Positions 1 to 39,561 of a stretch of 39,561 nucleotides of DNA are shown here, piece by piece (position 1 is the first letter of the stretch; the number at the start of each line of letters is the position of its first letter). The stretch covers positions 1 through 39,561 of the forward strand of contig JAMNYG010000160.1 of assembly GCA_023622945.1 (NCBI GenBank), given 5' to 3'. The notes beneath the pieces are model-generated. The model was not told the origin of the DNA, ran no database searches, and was given only the letters and a program-made list of their open reading frames with translations. Both the position numbers and the translations under genes were made by a program. This DNA comes from Bacillota bacterium. GTDB lineage: Bacteria > Bacillota > Clostridia > Acetivibrionales > JAMNYG01.

Positions 1-914
1 ACTATTTGTTGCTTACTTTTCTTTTTTGCCGGCATTTCGGGCACGAATATAGCTCCCGTGTTAGTGCTCTTCTTCAATATTTCCTCATACAATTCAGTCA
101 AAGTAATATTTTTCCCATGATTGCAGGCTGCTTCAATCCGGGTCACGCTGCAGCCTATTTTTTCAAAAAAATGTGTCAGTGCCTGCTTGAGCTCTTTGAT
201 AACATCTTCTCCGGCTTCCTCAGGAAAGCAGGCGATTGTAATCAGAACACCACTGTGGATACATGTATTGGTCACCATGCCGCATATTTGCAAACAGTGT
301 CTGTTTAAAGTATCAATATTCTCTTCAACCGTTTGAACCTTCTCCTTTTCATAAAAGCTCAGCAGAATGCAATAGGATCCGGTTGATTCGCATAACCATT
401 CCAAATCCAGATTGCGCGCATTCTCCCGATTCACCGGCATGCCTGCCAATACCCTGTTTATAAATGCCTGTCGTGCAAGATTCAGGTTTGCCGCATAGTC
501 GCTTTTGATTTTGTTAAGAAGCTTCTTCTCCAATTCTTTATCGGTAATCTCATCTACCGTGCGCTTTACCAACCTGAGAAGTTCTATTTCGTTTACGGGT
601 TTGGTAACATATGCGCTGATGTTCAAATCTATAGCCTGCTGCGCATACTCAAAATCATCATATGAACTTAAAAATAATATTTTTGTCTCAGGTGCCAGTC
701 TGCGGATCTGCCTTGCCATTTCGATGCCATTCATGACAGGCATCTTCACATCAGTCAAAACAATATCCGGATGCAGGTTCATTACCATTGCCAACCCCTG
801 TGAGCCATTTTCGGCTTCGCCGATAATACGTACTCCAATCATGTCCCAGTCGATGCAATTTTTCAAAGAAGCCCGTTCAAAGCTTTCATCCTCAACCAGA
901 ATCATGGTAGGCAT
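1..914 (-). CDS. YesN-type response regulator, partial (C-terminus beyond window)
   Basis: The frame is open from the ATG at 914 to the window edge (about 304 residues), so the ORF track missed it. The N-terminus is a receiver domain: acidic pocket VEDE near residues 7-10, phospho-acceptor Asp near 55 in IVLTDVKMP, and the YVTKP lysine near 107. After it comes a long linker region (about 130-304) of the type seen in YesN/AraC-family response regulators of Firmicutes. The DNA-binding AraC helix-turn-helix would lie outside the window and is inferred. The start is supported by GGGGAG eight bases upstream. Such regulators usually work with a YesM-like histidine kinase to control sugar uptake and hydrolase genes, which fits the neighbouring carbohydrate genes. 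No kinase gene is visible here. Confidence 0.85.
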   Translation of the reverse strand, partial: MPTMILVEDESFERASLKNCIDWDMIGVRIIGEAENGSQGLAMVMNLHPDIVLTDVKMPVMNGIEMARQIRRLAPETKILFLSSYDDFEYAQQAIDLNISAYVTKPVNEIELLRLVKRTVDEITDKELEKKLLNKIKSDYAANLNLARQAFINRVLAGMPVNRENARNLDLEWLCESTGSYCILLSFYEKEKVQTVEENIDTLNRHCLQICGMVTNTCIHSGVLITIACFPEEAGEDVIKELKQALTHFFEKIGCSVTRIEAACNHGKNITLTELYEEILKKSTNTGAIFVPEMPAKKKSKQQI

Positions 915-1057
915 TTTTACCGCTCCCCTGCGACATTTATAATCTTATACATTAAGAATTTGACATAATAATTATAACATTTTATAGTGCAGCTGGTGTA
1001 CAACAAGGTTTGGAAAATCAAATGTAAGTCTTTGCGCTTTTTGGGGGATGATTTCCC

Positions 1058-1702
1058 TTATCCAAAGAACTCGGCTTCAAGCATTGCGCATAGTGCATGG
1101 TATACCGAGATATGGTACTCCTGCACTTTATAGGTTTCACATTCCGGTACCCTTATTACAACATCACACAGTTTATTAAGCTCTCCTCCGCTATTTCCGG
1201 TCATTCCAATGGCTTTCAATCCAAAAGCACTTGCAACCCTGGCAGCATTAACAACATTCCCGGAATTGCCCGATGTGCTTATGCATATGAGCACATCCCC
1301 TTCCCTGCCATACCCGTAAACCTGCTGGGCAAATACCATGTCCTGGTCCACATCGTTTGCAATTGCGGTGGAAAGGGCAACCTGGCTCACCAATGATATG
1401 GCCGGAAGCGCTCCCTGGAGCTTATCTGAAAGATACTCCCATTGATCGGGAAATGCAAGCTTCAGGCGGTTTTTATGTTCATCGGGAATTTCACGCTTCA
1501 GCAAAAATCCTTTCATAAGTTCGCCCACGATATGCTCAGAATCAGCAGCGCTGCCGCCGTTTCCACATATAAGCACCTTGCCTTTGTTCCTGTAGCAGGC
1601 CTGTAGTATATTAAAAGCATCGGCAATGCTTCTTCTGCATATTTCAAGGTCCGGGCGGGCGATGAACAAGTTGTCAAAAATAACTGCAACACGTTCTTTC
1701 AA
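1058..1702 (-). CDS. SIS-domain protein, GmhA-like phosphoheptose isomerase family
   Basis: This 214-residue protein is a single SIS (sugar isomerase) domain. It carries the phosphosugar-binding motif CGNGGSAADSEHIVGE near residues 46-61 and a second serine-rich loop, CISTSGNSGN. Length and motifs match the GmhA/DiaA group, whose characterised members convert sedoheptulose 7-phosphate to heptose 7-phosphate or bind DnaA. The start is a TTG with GGGGG seven bases upstream. It is separated from the ROK kinase by about 190 bases, so it may be the last gene of the mannosidase operon or have its own promoter. No other heptose pathway genes are present, so the substrate may be another ketose phosphate. 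The family assignment is firm and the substrate unknown. Confidence 0.85.
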   Translation of the reverse strand: MKERVAVIFDNLFIARPDLEICRRSIADAFNILQACYRNKGKVLICGNGGSAADSEHIVGELMKGFLLKREIPDEHKNRLKLAFPDQWEYLSDKLQGALPAISLVSQVALSTAIANDVDQDMVFAQQVYGYGREGDVLICISTSGNSGNVVNAARVASAFGLKAIGMTGNSGGELNKLCDVVIRVPECETYKVQEYHISVYHALCAMLEAEFFG

Positions 1703-1726
1703 TTGTTAACCCCCTGTTAGATTAGA

Positions 1727-1780
1727 TTTCCGCATCGGATTATGAGTAATTATTTTCTGCATCGGATAATGAAAAATTTA
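1727..1780. repeat. Degenerate 27-bp tandem duplication in the SIS-ROK gap
   Basis: Two adjacent copies share the core GCATCGGATWATGA with a period of 27 bases, just upstream of the SIS gene start. They fill part of the 188-base gap between the two genes. No promoter or hairpin is obvious; the repeat could be simple slippage or paired protein-binding sites. Confidence 0.5.
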
Positions 1781-1890
1781 TCTACCGTACCGGCTCATGG
1801 AAACATTCTACGATCTGTTAATATTTGTAAGAATGGTTGATATTTGAGGAAATTACTGAAATCATATGCTGCTGGATAATAACCGGAGAA

Positions 1891-2931
1891 CTATTCATTT
1901 AATGCCACGGCCAGCGCAGCATAGTCCCCTATGCTCTCTCCAAGGGCTGCAGGTACAATTTTGCAAGCCTTTCTCGAATGAACCAGGGCTTCCCTCTCAA
2001 TAACCACAGATGTCCAGGGCCAAAGCAGGTCTTTGCACCTTGCAAATATGCTTCCTATGACTATGATTTCAGGGTTAAGTATGTCTATAAGCATTGAAAG
2101 TCCTTTCCCGAGATATTCTCCGCTGATCCTGAAAACTTCCCGTGCCAGTGGATCTCCATTCCTTGCAGCATCTGCCACTGTCTTCGCATCGATCTCCATA
2201 AGCTTATCGAAACTTTCACAGAAGCTGACTTTTTCTCCCATCTGAAGTTTCTCAATGACTTTTAACCTTGCAAGCCAGGCTATTCCTCCTCCGCTGCAGA
2301 AACCTTCGAAAGAGCCTGATTTTCCAAATCCTACAGGTCCGTAATCCGAAAGCCGGACATGACCTACTTCTCCTGCCATATCGCAAGTCCCGCTGTAAAG
2401 CTTTCCGTCCAGAATCAGGCCCGCACCCATGCCCGTTCCAAAGGTCAGGAATATGATATTGCTATAGCCTCGGGCAGCACCGAATTTCCACTCGGCAAGA
2501 GCACATGCATTTGCATCGTTTTGAAGCCTTGTCCTTATGCCGAAACGTTGCTCAAATATCCCTGTAATATGGATATTGTCCCATCCGGGGAGATTGGGCG
2601 GTGACATGATTATCCCTTTCCTGCTGTCAAGAGGGCCTCCGCAGCTTATGCCGATACTGTATATATCCTCCGGTCTTTTTCCGTTTCGCAAAAGAATTTC
2701 CCCAACTGTATCAAGCAGTTTATTCAGCGCATACTGGGCTCCCTTCTGGGTTTGGGTGTAAAACATCACCTTGTCCAGAATAGATATATTACAGCCATCT
2801 TCATCCAGGGCTGCATTTTTCCCGAAGTATCCTCCATCCAAACCGAAGCATCCTGCTTCTAAACAGGCAAGCATTACTGCGCATTTGGTACCGCCTATGT
2901 CTACGCCTATTATGTATTTCAGTCCGTCCAC
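1891..2931 (-). CDS. ROK-family sugar kinase
   Basis: An N-terminal ATP-binding motif (GVDIGGTK) and the catalytic-type motif LQNDANACALAEW identify a ROK kinase; glucokinases, fructokinases and N-acetylmannosamine kinases belong here. The usual zinc-binding CxCGxxGCxE segment is replaced by GFGKSGSFEGFCSGGG, so the three metal cysteines are missing and the glutamate is kept. I place the start at the GTG at 2931, because GAGGTG lies eight bases upstream and only a few residues precede the first strand; the ATG at 2961 lacks a clear ribosome binding site but is possible. It sits 46-76 bases downstream of the GH38 alpha-mannosidase, so phosphorylation of released mannose is a reasonable inference. 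Confidence 0.85.
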   Translation of the reverse strand: MDGLKYIIGVDIGGTKCAVMLACLEAGCFGLDGGYFGKNAALDEDGCNISILDKVMFYTQTQKGAQYALNKLLDTVGEILLRNGKRPEDIYSIGISCGGPLDSRKGIIMSPPNLPGWDNIHITGIFEQRFGIRTRLQNDANACALAEWKFGAARGYSNIIFLTFGTGMGAGLILDGKLYSGTCDMAGEVGHVRLSDYGPVGFGKSGSFEGFCSGGGIAWLARLKVIEKLQMGEKVSFCESFDKLMEIDAKTVADAARNGDPLAREVFRISGEYLGKGLSMLIDILNPEIIVIGSIFARCKDLLWPWTSVVIEREALVHSRKACKIVPAALGESIGDYAALAVALNE

Positions 2932-3006
2932 CGATGGTTCACCTCTCTTACCTCTATCCATGGGACTTCAACTCTGTTTTTGATTAACATTCCAACTTTA
3001 TCTTAA

Positions 3007-5556
3007 TCAGCATTCCAGTTCCAGCAAATTGCATTCCCTGACTTCCCCTTCAGGACCTTCGGGTATTCTGAAAGTCTTGATTTCGCACTTGCCGAAGTTT
3101 GCCGTCCATCTTCTTTTTAACATGGGGATCTCGATTTCAGCCGTACAGGGTCGCCCCGAAGTTTCATAGCAGCGCAGTACGTATCCTTTGCCATCTTCAG
3201 CTATTTTAAATACCGTGGCAACAATACTGTCACCCGATATTTTTATTCCTTCAAAACTCAAGGGCATAGGTCCTTTATGGTATGTTTCCGGAACCTGTTC
3301 ACACCCGACATTAAGCTCATATGCTTTCCTTACAATGCCCGCATCTTTCCAGTTTCCTGCATGAGGCACAAGTGCATATGTAAATTCCTGCACACCCTGG
3401 TCCATATACTCGCAGAAGTCGTCCCTATAGTCTGTCCCATAGTGGTCGGCATAGACGGCACCCCTTGCAACCGTCATCCTCATGTCATTTTCCTTTACGT
3501 CAAAGCTGTATTTCCCGGCATTAAGGAGTGCAAGACCGTATTCCATATTCTCATTGGAGGACAAAGTTCCGCTTACATCCAGCCATTGCTGGCCGGGTTC
3601 CTCTTCCCCGTTCACAGGCCTTTCAATGTATCCGTAGGGTATCTCGTAAACAGAACGGGGATTCCTGACATTTACCGGGAAGGAAAGCTTAAGCATCCTG
3701 TGCTTTTCTCTCCAGTCCAGCTTTACCTTCACTTCAATATCCGGTTTATGCCTGTACAGTATAAAATCCTGCCGGAGCAACGAGTTGCCGTATCGGCTTT
3801 TAACCCGTAAAACGGCGCGCAGAGGTCCGCTTTCAAGGACCTTCACTTCTGCATTCTCAAATCGGCCCGCCTCATTTCGGAACTCGAAAATGCCGTGAGC
3901 CCAGGTATCCATGTTTTCCTCATCTATTACCACAGGAACGGCACCGTAGCCTTCTATAACTTCCACGTCATTTTTCTTATCATATAACCTTTTTATATAT
4001 CCCGTATGCTGCTCTATCTCAAGCCGCACAAAATCATTCTCCAGAACGGCTGGTTCAGCGGGAGTATTCACTGCTATCTCAGCAGGAACAGCCGTCTCAA
4101 CCGCTTCAGCTTTCAGCATGCCGACTGCAGCAGCGGTGACGAACTCCCTGCTTTTGTAAGTCCAGAATACCCTGTATCCCATGGCCGGAATGCGTGCCAA
4201 GAAAAGCGTGTCCCACTTGTCGTATCCGTTGGTCCGGCTGGCTCTGACGGTTTGTATGGGGAGAGGGTTTCTCTTGTCATCCGTAACTCCCGAAAATCTT
4301 GAGCTTGCATGGACCGGTACCTGAACTTCCCACGACAGGGGATTGAATACCACCAGCGGTGCTCCAAGATCATCCTGTTCCCATACAACCCAATCCTTGT
4401 CTTTGCTCAGGGTCGTGACACCTTCACGCATGGTGTCGATGGACCACGATATCTTCTGAAGTGAGGAATTCAGCACTTTTGCTCCTGTGCTGAGGGCTTC
4501 CCCGCAGAACTCTTCTGCATCCTGGTATGCTTCCTTTATGCTGCAGCCTCCCATTATATCGTGGAACTGGTTGAACAATACATTTTCCCAGGCTTGTCTA
4601 AGCTTTTCGGTAGCCCTCGGCAGCCCCAGAATGTGGGAAGCTATCGCATTGAATTTTTCGGCTGCAAGAAGCCTGTGTTCAGCACTCCTGTTGAGAAGTT
4701 TTATCTCAGAATGCGCAGAATAGCAGCCGCTGGCATGGTGCTGCAGGTCTTCCTTCACCACGGGAAGTTCAATATTTTGTCGGCTTACTTCTTCAAAATA
4801 TATCTCGGGCGAGCTGATCAGCACCCTGTCCCTGCCCCAGCTCTCCATTATCCTGCGTATGGTCTGCAGGTTCTTTATTGTAGGACCTCCCCCATGATTT
4901 CCCACGCCGTAAAAATTCATAAGATCCTTGTTTTCTTCTTCCGCAAGCTTTAAGACCGCAAGAGTTTTCTGTTCCAGGGGATCTCCTTCACCATGCCACC
5001 ACGTTCCGTAATTAAAAGGTATCCTGAAAGCCATCACCCTGCTTCCGTCCCCGCTTTCCCACCAGAAAAGGCTGCCGGGAAGCTTTTTTTCATGTTCACC
5101 GGGTCTCATGAATAGGTAAAAGTCCATTCCGCTTTTTTTCAATATCTGTGGAAGCATGGCATTGTGCCCGAAGGAATCCACGTTGTATCCCACCCTGGCC
5201 ATGGTGCCGAACTTCTCCAGAAAATACCTCTGGCTGTACAAACCATGGCGTGCAAAGGATTCTCCCGAAGGTATGTTGCAGTCTGGCTGCACCCACCATC
5301 CTCCCACTATCACCCATCGTCCTTCCCTGACCCTTTGCTTTATCTCCTGAAACATTTCCGGGGCGATTTCCTCCACCCACTTGTAGTAAGCACAGCCGGC
5401 ACAGGTAAAGATAAATTCCGGAAACTGCTGCATCCTGTCAAGGGCTGACCTGAAGGTGGCTTTTATTTCTGCAAACCCTTCCTGCCATCTCCATAGCCAT
5501 ACCGGGTCCAGGTGGGCATTGCCTATAAGATGTACTTTTCTTTCTTCTTTTATCAT
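3007..5556 (-). CDS. GH38 alpha-mannosidase, cytoplasmic
   Basis: At 849 residues this is a full-length bacterial GH38 enzyme, which removes alpha-linked mannose with retention using a divalent metal. The metal-binding HLD is at about residues 15-17 (AHLDPVWLW), the substrate pocket motif GGWWVQPDCNIPSGES at about 85-100, and the likely nucleophile is Asp127 in GYNVDSFGHN. C-terminal beta-sandwich domains occupy roughly 390-849. There is no signal peptide, so it acts inside the cell on imported or internally turned-over mannosides. It lies 48 bases downstream of the GT2 gene and just upstream of the ROK kinase, in what appears to be one operon. Linkage preference cannot be told from sequence. 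Confidence 0.93.
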   Translation of the reverse strand: MIKEERKVHLIGNAHLDPVWLWRWQEGFAEIKATFRSALDRMQQFPEFIFTCAGCAYYKWVEEIAPEMFQEIKQRVREGRWVIVGGWWVQPDCNIPSGESFARHGLYSQRYFLEKFGTMARVGYNVDSFGHNAMLPQILKKSGMDFYLFMRPGEHEKKLPGSLFWWESGDGSRVMAFRIPFNYGTWWHGEGDPLEQKTLAVLKLAEEENKDLMNFYGVGNHGGGPTIKNLQTIRRIMESWGRDRVLISSPEIYFEEVSRQNIELPVVKEDLQHHASGCYSAHSEIKLLNRSAEHRLLAAEKFNAIASHILGLPRATEKLRQAWENVLFNQFHDIMGGCSIKEAYQDAEEFCGEALSTGAKVLNSSLQKISWSIDTMREGVTTLSKDKDWVVWEQDDLGAPLVVFNPLSWEVQVPVHASSRFSGVTDDKRNPLPIQTVRASRTNGYDKWDTLFLARIPAMGYRVFWTYKSREFVTAAAVGMLKAEAVETAVPAEIAVNTPAEPAVLENDFVRLEIEQHTGYIKRLYDKKNDVEVIEGYGAVPVVIDEENMDTWAHGIFEFRNEAGRFENAEVKVLESGPLRAVLRVKSRYGNSLLRQDFILYRHKPDIEVKVKLDWREKHRMLKLSFPVNVRNPRSVYEIPYGYIERPVNGEEEPGQQWLDVSGTLSSNENMEYGLALLNAGKYSFDVKENDMRMTVARGAVYADHYGTDYRDDFCEYMDQGVQEFTYALVPHAGNWKDAGIVRKAYELNVGCEQVPETYHKGPMPLSFEGIKISGDSIVATVFKIAEDGKGYVLRCYETSGRPCTAEIEIPMLKRRWTANFGKCEIKTFRIPEGPEGEVRECNLLELEC

Positions 5557-5604
5557 GACTTCAACTTCCCTTCCTCACAAAATACATACAGGTGAAGCTT
5601 TATT

Positions 5605-6564
5605 TCATCTCGGTTTCCTGTTTGCATCATCCATATTTCTGGTCTGTCTGACGATGTACAGGGGCCTTCCCTTTGCCTCATCGTATATCCTGCCTATGTA
5701 CTCCCCTATGATGCCGAGCATGATGAGAACAATCCCGTTGAAGAACAGGCTTACTGCCATTGTTGAAGCCCAACCCTGTATGGTCTTGTCTGTGAACAGC
5801 TTTTGATAAAGGACCACAAGCAGGTAGATGAAACTGAAAAATGAAAGCAGCAGCCCCGTATAGGAAGCCAGTTTCAGAGGCTTGTATGAAAACGAAGTGA
5901 TGGCGTCAAACGCAAATTTCATCATCTTCTTAAGGGGGTACTTGGTCTCACCGGCAAAACGCTTGTCCCTGACAAACTCCACGCCGATCTGCTTGAATCC
6001 CAGCCAGCTTATAAGCCCCCGGACATACCTGTTGCGTTCATTTATGCTTTTTAAGGCATCGCAGACCTTGCGGTCTATGAGCCTGAAATCACCCGTGTCC
6101 ACTGGTATATCCACTTCCGTCATGGTTCTTAAAAAACGGTAAAACAACTTGGCGGTAAACTTCTTGAAAAAAGTTTCGCCCTTACGCTGTATCCTCTTTC
6201 CGTATACTACGTCATAGCCTTCTTTCCATTTTTCCGCCATCCTGGGTATGAGTTCGGGCGGGTCCTGCAAATCAGCATCTATAACAACTACTGCCTTTCC
6301 CGATGAATAATCCATGCCGGCGGTTATGGCGATCTGATGCCCGAAGTTTCTTGAGAAATCTATCAGCTTAACATTTTTGTCGGTTTCACATATTTCGTTA
6401 ATTATGTAAGCAGTCCTGTCCTTACTTCCATCGTTTACAAAAATGATCTCGTAGGGTTCTCCAAGACCATCCATCACCGTTTTAAGTCTTTTATATGATT
6501 CCAGTACAACCTCTTCTTCATTAAAAACGGGTACAACAACCGAATAAACAATCTCCCCTGGCAT
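5605..6564 (-). CDS. GT2 polyprenyl-phosphate glycosyltransferase (DPM1/GtrB/ArnC-like)
   Basis: The first 220 residues form a GT-A fold: the nucleotide-binding start YSVVVPVFNEEE, the metal-binding DADLQDPPE near 97-105, and the GDFRLIDR segment typical of DPM1/GtrB enzymes. Two C-terminal membrane helices follow (about 235-258 and 268-292), as in GtrB and ArnC. Such enzymes load a sugar from a nucleotide donor onto undecaprenyl phosphate at the inner membrane face. The start has GGAGG seven bases upstream. It lies 15 bases downstream of the large GT-C gene, which would use its product as donor. Mannose is the likely sugar given the GT39 and GH38 neighbours, but glucose or another hexose is possible. 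Confidence 0.9.
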   Translation of the reverse strand: MPGEIVYSVVVPVFNEEEVVLESYKRLKTVMDGLGEPYEIIFVNDGSKDRTAYIINEICETDKNVKLIDFSRNFGHQIAITAGMDYSSGKAVVVIDADLQDPPELIPRMAEKWKEGYDVVYGKRIQRKGETFFKKFTAKLFYRFLRTMTEVDIPVDTGDFRLIDRKVCDALKSINERNRYVRGLISWLGFKQIGVEFVRDKRFAGETKYPLKKMMKFAFDAITSFSYKPLKLASYTGLLLSFFSFIYLLVVLYQKLFTDKTIQGWASTMAVSLFFNGIVLIMLGIIGEYIGRIYDEAKGRPLYIVRQTRNMDDANRKPR

Positions 6565-6579
6565 ATTTCTGCCTCCTTT

Positions 6580-9500
6580 TTAAAAATACCATCTGTCCTT
6601 GAACCATCTAAGGTAGTTATCGATATATGTCCTATCCACTTCCATTCCAGAAAGAACAGGATAAAACATGGCAAAGAGCACGCCTGCAATAAAAAGATAA
6701 GCCCACGCTCCGTATTTAAAATCACGGTTCTTTTCAATAAGATGCTTGATGACATATACCATAGCCAGTATCATAAAAGGCACTACGGCATAGAAATGGT
6801 ATATGAATGTCACCCTGTCTACGGGTATCCACGGTAAATATTGTGACAACATCGCGACAAACACGGGGATCATCTTTCTGTCCCGGTTTTTGACCGAGAT
6901 TAACACTGCTGCGGCTACAGCAGCAATTCCCGCCCACCAAATGGCCGGATTGCCCATTGAAACTATGCTGGCTGCTCTTCCTTCGGGCAGGTCGGAGGCC
7001 GCATAAAACCAAATGGGCTTCCAGATTATTGGCCACGACCACCATGAAGATTTGAAGCTGTGGTCGGCTGTAAGGTTGGCATGGTATTTATACATATGTA
7101 CCTGGTATGTGAAAACATCTTTAAGCCCATGGCCGGGTCCCGGCACCATCATGAACGGTATGTAGGACATAAGGTAAATTGCTGCCGGTATTGCTATGAA
7201 AAACAAGATGCAAAAAGCCATGGTCCTTATTATGTAATGGGAAAAGAACTGTTTAAGCCACGGAACCTCCCTGTATCTCCTGTCGCTTGTCAACAGCCGG
7301 TAATCTCCGTATTCCTCGTATTTGGTCAGGAAAAACAAAAATGCAAGACCGGCTGCTCCGTAGATAGCAATCCATTTGCTGGCCGCCCCCAGTCCAAAGA
7401 ACAGACCGCAGAAAAACAGGGATTTAAGGGACCGCCTGTAACCCAGGGCATATGATTTATTCACATAGTAGTCATACATGTAATAATACATAAGGATTAT
7501 GAAAAACACCCCATACGTATCAATGGTCGCGATCCTTGACTGAACAAAATGCATAAAATCAAACATTATCAGGAATGCAGCACAAAAAGCATAAAACCTT
7601 TCTTCAAACATCTTCTTTCCAAAGATATACATAACCGGGATCATTGCAGCTCCGAACAATACCCCCGCTATTCTCCACCCAAAAGGATTCATCCCGGCGA
7701 TCAGTATACCCAAAGCTATGAATATCTTTCCCAGGGGAGGGTGAGTCGATTCATAAGGTTCTATGCGATGGATATGTTCATATGCCGTTCTGGCATGATA
7801 AATCTCATCAAAATATGTGCTTGTCCTGAGAGTCCTCTCATACTCAAACATATGCTGTTCATCGAACAGATTCTCAACAGTCCCTCTGTCTTCAGGATGA
7901 ACCTGCTTTTCAACAATTCTGATTCCCTCAAGGGATTTTCTGCTTCCCTTTTCCACTATAACCAGTTCATTAAGGGTCTTTCCCGGTGCATTGGCTGAAA
8001 CCTTTATCCATCTGGCTTTGGCGGCAACTTTTATATGTTCCCAGGCATATATATCCCCTTCACTGATGTTTGCAGAAGCCACAGATGTACCCGAACCGTC
8101 TATGAATTCAATCCTGTAACTTCCTTTGTCATATATCCTGTCATTGATTCCGTAGTAATAATATATCCTCGATATATCAGCCTCTTTCCCGAGATCTATT
8201 GTAAAGCTTTCTCCGGCAATGGCAGGCTGCCATGAAGTATTGGGCGCTTCAAACCCTCCGAGGTTGATAATGGATACTATCAGATATACCAGGGTCATTC
8301 CGGCCATTATCAAGATATCCCTGCCATCTATATGCAAAGCTTTAACCCTGGGATTGACCATCCTGTCCATACTGTTTCCCATAAGCTTGTGTGTCCCCTT
8401 TGCCCTGAACTTATCCGACGAGCCCATTCCGCTCTTTACAGTAAGGCCCTTGGCAGGATTGTTGGCAAAAACAGGAATGATTTTCCCCTTTATGACCATA
8501 TCATATGCCACCTTTACAAGACCGGCAAATAACAGCACGTTTACCAGTGAAGCTGCCCGCAGCAAAAAATCATTGGGGGGAATATGAGGATTCCCGGTAT
8601 TCAGCACCCTGGACAAAACAACATGGGAGTTCAGAAAAACCAGGACGGTCATCGAGACAAACAACAGCCCAAGCCTCCTGTCCTTCAGGTGGACAAAGCA
8701 AAGAAGCACAAGGGCGATTACAGGAAACATATATCTTTCATGCATTCTGGAAACAAGGACAAAGGCACCGGCATTAAGCAACAGCCCTGCAATGAAAGGC
8801 AAAGAAACGTGACGTCCCTTAAGATAAAGAAAACCGGTAAATATCACAAGAATTACAGCCAGTACCAATCCCCATGTCCTGTAGCTGAACAGGAACCAGA
8901 TTTCCGAATCATCCTTCAGGTTTGCGCCAAGCAGGCTGAAAAGGTTGAAGGCGTTCAAAGAAGCGTTGGTATATCCCGATGCGGTATTCATATATAATTT
9001 CAATATCCAAAGAGGCCGCTGGTTAAAGGAAAAGGGAAGAATAACTGCCAAGGCAGTCATAAGTCCTGCAATGGCTGCATTAATGAATGGCTTTATTTCC
9101 TTCCTCTTTAGCAACTCAAACAAAAGCACGGGCAGGAAGAAAATTCCCTGGGGCTTCATAAGGACTGCAGCACAAAGCATGGCTGATGAAGCGCCTGTCC
9201 TGTTTTCCCGAAGCAGAATAAGAGCAGATACAATCATCATGGTAAAAAATGAATCAACCTGACCCCAGAGGGTGGAGTTGAGCAAAACCGCAGGATTAAA
9301 GGCATATGCTGCAGCCAGGAGCAGTTCCCATGCTTCCGGCAAGTGCCTTTTAGCAGCCCGGTACAGAATATATGCGGTAACAAGATCGGCCATCATGGAA
9401 GGCAGCCTGACAAGCAAAGTAAAGTATGGGTTCAGCCACGGAATGGATGCGAGTTTTCCTACAATAAACAATATGTATATGTAAAAGGGAGGATAGTCGC

Positions 9501-10386
9501 AGAAAATGCCGCTGGTGTAAAACCCTGGCAAATCTTTGGCCGCTTCCAAAGCCCAGGCTTTAAAACATGCAATGTCAGAAGGAAAGCCTTCAACGGCCGA
9601 AGCCAAAATCAGCCTTAAAACCAGACCGGCTCCCAAAATCAGGCAGAGAAGAGCCTTTTCATCTCTGTACTTAATTTTTATCTTTTTACTTTTCATATAA
9701 TAATAGCAGAGACACAATATCAGTACAAATATTACGGTGTACCAAATCATGCCCGAGCCGTAAACCTTATGCCCGTTCCTGCCGCCTGAAACGTTGCTGC
9801 TTCCCGATTCCGGGTAAAGGTTGACCACTCCGATGCCTTCCGGAACAGAATCAACCTTTTCAACCAAAACGTCATCAAACCAGGCTTTTCCGGTGCTTTC
9901 TCCGCCATAACCACCAAGACCTACGGTGATGACAAAACTTTTCTGGTCGCTGCCGGTTTTTCCATAGAGCTCAACATACTCCCATCCGCTGCTGGTACCG
10001 TATATGCTTCGAGATCTGTAAAGGGTTCCAAGTATGGAAAGGTTTGCGCCCTTACCCTCAATTTCTACTCCTTCTGTCTTTATCCAGCAGGAAAGCCTGT
10101 AGTATGAATCAGGCTCCACGGCTATTTCCTGAGTATATCTGGCATCGTTCAGGGAATTGTTTATTATACACGCGCTTCTGCCCCCGTTATGGCTTTGTCC
10201 GCTGTCAATCCTGAACAGGGTCACGTTGCTTTGGCTGTTCCAATTGTAAACGGACCAGCCCTCGGGTATATTCCCGTTTCCGTCTTCAAAGCCCGGATTC
10301 CGCACGATATTTTTGCCTTCAGCAAATACATGTATGCTGAAAATTACCGTTACGCATAGTACAAGTACCGCTATCCTTCTTAGCAC
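6580..10386 (-). CDS. Two-unit GT-C membrane glycosyltransferase with extracytoplasmic binding domains (C-terminal GT39/PMT-like)
   Basis: This 1268-residue protein (numbered from the GTG at 10386) is a fusion. A signal-like helix (about 5-23) is followed by a carbohydrate-binding-type beta-sandwich (25-178). A first polytopic GT-C unit (215-635) has an aspartate in the first loop (FPSDIACFKAW) and WGQVDSFF. A linker with a discoidin-like sandwich (715-815) leads to a second GT-C unit (690-1268) with the GT39/PMT hallmarks YFDEIYHARTAYEH (858-871) and HPPLGK (882-887). GT39 enzymes transfer mannose from a polyprenyl phosphate carrier outside the membrane. The start is uncertain: the track start at 10593 overlaps the transporter deeply; GTG 10386 gives a normal signal peptide but a close AGGTG; ATG 10452 has AGGGGG nine bases upstream and a 34-base overlap. 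The gene sits between transporter and GT2. Confidence 0.85.
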   Translation of the reverse strand: MLRRIAVLVLCVTVIFSIHVFAEGKNIVRNPGFEDGNGNIPEGWSVYNWNSQSNVTLFRIDSGQSHNGGRSACIINNSLNDARYTQEIAVEPDSYYRLSCWIKTEGVEIEGKGANLSILGTLYRSRSIYGTSSGWEYVELYGKTGSDQKSFVITVGLGGYGGESTGKAWFDDVLVEKVDSVPEGIGVVNLYPESGSSNVSGGRNGHKVYGSGMIWYTVIFVLILCLCYYYMKSKKIKIKYRDEKALLCLILGAGLVLRLILASAVEGFPSDIACFKAWALEAAKDLPGFYTSGIFCDYPPFYIYILFIVGKLASIPWLNPYFTLLVRLPSMMADLVTAYILYRAAKRHLPEAWELLLAAAYAFNPAVLLNSTLWGQVDSFFTMMIVSALILLRENRTGASSAMLCAAVLMKPQGIFFLPVLLFELLKRKEIKPFINAAIAGLMTALAVILPFSFNQRPLWILKLYMNTASGYTNASLNAFNLFSLLGANLKDDSEIWFLFSYRTWGLVLAVILVIFTGFLYLKGRHVSLPFIAGLLLNAGAFVLVSRMHERYMFPVIALVLLCFVHLKDRRLGLLFVSMTVLVFLNSHVVLSRVLNTGNPHIPPNDFLLRAASLVNVLLFAGLVKVAYDMVIKGKIIPVFANNPAKGLTVKSGMGSSDKFRAKGTHKLMGNSMDRMVNPRVKALHIDGRDILIMAGMTLVYLIVSIINLGGFEAPNTSWQPAIAGESFTIDLGKEADISRIYYYYGINDRIYDKGSYRIEFIDGSGTSVASANISEGDIYAWEHIKVAAKARWIKVSANAPGKTLNELVIVEKGSRKSLEGIRIVEKQVHPEDRGTVENLFDEQHMFEYERTLRTSTYFDEIYHARTAYEHIHRIEPYESTHPPLGKIFIALGILIAGMNPFGWRIAGVLFGAAMIPVMYIFGKKMFEERFYAFCAAFLIMFDFMHFVQSRIATIDTYGVFFIILMYYYMYDYYVNKSYALGYRRSLKSLFFCGLFFGLGAASKWIAIYGAAGLAFLFFLTKYEEYGDYRLLTSDRRYREVPWLKQFFSHYIIRTMAFCILFFIAIPAAIYLMSYIPFMMVPGPGHGLKDVFTYQVHMYKYHANLTADHSFKSSWWSWPIIWKPIWFYAASDLPEGRAASIVSMGNPAIWWAGIAAVAAAVLISVKNRDRKMIPVFVAMLSQYLPWIPVDRVTFIYHFYAVVPFMILAMVYVIKHLIEKNRDFKYGAWAYLFIAGVLFAMFYPVLSGMEVDRTYIDNYLRWFKDRWYF

Positions 10387-10418
10387 TTTGCACCTACAGA
10401 ACTGTAAAGAGTCAGACT

Positions 10419-10790
10419 CTATTTGATTGACACAACTATTATTCCGATGCATATAAGCAATCCCCCTATTATCCTGTTGACAGGTAATGGCTCTGAAAAA
10501 ACAAAATATGAAGCTGCCATTACAAGTATGAAGGTCAGCAGCGTAAAGGGATAAGCATAGTTTAAAGGAGTTTTTGACAATGCAAAAAGCCACAGCAATG
10601 TACTCAAACCATAAAAAACCAGTCCTGTCAGTATAAGCGGTGAAGAAAGAATATTGGCAATAATTCGGATGATACCCGCCAGATCATGGCTGATACCCTG
10701 AATACCCAGATTCATCATGCCTTTCTTGAAAAGAACCTGTCCGCAACTGGCAAACAGCACGGAAATAAGCAGCATAATTTTCGAACTCAT
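10419..10790 (-). CDS. Small EamA/EmrE-like four-helix transporter, possible lipid-carrier flippase
   Basis: This 123-residue protein has four predicted membrane helices. It has the small multidrug resistance/EamA half-transporter pattern: a start like LISVLFASCGQVLFKKG, an LNYAYP turn before helix 3, and a GGLLICIGIIVV final helix. The nearest logic is ArnE/ArnF, which flip undecaprenyl-linked aminoarabinose. The track start (TTG 10820) is replaced by ATG 10790, which has GAGGGAG six bases upstream. It is the first gene of the cluster, followed 32 bases later by the double GT-C gene and then GT2, so moving the GT2 product across the membrane is a sensible inference. A drug or metabolite exporter remains possible. 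Confidence 0.8.
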   Translation of the reverse strand: MSSKIMLLISVLFASCGQVLFKKGMMNLGIQGISHDLAGIIRIIANILSSPLILTGLVFYGLSTLLWLFALSKTPLNYAYPFTLLTFILVMAASYFVFSEPLPVNRIIGGLLICIGIIVVSIK

Positions 10791-10915
10791 CGCATTCTCC
10801 CTCTGAAAATTATCCGTCAATATAAGCCTTCATCCATTGACAAAGGTCATGGGCTTTCATCTAAGTTTTTTCCAAACATAATAAATTTAATTTTATGCTT
10901 TATACCAGCTATCAT

Positions 10916-10981
10916 GAAATGATATTCTGCGGAATAACATTGGAGCAAGCCTTAGAGACTGTTATTCCTTCATATCATTTC
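10916..10981. repeat. Long imperfect inverted repeat in the divergent eamA/DUF4397 intergenic region
   Basis: Outer arms of 10 bases (GAAATGATAT and its complement) enclose inner arms of 8 bases (GGAATAAC / GTTATTCC), separated by small unequal internal loops, around a 22-base loop. The 399-base intergenic stretch 10791-11189 otherwise holds only a candidate sigma-K promoter near its right end. There is no T-tract, so a terminator is unlikely; an operator or structured leader of the eamA transcript is possible. Confidence 0.55.
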
Positions 10982-11129
10982 CGCCATTCCATGCCAGAAA
11001 CGTTTCAACTAACTATTAATATATAACACTGCAGAGCAATGAGCAAGGCAAAACAGTTTATTTTTACAATTTCTGTATATTCCGTATTGTCTCCGACACC
11101 CTGTCCGCCCTCCACAAGCGATTATGTGA

Positions 11130-11157
11130 ACACATATGTCCTCAGGGTCATATATTA
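11130..11157 (+). promoter_or_regulatory. Candidate sigma-K-type promoter for the DUF4397 gene
   Basis: ACA at 11130-11132 and CATATATTA at 11149-11157 are 16 bases apart. This matches the mother-cell sigma-K pattern (AC, 16-17 bases, CATAnnnTA). Transcription would begin near 11164, leaving a short leader with the GAGGTG ribosome binding site before ATG 11190. The match is by eye only. Confidence 0.4.
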
Positions 11158-11189
11158 TTCATAGAACATGCGATGTGAGGTGCGTTTTG

Positions 11190-11861
11190 ATGAATTATCA
11201 GTCCCGGAGTACGGCGTTTAATCCTTATGACAGGCAGCTGGAACCCTCTTCATATATCAGGCTGCTGCATGCATCCCCGGATGCGCCGAATGTAGACATA
11301 TATGCAAACGGAACCATTATAGCGAGAAATATATCCTACAGAAGTTTTACAGAATATTTTCCCGTAATACCCGGAAGTTATAATATACGCGTATTCCCGA
11401 CAGGTCAGACCCTGACCCCGGTGCTTGCAAGCAACGTGACTCTTTCACCCGAAACCATAACTACCATCGCTGTGACAGGAAGATTCTCTGCCCTCAGCCT
11501 GCTTCCGGTTCCCGATCCCATTTTGTTCTTCACGCCGGGCAGCGCATATGTAAGGTTTGTACATCTTTCACCAAATACATCAAGCGTTGACATAACACTG
11601 CCGGACGGAAGGTCATTATTCAGGGATATTGAGTATAGAGAACTCACTGGATACATCCCTTTAAGCCCGGCGGTATACACCATTAATGCAAGACTTGCCG
11701 GAACGCAGCAAATAATATTGACCGTACCAAACATACGGCTCCTTCCCAACAGGTTTTATTCCATCTACCTCGTAGGGTTGGCAGGCGGAAATCCACCTTT
11801 GCAGGTTCTGATACCGCTGGACGGAAACACATATATAAAATTCCGGCAACCGGTCTATTAG
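11190..11861 (+). CDS. DUF4397 domain protein, two repeats
   Basis: This 223-residue protein is two tandem DUF4397 beta-sandwich repeats (about 25-115 and 120-215). Each opens with the diagnostic pattern (YIRLLHASPDAPNVDIYANG; YVRFVHLSPNTSSVDITLPDG). The function of DUF4397 is not established; many copies are on surface or secreted proteins, but this one has no signal peptide. The start is the ATG at 11190, with GAGGTG upstream, rather than the track's upstream codon. It stands alone on the plus strand, and the sigma-K-like promoter hints at expression in the mother cell during sporulation, perhaps as a spore coat component. That role is inference. Confidence 0.85.
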   Translation: MNYQSRSTAFNPYDRQLEPSSYIRLLHASPDAPNVDIYANGTIIARNISYRSFTEYFPVIPGSYNIRVFPTGQTLTPVLASNVTLSPETITTIAVTGRFSALSLLPVPDPILFFTPGSAYVRFVHLSPNTSSVDITLPDGRSLFRDIEYRELTGYIPLSPAVYTINARLAGTQQIILTVPNIRLLPNRFYSIYLVGLAGGNPPLQVLIPLDGNTYIKFRQPVY

Positions 11862-11904
11862 CGGCTTAATGTCCACATTGTCAGCTATATTTCAATGCTG
11901 CCGG

Positions 11905-11973
11905 GATGCGGCTTTTTGAAAATATCCATGATACACTTTTAAAATATTCGTGATGCAGCTTTCTGAAAACGAG
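11905..11973. repeat. Three degenerate 22-24-bp tandem units downstream of the DUF4397 gene
   Basis: Units close to TGATGCRGCTTTYTGAAAAT occur three times in a row. The first overlaps a weak GC hairpin followed by TTTTTG (about 11897-11917), which might end the DUF4397 transcript. The rest of the 282-base gap to uxaA holds only the candidate uxaA promoter. Confidence 0.4.
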
Positions 11974-12030
11974 TCTTTTATTCGGAATGTTGCATCTTTT
12001 TGTTTTCATCCCCCCTGCCGTCTTTGCCTG

Positions 12031-12039
12031 TGGTATAAT
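12031..12039 (+). promoter_or_regulatory. Candidate extended -10 promoter for uxaA
   Basis: TGGTATAAT at 12031-12039 is an extended -10 element with no good -35 box at 17 bases. It would leave a leader of about 100 bases before the uxaA start codon at 12144. Confidence 0.45.
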
Positions 12040-12143
12040 TTATTAGTGTCACATACTGCTGTTAATGCTCAAAGTTTCTCCTGCATATTATTTCAGAGCC
12101 AATAACATGGCAGATGAATTTAACGAAATGGTGGAGGCAAAAC

Positions 12144-13643
12144 ATGCTTAAAAGCGGTAAACTTATCGCCATAAATGAAAAAGACAACGTTGCGGTGGCG
12201 GTAGAAAGCATAAAAAAGGGTGAAACTCTTACATTTAACGGATTGTCTTTCATTGCCGCCCATGACATCAAAAAGGGCCATAAAATAGCATTAAGGAGTA
12301 TTAACAAGGGCGAGAACATAATCAAATACGGGTATCCAATAGGCCACGCCACTGTTTCTGTCTCCGTTGGAGAATGGGTCCACACACATAATATCTCCAC
12401 CAACCTGGAAGGCTTATCAGAATATTCATACAATCCGCAAGGTGATATTTCTTTTTCGAAAGTACGGGAATATCCGGGGTTCATGGGATATGTCAGGGAA
12501 AACGGTTCAGTGGGAATACGAAATGAGATCTGGATAATCAATACGGTAGGCTGTATCAATAAAACAGCCGAGATACTGGCAAGAGAAGCAAACCGTATCT
12601 ATGCAGGCAAAACTGACGGCATCTACTCATTTCCACATCCATATGGCTGCTCTCAGCTTGGAGATGATCACAAAAACACTCAGAAGATACTGGCCGGCAT
12701 GGTGATGCATCCTAACGCTGCAGGCGTTCTTGTTCTGGGGCTTGGGTGTGAGAATAACAATATTCCGGAGTTTAAAAAGACTTTAGGTTCATACCATGGA
12801 TCCAGGGTTAAATTCCTTTCCGCCCAGGACGTAGAAGATGAAATTGAAGAAGGCCTAAGGCTGATAGGCGATCTGGTTGATTACGCTCAATCCTTTAAAA
12901 GGCAGCAATGCCCTGCATCCAAACTGGTCGTGGGCTTAAAGTGCGGCGGATCAGACGCCTTTTCCGGCATCACAGCCAATCCGCTGGCAGGGCTTTTTTC
13001 CGATTTGCTCACAGGTCTTGGAGGAACAACCATACTGGCAGAAGTTCCTGAAATGTTCGGTGCCGAGACCATTCTTATGGATAGGTGCACAGACAAGGAT
13101 GTTTTTGATAAAACCGTTTCACTTGTAAACAGTTTCAAAGAGTATTACATGCGCCATAATCAGAAAATCTATGAAAACCCGTCTCCCGGCAACAAGGAAG
13201 GCGGCATCTCCACACTTGAGGAAAAGTCCCTTGGATGTATACTTAAAGGGGGCAGGAGCAAAATCGTTGACGTTCTGGACTACGGCAGCAGGGTATCCAA
13301 ACCCGGTCTCAATCTTTTGGCAAGCCCCGGAAATGATATGGTATCATCTACGGCACTTATGGCTGCAGGGGCTCATCTGATACTGTTTACCACGGGAAGG
13401 GGTACCCCCTTTGGAGCTCCGGTGCCAACCCTGAAGATTTCCTCAAATACAGAGCTGTTTAACCGAAAAAGAAACTGGATGGACTACAACGCCGGAAAAC
13501 TTCTGGAAGATGACCATGTTGATCATGTAAGGGACCACTTTTTCCAGTTTGTCATGAGGGTTGCTTCAGGTGAAGTTTTAGCCAGGAATGAACTGAACGG
13601 TTACAGGGAGATCGCCATATTCAAGGATGGAGTAACCCTGTGA
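12144..13643 (+). CDS. uxaA: UxaA-family altronate dehydratase
   Basis: The 499-residue protein joins an N-terminal SAF domain (about 1-95) to the D-galactarate/altronate dehydratase catalytic domain (about 115-499), the usual full-length UxaA arrangement. Motifs seen include FMGYVRENGSVGIRNE, VLGLGCENN and LKCGGSDAFSGITANP. UxaA dehydrates D-altronate to 2-keto-3-deoxygluconate in galacturonate breakdown in the cytoplasm; some relatives act on galactarate or other sugar acids, which sequence alone cannot exclude. The start is ATG 12144 with GGAGG six bases upstream, ten codons after the track start. It is a single-gene plus-strand unit; no uxaB, uxaC or kdgK is in the window. It ends with TGA, showing that TGA is a stop codon here. 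Confidence 0.9.
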   Translation: MLKSGKLIAINEKDNVAVAVESIKKGETLTFNGLSFIAAHDIKKGHKIALRSINKGENIIKYGYPIGHATVSVSVGEWVHTHNISTNLEGLSEYSYNPQGDISFSKVREYPGFMGYVRENGSVGIRNEIWIINTVGCINKTAEILAREANRIYAGKTDGIYSFPHPYGCSQLGDDHKNTQKILAGMVMHPNAAGVLVLGLGCENNNIPEFKKTLGSYHGSRVKFLSAQDVEDEIEEGLRLIGDLVDYAQSFKRQQCPASKLVVGLKCGGSDAFSGITANPLAGLFSDLLTGLGGTTILAEVPEMFGAETILMDRCTDKDVFDKTVSLVNSFKEYYMRHNQKIYENPSPGNKEGGISTLEEKSLGCILKGGRSKIVDVLDYGSRVSKPGLNLLASPGNDMVSSTALMAAGAHLILFTTGRGTPFGAPVPTLKISSNTELFNRKRNWMDYNAGKLLEDDHVDHVRDHFFQFVMRVASGEVLARNELNGYREIAIFKDGVTL

Positions 13644-13680
13644 AAAGTACCGAACAGCACTATGAAAAATGAAACAGCCC

Positions 13681-13719
13681 CTGACATATGCCCGTATCTG
13701 TCATTAACCGGCATATCAG
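13681..13719. repeat. Imperfect inverted repeat between the convergent uxaA and membrane protein genes
   Basis: CTGACATATGCC pairs with GGCATATCAG (a two-base bulge) across a 17-base loop that includes the last bases of the membrane protein gene. It could act as a bidirectional transcript end, but no strong T-tract follows on either side. Confidence 0.4.
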
Positions 13720-14141
13720 CCAAGCCTGTTCCTGTTCTGTCCGCCTTTTCCCAGCCTGCGCATTACAAAGGCGATTAATTCAGCCACAATTCCCACACCG
13801 ATTCCCAGTAACACCATCAAATAAAATGATATAACGCCTATCACATCTTCCCAGCCTGTCTTGCCTTCCTCCAAAAATATCATGATCATCATACATATGG
13901 CAAGAAATAATCCTCCGCTTGAGCATATGAACAGCCATCTGGCGTTAAAAAATCCAAAAAGACAAATAATAAAGGAAATCGCAACGCTTACTATTGCAAT
14001 GCCGGGTACTTCTTTGGGATCCAGACCGCTGCTTAGCAGAAACTGTGAACACAAATATATCGAAGCAAAAACCACTACGCTATATATTAATGCCAGCACA
14101 AACCATTTTTTATCATGCTTTTCAGGCAAAAAATCAAACAT
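13716..14141 (-). CDS. Hypothetical four-helix membrane protein
   Basis: I do not recognise a family. The 141-residue sequence has four hydrophobic segments (about 14-34, 46-64, 68-90 and 106-130), with a short charged N-terminus (FLPEKHDKKW) and a basic tail (RRLGKGGQNRNR). The start is well supported: GGAGGG lies six bases before the ATG. It is a single-gene unit, convergent with uxaA and followed upstream by the terminator of the FAD oxidoreductase operon, so it is transcribed on its own. The context gives no clue to function. Confidence 0.75.
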   Translation of the reverse strand: MFDFLPEKHDKKWFVLALIYSVVVFASIYLCSQFLLSSGLDPKEVPGIAIVSVAISFIICLFGFFNARWLFICSSGGLFLAICMMIMIFLEEGKTGWEDVIGVISFYLMVLLGIGVGIVAELIAFVMRRLGKGGQNRNRLG

Positions 14142-14241
14142 CGGATACCCTCCTCAATGTGTGGATGTGTTAATTATATCTCCATTATGTGAAAAAACAA
14201 AGCCTATTTCTCCTTTTTCCACACTTTAACATGAAACAACA

Positions 14242-14276
14242 AAACAGACTGAACCGTAATGGATCCAGTCTGTTTC
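14242..14276 (-). terminator. Rho-independent-type terminator of the PIG-L/Gfo/FAD operon
   Basis: A 10-bp stem (AAACAGACTG / CAGTCTGTTT) with a 14-base loop is followed on the minus strand by TTTTGTTGTTT. It lies about 100 bases past the stop of the FAD oxidoreductase gene. On the plus strand the following sequence is less T-rich. Confidence 0.65.
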
Positions 14277-14321
14277 ATTATGGCTGACAGCAAAAGCATT
14301 ACCTATCGCAAAAAGCTTTGG

Positions 14322-14402
14322 TTATATCAGAATACCAGCTTAATACAAAGCACTGTATTAATACAAAATATTGGTTTAATACAAGGCACCATGTTTATCC
14401 AA
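14322..14402. repeat. 18-bp tandem repeat spanning the 3' end and stop codon of the FAD oxidoreductase gene
   Basis: The nonamer TTGTATTAA (minus strand; Leu-Tyr-stop) occurs at exactly 18-base spacing at 14340, 14358 and 14376. More diverged copies lie in phase at 14322 (CTGATATAA) and inside the coding end at 14394. The last codons of the gene have therefore been duplicated downstream three times, giving in-frame stop codons every 18 bases. Confidence 0.75.
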
Positions 14403-15647
14403 ATAACTTTGTATCTCAGCAACATCCACCTTGCGGAATGAAGTGCCGTGCTTTAGCGCAACAGCAGCAGCAATTCCTGCAGCCTCGCCCATGCACGTTG
14501 TTATGGGCATCACGCGTATGGCCGCATGTGCTGCATGGGTTGCAGAGATAGGCCTCCCTGTAACTATCAGGTTGTTTATTCCTTTTGGAATCAAAGACCT
14601 GTAAGGAATAGTATAATAATCGTTGTCAGGTATATCCATTATTACGGTTCCTTCACTGGTAGGGCTGTGTATGTCCACCGGATAATTGCCCCTTGCTATT
14701 GAATCCTCAAACTTCACGGCATTTAAAAGGTCATCGGTGGTAAGCACATAATCCCCTACTATCCTCCGGCTTTCCCGTATGCCTGTCTGGGGCGCTGACA
14801 TAAGCAACTGGCAGTTTTCAAATCCCGGAATATTATCCTTGAAGAAACGGTACAGTTCAAATACCTGCTCGCGGGCTTCCATTTCCGCCCTGGTCAGGTC
14901 ATTTACGTCCACAGGGCATCTGCAGTAAATCCTGGTTGAATTAAGATGAAGGACATCCTCCACCATGTGAGGGAAGAACAGGACGTAATCCCTGGGGTTT
15001 TTAAGTTCTCCCTTGTTCTTCAGCTCCCTGAATTTTTCCTGCATTAATTCCCTGGCATTCCTGTCCTTAAACCAATCGGGATCAACATTAGCCAGTCTGA
15101 AGCACAAGGTCATTGGCTGGCAAAGACCATCCTCTTCCCTTCCCATTTCATACGGGCAGCCTGCAAGAGCGCTTAAATCAGCGTCTCCGGTAGCATCAAT
15201 AAAGAAGGAGGCAGTGTATTTTGTGTATCCCGACTTGCTCACTGCGGTTATGGACACTATTTTGTCATCCTTAATTTCCACTTCGGAAACAAAAGAATGA
15301 AAAACAATTTCAATTCCGTATTCTTTGACCAACCTGTCCAAAACCAGCTTCATTATCTCTTCATTAAAGGTGCTCCTGTTTGCATGGAGCCCTCCCAGTT
15401 CTGACAACCGGTCAAGTATAAGCTTGAAGATGCCTTTGTTTATCATCTTGTCAGGATGTTCCCTGCTTCCCTCTCTCAGGCAATAACCCATGAAGGGGTT
15501 TACCAGTCCTGCCGTAGCCATGCCGCCTAAAAATCCGTACCTTTCAACCAGCAGCACCTTTGCTCCTTCCCTGGCGGCGGATATTGCCGCTGCAACACCT
15601 GCAAGGCCTCCACCGGCTACTATTATGTCATAGACTTGTCTTTCCAC
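14376..15647 (-). CDS. FAD-dependent oxidoreductase (FAD_oxidored family)
   Basis: The 423-residue protein begins with a Rossmann FAD-binding motif (DIIVAGGGLAGVAAAISAAR) followed by VERYGFLGGMATAGLVNP, typical of the FAD_oxidored (Pfam PF12831) group. A later FAD segment reads FIDATGDADLSALAGCPYE, and the C-terminus holds RVMPITTCMGEAAGIAAA. The start is the GTG at 15647 with GGGGG seven bases upstream, which removes 13 track residues. It follows the Gfo/Idh/MocA gene by 58 bases and is the last gene of a three-gene operon with a PIG-L deacetylase. Family members often accompany sugar-catabolism genes, and their substrates are mostly unknown. The 3' end is unusual for its tandem duplication. 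Confidence 0.88.
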   Translation of the reverse strand: MERQVYDIIVAGGGLAGVAAAISAAREGAKVLLVERYGFLGGMATAGLVNPFMGYCLREGSREHPDKMINKGIFKLILDRLSELGGLHANRSTFNEEIMKLVLDRLVKEYGIEIVFHSFVSEVEIKDDKIVSITAVSKSGYTKYTASFFIDATGDADLSALAGCPYEMGREEDGLCQPMTLCFRLANVDPDWFKDRNARELMQEKFRELKNKGELKNPRDYVLFFPHMVEDVLHLNSTRIYCRCPVDVNDLTRAEMEAREQVFELYRFFKDNIPGFENCQLLMSAPQTGIRESRRIVGDYVLTTDDLLNAVKFEDSIARGNYPVDIHSPTSEGTVIMDIPDNDYYTIPYRSLIPKGINNLIVTGRPISATHAAHAAIRVMPITTCMGEAAGIAAAVALKHGTSFRKVDVAEIQSYLDKHGALY

Positions 15648-15705
15648 CGTAATACCCCCTGCAAAATAAGTAGACAGTTTAGGCAATGATTAGTAAAACA
15701 GAGGA

Positions 15706-16755
15706 TTACCAGTCTATTTCCACCTGCTTGCCGTTGTTTGCAGCAGATTGGTATACGGCATCAAAAATCTTGTTCAGGACAAGACCGTGCCATGCCGAAG
15801 TATCAGGTGTCCTGCCGGTTTTGCAGCATTCAATGAAATGTTTGCTCATGTTAAGGGATCCGTTATCCTTTTCGGGTTCTATAGTGATATTAATGGGTGC
15901 TTCCAGTCGGTCGGTGTATATCTTTATATTATCACTGCAAATGATACCACCTTCGGTACCCAGTACCTCTACCCAATATCTGTTAGGCCAATGTGAAGCC
16001 CAGCTGGCTTCCAGAATTACCGTTGCACCGTTTTCAAACCTGATGAATGCTGAAGCAAGGTCCTCAACATCAAAATATCCGTCAGGCTCCGGATATCCCC
16101 AGTCACCTTTTCCTCTTCCATCCGGTCCGAACATTGCATAAGTTGAAGCCGCTACAGAAACCGGTTTGGGATATCCCATAAGATACAGGCACCTGTCCAA
16201 TGCATGTACGCCTATATCGGCACATGGCCCGCCTCCTGCCATATCCTTGCGGGTAAACCAGCTGCCCCAACCGGGTATGCCACTGCGGCGCATAAATGCA
16301 CACCTTCCGTAGTATATCTGGCCTAAGTGTTCTTCTGCGTATTTATGGGCAAGTTGAATCCCCGTGCCGTATCTTCCCTGGAGGGTAACCATGAGAGTCT
16401 TGCCTGTTTCCTTCTGAACCTCAACCATTTTCTGAGCATGTTCGGCATTCAAAGCCATGGGTTTTTCCACGAGAACATGCTTTCCTGCTTTCATGGCGTC
16501 GATGGCTGCCGGGGCATGAAGAGAATTTGGAAGGCTTATTACTATCGCATCCAGTTCTTCCATATCCAAAAGCTTGCTGTAATCATCCACCGCTCTTTCG
16601 ATGCCGTATTTCTCGGTGAATTCCTTCCTTCTGGCCTCTACCGGTTCTGCAACAGCAAGAACCTTTACACCGGGAATGGACTGAAAAACCCTGGCATGCG
16701 TGTGCGCAATGCATCCTCCTCCTGCAAGTCCGATCACAAAGGTACCGTTTTTCAT
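15706..16755 (-). CDS. Gfo/Idh/MocA-family NAD(P)-dependent sugar dehydrogenase
   Basis: The N-terminal Rossmann fold has the dinucleotide motif GLAGGGCIAHTHARVF, and the catalytic EKPMALN lysine motif lies near residue 94. The C-terminal alpha/beta domain contains the conserved DIGVHALDRCLYLMG. At 349 residues it is the usual family length. Members oxidise or reduce sugars, inositols or their derivatives with NAD(P). The start is ATG 16755, with GAGGG upstream; five track residues are dropped. It lies between the PIG-L deacetylase (93 bases upstream) and the FAD oxidoreductase (58 bases downstream). An oxidative step on a deacetylated amino sugar is a plausible but unproven role. Confidence 0.9.
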   Translation of the reverse strand: MKNGTFVIGLAGGGCIAHTHARVFQSIPGVKVLAVAEPVEARRKEFTEKYGIERAVDDYSKLLDMEELDAIVISLPNSLHAPAAIDAMKAGKHVLVEKPMALNAEHAQKMVEVQKETGKTLMVTLQGRYGTGIQLAHKYAEEHLGQIYYGRCAFMRRSGIPGWGSWFTRKDMAGGGPCADIGVHALDRCLYLMGYPKPVSVAASTYAMFGPDGRGKGDWGYPEPDGYFDVEDLASAFIRFENGATVILEASWASHWPNRYWVEVLGTEGGIICSDNIKIYTDRLEAPINITIEPEKDNGSLNMSKHFIECCKTGRTPDTSAWHGLVLNKIFDAVYQSAANNGKQVEIDW

Positions 16756-16848
16756 GTACAACACCCTCACTTTCGTAATAGTTAATAAATTTAATATAAG
16801 TACTTAATTAATGCTCTTAATGCACATTACAAAATTTTACAGATGAAA

Positions 16849-17667
16849 CTAGAACATGAAATACTCATTGATTTTTTCCTTCGGCAGCTTTCCTCCGTAT
16901 TCACTTATCTGGAAAGCCTCCGCATGTTTTACGTTTCTGCCTCTTTCTTCTCCATAACGCTCAATGAGCAGATCCCTGTACTTATCTGCTATTCCGATGT
17001 CATTTGCAGCCCTCTGTTCTGTAAGCCATTTGAGGCGTTCATCATCAGACTCGGGCACCTGGTCCAGCGTTTTTGCAAGATACGGCAGCCATTCATAAAA
17101 CTGAGATGTATGGCAATGAAGCATCCTCATCTTGAAATCTACCGCATCATCAATATCAATAATTATATCGGGTCTAAACTCAGAAGGATCCCTGAAATTA
17201 TCGCTCATATAAAGGATTATAGGCTGGTAATCAATTGCTTTGACCATTGGGCATATATTGGGAACTACAACGAGGTAGGAGCTGTCTTGAACAAGTAACG
17301 AGGTATTCCGATGATCGGGATGATAGTCATTGCTTCGGTGGGTTATTATAATATCAGGTCTGAATTCTCTTATGAGGCGTATGATGCTTTCACGGGTTTT
17401 CAGGTCGGCCTGGAGTTTTCCGTCTTCATTATCCAGAACTTCATACTCTATTCCAATAATACTTGCCGCCTTTAAGGCTTCCCGGCGTCTTCTCTCCACC
17501 AACTGGTTTCCTCCCATTATATGGTGGCCGGAGCTTCCGTTGGTTGCGGACACGAACTTCACTTTGTGGCCTAAACGGCTAAATTTCGCTGCCGTCCCTC
17601 CTACCTTGTATTCACAGTCATCAGGATGGGCACCTATTGCCAATATCCTCAGCTGTTTATGCTGCAT
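16849..17667 (-). CDS. PIG-L/LmbE-family zinc deacetylase
   Basis: The signature AIGAHPDDCEYKVGG lies at the N-terminus and supplies the zinc-binding His and Asp residues; HRSNDYHPDHRNTS near residue 110 supplies the third ligand. Characterised PIG-L enzymes remove acetyl groups from GlcNAc-type substrates such as GlcNAc-PI, the mycothiol and bacillithiol precursors, or diacetylchitobiose. The start is ATG 17667, 23 codons inside the track ORF, after AAAGGGGAAGAG. It heads the operon with Gfo/Idh/MocA and FAD oxidoreductase genes. With 272 residues it is slightly longer than the shortest family members. The substrate is unknown. Confidence 0.9.
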   Translation of the reverse strand: MQHKQLRILAIGAHPDDCEYKVGGTAAKFSRLGHKVKFVSATNGSSGHHIMGGNQLVERRRREALKAASIIGIEYEVLDNEDGKLQADLKTRESIIRLIREFRPDIIITHRSNDYHPDHRNTSLLVQDSSYLVVVPNICPMVKAIDYQPIILYMSDNFRDPSEFRPDIIIDIDDAVDFKMRMLHCHTSQFYEWLPYLAKTLDQVPESDDERLKWLTEQRAANDIGIADKYRDLLIERYGEERGRNVKHAEAFQISEYGGKLPKEKINEYFMF

Positions 17668-18009
17668 AACCACTCTTCCCCTTTCAATCAATATCCCTGC
17701 ATCACGCAAAAAACACTTCCGACCTAAAAAAAGCAATGCGGCTAAATTTATACAGGTACTTGTATATCAAGATTATATATTATTTTCAAATGATATGAAA
17801 GTACTTCCATGTTAATGTTTTTCTGAACTTATTTTCAGTCATCCTCCGGTTTAATAACCTGCATAACATAACATTCAGAATCTTTAAGAAAACAAGGGTG
17901 TACATAATGAAGATAAAATTTGGGTAGAAAGTAACACAATGAGTAAGTGCTGAATATTGTGTAATAGGTTAAATCAAAACCATTAATTATTTGAGGAGGC
18001 TCGTATAAC

Positions 18010-18141
18010 ATGTCGGAAAGAGGTATTTTTGACAAATTCTTTAGAGATGATACCATCCTGTGGTTCATAATTCTGTTCCTGCTCCTGTTCTTCTGCGACA
18101 GAAAGAGAGACTTTGGACCGGTTGGTCCTGCCAGCTGCTAG
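18010..18141 (+). CDS. Small single-pass membrane peptide (43 aa)
   Basis: The track misses this short ORF. It starts with ATG at 18010, eight bases after a strong GAGGAGG, and ends at TAG. The charged N-terminus (SERGIFDKFFRDD) is followed by one very hydrophobic helix (TILWFIILFLLLFFC), a basic stretch (DRKRD), and a GPVGPASC tail. The strong ribosome binding site and ordered topology argue for a real gene. I do not recognise the family with certainty; it resembles the short hydrophobic peptides common in spore-forming Firmicutes. The gap between the PIG-L gene (17667) and this gene, and the stretch to 18284, hold no other recognisable gene. Confidence 0.7.
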   Translation: MSERGIFDKFFRDDTILWFIILFLLLFFCDRKRDFGPVGPASC

Positions 18142-18284
18142 CACCGCATCTGTAAATACTGCAGGAGCAATTGATTTTTGCAGCCTTCCTGTTAAAAAAT
18201 CCTGGCGATCCTGTAAAATAGACTGCCAGGAATGAAGTGGGAACATTTCTCAAGGAGATGTGTTCCTTTATCAATTATGCAACG

Positions 18285-18327
18285 GGGGACGGTTCTGACA
18301 TTTTTTATGCATTCCGGAACCGTCCCC
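18285..18327. repeat. REP-like palindrome (GGGGACGGTTC family) downstream of the AAC(3) gene
   Basis: Perfect 11-base arms, GGGGACGGTTC and GAACCGTCCCC, surround a 21-base loop. The arms match the core of the larger repeat at 19148-19259 on the other side of the acetyltransferase gene. It may also end the acetyltransferase transcript. Confidence 0.8.
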
Positions 18328-18356
18328 TGTCACATCTGTCAGCCATAAATAAACTG

Positions 18357-19139
18357 TCACTTCTTATACCATTCTTCAGGAACGGGAGAATCGTCCGAAA
18401 AGAGATCCGGGTTCAGTTTCAGAAACTTCGTAGTCAAATCCGCCATTCCCCTGGCATCACATAATACGCTTCTCGCATCACCTATGTATCCTGCCTTAGC
18501 GATACCGGTGTAAATGAACGGCTCTTCCATTTTCCCATAGTTATACGAAACATCAATCCCGGGATGATAGTGCCTGTACATCGGCCTGTCAATGATCCTT
18601 CCGTCAGGCGTTACTATTTTCAGGTATTGATACTTGTCTGATATCCTGTTGGGAATATTGTTCCACTCCTCTACAGCGTGCAGGAAAGTGTTGGATCTAA
18701 GGCTGCAGCCAAGGAACAGTATCTTTGCATTCCTGTCATAAAGCTTGCCATAACATCCATTTCTGGGACACGGTGTATCCAGCAGTTCCTCCCCTGCCAC
18801 AAAAGAAGCTGCATCTTTACCTATAGCAGCGACGGAATGGGTAGGGTGCCAGGAACGCACCACTCCCGGGCGTTTTAGGAAAAGGTTTGTCAGAATACCT
18901 ACACATGACGGTTCGGTCAAAGGATTAAAAACCGAATACTCATCATTTATCTGCGCCCAGGTATGTGTAGGAAAAATCAAGAGCCCCGGCTTCATGTACT
19001 CAATAAATGCATCAAGCACGGTATCGGCTCCACCTTCCACCTCACCTATGGCCTTCATGGATGAATGGATCATTAAAGTGTCTTCAGGTTTTATTCCGAT
19101 GGCTGCTATATGATTAATCAAATCCTGCTTCGTATACAT
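18357..19139 (-). CDS. AAC(3)-family N-acetyltransferase
   Basis: This 260-residue protein has the whole AAC(3) fold pattern: IHSSMKAIGEVEGGADTVLDA for acetyl-CoA binding near 25-45, LLIFPTHTW, NPLTEPSCVGILTN and the catalytic-type HPTHSVAAIG. Named members acetylate the 3-amino group of 2-deoxystreptamine antibiotics, but many homologues in sugar clusters or with FrbF/BA2930-like functions act on other amines, so resistance should not be assumed. The ATG has GGAGG five bases upstream. The ribosome binding site directly abuts a triplicated 24-base repeat, and palindromes of the same family flank both ends of the gene. It lies 129 bases downstream of hisA. Confidence 0.88.
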   Translation of the reverse strand: MYTKQDLINHIAAIGIKPEDTLMIHSSMKAIGEVEGGADTVLDAFIEYMKPGLLIFPTHTWAQINDEYSVFNPLTEPSCVGILTNLFLKRPGVVRSWHPTHSVAAIGKDAASFVAGEELLDTPCPRNGCYGKLYDRNAKILFLGCSLRSNTFLHAVEEWNNIPNRISDKYQYLKIVTPDGRIIDRPMYRHYHPGIDVSYNYGKMEEPFIYTGIAKAGYIGDARSVLCDARGMADLTTKFLKLNPDLFSDDSPVPEEWYKK

Positions 19140-19147
19140 AATGACCT

Positions 19148-19259
19148 CCTTCCTCCGGGACAGGGGACGGTCCTTCCTCCGGGACAGGGGACGGTCCTTC
19201 CTCCGGGACAGGGGACGGTCCTCTGTCCCACTTGTGGGACAGAGAACCGTCCCCTGTCC
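19148..19259. repeat. Triple 24-bp direct repeat ending in a 26-bp-arm palindrome
   Basis: The unit CCTTCCTCCGGGACAGGGGA plus CGGT begins at 19148, 19172 and 19196. The third unit runs into a nearly perfect inverted repeat, arms 19206-19231 and 19234-19259, with one mismatch and a TT loop. Each unit also carries the GGAGG sequence that serves AAC(3) on the minus strand. Similar GGGACAGGGGACGGT palindromes are widespread in clostridial genomes (recalled, not searched). It fills the hisA-AAC(3) gap. Confidence 0.88.
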
Positions 19260-19268
19260 TCCCTGTCC

Positions 19269-20027
19269 TCACTCCCCGGATACAAATGCAACTACTTCCC
19301 TATATGAAAGATTCCCTCCGTATATATCAAGGGCGCTGCCTACTGTAAAATCCAGATTCCCTTTCCCGAGGCTTCTTATCATTTCGATATCCTGAAGGCT
19401 CCTTATGCCTCCGGCATATGTTGTGGGAATGGGAGTCCATTTACCGAGCTTTTCAACAAGGTCTGCCTGAATACCCCTGCACTGGCCTTCCACATCAACT
19501 GCATGTATCAGAAACTCACTGCAATAGCCGGCAAGTTCCTCAAGGTTTTTTTGATTGATTTCAAACCCGGTGAATTTCTGCCACCTGTCGGTAACCACAA
19601 AATATGCATTACCCCTGACCCTGCAGCTTAAGTCCAGCACCAGCCGGTCCCTGCCTACCGCTGCCACAAGCCTGTCAAGGTTAGCCATGTGGATGTCCCC
19701 GTCCCTGAATACATAGGATGTTGCAATCACATGGGAGGCTCCGCATTCGATATAGTAAGCTGCGTTATCGGCCGTAATGCCGCCACCTATCTGCAGTCCA
19801 CCCGGATATGCCCGGAGGGCTTTTAAAGCCTGCTCCTCATTCCCGGGTCCCAGCATTATCACATGTCCTCCCGCAAGCCCGTCTCTTTTGAACATTTCAG
19901 CATAATATGAAGCATCGCGCAGGGAAACAAAGTTTTCAATTAATCCCCTCGAATCATCGGTTAAGGTGCTGCCTACTATCTGTTTCACTTTGCCTCCGTG
20001 GAGGTCTATGCAGGGTCTGAATTTCAT
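19269..20027 (-). CDS. hisA: HisA, eukaryotic (HIS6) type ProFAR isomerase
   Basis: HisA converts ProFAR to PRFAR by an Amadori rearrangement, the fourth step of histidine synthesis. This 252-residue barrel resembles yeast HIS6 more than typical bacterial HisA: CIDLHGGKVKQIVGSTL, HVIMLGPG, LQIGGGI, DLSCR, EFLIHAVDVEGQCRGI and SALDIYGGNL all match the eukaryotic-type (TIGR02129) pattern. The conserved first Asp of the barrel (CIDLH) is present. The start is ATG 20027 with GAGGAG seven bases upstream. No other his gene is in the window; neighbours are an MFS transporter remnant and AAC(3). It may supply the normal pathway from a remote site or have been gained laterally. Confidence 0.88.
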   Translation of the reverse strand: MKFRPCIDLHGGKVKQIVGSTLTDDSRGLIENFVSLRDASYYAEMFKRDGLAGGHVIMLGPGNEEQALKALRAYPGGLQIGGGITADNAAYYIECGASHVIATSYVFRDGDIHMANLDRLVAAVGRDRLVLDLSCRVRGNAYFVVTDRWQKFTGFEINQKNLEELAGYCSEFLIHAVDVEGQCRGIQADLVEKLGKWTPIPTTYAGGIRSLQDIEMIRSLGKGNLDFTVGSALDIYGGNLSYREVVAFVSGE

Positions 20028-20161
20028 TATGCATCTCCTCAATGCTTTATGGTGTATGTTTTACTCATTGGCTGTATGATTTTTCACACTTCAACCATTA
20101 TTCATATTTCAATAATTATTCACTCTCCATTATTATGCATATGATACCATGCCGCCGCATA

Positions 20162-21346
20162 TCAGGCAACATTTTGACCTTTCTCCTTGTTATAAACCAA
20201 TTTTCTGTCAAGAAGTGTAAGGAACAATATTATCAGGCTGCCGTACAACAGGAGGCTTGAGAAACCGGCAGTTACCCCCAGAAGGTCATTGGTCTTTCCT
20301 ATCAGCCAGTTTGATATCATGTTCACACTGCCGGAAGCGGTTATAATAATTCCCATTTTTGTTCCCATTCCTTCCTTGAATTCTTTCATGATAATCGCCA
20401 TTACAGTAGGGAACATGATTGATATGAAAAACCCTGTAAACGAGAAAAGAAAAGCAAAGCTTCTTCCCAGAACCAGTCCTGACAGTTGCAAAGCCAGTGA
20501 AACAACGGTAAAAATAAAAATAATCCTGATATAACCCAGCTTCTCGGCTATATATCCTCCAAAAAGCCTTCCCAGGGTAAACGTAATAAAGAAAAGGGAA
20601 AGGTAAAACGAGCTTTTATCTACATTCATTCCCCACTCCTTCTGCAGGAAATTGACCAGCCAATTGCCGGTACCAAGCTCTATTACCTCACAGAAGCCCA
20701 ATAACCCGACAAAAAGCCACACTTTGACATCGGATATGGCCGCTCCGGCAGGTATCTTGCCTTCAGAATCTCCGTTAACACTCTGAGGAAAAGAAACCAT
20801 GCACAGGTAAATAAACACTGCCACACCAGGTATGACCGAATAGAAATAAGTATAATTCCAGCTTATACCATTTTTAATCATCCATCCTGCATATTTCGGC
20901 CCTATGGATGAACCCAGCCCGTAAAAAAGGTGCGTGAGATTCATCATCACGGCAGAATTTCTCACAAACATACGTGCTCCCAGCAAATTGACGCCCACCT
21001 CAAAGCACCCGAATCATGTATTCAGGATGAAAAACAATATTACCACCGCTGTAAAAGAACGGACAAATACAAAAGAAAGACAGGAGAAAATCAGCAAAAT
21101 AAATCCCACAACGAGAACCTTTTTCAATCCGAACCTGTCCCCGGCATATCCTCCCAGAAAAGTAGCCATGAGATAACCAAGGGTGGATACCATAAGCATT
21201 ATGCCAATGCTTCCGTAGCTGACACCAAACTGATCCCTTATAGGCGGTATAGCAGTTCCTTTCTGGTTTTCCACAAAACCGAATATCAGTGAACATAAGA
21301 AAGCAAATGCTATGACATATTTTCTGTCTTTTAAAAGATATCTCAT
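20162..21346 (-). pseudogene. MFS transporter interrupted by an in-frame TGA
   Basis: Two track ORFs (21014-21496 and 20162-20998) are one reading frame split by a single TGA at 21014-21016. Translation reads FFILNT, stop, FGCFEVGVNLLGARMF with no frame change, so one substitution, for instance from GGA, would restore a 394-residue protein with about 12 helices. The first half has the MFS loop LGGYAGDRFGLKK; the second has GRLFGGYIAEKLG. The true start is ATG 21346 after AAAGGAGA. The rest shows no decay, so the mutation is recent, a sequencing error, or the gene is still partly expressed through restart at the GTG at 20998. The transporter probably imported a sugar for the adjacent catabolic genes. 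Confidence 0.85.
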
Positions 21347-21383
21347 TCTGTCTCCTTTCCGGTTCTTCCCTGCGCATGCATAT

Positions 21384-21436
21384 GAAAGCTTTTCTGCAAA
21401 CCTTAAGCTTGCCTGTCGGTCTGCAGAAAAGCTTTC
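21384..21436. repeat. Perfect 15-bp-arm inverted repeat upstream of the MFS gene
   Basis: GAAAGCTTTTCTGCA and its exact complement are separated by 23 bases. It lies between the BNR gene stop and the MFS start. On the minus strand the hairpin is not followed by T residues, so an operator or an mRNA processing/stability hairpin is more likely than a terminator. Confidence 0.7.
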
Positions 21437-21499
21437 CTTAAGCATAGAAATTATTCTGTTACACTGTTTATCACAAAATGTTGGTTTTGCGCCCAACTG

Positions 21500-23809
21500 C
21501 TATTCCGCATCCCTGGGTCCGTACCAGACACTTCCGCCAAAGGTGGTAAGGTAGATCATCTCTTTATTATGAGGGTCCAATATTGGCCTGTGTCCCCATT
21601 TAAAGTCATAAGTCTTGAGTTTTTTCCAGCTGCTACCCCTGTCATCAGAACGATAGGCAGCACTGTTAAATGTATTGATATAGATCGTGGAAGGGTTGTC
21701 AGGGTCAACCGTTACACCGTATACGTGCTTGGTTTGATCAAAAGTGTTCTTCCAGCTGTATCCCCCGTCTTCTGTAACGTACAGGCCTCCGAAATGCTCC
21801 TTGCCGCCCAATGTCCTCGGCCAGCAGGCAAGGTACATGCGTTTCGGGTCTGAAGGATCGAAGGCAAGATCGTTAGGGGCGTTTGCTCCTTCCGGCATAG
21901 GCATCTTCTCCCAATGCTCCGCCCCGTCTGTTGACCTGTATATTGCACCGTCAACCTCCTGTCCGTTCTCTGCGCCACGGGCCACCAGGAGATACAGCGT
22001 CCCGTCCGGCAGCATCGTTATATGCCATGCAAACAGATTTCCCTCTATTCCGTTATTCTTAAGAGTCCATGTCTTTCCGTCATCTACAGACTTGTAAACT
22101 CCCTTTAGGAATGCAGCAACATACAGGGTTCTGTTTCCTGCCGGGCTTTTTGGATCCAGTATAATACAGGTGGGAGAACAGTTTCTGTCAATGCCGTCAG
22201 AAGTAACCTTCCAGGAATTCATTCCGTCATCGGTCCTGCATACAACACCCCTGTACCATCCGGTCCTGCCTGTCCTGAACATCTTGGGTCTGGGCAGATC
22301 ATGGGCGTTTGACCATACAGACCAGGCGCGTCCTTTTATTTCAGGATCAAATACCAACCAGTAACAGGTGTTTCCGAACTCTGCAGTGATACCGTTCATG
22401 GAATGGAACCAGGTGCTGCCTCCGTCCTTTGAATGGAATAAGCCTATATCGGTGTACGATATGGCAATATGCTTCTTGTCAAAGGGATCAAAATGTACTC
22501 CATATGAGGTTGTTACATCCATCCCGTTTGTTGAAACCGAACCATCAGGATGGTCAATTGAATAAAGCTGTCTCCATGTTTTTCCCCCGTCATCAGTTCT
22601 TATGGTTGAGGAAAAATCTGTATAAACGCATATTTGAGGATTTACATTGCTTACTCCCAATGTCAGCGGCCAGAAGCCTTTCGGTCCTTTCCCGAACCAC
22701 GGCATGTCATAATCCCTTTCTGCCCAGCCTACCAGGACATTTTCAGGATTATGCTCATAGTCTGACTTAAACACCCATCTCCAGGTTTGCCCTTCATCTA
22801 CGCTTTTTACCACACCGAAATAATTTATGATATGGCTGCCTTGAACCCATGGGTATCTCTCAACCGTAAGATAAACTACGCGGGCATCGCTTTCAGGTAC
22901 TGCAAGCTGATTGAAGAAGGGTTCTTTTCCGCTCTGCGGGCCTGCAAGATTTGTATCAAGTCCATCTTTAAGCATTTGCCAGGTCTGCCCCTCATCAACT
23001 GATTTCCATACGCCGGTTATATATCTTTCTCCTTCCCATCTTGCCTTTGTAGTAAGGTATATTACTACCCTGCCGGTAGCAGGATTCAAACCGCAGGCCG
23101 CATGGAGTATATCTTCCCCGGCATCGGGAAGACCGATCTCTTTTAATGAAGCTCCACCCTCTGACAACATGTACACTTTCTTGTTTGTGGCTATCAACAA
23201 GCTGGGGTTCTGCACCGAAGAATCAGGAAGTATAAAAACCTTGTGGACAGTTCTGCCCTCAAGATGGGCTATCCTGTTCCAGGTCAGGCCTTTATCTCCT
23301 GAATGAAAAAGGCATATCCTCCTTGTTCCTTCCCGGTCGATCATAACAGCACTGGTATAAATGCTGTCGGCGTCATAAGGGTGGACGGTGACAGTACAAA
23401 TCCTCAAGTGTATGCCATCCTTTGCGACGAGATGGTAATCCGCGTGGTCACCCACCATTGCCTCTTCGAGTACATCCTCAGGCTTAGGGAATATCTGTAC
23501 CCATGTTTCGCCGCTGTCTTCAGTGCGGTATAGGCCGCATGCTCCCGCATATATTACATCTGGGTTTACCGGATCGAAGCAAAAGGCTTCGGACACTGTC
23601 CTCAAGTTGAATTGCTCCCAGCTCCTGCCTCCGTTATGAGTTATATAAGACCCTGTCATATCACAACGGACCAGCATGATATCAGGGTTATGGGGACTTA
23701 TGGCAGGATAGAACTGTCCTCCGCCTCCTCCGGGACCTATGACCTTCCATCCTGTTGCAGAGTCGCCTTGTTTTAATGTCTTGATGGTAAAATCGCTGAC
23801 CTTCATCAT
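21500..23809 (-). CDS. Cytoplasmic BNR/Asp-box beta-propeller protein (GH74/sialidase-like fold)
   Basis: The 769-residue protein consists of repeated Asp-box strands; by eye there are about twelve, for example THNGGRSW, TEDSGETW, SGDKGLTW, SVDEGQTW (twice), TDDGGKTW, SKDGGSTW, SVDDGKTW and TEDGGYSW. This points to a double seven-bladed propeller as in GH74 xyloglucanases and sortilin-like proteins. It has no signal peptide and no cellulose-binding domain, so it is probably intracellular, unlike typical GH74 enzymes. Acid/base residues cannot be assigned with confidence. ATG 23809 and 23806 are both usable after AAGAAGG. It lies downstream of the DUF4846 and esterase genes and upstream of the MFS transporter, suggesting oligosaccharide processing. 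Confidence 0.85.
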   Translation of the reverse strand: MMKVSDFTIKTLKQGDSATGWKVIGPGGGGGQFYPAISPHNPDIMLVRCDMTGSYITHNGGRSWEQFNLRTVSEAFCFDPVNPDVIYAGACGLYRTEDSGETWVQIFPKPEDVLEEAMVGDHADYHLVAKDGIHLRICTVTVHPYDADSIYTSAVMIDREGTRRICLFHSGDKGLTWNRIAHLEGRTVHKVFILPDSSVQNPSLLIATNKKVYMLSEGGASLKEIGLPDAGEDILHAACGLNPATGRVVIYLTTKARWEGERYITGVWKSVDEGQTWQMLKDGLDTNLAGPQSGKEPFFNQLAVPESDARVVYLTVERYPWVQGSHIINYFGVVKSVDEGQTWRWVFKSDYEHNPENVLVGWAERDYDMPWFGKGPKGFWPLTLGVSNVNPQICVYTDFSSTIRTDDGGKTWRQLYSIDHPDGSVSTNGMDVTTSYGVHFDPFDKKHIAISYTDIGLFHSKDGGSTWFHSMNGITAEFGNTCYWLVFDPEIKGRAWSVWSNAHDLPRPKMFRTGRTGWYRGVVCRTDDGMNSWKVTSDGIDRNCSPTCIILDPKSPAGNRTLYVAAFLKGVYKSVDDGKTWTLKNNGIEGNLFAWHITMLPDGTLYLLVARGAENGQEVDGAIYRSTDGAEHWEKMPMPEGANAPNDLAFDPSDPKRMYLACWPRTLGGKEHFGGLYVTEDGGYSWKNTFDQTKHVYGVTVDPDNPSTIYINTFNSAAYRSDDRGSSWKKLKTYDFKWGHRPILDPHNKEMIYLTTFGGSVWYGPRDAE

Positions 23810-23968
23810 TCATACCTTCTTTCTCAATTATTTTCTATTGCTTTTTTTACTGTTTACTATCATTGTCTTTTTCCCCGGTGTTAAATCCTACTATCAGTGT
23901 TTATCCTTTCTCCATAACACATGCACCATGCACCTATGGAAAGGAATTTCAATTAAAAGTAAGAAGCT

Positions 23969-24991
23969 TCACTCAAATCTTACCAGCTGGTCCCTTGTGA
24001 ACCGCCACTCCGGGGTATCCAGCACATCGCCGAAATTCATTCTGTACCACGGGCTTAAGCCGGCATCCGAAGGATTCTTCAATATATGTATGTCCTGTGC
24101 AGGCATGTAGCTTTGAGCAATCATAAACAGCTTTTCACCCGTATCCTTGTTTTCAGCCATATCCACGATTATAACACAATGTCCGGGAAGCTGTCCTTTC
24201 AGAAATACATCACCTATCCTCATTTCCTCAAGAGGTACCTTTTTCATTTCTCCTTCAAGGGAAACGGTATTTGCATAGGCAAAAACCATGTCCAAATACT
24301 GCCTGAAGCTGCCGTAATCATCCGAATATCCGGTTCTCTTAACCCAATAAGCTTTATTGCCCTCAACAACAATCCTGTTTCCCTGCATCCATGTAGAATA
24401 ATCAGCCTTGAAACCGTTAACGAAATTAAAGTGAATCTTATGGTACAGTCCTTTTCCATAAAGGTATTCCGCCCACAGCCTCATGACCGCATCAGCGCAC
24501 TGCTGGAGGTCCCTTTCCCCGACATCCATGTCTATCACTGCCTCATGTACATCTCTCGGCTTTACTTCCCCATTATAGTAACTTACCCTGGAACCATGGG
24601 GTTTCAGAGGAAGGTTCCTTAAGTAAGCGCCGAAAGATCCATCTTCAACCGTTATCCTTTCAAAACCTTCAGGGGTTAAAAACCGTTTCTGTATCACCAT
24701 GCCATCAGGATTGACAAGGCTTGTCCGCCCGTTTTCATCCACCGCCGCAGAACCGGATTCCGGAGCATCCGCATTTTCGTTTGTCTGGTCGGAAACTTCA
24801 GATCTCTTCCAAATTCCATCTCCGGCGCCTGTTTCTTCATTGATCATATCCTGTTTCAGGCTGCATGATGCAAGCACCGCAATAAGAAAAACTGCGAGAA
24901 ATGCCTTGGCCGCTGTATATCCGGATGAATCTCTTTCAGGAGTCTGGTTTCCGGACACTTTTCTTTTTGTGAAGCACTTCTCCCTCTTCAA
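23969..24991 (-). CDS. DUF4846 lipoprotein
   Basis: The 340-residue protein has a positively charged N-terminus, a hydrophobic stretch (AKAFLAVFLIAVLA) and a lipobox LASC near residues 40-43, so it should be a lipid-anchored surface protein. A low-complexity acidic linker (about 50-90) leads to the DUF4846 domain (about 95-340), including SRVSYYNGEVKPRDVHEAVID, LPGHCVIIVDMA and FMIAQSYMPAQD. The domain resembles papain-like or NlpC-type folds in its GHCVIIVD strand, but catalytic activity is unproven. The start is a TTG after AAAGGAGAAG; no later ATG would leave a signal sequence. It lies 37 bases downstream of the esterase gene. Confidence 0.8.
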   Translation of the reverse strand: MKREKCFTKRKVSGNQTPERDSSGYTAAKAFLAVFLIAVLASCSLKQDMINEETGAGDGIWKRSEVSDQTNENADAPESGSAAVDENGRTSLVNPDGMVIQKRFLTPEGFERITVEDGSFGAYLRNLPLKPHGSRVSYYNGEVKPRDVHEAVIDMDVGERDLQQCADAVMRLWAEYLYGKGLYHKIHFNFVNGFKADYSTWMQGNRIVVEGNKAYWVKRTGYSDDYGSFRQYLDMVFAYANTVSLEGEMKKVPLEEMRIGDVFLKGQLPGHCVIIVDMAENKDTGEKLFMIAQSYMPAQDIHILKNPSDAGLSPWYRMNFGDVLDTPEWRFTRDQLVRFE

Positions 24992-25028
24992 GGAACACTT
25001 CTCCTTTCAGGTTGCCCGTATCGCCTCG

Positions 25029-26183
25029 TTATCTGGCCTTCAGGTGCTCCTCCAGCCACTCAAACGCATCCTCCTGCATTTGAATATTGAACTCGTGGCC
25101 ATTGTCATAAAATTTATACTTATAATTTTGACCAAAGCCTGCTTTTTCATAGATTCTCTCTATATGACTGCAGGCTTCCTGCATCCCTTCTAGGTTGTAG
25201 AGAGGATCATGGCTGCACTGCTGCACAAAAAGATAATTTGGTGCGATAAGGCCTGCAACATCAGGCAGATCCATAAACCTGCTAAGACCCGGAATATAAA
25301 CCATGTAAGTGTGATCCAGAAGCCTGTCGTACAGAAGTGAATCCATGGCCGGCATCCATCCGGCTACAACCGCGCACTTTATTCTCCCATCCAGCGCCGC
25401 AAGATGGGCAGACCTGAATCCTCCTATGGAAAGGCCACAGCATCCTATCCTTTCACCGTCAACTTCCTTCCTTGTCAGCAAATAATCAACCGATTTCCTG
25501 TCATCATGGAACAGTATTCCCGGCCAGGTAGCGCCGGAGTAAAATATGTGCTTTACCAAAAGCCCTTCAAACCATCCGCAAAACCTGTTGAATTCCTCTA
25601 TGTACTCTTCGCAGCCTTTCTCATATTTCAGGGGATTATAGGGGCTCCTCTCAAGAACCTTATCGGCTATTGCATCTATATCGGCTCTCCGTGAACCAAA
25701 ATAGAATCCATCAATGGTGAGAGTGACGAAACCTCTTTTAACAAGCTGGTTGGCCCAGGAGCGGCCTCCGTAGCACCTCTCTTTAAACTCTCTCAGAACC
25801 CTGTTTTCATTATCCTGCTCTATTATCTTCTCTCGGCCGTAATAATAAAACCCTCCATGGTCATGTATGGCAACTACAGCGGGAAAAGGCCCTTTCCCTT
25901 TTGGAATGAGCATGGTGCCCTTAATCCTTACATCCTTTGCGGTATTGAATTCAACCTCTTCCTGGGTGTAGTACCCTTTGTCGGTGATTTTCAGAACAGC
26001 AGGGTCTAAAGGAGCTTCCTCGGGAAAATAGTGCAACAGCTCAAAAACCTTGGCTCTTGCCATAACCTTCCATTGCTCAAAATCAGCCCATTTGCCGTTA
26101 AGATATGAGTATGAGCGCTCAGATGCTGAAGAATAGCTTTTCAGCTGATCATAAAAATTCCCTATGTGACTCTTCCTGTCCAT
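25029..26183 (-). CDS. Alpha/beta hydrolase, acetyl-xylan-esterase/dienelactone-hydrolase type
   Basis: At 384 residues it shows the alpha/beta-hydrolase core: oxyanion region AVVAIHDHGGFYYYG (about 98-112), the nucleophile elbow CCGLSIGGF, a likely acid in QQCSHDPLYN, and the catalytic His in NGHEFN. A helical cap with EYIEEFNRFCGWFEG lies between. It has no signal peptide. The start is ATG 26183, six bases after GGAGGG; ATG 26189 is too close to that site. It heads a run of genes with the DUF4846 lipoprotein and the BNR protein, consistent with removing acyl groups from imported oligosaccharides. The exact ester is unknown. Confidence 0.83.
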   Translation of the reverse strand: MDRKSHIGNFYDQLKSYSSASERSYSYLNGKWADFEQWKVMARAKVFELLHYFPEEAPLDPAVLKITDKGYYTQEEVEFNTAKDVRIKGTMLIPKGKGPFPAVVAIHDHGGFYYYGREKIIEQDNENRVLREFKERCYGGRSWANQLVKRGFVTLTIDGFYFGSRRADIDAIADKVLERSPYNPLKYEKGCEEYIEEFNRFCGWFEGLLVKHIFYSGATWPGILFHDDRKSVDYLLTRKEVDGERIGCCGLSIGGFRSAHLAALDGRIKCAVVAGWMPAMDSLLYDRLLDHTYMVYIPGLSRFMDLPDVAGLIAPNYLFVQQCSHDPLYNLEGMQEACSHIERIYEKAGFGQNYKYKFYDNGHEFNIQMQEDAFEWLEEHLKAR

Positions 26184-26427
26184 AACCATCCCTCCGGATA
26201 CATCCTGCATCGGCACTGCTACCGTATCGATACCACCTTATGATTCTTTCCATGATAATTCCCTGTCTCTCCCACTTGTCAGCATTACTGCTTAAAAAAT
26301 TCAGCAATTCCGATTCAAAAATGATTCCAGGTATTACCGATTATGACGCTGGGAAATCAGAAGGCTTATATTTTATAAGCAATCAGTAGATTGATTTTAA
26401 ATAACTGTGATAGAATTATTGTACATC

Positions 26428-26448
26428 ATTGCAACAATGTTGTGCAAT
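26428..26448. promoter_or_regulatory. Candidate operator dyad between esterase and beta-helix genes
   Basis: ATTGCAACA and TGTTGTGCAAT form an imperfect dyad in the 458-base divergent region 26184-26641. No strong promoter is recognisable in this region. A repressor or AraC-type site for either gene is possible; the call rests on symmetry only. Confidence 0.3.
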
Positions 26449-26641
26449 CGCTATCTGTAGACCAACAAAAAGGATTTGGTAGCATCTGTGCCATGTATAA
26501 CTGGTTCTGCCAATGACGTAATAGAAGCATACTGCAGATTTGTTGGACCTTTGAGGAACAGTCTCTTCCGGAAAAACTACAGTAATTAAGAAAATAATAC
26601 TGACTAAGAAACTTACAAAATAGAAAAGGGGTACGAAATAA

Positions 26642-28432
26642 ATGAAAGCCATACTGAGTTCACAATCCAAGCTTGTGTTCCTGGCATTAATTCTCCTTCT
26701 CATTGTGTCTTTTATCGCAGCACTCCCTGTTATCAGCCCTGCACTCAAGTCCATACTGGCTTCCGGCACAGAATACTACGTTGACTCAGTAAACGGTAAC
26801 GATGAAAATTCCGGGAAAAGCCCTGAATCAGCATGGAAAACCCTTAACAGGGTGAACAGCCATGGACCTTTCAAGCCCGGGGATAAAATTCTCCTTGCGG
26901 CAGGAAGCGTATGGAATGGTGAGGAGCTGGCTCCGCAGGGTTCCGGCACCGCGGAGCATCCTATAATTATAGACAGATATGGAGAAGGTGAATCTCCCCT
27001 GATAAACAGAAACGGAACATTCAATCCGCCTCATGACATAAGTTCATCCGCAATCAGGTTAAATAACCAGAGCTACTGGATAATCCGGAATATTGCCATA
27101 TCAAACATAAATGCGGAAAACCCGGGAGAGCTTGAACCGCTTCAGGTGATTGACGGCGTGACATACTGGCCGGGAAGAGCAGGCATTCTGGTTGTCGGAG
27201 ACATTTCTGAAGGCAAATCCACCACTGTAAAAGGTATACATATAATTAATGTCACTATAAACGGAATTGATACAACAGGAGGCGACGACTGTAATTATTA
27301 CTACCAGAAAAACCCGGGCGCCCAGGGATGGGCAGTAAGTTCAGGTGCAATACTGTTCTCATGCATGGACAATTCTGCCGGTCCATACAGTGATGCTCCC
27401 ACAGTCATGAGCACCATGGATGACATACTTGTGCAGAATTGTACAATCCGAAATGCCGGTGGAAACAATATATCCTTATGGTCAAATAACCGAAAGCTGC
27501 CTGACCGTTTTATAAATGTAAGAATTATCGGAAACAATATATTTCACGATGATACTTGCAAGCTCAGCGGCAATGCCATATATGTGTTTACGGCAAAGGA
27601 CACCCTAGTTGAGGGCAATCGCATACATAACATAACAAACGGAGTAACCTTCCAGAACTCGGATGGTGCGCTGGTCCAGTACAATACAGTAACAAACATG
27701 GATGGTCTGCTGTATGATAATGAAACCCATTACGATGGAGTTGCATTTGACACCGACCTGGATTGTGTAGGGACATTCATTTACCAGTACAATTATACCA
27801 GCGCATGCTACGAGGCTGCATACCTTATTGAAAAGGGTTATTCCCCCTGTGAAAACATAATAAGATACAATATAAGCTATGGAGATGCTGCGGTTACATT
27901 CTGCGGTTACGACGGTGACCCTGCAAAATACACCGTTAAAGTCTACAACAACACAGTTATAAGGCTTCTTTCCGATCAATACGCAAGTATTCCGGGAACC
28001 GGATCAAGGTTATCCATGATCAACCAGGTTCCCCGGGCTGAATTTTACAACAACATATTTTATTATCCTGGGCAAAGCCTGCTGATTGATTTTGTAGGGG
28101 CAAAATATGTGAATAACCTCTTTTACGGCAATCTGACCAATAAAAATATAGGAGAGAATATCCTGAAAGATCCGGGATTTGCTTCAGGATCCATCCCTGA
28201 AAATGCGCGTGAGCTTAATAACATGTCCTATGACGGAAGCATCCCCGGTACCGGAAGCCTTCTGGAAGCCGGATTCTTTAAGCTGGCAAAAAACTCACCC
28301 TGTATTGATAAAGCAGTTGATGCTGATGCCAAAGGGTATAAACTCTTCGAGGATGATAAATTCCATAATGATTTTTACGGAAAAGAACATGCCGGAAAGC
28401 CTGACCTGGGAGCATGCGAACATACAGAATAG
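26642..28432 (+). CDS. Secreted right-handed parallel beta-helix protein
   Basis: The 596-residue protein starts with a signal peptide (basic SQSK, then a long hydrophobic run to about residue 40). It then has the YYVDSVNGNDENSGKSPESAWKT opening common to secreted polysaccharide lyases and parallel beta-helix proteins of the pectate-lyase superfamily. Coils with repeated NNxI and GNxI motifs follow (IVQNCTIRNAGGNN, IIGNNIFHDD, VEGNRIHNITNG, VQYNTVTNMDG), and it ends with a KPDLGACEH motif typical of the family. Catalytic residues cannot be assigned. The ATG follows AAAGGGG at a slightly long distance. It is alone on the plus strand, opposite the esterase operon, and probably attacks plant or algal polysaccharide outside the cell. 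Confidence 0.85.
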   Translation: MKAILSSQSKLVFLALILLLIVSFIAALPVISPALKSILASGTEYYVDSVNGNDENSGKSPESAWKTLNRVNSHGPFKPGDKILLAAGSVWNGEELAPQGSGTAEHPIIIDRYGEGESPLINRNGTFNPPHDISSSAIRLNNQSYWIIRNIAISNINAENPGELEPLQVIDGVTYWPGRAGILVVGDISEGKSTTVKGIHIINVTINGIDTTGGDDCNYYYQKNPGAQGWAVSSGAILFSCMDNSAGPYSDAPTVMSTMDDILVQNCTIRNAGGNNISLWSNNRKLPDRFINVRIIGNNIFHDDTCKLSGNAIYVFTAKDTLVEGNRIHNITNGVTFQNSDGALVQYNTVTNMDGLLYDNETHYDGVAFDTDLDCVGTFIYQYNYTSACYEAAYLIEKGYSPCENIIRYNISYGDAAVTFCGYDGDPAKYTVKVYNNTVIRLLSDQYASIPGTGSRLSMINQVPRAEFYNNIFYYPGQSLLIDFVGAKYVNNLFYGNLTNKNIGENILKDPGFASGSIPENARELNNMSYDGSIPGTGSLLEAGFFKLAKNSPCIDKAVDADAKGYKLFEDDKFHNDFYGKEHAGKPDLGACEHTE

Positions 28433-28451
28433 CCTGGTAATTCTTTCTCCA

Positions 28452-28758
28452 TTACCACCAGTCGGTGCTTCTGCCGTGCCTGGGCAGCCAATAGTTTTTC
28501 CACCGTTCCTCGATCTTGTTTCGCCAGCTTTGCGCAGCGGCTGTAAGCTGGGCAGTTATCTCCGGCATTATATCCAGGCCGTCCAGCTCGTATTCGGTTA
28601 TATCTCCCCCTGCAGCTTTTAAAAATGTCGGGAAAATATCCATTGCGACGCCAACCTCGCTCAGCACCTGCCCGGGGGGATTCTCCCCGGCCAGCTCATT
28701 ATGGCAGGCACGCGTACAGTTGGTAGTCTCACGGCTGGGTCCGTTATCGCTACCGACA
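28452..28758 (-). pseudogene. Decayed sulfatase remnant abutting the cdaR stop codon
   Basis: Three short pieces in shifting frames spell sulfatase family motifs: SDNGPSRE, then RVPAIMSWPGRIPPG, then VGVAMDIFPTFLKAAGG with DGLDIMP. The tail resembles a sulfatase C-terminal helix (SWRNKIEERWKNYWLP). A piece between the first two motifs, around 35 residues in intact arylsulfatases, is missing; a one-base shift separates the second and third; a further deletion follows DGLDIMPEIT. The 5' part of the gene is gone, and the remnant begins immediately after the TAG of cdaR. Only the 71-residue end shows in the track. This is a dead gene and a likely rearrangement junction. Confidence 0.82.
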
Positions 28759-30003
28759 CTATTCCTCGGCAGTTTCTGTCTCAGCGGAGGCAGGCTTCTC
28801 CACCTTCACCTCCACCCTATACTCTTCCACAAGCCTGGTCATGCCGCTTAAATTCACCCTCAAAGGAACCTGGTGCGTTCCTTCTTCAAGACCATCCACA
28901 TTTATATATGGTTTCAGATCGCTTATATAAAGCATTCCCAGGTCTTCTCTCTTTCCTTTAACCCTTATAATAATGCTTTCGGTAGTTATGGTGTATATCA
29001 GGTTCTCAGAAGTGTTTCTGTTAACAATGGCAATACTGTTTCCGGGAATGGTGAATTCCTTTTCCGCCAGCTGTTCAATGGATACGGTAACCAGAACCCC
29101 TTTGATATCCTCAGCAATCCTGATGCCTTCATCAAGGATCAGCTGCTTGTTTACCTGGACCGTCCTGCTGGCATTGGTTATATCAACCGGTTCCGTCTTT
29201 ATGGAGGTAATTTTCTCCAGTTTTGACGGATCGTCAGCTGCAATGAGAACGTCACTGGGTGTGACACTGACAGCTCCGTCAACATAATTCTCAGCCGGTC
29301 TTCCCACAACATCGGCGATGACATTTACGCGTTTCCCCACCCTCAAAACAACTTCTACATTCTGAATGTCAAGCCCCGTTACCTCGTTTCCTTCTTTGTC
29401 AAGGGCTACACACTTCACATTGGGTATGACGGTATCCCTGTCAATAGGACCGTCTATACTGTAAACGGCTTCCACCCTGTCTATCTGGTTAATTATGGAT
29501 TCCTCTCCTTCAACAATAACCGCAGAAGGATTGGCGCTGGCATCATACAGCTCGTAGCCATCCTTTGTTTCCACTCCGGGCACTTCCACCTTAAACATAT
29601 TCTGGCCGATTTTTATCAGTTCCAGTGTAATATAGCTTGGTTCTACACTTTCTATCACTATGTTCTCTGAACCCAGATACATTACTTCATCTATCTTCAG
29701 CTGGGTATCTTCCTCACTGCTTACCCTTGAAAAATCAAGTGCCGCAACAAAGGAATTCTGATTGACGGAACTTAATGCGTCTCTTCGCCCTCTTACTTTT
29801 ACATTGATGAACTTCTGAAAATTCGGATTTTTCAACATCAGATTTTTTGCTTCCAGAGAAGATAAGTTCCTTATCTCAAGGGGGATGTTTATGATCTTGG
29901 TATCTATGGGATTTATGGAATTTACCACAAAAATCCACAGAAGCACTGCAAAGCATAAGGATATCAGCTTTAATTTCAGGTCTTTTTTTAGCAATTCTCT
30001 CAT
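28759..30003 (-). CDS. cdaR: CdaR, YbbR-domain regulator of the c-di-AMP synthase
   Basis: The 414-residue protein has one N-terminal membrane helix (LISLCFAVLLWIFVVNSI, about 12-29) followed by repeated YbbR domains outside the membrane, ending in a short acidic tail (ETETAEE). In Bacillus and Listeria, CdaR binds and modulates the diadenylate cyclase CdaA. The start is ATG 30003 with GGAGG five bases upstream and an ATGA overlap with cdaA, so the two are translationally coupled. In most Firmicutes glmM follows; here the reading ends in a sulfatase remnant, so glmM must be elsewhere. Confidence 0.92.
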   Translation of the reverse strand: MRELLKKDLKLKLISLCFAVLLWIFVVNSINPIDTKIINIPLEIRNLSSLEAKNLMLKNPNFQKFINVKVRGRRDALSSVNQNSFVAALDFSRVSSEEDTQLKIDEVMYLGSENIVIESVEPSYITLELIKIGQNMFKVEVPGVETKDGYELYDASANPSAVIVEGEESIINQIDRVEAVYSIDGPIDRDTVIPNVKCVALDKEGNEVTGLDIQNVEVVLRVGKRVNVIADVVGRPAENYVDGAVSVTPSDVLIAADDPSKLEKITSIKTEPVDITNASRTVQVNKQLILDEGIRIAEDIKGVLVTVSIEQLAEKEFTIPGNSIAIVNRNTSENLIYTITTESIIIRVKGKREDLGMLYISDLKPYINVDGLEEGTHQVPLRVNLSGMTRLVEEYRVEVKVEKPASAETETAEE

Positions 30004-30872
30004 TTGGTCCTCCCCTTCCACAAAGAAAGCTTCCTGTTGGGAGTGTCCTTTTCAAGAAGATTCTTGTTAAGAGCTTTTCTTAACATATCCGGGGTCAGGT
30101 TTCTTGTAAGGCCCCCATTCAATGCAAAAGATATTTTTCCGGTTTCTTCGGAAACCACCACGGCAATTGAATCTGAAACTTCAGTTATGCCCAATGCCGC
30201 CCTGTGCCGCGTTCCCAAGTCCTTGCTGAGATTTGGATTGTCTGTAAGAGGCAAAAAGCATGAAGCAGCTTTAATCCTGTTTGCCCTTATTACTACCGCT
30301 CCATCATGCAGTGGAGTGTTGGGTGTGAAAATATTCAGCAAAAGTTCCACGGATACATGAGAGTCCAGTTTTATCCCCGTATCTATGATCTCTCCGATCT
30401 TGGTTTCCCTCTCAATAACTATCAAAGCGCCGATTTTTTCCCTTGACAGCACGGTGGCAGTCTTTACTATCTCTTCAATGACGGCGGCAGTCTGAATGGT
30501 TGAATTTTCTTCATCAAAACTAAAAAAGTCTTTAAACTTGCTTCTGCCTATATGTTCCAGTCCTCTTCTCAATTCCGGCTGGAAAAGCACCACCAGCGCA
30601 ATGGCAATGTACTGAAATGTTATATCGAGAATAAACGCAATGGTTCTGAGTTGAAGTATGCTGCTAAGCTGCTGAACCACCACAAGGACGAATATACCCT
30701 TTACCAGCTGCATGGCACGGGTTTCCTTTACCAGTATAAACAGCTTATATATTGCATACGTGACAATACTTATATCGAAAAGAGTCCTGATAAATTCCAG
30801 CGGATTGGCGAGATTAACACCGCCTGTCAAATAGTCAATGAGCTCTCTGAAACTAATGCCGGAAAAATTCAA
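30000..30872 (-). CDS. cdaA: CdaA membrane-bound diadenylate cyclase
   Basis: CdaA makes cyclic di-AMP from two ATP molecules at the membrane; the signal controls potassium and osmolyte uptake and cell-wall balance. The 290-residue protein has three N-terminal helices (about 33-48, 57-73, 77-97) and then the DAC domain with the catalytic DGA at 190-192 and RHR at 222-224, both intact. The start is a TTG shortly after TGAGG; no in-frame ATG exists before the helices. A TTACAA-16-TATAAT promoter lies about 45 bases upstream. The stop codon overlaps cdaR. Confidence 0.95.
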   Translation of the reverse strand: MNFSGISFRELIDYLTGGVNLANPLEFIRTLFDISIVTYAIYKLFILVKETRAMQLVKGIFVLVVVQQLSSILQLRTIAFILDITFQYIAIALVVLFQPELRRGLEHIGRSKFKDFFSFDEENSTIQTAAVIEEIVKTATVLSREKIGALIVIERETKIGEIIDTGIKLDSHVSVELLLNIFTPNTPLHDGAVVIRANRIKAASCFLPLTDNPNLSKDLGTRHRAALGITEVSDSIAVVVSEETGKISFALNGGLTRNLTPDMLRKALNKNLLEKDTPNRKLSLWKGRTK

Positions 30873-30913
30873 AAAACCTCACACCCTTACTGTGGAACCA
30901 CTTTTTTGAAATG

Positions 30914-30941
30914 ATTATACATCTTTTTTGACTTTTTGTAA
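30914..30941 (-). promoter_or_regulatory. Probable housekeeping promoter for cdaA-cdaR
   Basis: On the minus strand TTACAA (30936-30941) and a perfect TATAAT (30914-30919) are 16 bases apart, ending about 40 bases before the TTG start. It separates the cdaA transcript from the radical SAM gene upstream. Confidence 0.65.
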
Positions 30942-30991
30942 TAGGTTTTTAAATGAAATATTCTTACAAAACATGCTGTCATAAGCAGTTA

Positions 30992-31870
30992 TTACCATAT
31001 ATTTCCAAGATATACATGCTTAAGATATTTCCTGGCCTCATCCCTGGCTCTGTAAAGAGTATCTTTGGGTGTAGGCGGTCTGTCCTGCATCTTGTAATTT
31101 GGAAAGAACCTGGACAAATGCAGCGGGATTTCGGGAGATATGGATGCAAGCCACCGTGCAATTTCACCTATTTCTTCCGTGCTGTCATTTAAACCCGGGA
31201 TTACCAGCGTTGTAACTTCCACATGACATGCGCCTGCTGCCGTTTCCACCGTTTCCTTCACATTTTCAAGGTTCGCCTTGCATATATTCTTGTAAAATTC
31301 ATTGGTGTAACTTTTGACATCTATGTTCATGGCATCGATAAAAGGAAGAAGCTCCCTTAAAGGCTGTTTGCTGATAAAACCGTTGGTTACCAGCACATTG
31401 GCCAGGCCTTTTTTCTTAGCCAGTCCTGCAGTTTCATAAACAAACTCATACCAGATAGATGGTTCGTTATACGTATATGCTATCCCGATATTACCTCTGT
31501 CTTTCAGCAATTCCGCCTGTTCAACAAGCCAGGACGGAGTGATATCCCTGGTGTCAGCTTCTTCGTGCGCTATGGTCCAGTTTTGGCAGAAAGAGCATTT
31601 AAGATTGCATCCGAAAGTGCCTGCCGACAGTATGAGAGAACCCGGATAAAACCTATATAACGGTTTTTTTTCTATGGGATCAAGGGCTACGGAAGTTACC
31701 TTTCCGTAATTAAGGGAGTAAAGCCTTCCCCCTATGTTTTTTCTTGCCCTGCAGGCTCCCAGCATTCCGGGCTTAATAATGCAGTTGTGGGGGCAAAGAT
31801 AACAATGCACCTTGTCCGTTTCTATTATATCATAATACATGGCTTCTTTTATGTTATCCATATTTTTCAC
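30992..31870 (-). CDS. amrS: AmmeMemoRadiSam system radical SAM enzyme
   Basis: The radical SAM motif CNLKCSFC (Cys88, 92, 95) binds the 4Fe-4S cluster that cleaves S-adenosylmethionine. It is preceded by an extra cysteine group (CYLCPHNC, 23-30, and Cys40), and AYTYNEPSIWYEF and TTLVIPGLND are further family motifs. The family (TIGR04337) is defined by co-occurrence with AMMECR1- and MEMO-type proteins; to my knowledge its substrate is not settled. The GTG start overlaps the upstream stop codon (GTGA), so it is translationally coupled to the fusion gene. ATG 31861 is an alternative start. Confidence 0.92.
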   Translation of the reverse strand: MKNMDNIKEAMYYDIIETDKVHCYLCPHNCIIKPGMLGACRARKNIGGRLYSLNYGKVTSVALDPIEKKPLYRFYPGSLILSAGTFGCNLKCSFCQNWTIAHEEADTRDITPSWLVEQAELLKDRGNIGIAYTYNEPSIWYEFVYETAGLAKKKGLANVLVTNGFISKQPLRELLPFIDAMNIDVKSYTNEFYKNICKANLENVKETVETAAGACHVEVTTLVIPGLNDSTEEIGEIARWLASISPEIPLHLSRFFPNYKMQDRPPTPKDTLYRARDEARKYLKHVYLGNIW

Positions 31871-33276
31871 TTATGCCTTTCCACCTCAAATCGTTCCATG
31901 GTATATTTTTCTTCAGGCCGTATGCCTGCTTTCCGAAGAGCAATGGACACCTGCTGCTCAGGAGTTTCCACCCCCTCCAGATCGGGCAGCAGCAGTCCGC
32001 TCCTTGCTCCTTTTCTGACTATCACTCCATATTTCCTGACATCCAGTTGGGTTGTTGAACTTATGGGTTCTGGTTCTTTAAGGACATCTACTGAGTATAT
32101 TAGACTTCCGAGCTCATCCTCTTCCACAGGATTGAATCTCGGATCCTGGGTACCTGCACTTATGGCGTTATATATGATTTCCTCGGCAATGTTTTTCCTG
32201 GTCGGGCCTATAGTACCAATGCAGCCCCTCAGCTGTCCATGCTTCTTTATGGAGACGAATGCTCCGGCTCTTTGCGTCTTCATCTCTTCCGGAACATTCC
32301 CGGGTACACCTATGATTCTCCCTTCTTTCACAAAGGTTTCCAATGAAGTTCTGGCAAGTACAACATAAGGGTCCTCGTTTTCTCTTATGCTTCTCAGTTC
32401 CCTTGAGGTTTCCTCGCTGATTTTTCTATATATCTCCCTTTCAGGGCTGCGTTCCCCCACTTCCAGTTTTGCAACGGCATACCCGACTCCGAAAGGCCCT
32501 TCATAGGAATATACATGGGATTTCAACCTGTGCCCGTCCAAAGCTCCGAACATCATCAAAAACGACCTTAAGCCGCATTCCCCTGCACTTTCACAAAAGC
32601 TCTCATCTAATTGAAGGAGCCTCTTTACATCAAGGGTCCTGACACTTTCAACCAGTATCTCATCAAATTCCTTTCCATGCCTGCTGTAGCCATAAGGTGC
32701 ATCTTTTGAAAGCCGGTGGGACAGGTCGCCGCTGGCTACAAACACCACATCATTTTCTGATTCTTCAACCGCTTTTTCGACGCACATCCCGAACCTGTAC
32801 AGCTCTATAAACGGAAGAAATGCAATGGATATATGCACAATTTTAAAACCGGGATACACCTTGTTTATATAGTACAGCGGAACCAGTGCCCCATGATCCA
32901 GTTCTTTGGACAGATGATATCTTCGAGCGGTATTTTCATCCAGTCCTCCCGAGTATATTCCTTCTTCATTTGCATATTTTATTATCCTGTCTGCCAAATC
33001 GGTATCGTTTTCAAAGCTGAATCTTACTTCGGGAGCTGCGAACCTTCCAAAGCTTCCTGATAAAGTTTTACCTGAAGATATGTGAATGAAATCCTGAAAA
33101 ACAGGTCCATGGGGTGTTGTGATAATGACAGTTGACGGCTTGTCATTCTTCACATCCTCTGCAAACTTCTGCATAGCTCTTACCGTAGATGATGCAGCAG
33201 ATTCTTCTCCTTTCCCTATTTCAGGGATTATTATGGGAGGGTGAGGCACAACGTACGCACTTATGATTTTTCCCAC
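31867..33276 (-). CDS. LigB/MEMO-like and AMMECR1 fusion, AmmeMemoRadiSam protein
   Basis: The N-terminal 275 residues are a class III extradiol-dioxygenase/MEMO-like domain with metal-site histidines in PHPPIIIPEIG, TTPHGP, ELDHGALVP and SGDLSHR. The C-terminal part (about 295-469) is an AMMECR1 domain with the invariant LRGCIGTIGP motif. In some organisms these are separate proteins (AmmeMemoRadiSam B and A); the fusion shows they work together. Disease links of the human homologues do not reveal the bacterial role. The start is a GTG ten bases after GGAGG. The stop overlaps the radical SAM gene, so the two form an operon. Confidence 0.9.
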   Translation of the reverse strand: MGKIISAYVVPHPPIIIPEIGKGEESAASSTVRAMQKFAEDVKNDKPSTVIITTPHGPVFQDFIHISSGKTLSGSFGRFAAPEVRFSFENDTDLADRIIKYANEEGIYSGGLDENTARRYHLSKELDHGALVPLYYINKVYPGFKIVHISIAFLPFIELYRFGMCVEKAVEESENDVVFVASGDLSHRLSKDAPYGYSRHGKEFDEILVESVRTLDVKRLLQLDESFCESAGECGLRSFLMMFGALDGHRLKSHVYSYEGPFGVGYAVAKLEVGERSPEREIYRKISEETSRELRSIRENEDPYVVLARTSLETFVKEGRIIGVPGNVPEEMKTQRAGAFVSIKKHGQLRGCIGTIGPTRKNIAEEIIYNAISAGTQDPRFNPVEEDELGSLIYSVDVLKEPEPISSTTQLDVRKYGVIVRKGARSGLLLPDLEGVETPEQQVSIALRKAGIRPEEKYTMERFEVERHK

Positions 33277-33334
33277 CTGTTCTTCGCCTCCTTTGTCAAA
33301 TACTGCATCGGTATGCCGCGGTTAACCCCGCAGG

Positions 33335-33436
33335 TTACCGGTAGGTTAACAGTGAAAATGCCAGCATTCCCGCGGATGTCACCATGAAAGCAATGGCAAT
33401 CAGCAGAGCAATCAACCGTACAATGGTCTTTTTCAT
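33335..33436 (-). CDS. Tiny single-helix membrane peptide (33 aa)
   Basis: ATG 33436 (or 33442) opens a 33-35-residue ORF too short for the track. It has a KKTIVR start, one hydrophobic helix (LIALLIAIAFMVTSAGMLAF) and a short LLTYR tail. A weak CGGGATG lies before it. Length and layout recall Prli42-type stressosome-linked peptides of Firmicutes, but the similarity is only in general form. It lies 58 bases upstream of the AmmeMemoRadiSam fusion gene and downstream of a candidate promoter, so it may be co-transcribed. Confidence 0.5.
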   Translation of the reverse strand: MKKTIVRLIALLIAIAFMVTSAGMLAFSLLTYR

Positions 33437-33509
33437 TATCATCACATCCCGGTTTGGTTATTTTCTTACAGACTAAACTTAATACATACCTTGCAGCACT
33501 TTACACATT

Positions 33510-33540
33510 AGTATAAATTTAAATCTTCATATTTGTGCAA
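33510..33540 (-). promoter_or_regulatory. Candidate promoter for the small peptide and AmmeMemoRadiSam operon
   Basis: TTGCAC (33535-33540) and TATACT (33510-33515) on the minus strand are 19 bases apart, a little long for sigma-A. The rest of the 327-base gap 33437-33763 holds a plus-strand terminator and a GGAGG followed by a three-codon ORF. Confidence 0.35.
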
Positions 33541-33648
33541 GTTTACCAATATACGTGTGTCAGATAAAGTTATATAATAGAAGAAGCACAGCAAGCATCA
33601 ATATTTCATTTTGTTCCTCCTTTATATATCATTGTTTTATCTGATTTT

Positions 33649-33704
33649 ATAAAGCACTTTCATTATCCGGAATCATACATATCTCATGAGTGCTTTATTT
33701 TTTT
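33649..33704 (+). terminator. Plus-strand terminator with no plus-strand gene upstream
   Basis: ATAAAGCACT pairs with AGTGCTTTAT, plus CAT/ATG after a two-base bulge, and is followed on the plus strand by seven T residues. The minus-strand side is A/T mixed with no T run. The nearest plus-strand gene ends 5 kb away, so it may end a short unannotated RNA starting after TATAAT at 33573-33578. Confidence 0.6.
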
Positions 33705-33763
33705 GAGTTTATGCATAAAAATACATTCTTTAAATAAAACCTTCTGTTTCTGAATATTTTCTC

Positions 33764-34774
33764 CTAAACATTTTTTGCATTTGCATTTATTAATATATCC
33801 GTAACTTTACGCCTTATTTCCTGATCAAGAGAACCGCCTTTAAGAAGTTCAAGAGCCCACAAAACCGCTCCGGTTACCGGTGGTGTTTCCAGAAGGATGA
33901 ATTCTGTTTCCCTGTCAATAAGGGATCTTGCGGTTTTCTTAAATTCCTCCACCAGGGCGGGATTTTCTCCTTTAACATACTGGGACCCGGCCAAAACTAT
34001 CTCTATTGGTTCGTCTTCAGGAAACTTAAGGTTGCGTGCAGCACCGGCGGCACTTTTGGCAGCTTCCCTGCCTACAAACCTCAAAATTTCAAGGGCAGCT
34101 TCATCTCCTTCATTTGCAGCAAAAAACGCTATCCTTGAAAGGGAATCAAATTTAAACTTAGGATATCCTCTTCTGTAAAATGCTTCGACAATATCCTCTT
34201 CATCCTTAATACCAATTTCTTTATAAAGCATATCCTTCATTATGGTAGGCACTCCACACCTGTACATGGAGTCATATACCTTTAGGACCACCATCTGTCC
34301 GATAAATCCTGCACCCGCAAAATCTCCGAAAACAAAGCCGGTACCGCCTATCTGAACCCGGTTTCCCTCACCGTCTATTCCAACACAGCAGGTACCCGTC
34401 CCGTTTATGCTGCATATCCCGTATCCCTTGCTGCATCCTGCCTTAATGCCCAGAAAAGCGTCATTTTCAACGTAATAATTGTTTATTCCCAGTTGCCGCA
34501 CAATATCGGACACCAGTTCTTTTTGCTCCGTAATATCAACTCCGGCCATACCGAATACCCCGTAGCCTATGTCGCCAACTGAAAGTCCCGGTTCTTCAAG
34601 GAGCATGTTTATTTTTTCTTCCAGTTCGCGCCTTACCCCTTCAAAACCTCCCGCTACATTTACATAGTTTGTAGAACCTCCTCTCAGGAAGTTTACAAGA
34701 TTGCCTTCATCATCAAACAATGCATAATGGGTTTTGGTACTTCCCCCGTCCACTCCTATTACATATCGCTTCAT
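33764..34774 (-). CDS. BadF/BadG/BcrA-type N-acetylglucosamine kinase-like protein
   Basis: The 336-residue protein has the ASKHA-fold phosphate motif GVDGGSTKTHYALFD at its N-terminus, GMAGVDIT, the glycine loop INGTGTCCVGID and GGTGFVFGDFAGAGFIG. These are the features of the eukaryotic-like NagK group within the BadF/BadG family. Such kinases phosphorylate GlcNAc or related amino sugars in the cytoplasm. The ATG has GGAGG seven bases upstream. It lies 74 bases downstream of the GH4 glycosidase gene and ends the operon that starts with the sugar isomerase. The exact sugar is inferred from the family only. Confidence 0.88.
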   Translation of the reverse strand: MKRYVIGVDGGSTKTHYALFDDEGNLVNFLRGGSTNYVNVAGGFEGVRRELEEKINMLLEEPGLSVGDIGYGVFGMAGVDITEQKELVSDIVRQLGINNYYVENDAFLGIKAGCSKGYGICSINGTGTCCVGIDGEGNRVQIGGTGFVFGDFAGAGFIGQMVVLKVYDSMYRCGVPTIMKDMLYKEIGIKDEEDIVEAFYRRGYPKFKFDSLSRIAFFAANEGDEAALEILRFVGREAAKSAAGAARNLKFPEDEPIEIVLAGSQYVKGENPALVEEFKKTARSLIDRETEFILLETPPVTGAVLWALELLKGGSLDQEIRRKVTDILINANAKNV

Positions 34775-34848
34775 ATCGGCACCTCCAGAGGAATATGACT
34801 ATAAAAGCTGAACATGACTTTTATTTAAAGAATCTCATTCAAGGAATT

Positions 34849-36138
34849 TCATTTAAAAAACTGTGGCAGGTAATCCTTGTTAACCCGGAGCATTTCATCC
34901 AAAACTCCCTTGGCTTTCTGATAATCGCCGACCAACGGGTTAATGAGCAGTGCGTTCAGTGCTTCATGATAGTCCCCGTATATGCCTGCCCGGACGGCAT
35001 GCTTCTCGTAAGCTTTAAGAGTTCTCATCATGCCCTTTACATGCTGGTTGTCGAAATCTCTTACCGGGATTGGTTTCGCCCCGTTTTTGCCGACAATGCA
35101 CGGTATTTCCACTACATCATTGTAATCCATGAAGTCCAAAGCTCCCTGGTTCAGTATATCTACCACATGCTCTTCGTTTTTGTCATTATGGATGGCAGAT
35201 ATCAGGGATACGGCAGCTTCTGAGTACATTGCTCCCCCTCTTTTGTCGAGGGCTGCCGGTTTTTCCACCAGTTCAGGCTTCTGGTAAAGAGCCAGGAGCT
35301 CTTCTTCAATTTCCTTGCACACTTCTCCTCTCGATTTCTTTTCTTCTTTCAGGTGTTTTAATTGTCTGTCACGGTAATAGTAATATGACAGGTAACCGCT
35401 TGGTATTCCCCTGATGCTTTTTAACAGATCTTCATCCAGTTCTATGCTCTTAATGTTTTTCATGCTGACGAAATCCTGTTTCCCCGAAAGCCGTTCCTGA
35501 AGTATTTCCTTTCCGTCACAATATATTGCCGTAACCCAGCTTAGGTGGTTCAGCCCCATGTACTGGATTTTTACGTCATTTGAACCTTCAGGTACCAATT
35601 CCATGGCTCTTTTTTTCATTCCCAACGGTGCATTGCACAGTCCCATCATTTTTACACCGGTATAATTAAGAAGGGCTTCAGCGATAATTCCGGAGGGGTT
35701 TGCAAAGTTTATAAGCCATGCATCCGGGCAGAGTTTTTCCATCCTTTTTACGATATCCATCATCACCGGTATGGTCCTCATGGCTTTCATAAAGCCCCCT
35801 ACGCCGGTGGTCTCCTGGCCTATGAGGTCATATTTTAAAGGTATTTTTTCATCATTTATCCTGGCTTCCAGCATGCCGACCCTTATCTGGGTGATTACAT
35901 AATCAGCTCCCGACAGTGCCTCATCAAGGTCATCGGTCAGGATTACCTCTGAGTCTATATTTTTCGCCCTAAGCATTCTCTTGACAAAAGAACCTACAAT
36001 ATTGCGCTTGCGTTCGTTGATATCCATCAGGTAGAAGTGGGAAACAGGAAGTTCGTCCTTTCTCCTGATAAAACCATCGAAAAGCTCCGGAGTATAAGTG
36101 CTTCCTGAACCTATAACAGCAATTTTTAAGCCTTTCAT
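34849..36138 (-). CDS. GH4-family NAD- and metal-dependent 6-phospho-glycosidase
   Basis: The 429-residue protein shows the GH4 Rossmann start IAVIGSGSTYTPELFDGF, ITQIRVGMLEAR, the NFANPSGI motif, and metal ligands in GLCNAPLGM and MGLNHLSWV. GH4 enzymes use NAD+ and Mn2+ to cleave glycosides by a redox elimination mechanism; this subgroup is usually annotated 6-phospho-beta-glucosidase. The ATG follows AAAGGAGATAG. It lies between the nitrilase fusion and the NagK-like kinase, with a terminator hairpin in the upstream gap. A phosphorylated substrate implies PTS uptake or a kinase; no PTS gene is in the window. Confidence 0.92.
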   Translation of the reverse strand: MKGLKIAVIGSGSTYTPELFDGFIRRKDELPVSHFYLMDINERKRNIVGSFVKRMLRAKNIDSEVILTDDLDEALSGADYVITQIRVGMLEARINDEKIPLKYDLIGQETTGVGGFMKAMRTIPVMMDIVKRMEKLCPDAWLINFANPSGIIAEALLNYTGVKMMGLCNAPLGMKKRAMELVPEGSNDVKIQYMGLNHLSWVTAIYCDGKEILQERLSGKQDFVSMKNIKSIELDEDLLKSIRGIPSGYLSYYYYRDRQLKHLKEEKKSRGEVCKEIEEELLALYQKPELVEKPAALDKRGGAMYSEAAVSLISAIHNDKNEEHVVDILNQGALDFMDYNDVVEIPCIVGKNGAKPIPVRDFDNQHVKGMMRTLKAYEKHAVRAGIYGDYHEALNALLINPLVGDYQKAKGVLDEMLRVNKDYLPQFFK

Positions 36139-36201
36139 AACACTATCTCCTTTGTTTGATGTGATATGAGATCATTGAATGTTTTTCTTCCCTTTACAGT
36201 G

Positions 36202-36234
36202 AAAAACCCTATACTTGAATTTTAGAGTATAGGG
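36202..36234 (-). terminator. Terminator or attenuator after the nitrilase-fusion gene
   Basis: A perfect 9-bp stem CCCTATACT / AGTATAGGG with a 10-base loop is followed on the minus strand by five T residues. It sits between the nitrilase fusion (stop at 36263) and the GH4 gene, so it should reduce or stop read-through within the gene cluster. Confidence 0.75.
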
Positions 36235-36262
36235 CTCAAACTTTCAATAGATTCACAAAACT

Positions 36263-37516
36263 TCAGTCATTTAGCAGGAATCCATATATATCTGTTCGCC
36301 TTTCCTTGGTAAACACTGTGCGTGGTTCGCTTCCTCCCGGGCCGACAGACATCCAGGGACAGTTGATCCTTTCGGAAAGGTCAACTTCAGCCACAACGGC
36401 GCCTTCTTCACCTTGCTCCATCTTTCCCAGTATTTTCCCTTCAGGGCTTATAATTCTGCTGGGTACCTGGCCGTCCCCACCCGATACCACTACATACATG
36501 CCGTTGAAGTAAGCATGAGCCATTGTGGCAACAGGTGAATAGCCTATTGTGGGAATAAACAGAACCTCGGCGCCTTTAAGCCTTAATATTCTTGCAGGTT
36601 CGGAAAATTCCTGATCCATGCAGATCAATATGCCTATTTTCCCGAAATCGGTTTCAAATACGGGGTATTGGTTCCCCGGCGTAATCCCCATTTCCTTTTC
36701 GTACAGGGGAAGATGGCTTTTTCGATATTTGCCCAGGATTTCTCCCTTCCTGCCTATCAATACTGCAGTGTTGTAAATTAAGTCCTTTTCCTTTTCAAAA
36801 AGGTTCACAATAATATATGCGTTGTGTTGCCTTGCTTTGGCAGCCATTGCATTTGTCAGTTTCCCGGGAATAACTTCACATACCTCTTCCGGGGACAATC
36901 CGGTCATCCTGTCATATGCCATTTCGGTAAGCACGATTACATCCGCTTTTTGTTTGGCTGCTTTGTCTATGACGCTTTCCATGGCAGAAAGATTTTCTGC
37001 AAGGGTTTTCCTTGGTTTAAACAAGGTTGTGGCAAGCCTTACCTTTCTGGCCGATAGAGCCTCCGTCCTTGTAAACACCGGATTTCTCCATGTTATTTCA
37101 TATCCCCTGTAACCCCAGAAAGCCAGTTCAATTTCAAGAGAATCAGCTCCAACAGGTGCTTTTATTGTCCTGCAGAAGCTGTTCCAGCCATCATTTCCCT
37201 GAGCTTTGCCGTCCGCATAATCCCGGGGCAGCTGAATTCCTTTGCTGTTTAACCATGTAAACAAGGCATGGGCGTTAACCAATTCAAATTCGGTGTTTTC
37301 AGTCCTGTATTCAACACTGAAGCTGTATGTTTCCCCACCTGAAATACCTGAAACTTTGCACACCCATTTCCCGAAAAAGTAATCTTTATCACCCGAGGAT
37401 ATTTTAAGAAGGGTATTTCCGTTTTCCTTAAGAACATCAAACCTTGGCGCAATTGCTTCTCTCTGATACCGGCTTTCCCATTTCCCGCTGTCAAAAGCGG
37501 GCAACATATTATTCAT
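36263..37516 (-). CDS. Carbon-nitrogen hydrolase (nitrilase superfamily) with N-terminal carbohydrate-binding-like domain
   Basis: Residues about 165-417 form a nitrilase-fold amidohydrolase with the Glu-Lys-Cys triad in VIVLTEMAYD (about Glu196), YRKSHLP (about Lys266) and GILICMDQEF (about Cys301). The first 150 residues form a separate beta-sandwich-like domain with aromatic-rich strands (YFFGKWVCKVSG, ELAFWGYRGYEITW), similar in pattern to CBM4/9-type domains. Single-domain nitrilases are about 260-300 residues, so this is an extended form. No signal peptide is present. The ATG follows AAGGAGG. With GH4 and NagK-like neighbours it may cleave an amide on a sugar conjugate; the substrate is unknown. 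Confidence 0.85.
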   Translation of the reverse strand: MNNMLPAFDSGKWESRYQREAIAPRFDVLKENGNTLLKISSGDKDYFFGKWVCKVSGISGGETYSFSVEYRTENTEFELVNAHALFTWLNSKGIQLPRDYADGKAQGNDGWNSFCRTIKAPVGADSLEIELAFWGYRGYEITWRNPVFTRTEALSARKVRLATTLFKPRKTLAENLSAMESVIDKAAKQKADVIVLTEMAYDRMTGLSPEEVCEVIPGKLTNAMAAKARQHNAYIIVNLFEKEKDLIYNTAVLIGRKGEILGKYRKSHLPLYEKEMGITPGNQYPVFETDFGKIGILICMDQEFSEPARILRLKGAEVLFIPTIGYSPVATMAHAYFNGMYVVVSGGDGQVPSRIISPEGKILGKMEQGEEGAVVAEVDLSERINCPWMSVGPGGSEPRTVFTKERRTDIYGFLLND

Positions 37517-37526
37517 TCTGCAACCT

Positions 37527-37698
37527 CCTTATCAAAAGGGGACATTCCCTCCTATTATGTGATTCCCGCGACTTTAAGTGAGTGTCCTTTTAACTCAAAA
37601 GTGAGTATCCTCTTGCCTCAAAGAAGACATGCTCTCCTACTAAATGCTCTCGCTACTCAACGGGGATGTCTCCTTATCCCAAAGAGAACATCCCCTCC
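37527..37698 (-). repeat. Three degenerate leader repeats upstream of the nitrilase-fusion gene
   Basis: Copies at 37672-37698, 37609-37637 and 37527-37552 read close to GGAGRGNATGTCYYCTTT on the minus strand, each followed by an A/G-rich GGAG or GAGG segment. Each has a GGAGG-like element beside an ATG. The 201-base gap between the fragment gene and the nitrilase gene consists mostly of these units. The last short frame (MSPFDKEVAE) ends in a TGA overlapping the nitrilase ATG. Confidence 0.55.
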
Positions 37699-37717
37699 TG
37701 TCAAGTATTCCCAAAAT

Positions 37718-38095
37718 TTAGCAGGAGTGCTTCAATACTTTAAACAGCCTCAGGGACAAAGGCTCTATTTCCATATCTTTTCTGTCCTTATCAAAAAGAT
37801 CCTGTACTTCATACTTGGTATGCAGGTTGATTGTCGCAGGGTCCAGGCTTGCATTCAGCACACCCAGCAAGCCTTCCCCTGTCTTTTCATCCTCGTAATA
37901 GAACGGCCCGACGCTGGGGCAGTCTTCCACCCATACCGGCAGCTCATCATACATGAGCCAGTTGACAATCTTCGCTATCTGGTACGCTCTGCACCTGTAG
38001 ATCCAGTTACGCGCCATGAAAGGTGACGGAAATACCGCAACGCGCCCTCCCAGCTCATTTTCATACAGAACAGTGCCGCATGCGAAAACAATCAC
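37718..38095 (-). pseudogene. C-terminal fragment of an unrecognised larger protein
   Basis: The 125-residue frame starts at an internal GTG without a ribosome binding site and is open only a few codons further upstream, right after the isomerase gene. The sequence (GGRVAVFPSPFMARNWIYRC, WVEDCPSVGPFYYEDEKT, LLGVLNASLDPATINL, LSLRLFKVL) reads like the last beta-sandwich domain of a large glycoside hydrolase: aromatic rich and ending in a final strand of the type that closes such proteins. The rest appears deleted. I cannot name the family. It may still be co-transcribed with the isomerase but is probably non-functional. Confidence 0.6.
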
Positions 38096-38131
38096 ATTTA
38101 CATTGCTGCAATAAAATCATCGTAAATACAA

Positions 38132-38959
38132 TCATTTCCCCGAAGATATCCTGTCAAGGATTTCCTTCATGTATTCAATAAAGTACGGCAACGCAACATC
38201 CGCATCCTCCAGGTTTTGGTTCCAGAGTTTTTCCCACTTGAAAGTAATCCAGCCTTTAAATTCATTACCCCCGAGAGCTTTGATGCAATCCTCAATGGGA
38301 ACTACTCCCTTACCCGGAAGTATATCCGTATGCCCCGATTCTGTGAAAACGATATCACAAACATACATCTGCCCTGCAATTTCCTTTACGATGGTGAAAA
38401 CTTCCTTGAAATCCTCCTTTCCGACAACGCAGTGCTCGGGGGAAAATACCAGTCCAAATCTGGGATTGCCCACCATAAGGGCGAGTTCTGCGAATTCTGC
38501 TACGGTATAGATTTTGTAATAATTCTGAATATATATGGAAACTCCCGAATCGTCCTTATCAAGCACAGATGAAAATATCTCGGCGGTCCTTTTCATGTAA
38601 TCATGGCGATTTTTTGCGTTATTGGGATTGCCTGCGCTAAGCCTGACGGATTGGGCACCGAGGTTTGCCCCAATATCCAGGTGGCGAAGTATGGTATCTT
38701 TAAATTCCTGCCATTGCCGTGAAGGCGATTCATCGGCCGGCGCCTTGTTGTAACACATCAGTCCAGCAGCTTCAATGCCTTCGGAGTCAAGGATTTTCCT
38801 TATCTCACTTATCTCCTTTGCTGAGGATTTCTCGGTGAGCTCACCAAGCCGATCGGACACCCTGAGGTCAATTCCGTCATAGCCGTATTTCCTTGCAAGT
38901 TTAATGGATTTCTCCGCTCCCAGACCGGGAGTGGCAAGCGTAGAATAGCTGAGTTTCAC
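38132..38959 (-). CDS. Sugar phosphate isomerase/epimerase-like TIM-barrel protein
   Basis: The 275-residue protein follows the xylose-isomerase-like (AP endonuclease 2) TIM-barrel pattern. It has LSYSTLATPGLG as first strand, KYGYDGIDLRV, GLMCYNKAP, SVRLSAGNPNN, the metal-site region VFSPEHCVVG, and GKGVVPIEDCIKALGGNEFKGWITFKWE near the end. Family members isomerise or epimerise sugars, inosose or related compounds. The start is a GTG nine bases after GGGGGG. It is the first gene of the minus-strand cluster that continues with the truncated gene, nitrilase fusion, GH4 and NagK-like genes, and a TTGTTT-17-TAGAAT promoter lies upstream. Confidence 0.85.
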   Translation of the reverse strand: MKLSYSTLATPGLGAEKSIKLARKYGYDGIDLRVSDRLGELTEKSSAKEISEIRKILDSEGIEAAGLMCYNKAPADESPSRQWQEFKDTILRHLDIGANLGAQSVRLSAGNPNNAKNRHDYMKRTAEIFSSVLDKDDSGVSIYIQNYYKIYTVAEFAELALMVGNPRFGLVFSPEHCVVGKEDFKEVFTIVKEIAGQMYVCDIVFTESGHTDILPGKGVVPIEDCIKALGGNEFKGWITFKWEKLWNQNLEDADVALPYFIEYMKEILDRISSGK

Positions 38960-39036
38960 TTGATTCTACCCCCCAAAAAGTTTGATACTGTTTTATCTTA
39001 ATAGATTTTGAACGTTTTTCCCATCAGTACATTTTA

Positions 39037-39065
39037 ATTCTATAATAAATAATCTTTGTAAACAA
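39037..39065 (-). promoter_or_regulatory. Candidate promoter of the isomerase cluster
   Basis: TTGTTT (39060-39065) and TAGAAT (39037-39042) on the minus strand are exactly 17 bases apart, about 78 bases before the GTG start of the isomerase gene. Confidence 0.45.
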
Positions 39066-39163
39066 GCTTATGAATATTTCCGGGCTCCCTTGCCTTTCCC
39101 GCGGCTTTACGCTTATCTTCCGCATCATGATTGCATAATCATAATTGCATAAAAAACAGCTTT

Positions 39164-39204
39164 GTCACTTAATGAAAAATCAGCATCGTCACTTAATGAA
39201 AAAT
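39164..39204. repeat. Two 17-bp direct repeats, period 24
   Basis: GTCACTTAATGAAAAAT occurs at 39164-39180 and 39188-39204 in the AT-rich gap between the isomerase promoter and the tRNA terminator. The 305-base gap 38960-39264 holds nothing else beyond that promoter and terminator. Confidence 0.7.
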
Positions 39205-39215
39205 TAGCCTTTAAA

Positions 39216-39263
39216 CCAAAAAATAATCAAAACCGTCCACCCTCCCTGACGGTTTTGATTATT
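39216..39263 (-). terminator. Terminator of the tRNA-Leu gene
   Basis: A perfect 16-bp stem (arms 39222-39237 and 39248-39263) with a 10-base loop is followed on the minus strand by a T-rich run. It begins two bases after the encoded CCA of the tRNA. Confidence 0.9.
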
Positions 39264-39264
39264 C

Positions 39265-39350
<86 letters not shown>

Positions 39351-39403
39351 ATATGATATTAATTTTCGGTCCGATTATATGAGATAAGGGGGTCCATCAC
39401 AAT

Positions 39404-39432
39404 ATTATAATGTTTAATCTGAAATTAATCAA
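39404..39432 (-). promoter_or_regulatory. Sigma-A promoter of tRNA-Leu
   Basis: TTGATT (39427-39432) and TATAAT (39404-39409) are exactly 17 bases apart on the minus strand, about 54 bases before the tRNA. A second, weaker TTGACA at 39454-39459 with TATAAC lies upstream. Nothing else is recognised between 39433 and the window end. Confidence 0.8.
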
Positions 39433-39561
39433 GTTATATTTTTTACCGGTTTGTGTCAAGTAAACGTGGGCAATTTTTTTCTATTCATTTTCACTGTAGT
39501 TTAAAACCTAATTTATTCTCTTGTAGCATTCTTAAAAGGTAAAAATGCTGTGCATTTTTCC

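Follow-up and report, generated by a model that had tools for sequence, protein, structure and literature searches.

Gene organization of the locus

The window, i.e., the whole stretch of 39,561 nucleotides that was analyzed, carries on its minus strand a gene for a single polypeptide in which two different GT-C glycosyltransferase units are predicted, each with a sugar-binding-like domain, together with neighboring genes related to sugar metabolism and transfer. The features are as follows, those within the fused gene being given from the N-terminus of its product.

6580..10386, minus strand: fused double GT-C glycosyltransferase, 1268 aa, GTG start (inferred)
9847..10317, minus strand: CBM16/CBM4-like β-sandwich, N-terminal, residues 24-180, predicted extracellular (Foldseek; Pfam below cut-off)
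8494..9777, minus strand: anchor helix (204-234) and predicted GT87-type GT-C unit (240-631) (Pfam, AF2, Foldseek, profile)
9574..9576, minus strand: Asp271 of FPSDIACF, predicted GT87 catalytic base (invariant in 85/85 sequences)
8326..8493, minus strand: basic linker, residues 632-687, with 11 K/R and 3 D/E, predicted cytoplasmic
6583..8325, minus strand: predicted GT39/PMT GT-C unit (TM1 688-706; core 855-1268) (Pfam, AF2, Foldseek)
7837..8238, minus strand: CBM32/discoidin-like sandwich in extracellular loop 1, residues about 717-850 (profile, Foldseek)
7804..7809, minus strand: Asp860-Glu861 of YFDEIYH, predicted GT39 catalytic pair (invariant in 91/91 sequences)
10419..10790, minus strand: SMR-type ArnF-like flippase subunit, upstream (NCBIfam ArnF 59.4 bits, under the cut-off of 99)
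5605..6564, minus strand: GT2, PgfS/ArnC-like polyprenyl-phosphate-sugar synthase, downstream (Pfam Glycos_transf_2 129 bits)
3007..5556, minus strand: GH38 α-mannosidase-type gene, codirectional, possibly in the same operon (weak link)
1891..2961, minus strand: ROK-family sugar kinase, codirectional (weak link)

The fused gene is an uninterrupted open reading frame of 1268 codons, which extends from a GTG at 10386 to a stop at 6580, and no internal frameshift or stop is present anywhere in this frame. Because the open frame runs on in the 5' direction to a GTG at 10593, the exact start of the gene is unproven. A gap of 33 bp separates the stop of the upstream gene from the fused gene, and the GT2 gene starts 15 bp after it, both neighbors belonging to its operon. 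In the 2.67-Mb genome, the fused gene is the sole match to PF02366 (GT39) and likewise to PF09594 (GT87). The genome is a draft of 211 contigs, and relatives exist in which the two halves are split into adjoining genes, as might be expected if an assembly error or frameshift had joined two genes artificially. Such an artefact is nevertheless extremely improbable, because the same single reading frame recurs in independent assemblies. Of the 80 best genome loci, 76 carry it, in Paenibacillaceae, Christensenellaceae, Lachnospiraceae, Oscillospiraceae, and other families, and so do 10 of 100 related genomes.

Two distinct GT-C units in one chain

The preliminary description, made from the sequence of this DNA, had proposed a single protein with two GT-C units and two sandwich domains in alternating order. 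Pfam, profile, and AlphaFold/Foldseek evidence agree on this architecture and confirm, at the level of sequence and structural models, one intact chain containing two complete GT-C units and two sugar-binding-like domains. Structure prediction and HMM searches conducted separately on each half, as that description had suggested, identified the first unit as GT87-type and the second as GT39/PMT.

The N-terminus of the protein is a signal or transmembrane helix, which is followed by the first sandwich. This domain scored 18.5 bits with Pfam CBM_4_9, under the cut-off of 25.9, while Foldseek aligned its model with the CBM16 structures 2zey and 3oea (E about 1e-6, TMt 0.73-0.74); residues 24-178 also resemble CBM4/CBM61 structures. 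Its predicted fold confirms a CBM16/CBM4-like domain despite the sub-threshold Pfam score. The unit that follows scored 36.9 bits with GT87 PF09594 (cut-off 25), and its model (pLDDT 92.4, AF2, the halves of the protein being modeled separately) resembles ALG6 (6snh, TMt 0.60) and PimE (9dm7, TMt 0.65), while its family profile matches GPI mannosyltransferase 1 (E 6e-13). By profile and predicted fold, the first unit is a GT87-type, PimE-like GT-C and not an unrelated membrane domain, an outcome that the preliminary description had allowed for. An arrangement of two GT39 units was also considered and was ruled out by the same GT87 score and PimE/ALG6 fold.

In the AF2 model, Asp271 sits at the start of loop-1 helix 269-284, a position that corresponds to D58 at the JM1 tip of PimE (PMC12041525). 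Across 85 sequences of the GT87 half, D271, Y298-P-P, W374, Q376, K411, and H549 are invariant. Y298, Q376, K411, and H549 occur in the order of PimE residues Y92, Q163, K195, and H322, a correspondence based on motif order and not on superposition.

The second unit exceeded the cut-offs for both PMT PF02366 (53.9 bits, cut-off 22.7) and PMT_4TMC PF16192 (68.6 bits, cut-off 32.4), and its separate model (pLDDT 95.3) matched Pmt4 (9i5k, E 2e-14) and Pmt1 (E 4e-10; Pmt1/Pmt2 being 6p25) in Foldseek. The score with NF058602, the protein O-mannosyltransferase equivalog, was 69.6 bits, far under its cut-off of 800; by sequence, the second unit is a GT39 member of a different subfamily from this equivalog. 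Residues D860-E861, H882-P, R951, D956, and K1004 are invariant across 91 sequences of the GT39 half. The discoidin-like sandwich had been placed ahead of the second unit; the domain is indeed present, although it lies inside loop 1 of that unit, after TM1. It scored 18.7 bits with Pfam F5_F8_type_C (cut-off 28.2). Single-sequence phmmer searches of the PDB were uninformative and family profiles were therefore used; the loop-1 profile matched the CBM32 of CpGH89 (4a42, E 8e-5), and Foldseek related the model to fucolectin/CBM32 domains with a probability of 1.0. Profile and model together confirm a CBM32/fucolectin-type domain despite the sub-threshold Pfam score.

Duplicated membrane modules can turn into non-catalytic partners, and the preliminary description had entertained the idea that one unit serves for substrate recognition alone. 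A catalytically dead or recognition-only unit is very unlikely here, since the predicted catalytic Asp and Asp-Glu, like the further active-site residues listed above, are kept in every one of the 85 and 91 sequences of the respective halves; each half is also found as a stand-alone gene.

Distribution and evolution of the fusion

In other relatives, the halves are neighboring separate genes, with the GT87 gene first in order. Whether fused or split, the halves often have a GT2 gene after them. A tree of the GT39 half required eight changes between the fused and split states, at least four of which are forced by well-supported branches, and a single origin of the fusion is consequently not claimed. 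Fusions have been retained across wide divergence, and the distances of the two halves co-vary (r = 0.74).

Polyprenyl-phosphate-sugar-dependent GT-C enzymes have been studied as single-unit enzymes. The initial remark that GT39 enzymes usually carry one unit holds for those studied, but the double architecture is no one-off and turns up commonly among genomes of Bacillota. No description of a double or fused GT-C was found in the literature searched, which lay largely outside subscription journals, and no protein of the fused type is known to us to have been studied biochemically.

Neighboring genes and candidate acceptors

The downstream GT2 protein scored 297 bits with the PgfS equivalog NF047588, under the cut-off of 500, and a GT2 homologue is present in 23 of 80 related loci. 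Judged from its sequence, the upstream ArnF-like protein is probably a flipper of lipid-phosphate-sugars. No PgfE-like epimerase was detected among the neighboring genes scanned. Mannose was considered as the transferred sugar, in view of the GH38 and ROK neighbors.

Thr-Pro proteins were sought as DNA patterns of coding stretches in 100 related genomes, which were divided into 56 with a clear match to this GT39 type and 44 with none or a weak match. Stretches encoding (ThrPro)5 occurred in 32/56 genomes with this GT39 type vs. 1/44 without it (Fisher p 7e-10), or 18/28 vs. 1/29 when counted by family (p 6e-7). A (GluPro)5 control exhibited no link to the GT39 type (2/56 vs. 4/44 genomes). A perfect (ThrPro)5 is missing from some genomes that have this GT39 type, among them every member of one family (f4) in which the GT39 half occurs alone. 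There is no Thr/Pro-rich reading frame in the window, and few perfect Thr-Pro runs occur in its own genome, where (ThrPro)4 gave five matches in about three proteins.

In 18 Paenibacillaceae loci, picked for a genome-wide test after Thr-Pro neighbors had been noticed in some of them, 170 (ThrPro)6 matches were counted vs. 1.6 expected. For P. vini, P. doosanensis, and P. radicis, no (ThrPro)6 match in the genome lies farther than about 6 kb from the fused gene; among the Paenibacillaceae loci, about 27 in all, only 7 have a (ThrPro)6 neighbor. The Thr-Pro neighbors are of two types: LPXTG-anchored Thr-Pro stalks adjoining a class-D-type sortase, and secreted hydrolases, namely α-1,3-glucanases and pectate lyases, whose linkers are of the Thr-Pro kind. 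These sequence associations point to Thr-Pro-repeat proteins as the acceptor. In Caldicellulosiruptor bescii, where the linkers of CelA are alternating Thr-Pro, deletion of the GT39 gene Cbes_1864 abolished exoprotein glycosylation (PMC6151902).

As a separate observation, two related genomes (G045, G035) have a GT39-GT2 pair at a distance of about 14-18 kb from genes of the scaffoldin/anchor type that encode Thr-Pro linkers. Because the intervening genes are unrelated, a cellulosome link is kept as a weak hint.

A proposed two-step mechanism

Sequence and structure prediction establish the domain architecture, a pair of active sites that look intact, the clustering of the genes, and the association with Thr-Pro stretches. 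From these we infer the activities, order of addition, sugars, and flippase and CBM roles of a protein O-glycosyltransferase that would act in two steps on secreted and surface proteins, a reading to which we assign a probability of roughly 0.6. Inside the cell, the adjoining GT2 would synthesize a polyprenyl-phosphate-sugar, whose flipping the ArnF-like protein may assist. Outside, the GT39 half would transfer a first sugar to Thr/Ser in Thr-Pro-rich linkers or stalks, and the GT87 half of the same chain would add a second sugar onto the first from another polyprenyl-phosphate-sugar, while the two sandwiches might hold or sense the glycopeptide or nascent glycan. Addition of two sugars to one acceptor is the better supported of the two options originally put forward, with the sequential action itself inferred.

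GT87 might, however, have an acceptor different from the product of GT39. Both units might be active on different acceptors, GT39 on protein and GT87 on a cell-wall polymer or glycolipid, with fusion serving proximity to a shared donor pool or flippase; the characterized GT87 PimE works on a glycolipid (PMC12041525), and the paired GT-Cs SccM/SccQ decorate the cell-wall polysaccharide of Streptococcus mutans (PMC11754754). This is rather unlikely, given that no conserved glycolipid or wall-polymer gene stood out in the neighborhoods, that the functional neighbors which do recur comprise GT2, GtrA-like proteins, sortase, and secreted proteins with Thr-Pro, and that the fusion has been kept while its halves diverged in concert. 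Still less probable is a reversed order, in which GT87 extends a lipid-linked sugar and GT39 then transfers the disaccharide en bloc to protein: certain systems do assemble glycans on lipid prior to transfer, and the GT87 unit precedes the GT39 unit both within the chain and where the genes are split, but GT39 enzymes of the Pmt1/Pmt4 type, which the second unit matches in fold, use polyprenyl-phosphate-monosaccharide donors in the characterized cases known to us.

Under the two-step reading, the fusion directly predicts what extends O-glycans on the Thr-Pro linkers of Gram-positive cellulases, scaffoldins, and sortase-anchored stalks, a step for which we know of no assigned enzyme. The fused chain would also be a natural channeling scaffold for glycoengineering. 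A broader and more tentative proposal, to which we give slightly less than even odds, is that of a single-chain glycan assembly enzyme, in which two outer-face GT-C sites initiate and extend the O-glycan on Thr-Pro-rich proteins, a sugar-sensing module in each unit makes step two depend on step one, and the whole represents a general, undescribed system of many Bacillota.

Comparison with known systems

The recurrent, conserved fusion, which joins a GT39 predicted to initiate glycans on protein to a GT87, is a variant on known single-unit enzymes. Cbes_1864 shares the GT39 unit, the loop-1 CBM-like domain, the N-terminal signal, and the presumed acceptor type, Thr-Pro linkers (PMC6151902), but is a single GT-C of 556 aa without the GT87 half or the N-terminal CBM16/4-like domain. 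The eukaryotic GT39 enzymes Pmt1/Pmt2 and Pmt4 have the fold and DE motif in common with the second unit, as seen in profile and Foldseek matches, and differ in possessing neither a loop-1 CBM32-like domain nor a second GT-C unit. PimE, a mycobacterial α-1,2-mannosyltransferase of GT87, and ALG6 share with the first unit the GT-C fold and a catalytic Asp at the tip of the loop-1 helix, whereas PimE has a glycolipid acceptor, a single unit, no CBM, and about 15% identity in structural alignment. The Pgf system of S. mutans, consisting of PgfS, PgfM1, PgfE, and PgfM2, modifies an LPXTG surface protein in its Thr-rich part and likewise combines a PgfS-like GT2 with a pair of membrane proteins, of which one is of the PMT_2 type (PMC5856776); there the membrane proteins are separate, whereas here, next to a GT2 that falls under the PgfS equivalog cut-off, the two GT-C units are joined in one chain.

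Gene and Domain Organization

The fused gene (10386–6580, minus strand) is a single ORF that, on inspection of the reading frame, runs without interruption. Its frame is open further upstream, to GTG 10593 within the preceding gene, but GTG 10386 is the likely start codon, because translation from it gives a signal-type helix and because it starts 33 bp past that gene. Pfam matches along the protein follow the order CBM_4_9, GT87, F5_F8_type_C, PMT, and PMT_4TMC, of which CBM_4_9 and F5_F8_type_C are sub-threshold and the others exceed the Pfam cut-off. Throughout the host genome, no further PF02366 or PF09594 match was found besides this gene.

Residues 1–660 and 661–1268 were modeled separately, each half on its own alignment drawn from the related loci (85 and 91 sequences; pLDDT 92.4 and 95.3). 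The first 180 residues match CBM16/CBM4/CBM61 modules, while the remainder of the first half resembles ALG6 (6snh, TMt 0.60) and PimE (9dm7, TMt 0.65), a GT87 enzyme of solved structure. The second half matches Pmt4 (9i5k, E 2e-14) and Pmt1/Pmt2 (6p25), and the sandwich inserted in it matches CBM32 and fucolectin-type domains. Profile searches were concordant, retrieving GPI mannosyltransferase 1 for the first half and Pmt4/Pmt1/Pmt2 plus CBM32 for the second. The single ORF, the five ordered Pfam matches, and the folds of both halves bear out the preliminary description of one protein with two GT-C units and two sugar-binding-like domains. Its assignment of the second unit to GT39/PMT also held; the first unit, left there as GT-C, is GT87-type, over cut-off and with a predicted PimE/ALG6-like fold.

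Predicted Topology and Active-Site Residues

Predicted topology of the fused protein
N-terminal CBM: outside
Helix 204–234: inward
Core helix 240–262: outward, D271 outside
Basic linker 632–687 (11 K/R, 3 D/E): inside
TM1 of the GT39 unit: outward
CBM32-like domain: outside
D860–E861: outside

Enzymes that use polyprenyl-phosphate-sugars require outward-facing active sites. The predicted positions of D271 and D860–E861, based on helix order and charge, would make both active sites of the fused protein face outside.

Invariant residues comprise D271, W278, Y298-P299-P300, W374, Q376, K411, H549, R551, and Y552 in the GT87 half (85/85 sequences), and D860, E861, H882-P883, G886-K887, R951, D956, K1004-W1005, H1102, and H1109 in the GT39 half (91/91). 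For PimE, D58 has been put forward as the base, whereas Y92, Q163, K195, W319, and H322 are implicated in donor phosphate contact or activity (PMC12041525). Compared by motif order, Y298, Q376, K411, and H549 of the GT87 half follow the order of Y92, Q163, K195, and H322 in PimE, which is suggestive. Judged from sequence, both units look active.

Distribution of the Fusion

A search for the same architecture, proposed in the preliminary description, recovered GT87+F5/8+GT39 in a single ORF in 76 of the 80 best loci of a species-level genome collection; three carried the halves as separate ORFs within one locus, and one was broken off at a contig end. The N-terminal CBM is additionally present in 42/76 fused ORFs. 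The fusion is found in hosts such as Paenibacillus, Cohnella, Christensenellaceae, Lachnospiraceae, and Oscillospiraceae, and in a single betaproteobacterium (Deefgea). Of 100 related genomes, 10 more carry it, and in at least eight the halves are close neighbors, mostly in the order GT87, GT39, GT2. On the GT39 tree, eight changes between fused and split forms are needed, at least four of which well-supported branches force; evolutionary distances of the two halves co-vary (r = 0.74). Repeated fusion or splitting of the same two neighbors argues for a joint function.

Related arrangements occur at loci of relatives:
L037:2526–5705 (+), genome G029: a 1060-aa double GT-C of another make-up, adjoining a GT2; N-terminal half PMT_2-like, C-terminal half GT87-type
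L057:3998–5986 (+): a third GT-C, PMT_2-like, encoded just upstream of the fusion, with equivalents in five other Paenibacillus loci; the L057 protein ends in a CBM35-like domain
L023:3430–4314, L024:3881–4738, L043:8115–9050: stand-alone secreted-looking proteins with only a CBM4_9-like module, adjoining GT genes of the present kind

Given the first of these, GT87 units may have had several types of GT-C as fusion partners. The CBM4_9-only proteins come from the order of the window's genome, and one has a low-complexity Ser/Asp/Glu-rich tail.

Donor-Side Neighbors

An ArnF-like SMR subunit is encoded immediately upstream of the fused gene. The GT2 gene 15 bp downstream best matches PgfS and then ArnC in NCBIfam, both under the equivalog cut-off. 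Its homologs occur in 23/80 best loci; GtrA-like proteins (14/80) and class D type sortases (10/80) were named by inspection. Elsewhere in the window lie:
1891–5556 (−): GH38 alpha-mannosidase-type and ROK kinase genes, after the GT2 with short gaps
20162–20998 and 21014–21496 (−): two MFS_1 transporter pieces, end to end in different frames

The former are a possible link to mannose turnover; the latter are probably one gene split by a frameshift or sequencing error.

Association with Thr-Pro Proteins

In several relatives, an adjoining gene encodes long Thr-Pro repeats.

Thr-Pro proteins at loci of relatives
L056, L059, L064: LPXTG-anchored stalks close to a sortase
L053: LPXTG-like stalk near a sortase
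L055, L060, L072, L105: secreted enzymes carrying Thr-Pro linkers, either alpha-1,3-glucanases or of pectate-lyase type

A (Thr-Pro)6 DNA pattern gave 170 matches in 18 Paenibacillaceae loci against 1.6 expected from own-genome densities, a count inflated by overlapping matches; the 18 loci were picked once matches were known from some of them. The genomes of P. vini, P. doosanensis, and P. radicis have all their matches within the fused-gene locus. The safer figure is at least one island in 7 of about 27 Paenibacillaceae loci, across at least three tree clades. In a second test, on 100 relatives picked before Thr-Pro came into consideration, (Thr-Pro)5 occurred in 32/56 genomes with a clear GT39 match versus 1/44 with a weak one or none (p = 7e-10), and in 18/28 versus 1/29 with one vote per family (p = 6e-7), families not being fully independent. 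The (Glu-Pro)5 control ran in the opposite direction, in small numbers (2/56 versus 4/44). The association belongs to this GT39 type overall, not to the fused form alone.

In Paenibacillus and in one Clostridiales MAG, the sortase and fused-GT genes are repeatedly accompanied by genes for secreted transglutaminase-like proteins, recognized by inspection (L053:2796–4316; L057:12202–13071). In genomes G045 and G035, presumably A. thermocellus and A. clariflavus, a GT39-GT2 pair and cellulosome genes of anchor/scaffoldin type, which encode Thr-Pro linkers, lie ~14–18 kb apart, separated by unrelated genes (G045:C1:3626000–3655000; G035:C1:3842000–3869000).

Proposed Mechanism and Comparison with Known Systems

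In the mechanism we favor, at a probability of roughly 60%, the adjacent GT2 would make polyprenyl-phosphate-sugars, the GT39 unit would initiate by placing a first sugar on Thr/Ser within Thr-Pro-rich segments, and the GT87 unit would add a second, likewise from polyprenyl-phosphate-sugar. The two sugars may be identical, because the cluster holds one synthase. Each unit has one CBM-like domain, for which a role in holding the acceptor or sensing the growing glycan is plausible.

GT39, GT87, and the CBMs are known parts. The new element, of predicted function, is the conserved double-GT-C chain with its Thr-Pro association, of which no description was found in the open-access literature searched. 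The closest experimental precedents are the single-unit GT39 Cbes_1864 of C. bescii (PMC6151902) and the Pgf system of S. mutans, in which modification of a Thr-rich LPXTG adhesin depends on the synthase PgfS together with two membrane proteins (PMC5856776); the likeness of the latter to the fused-gene system lies in its way of working and does not imply a shared family.
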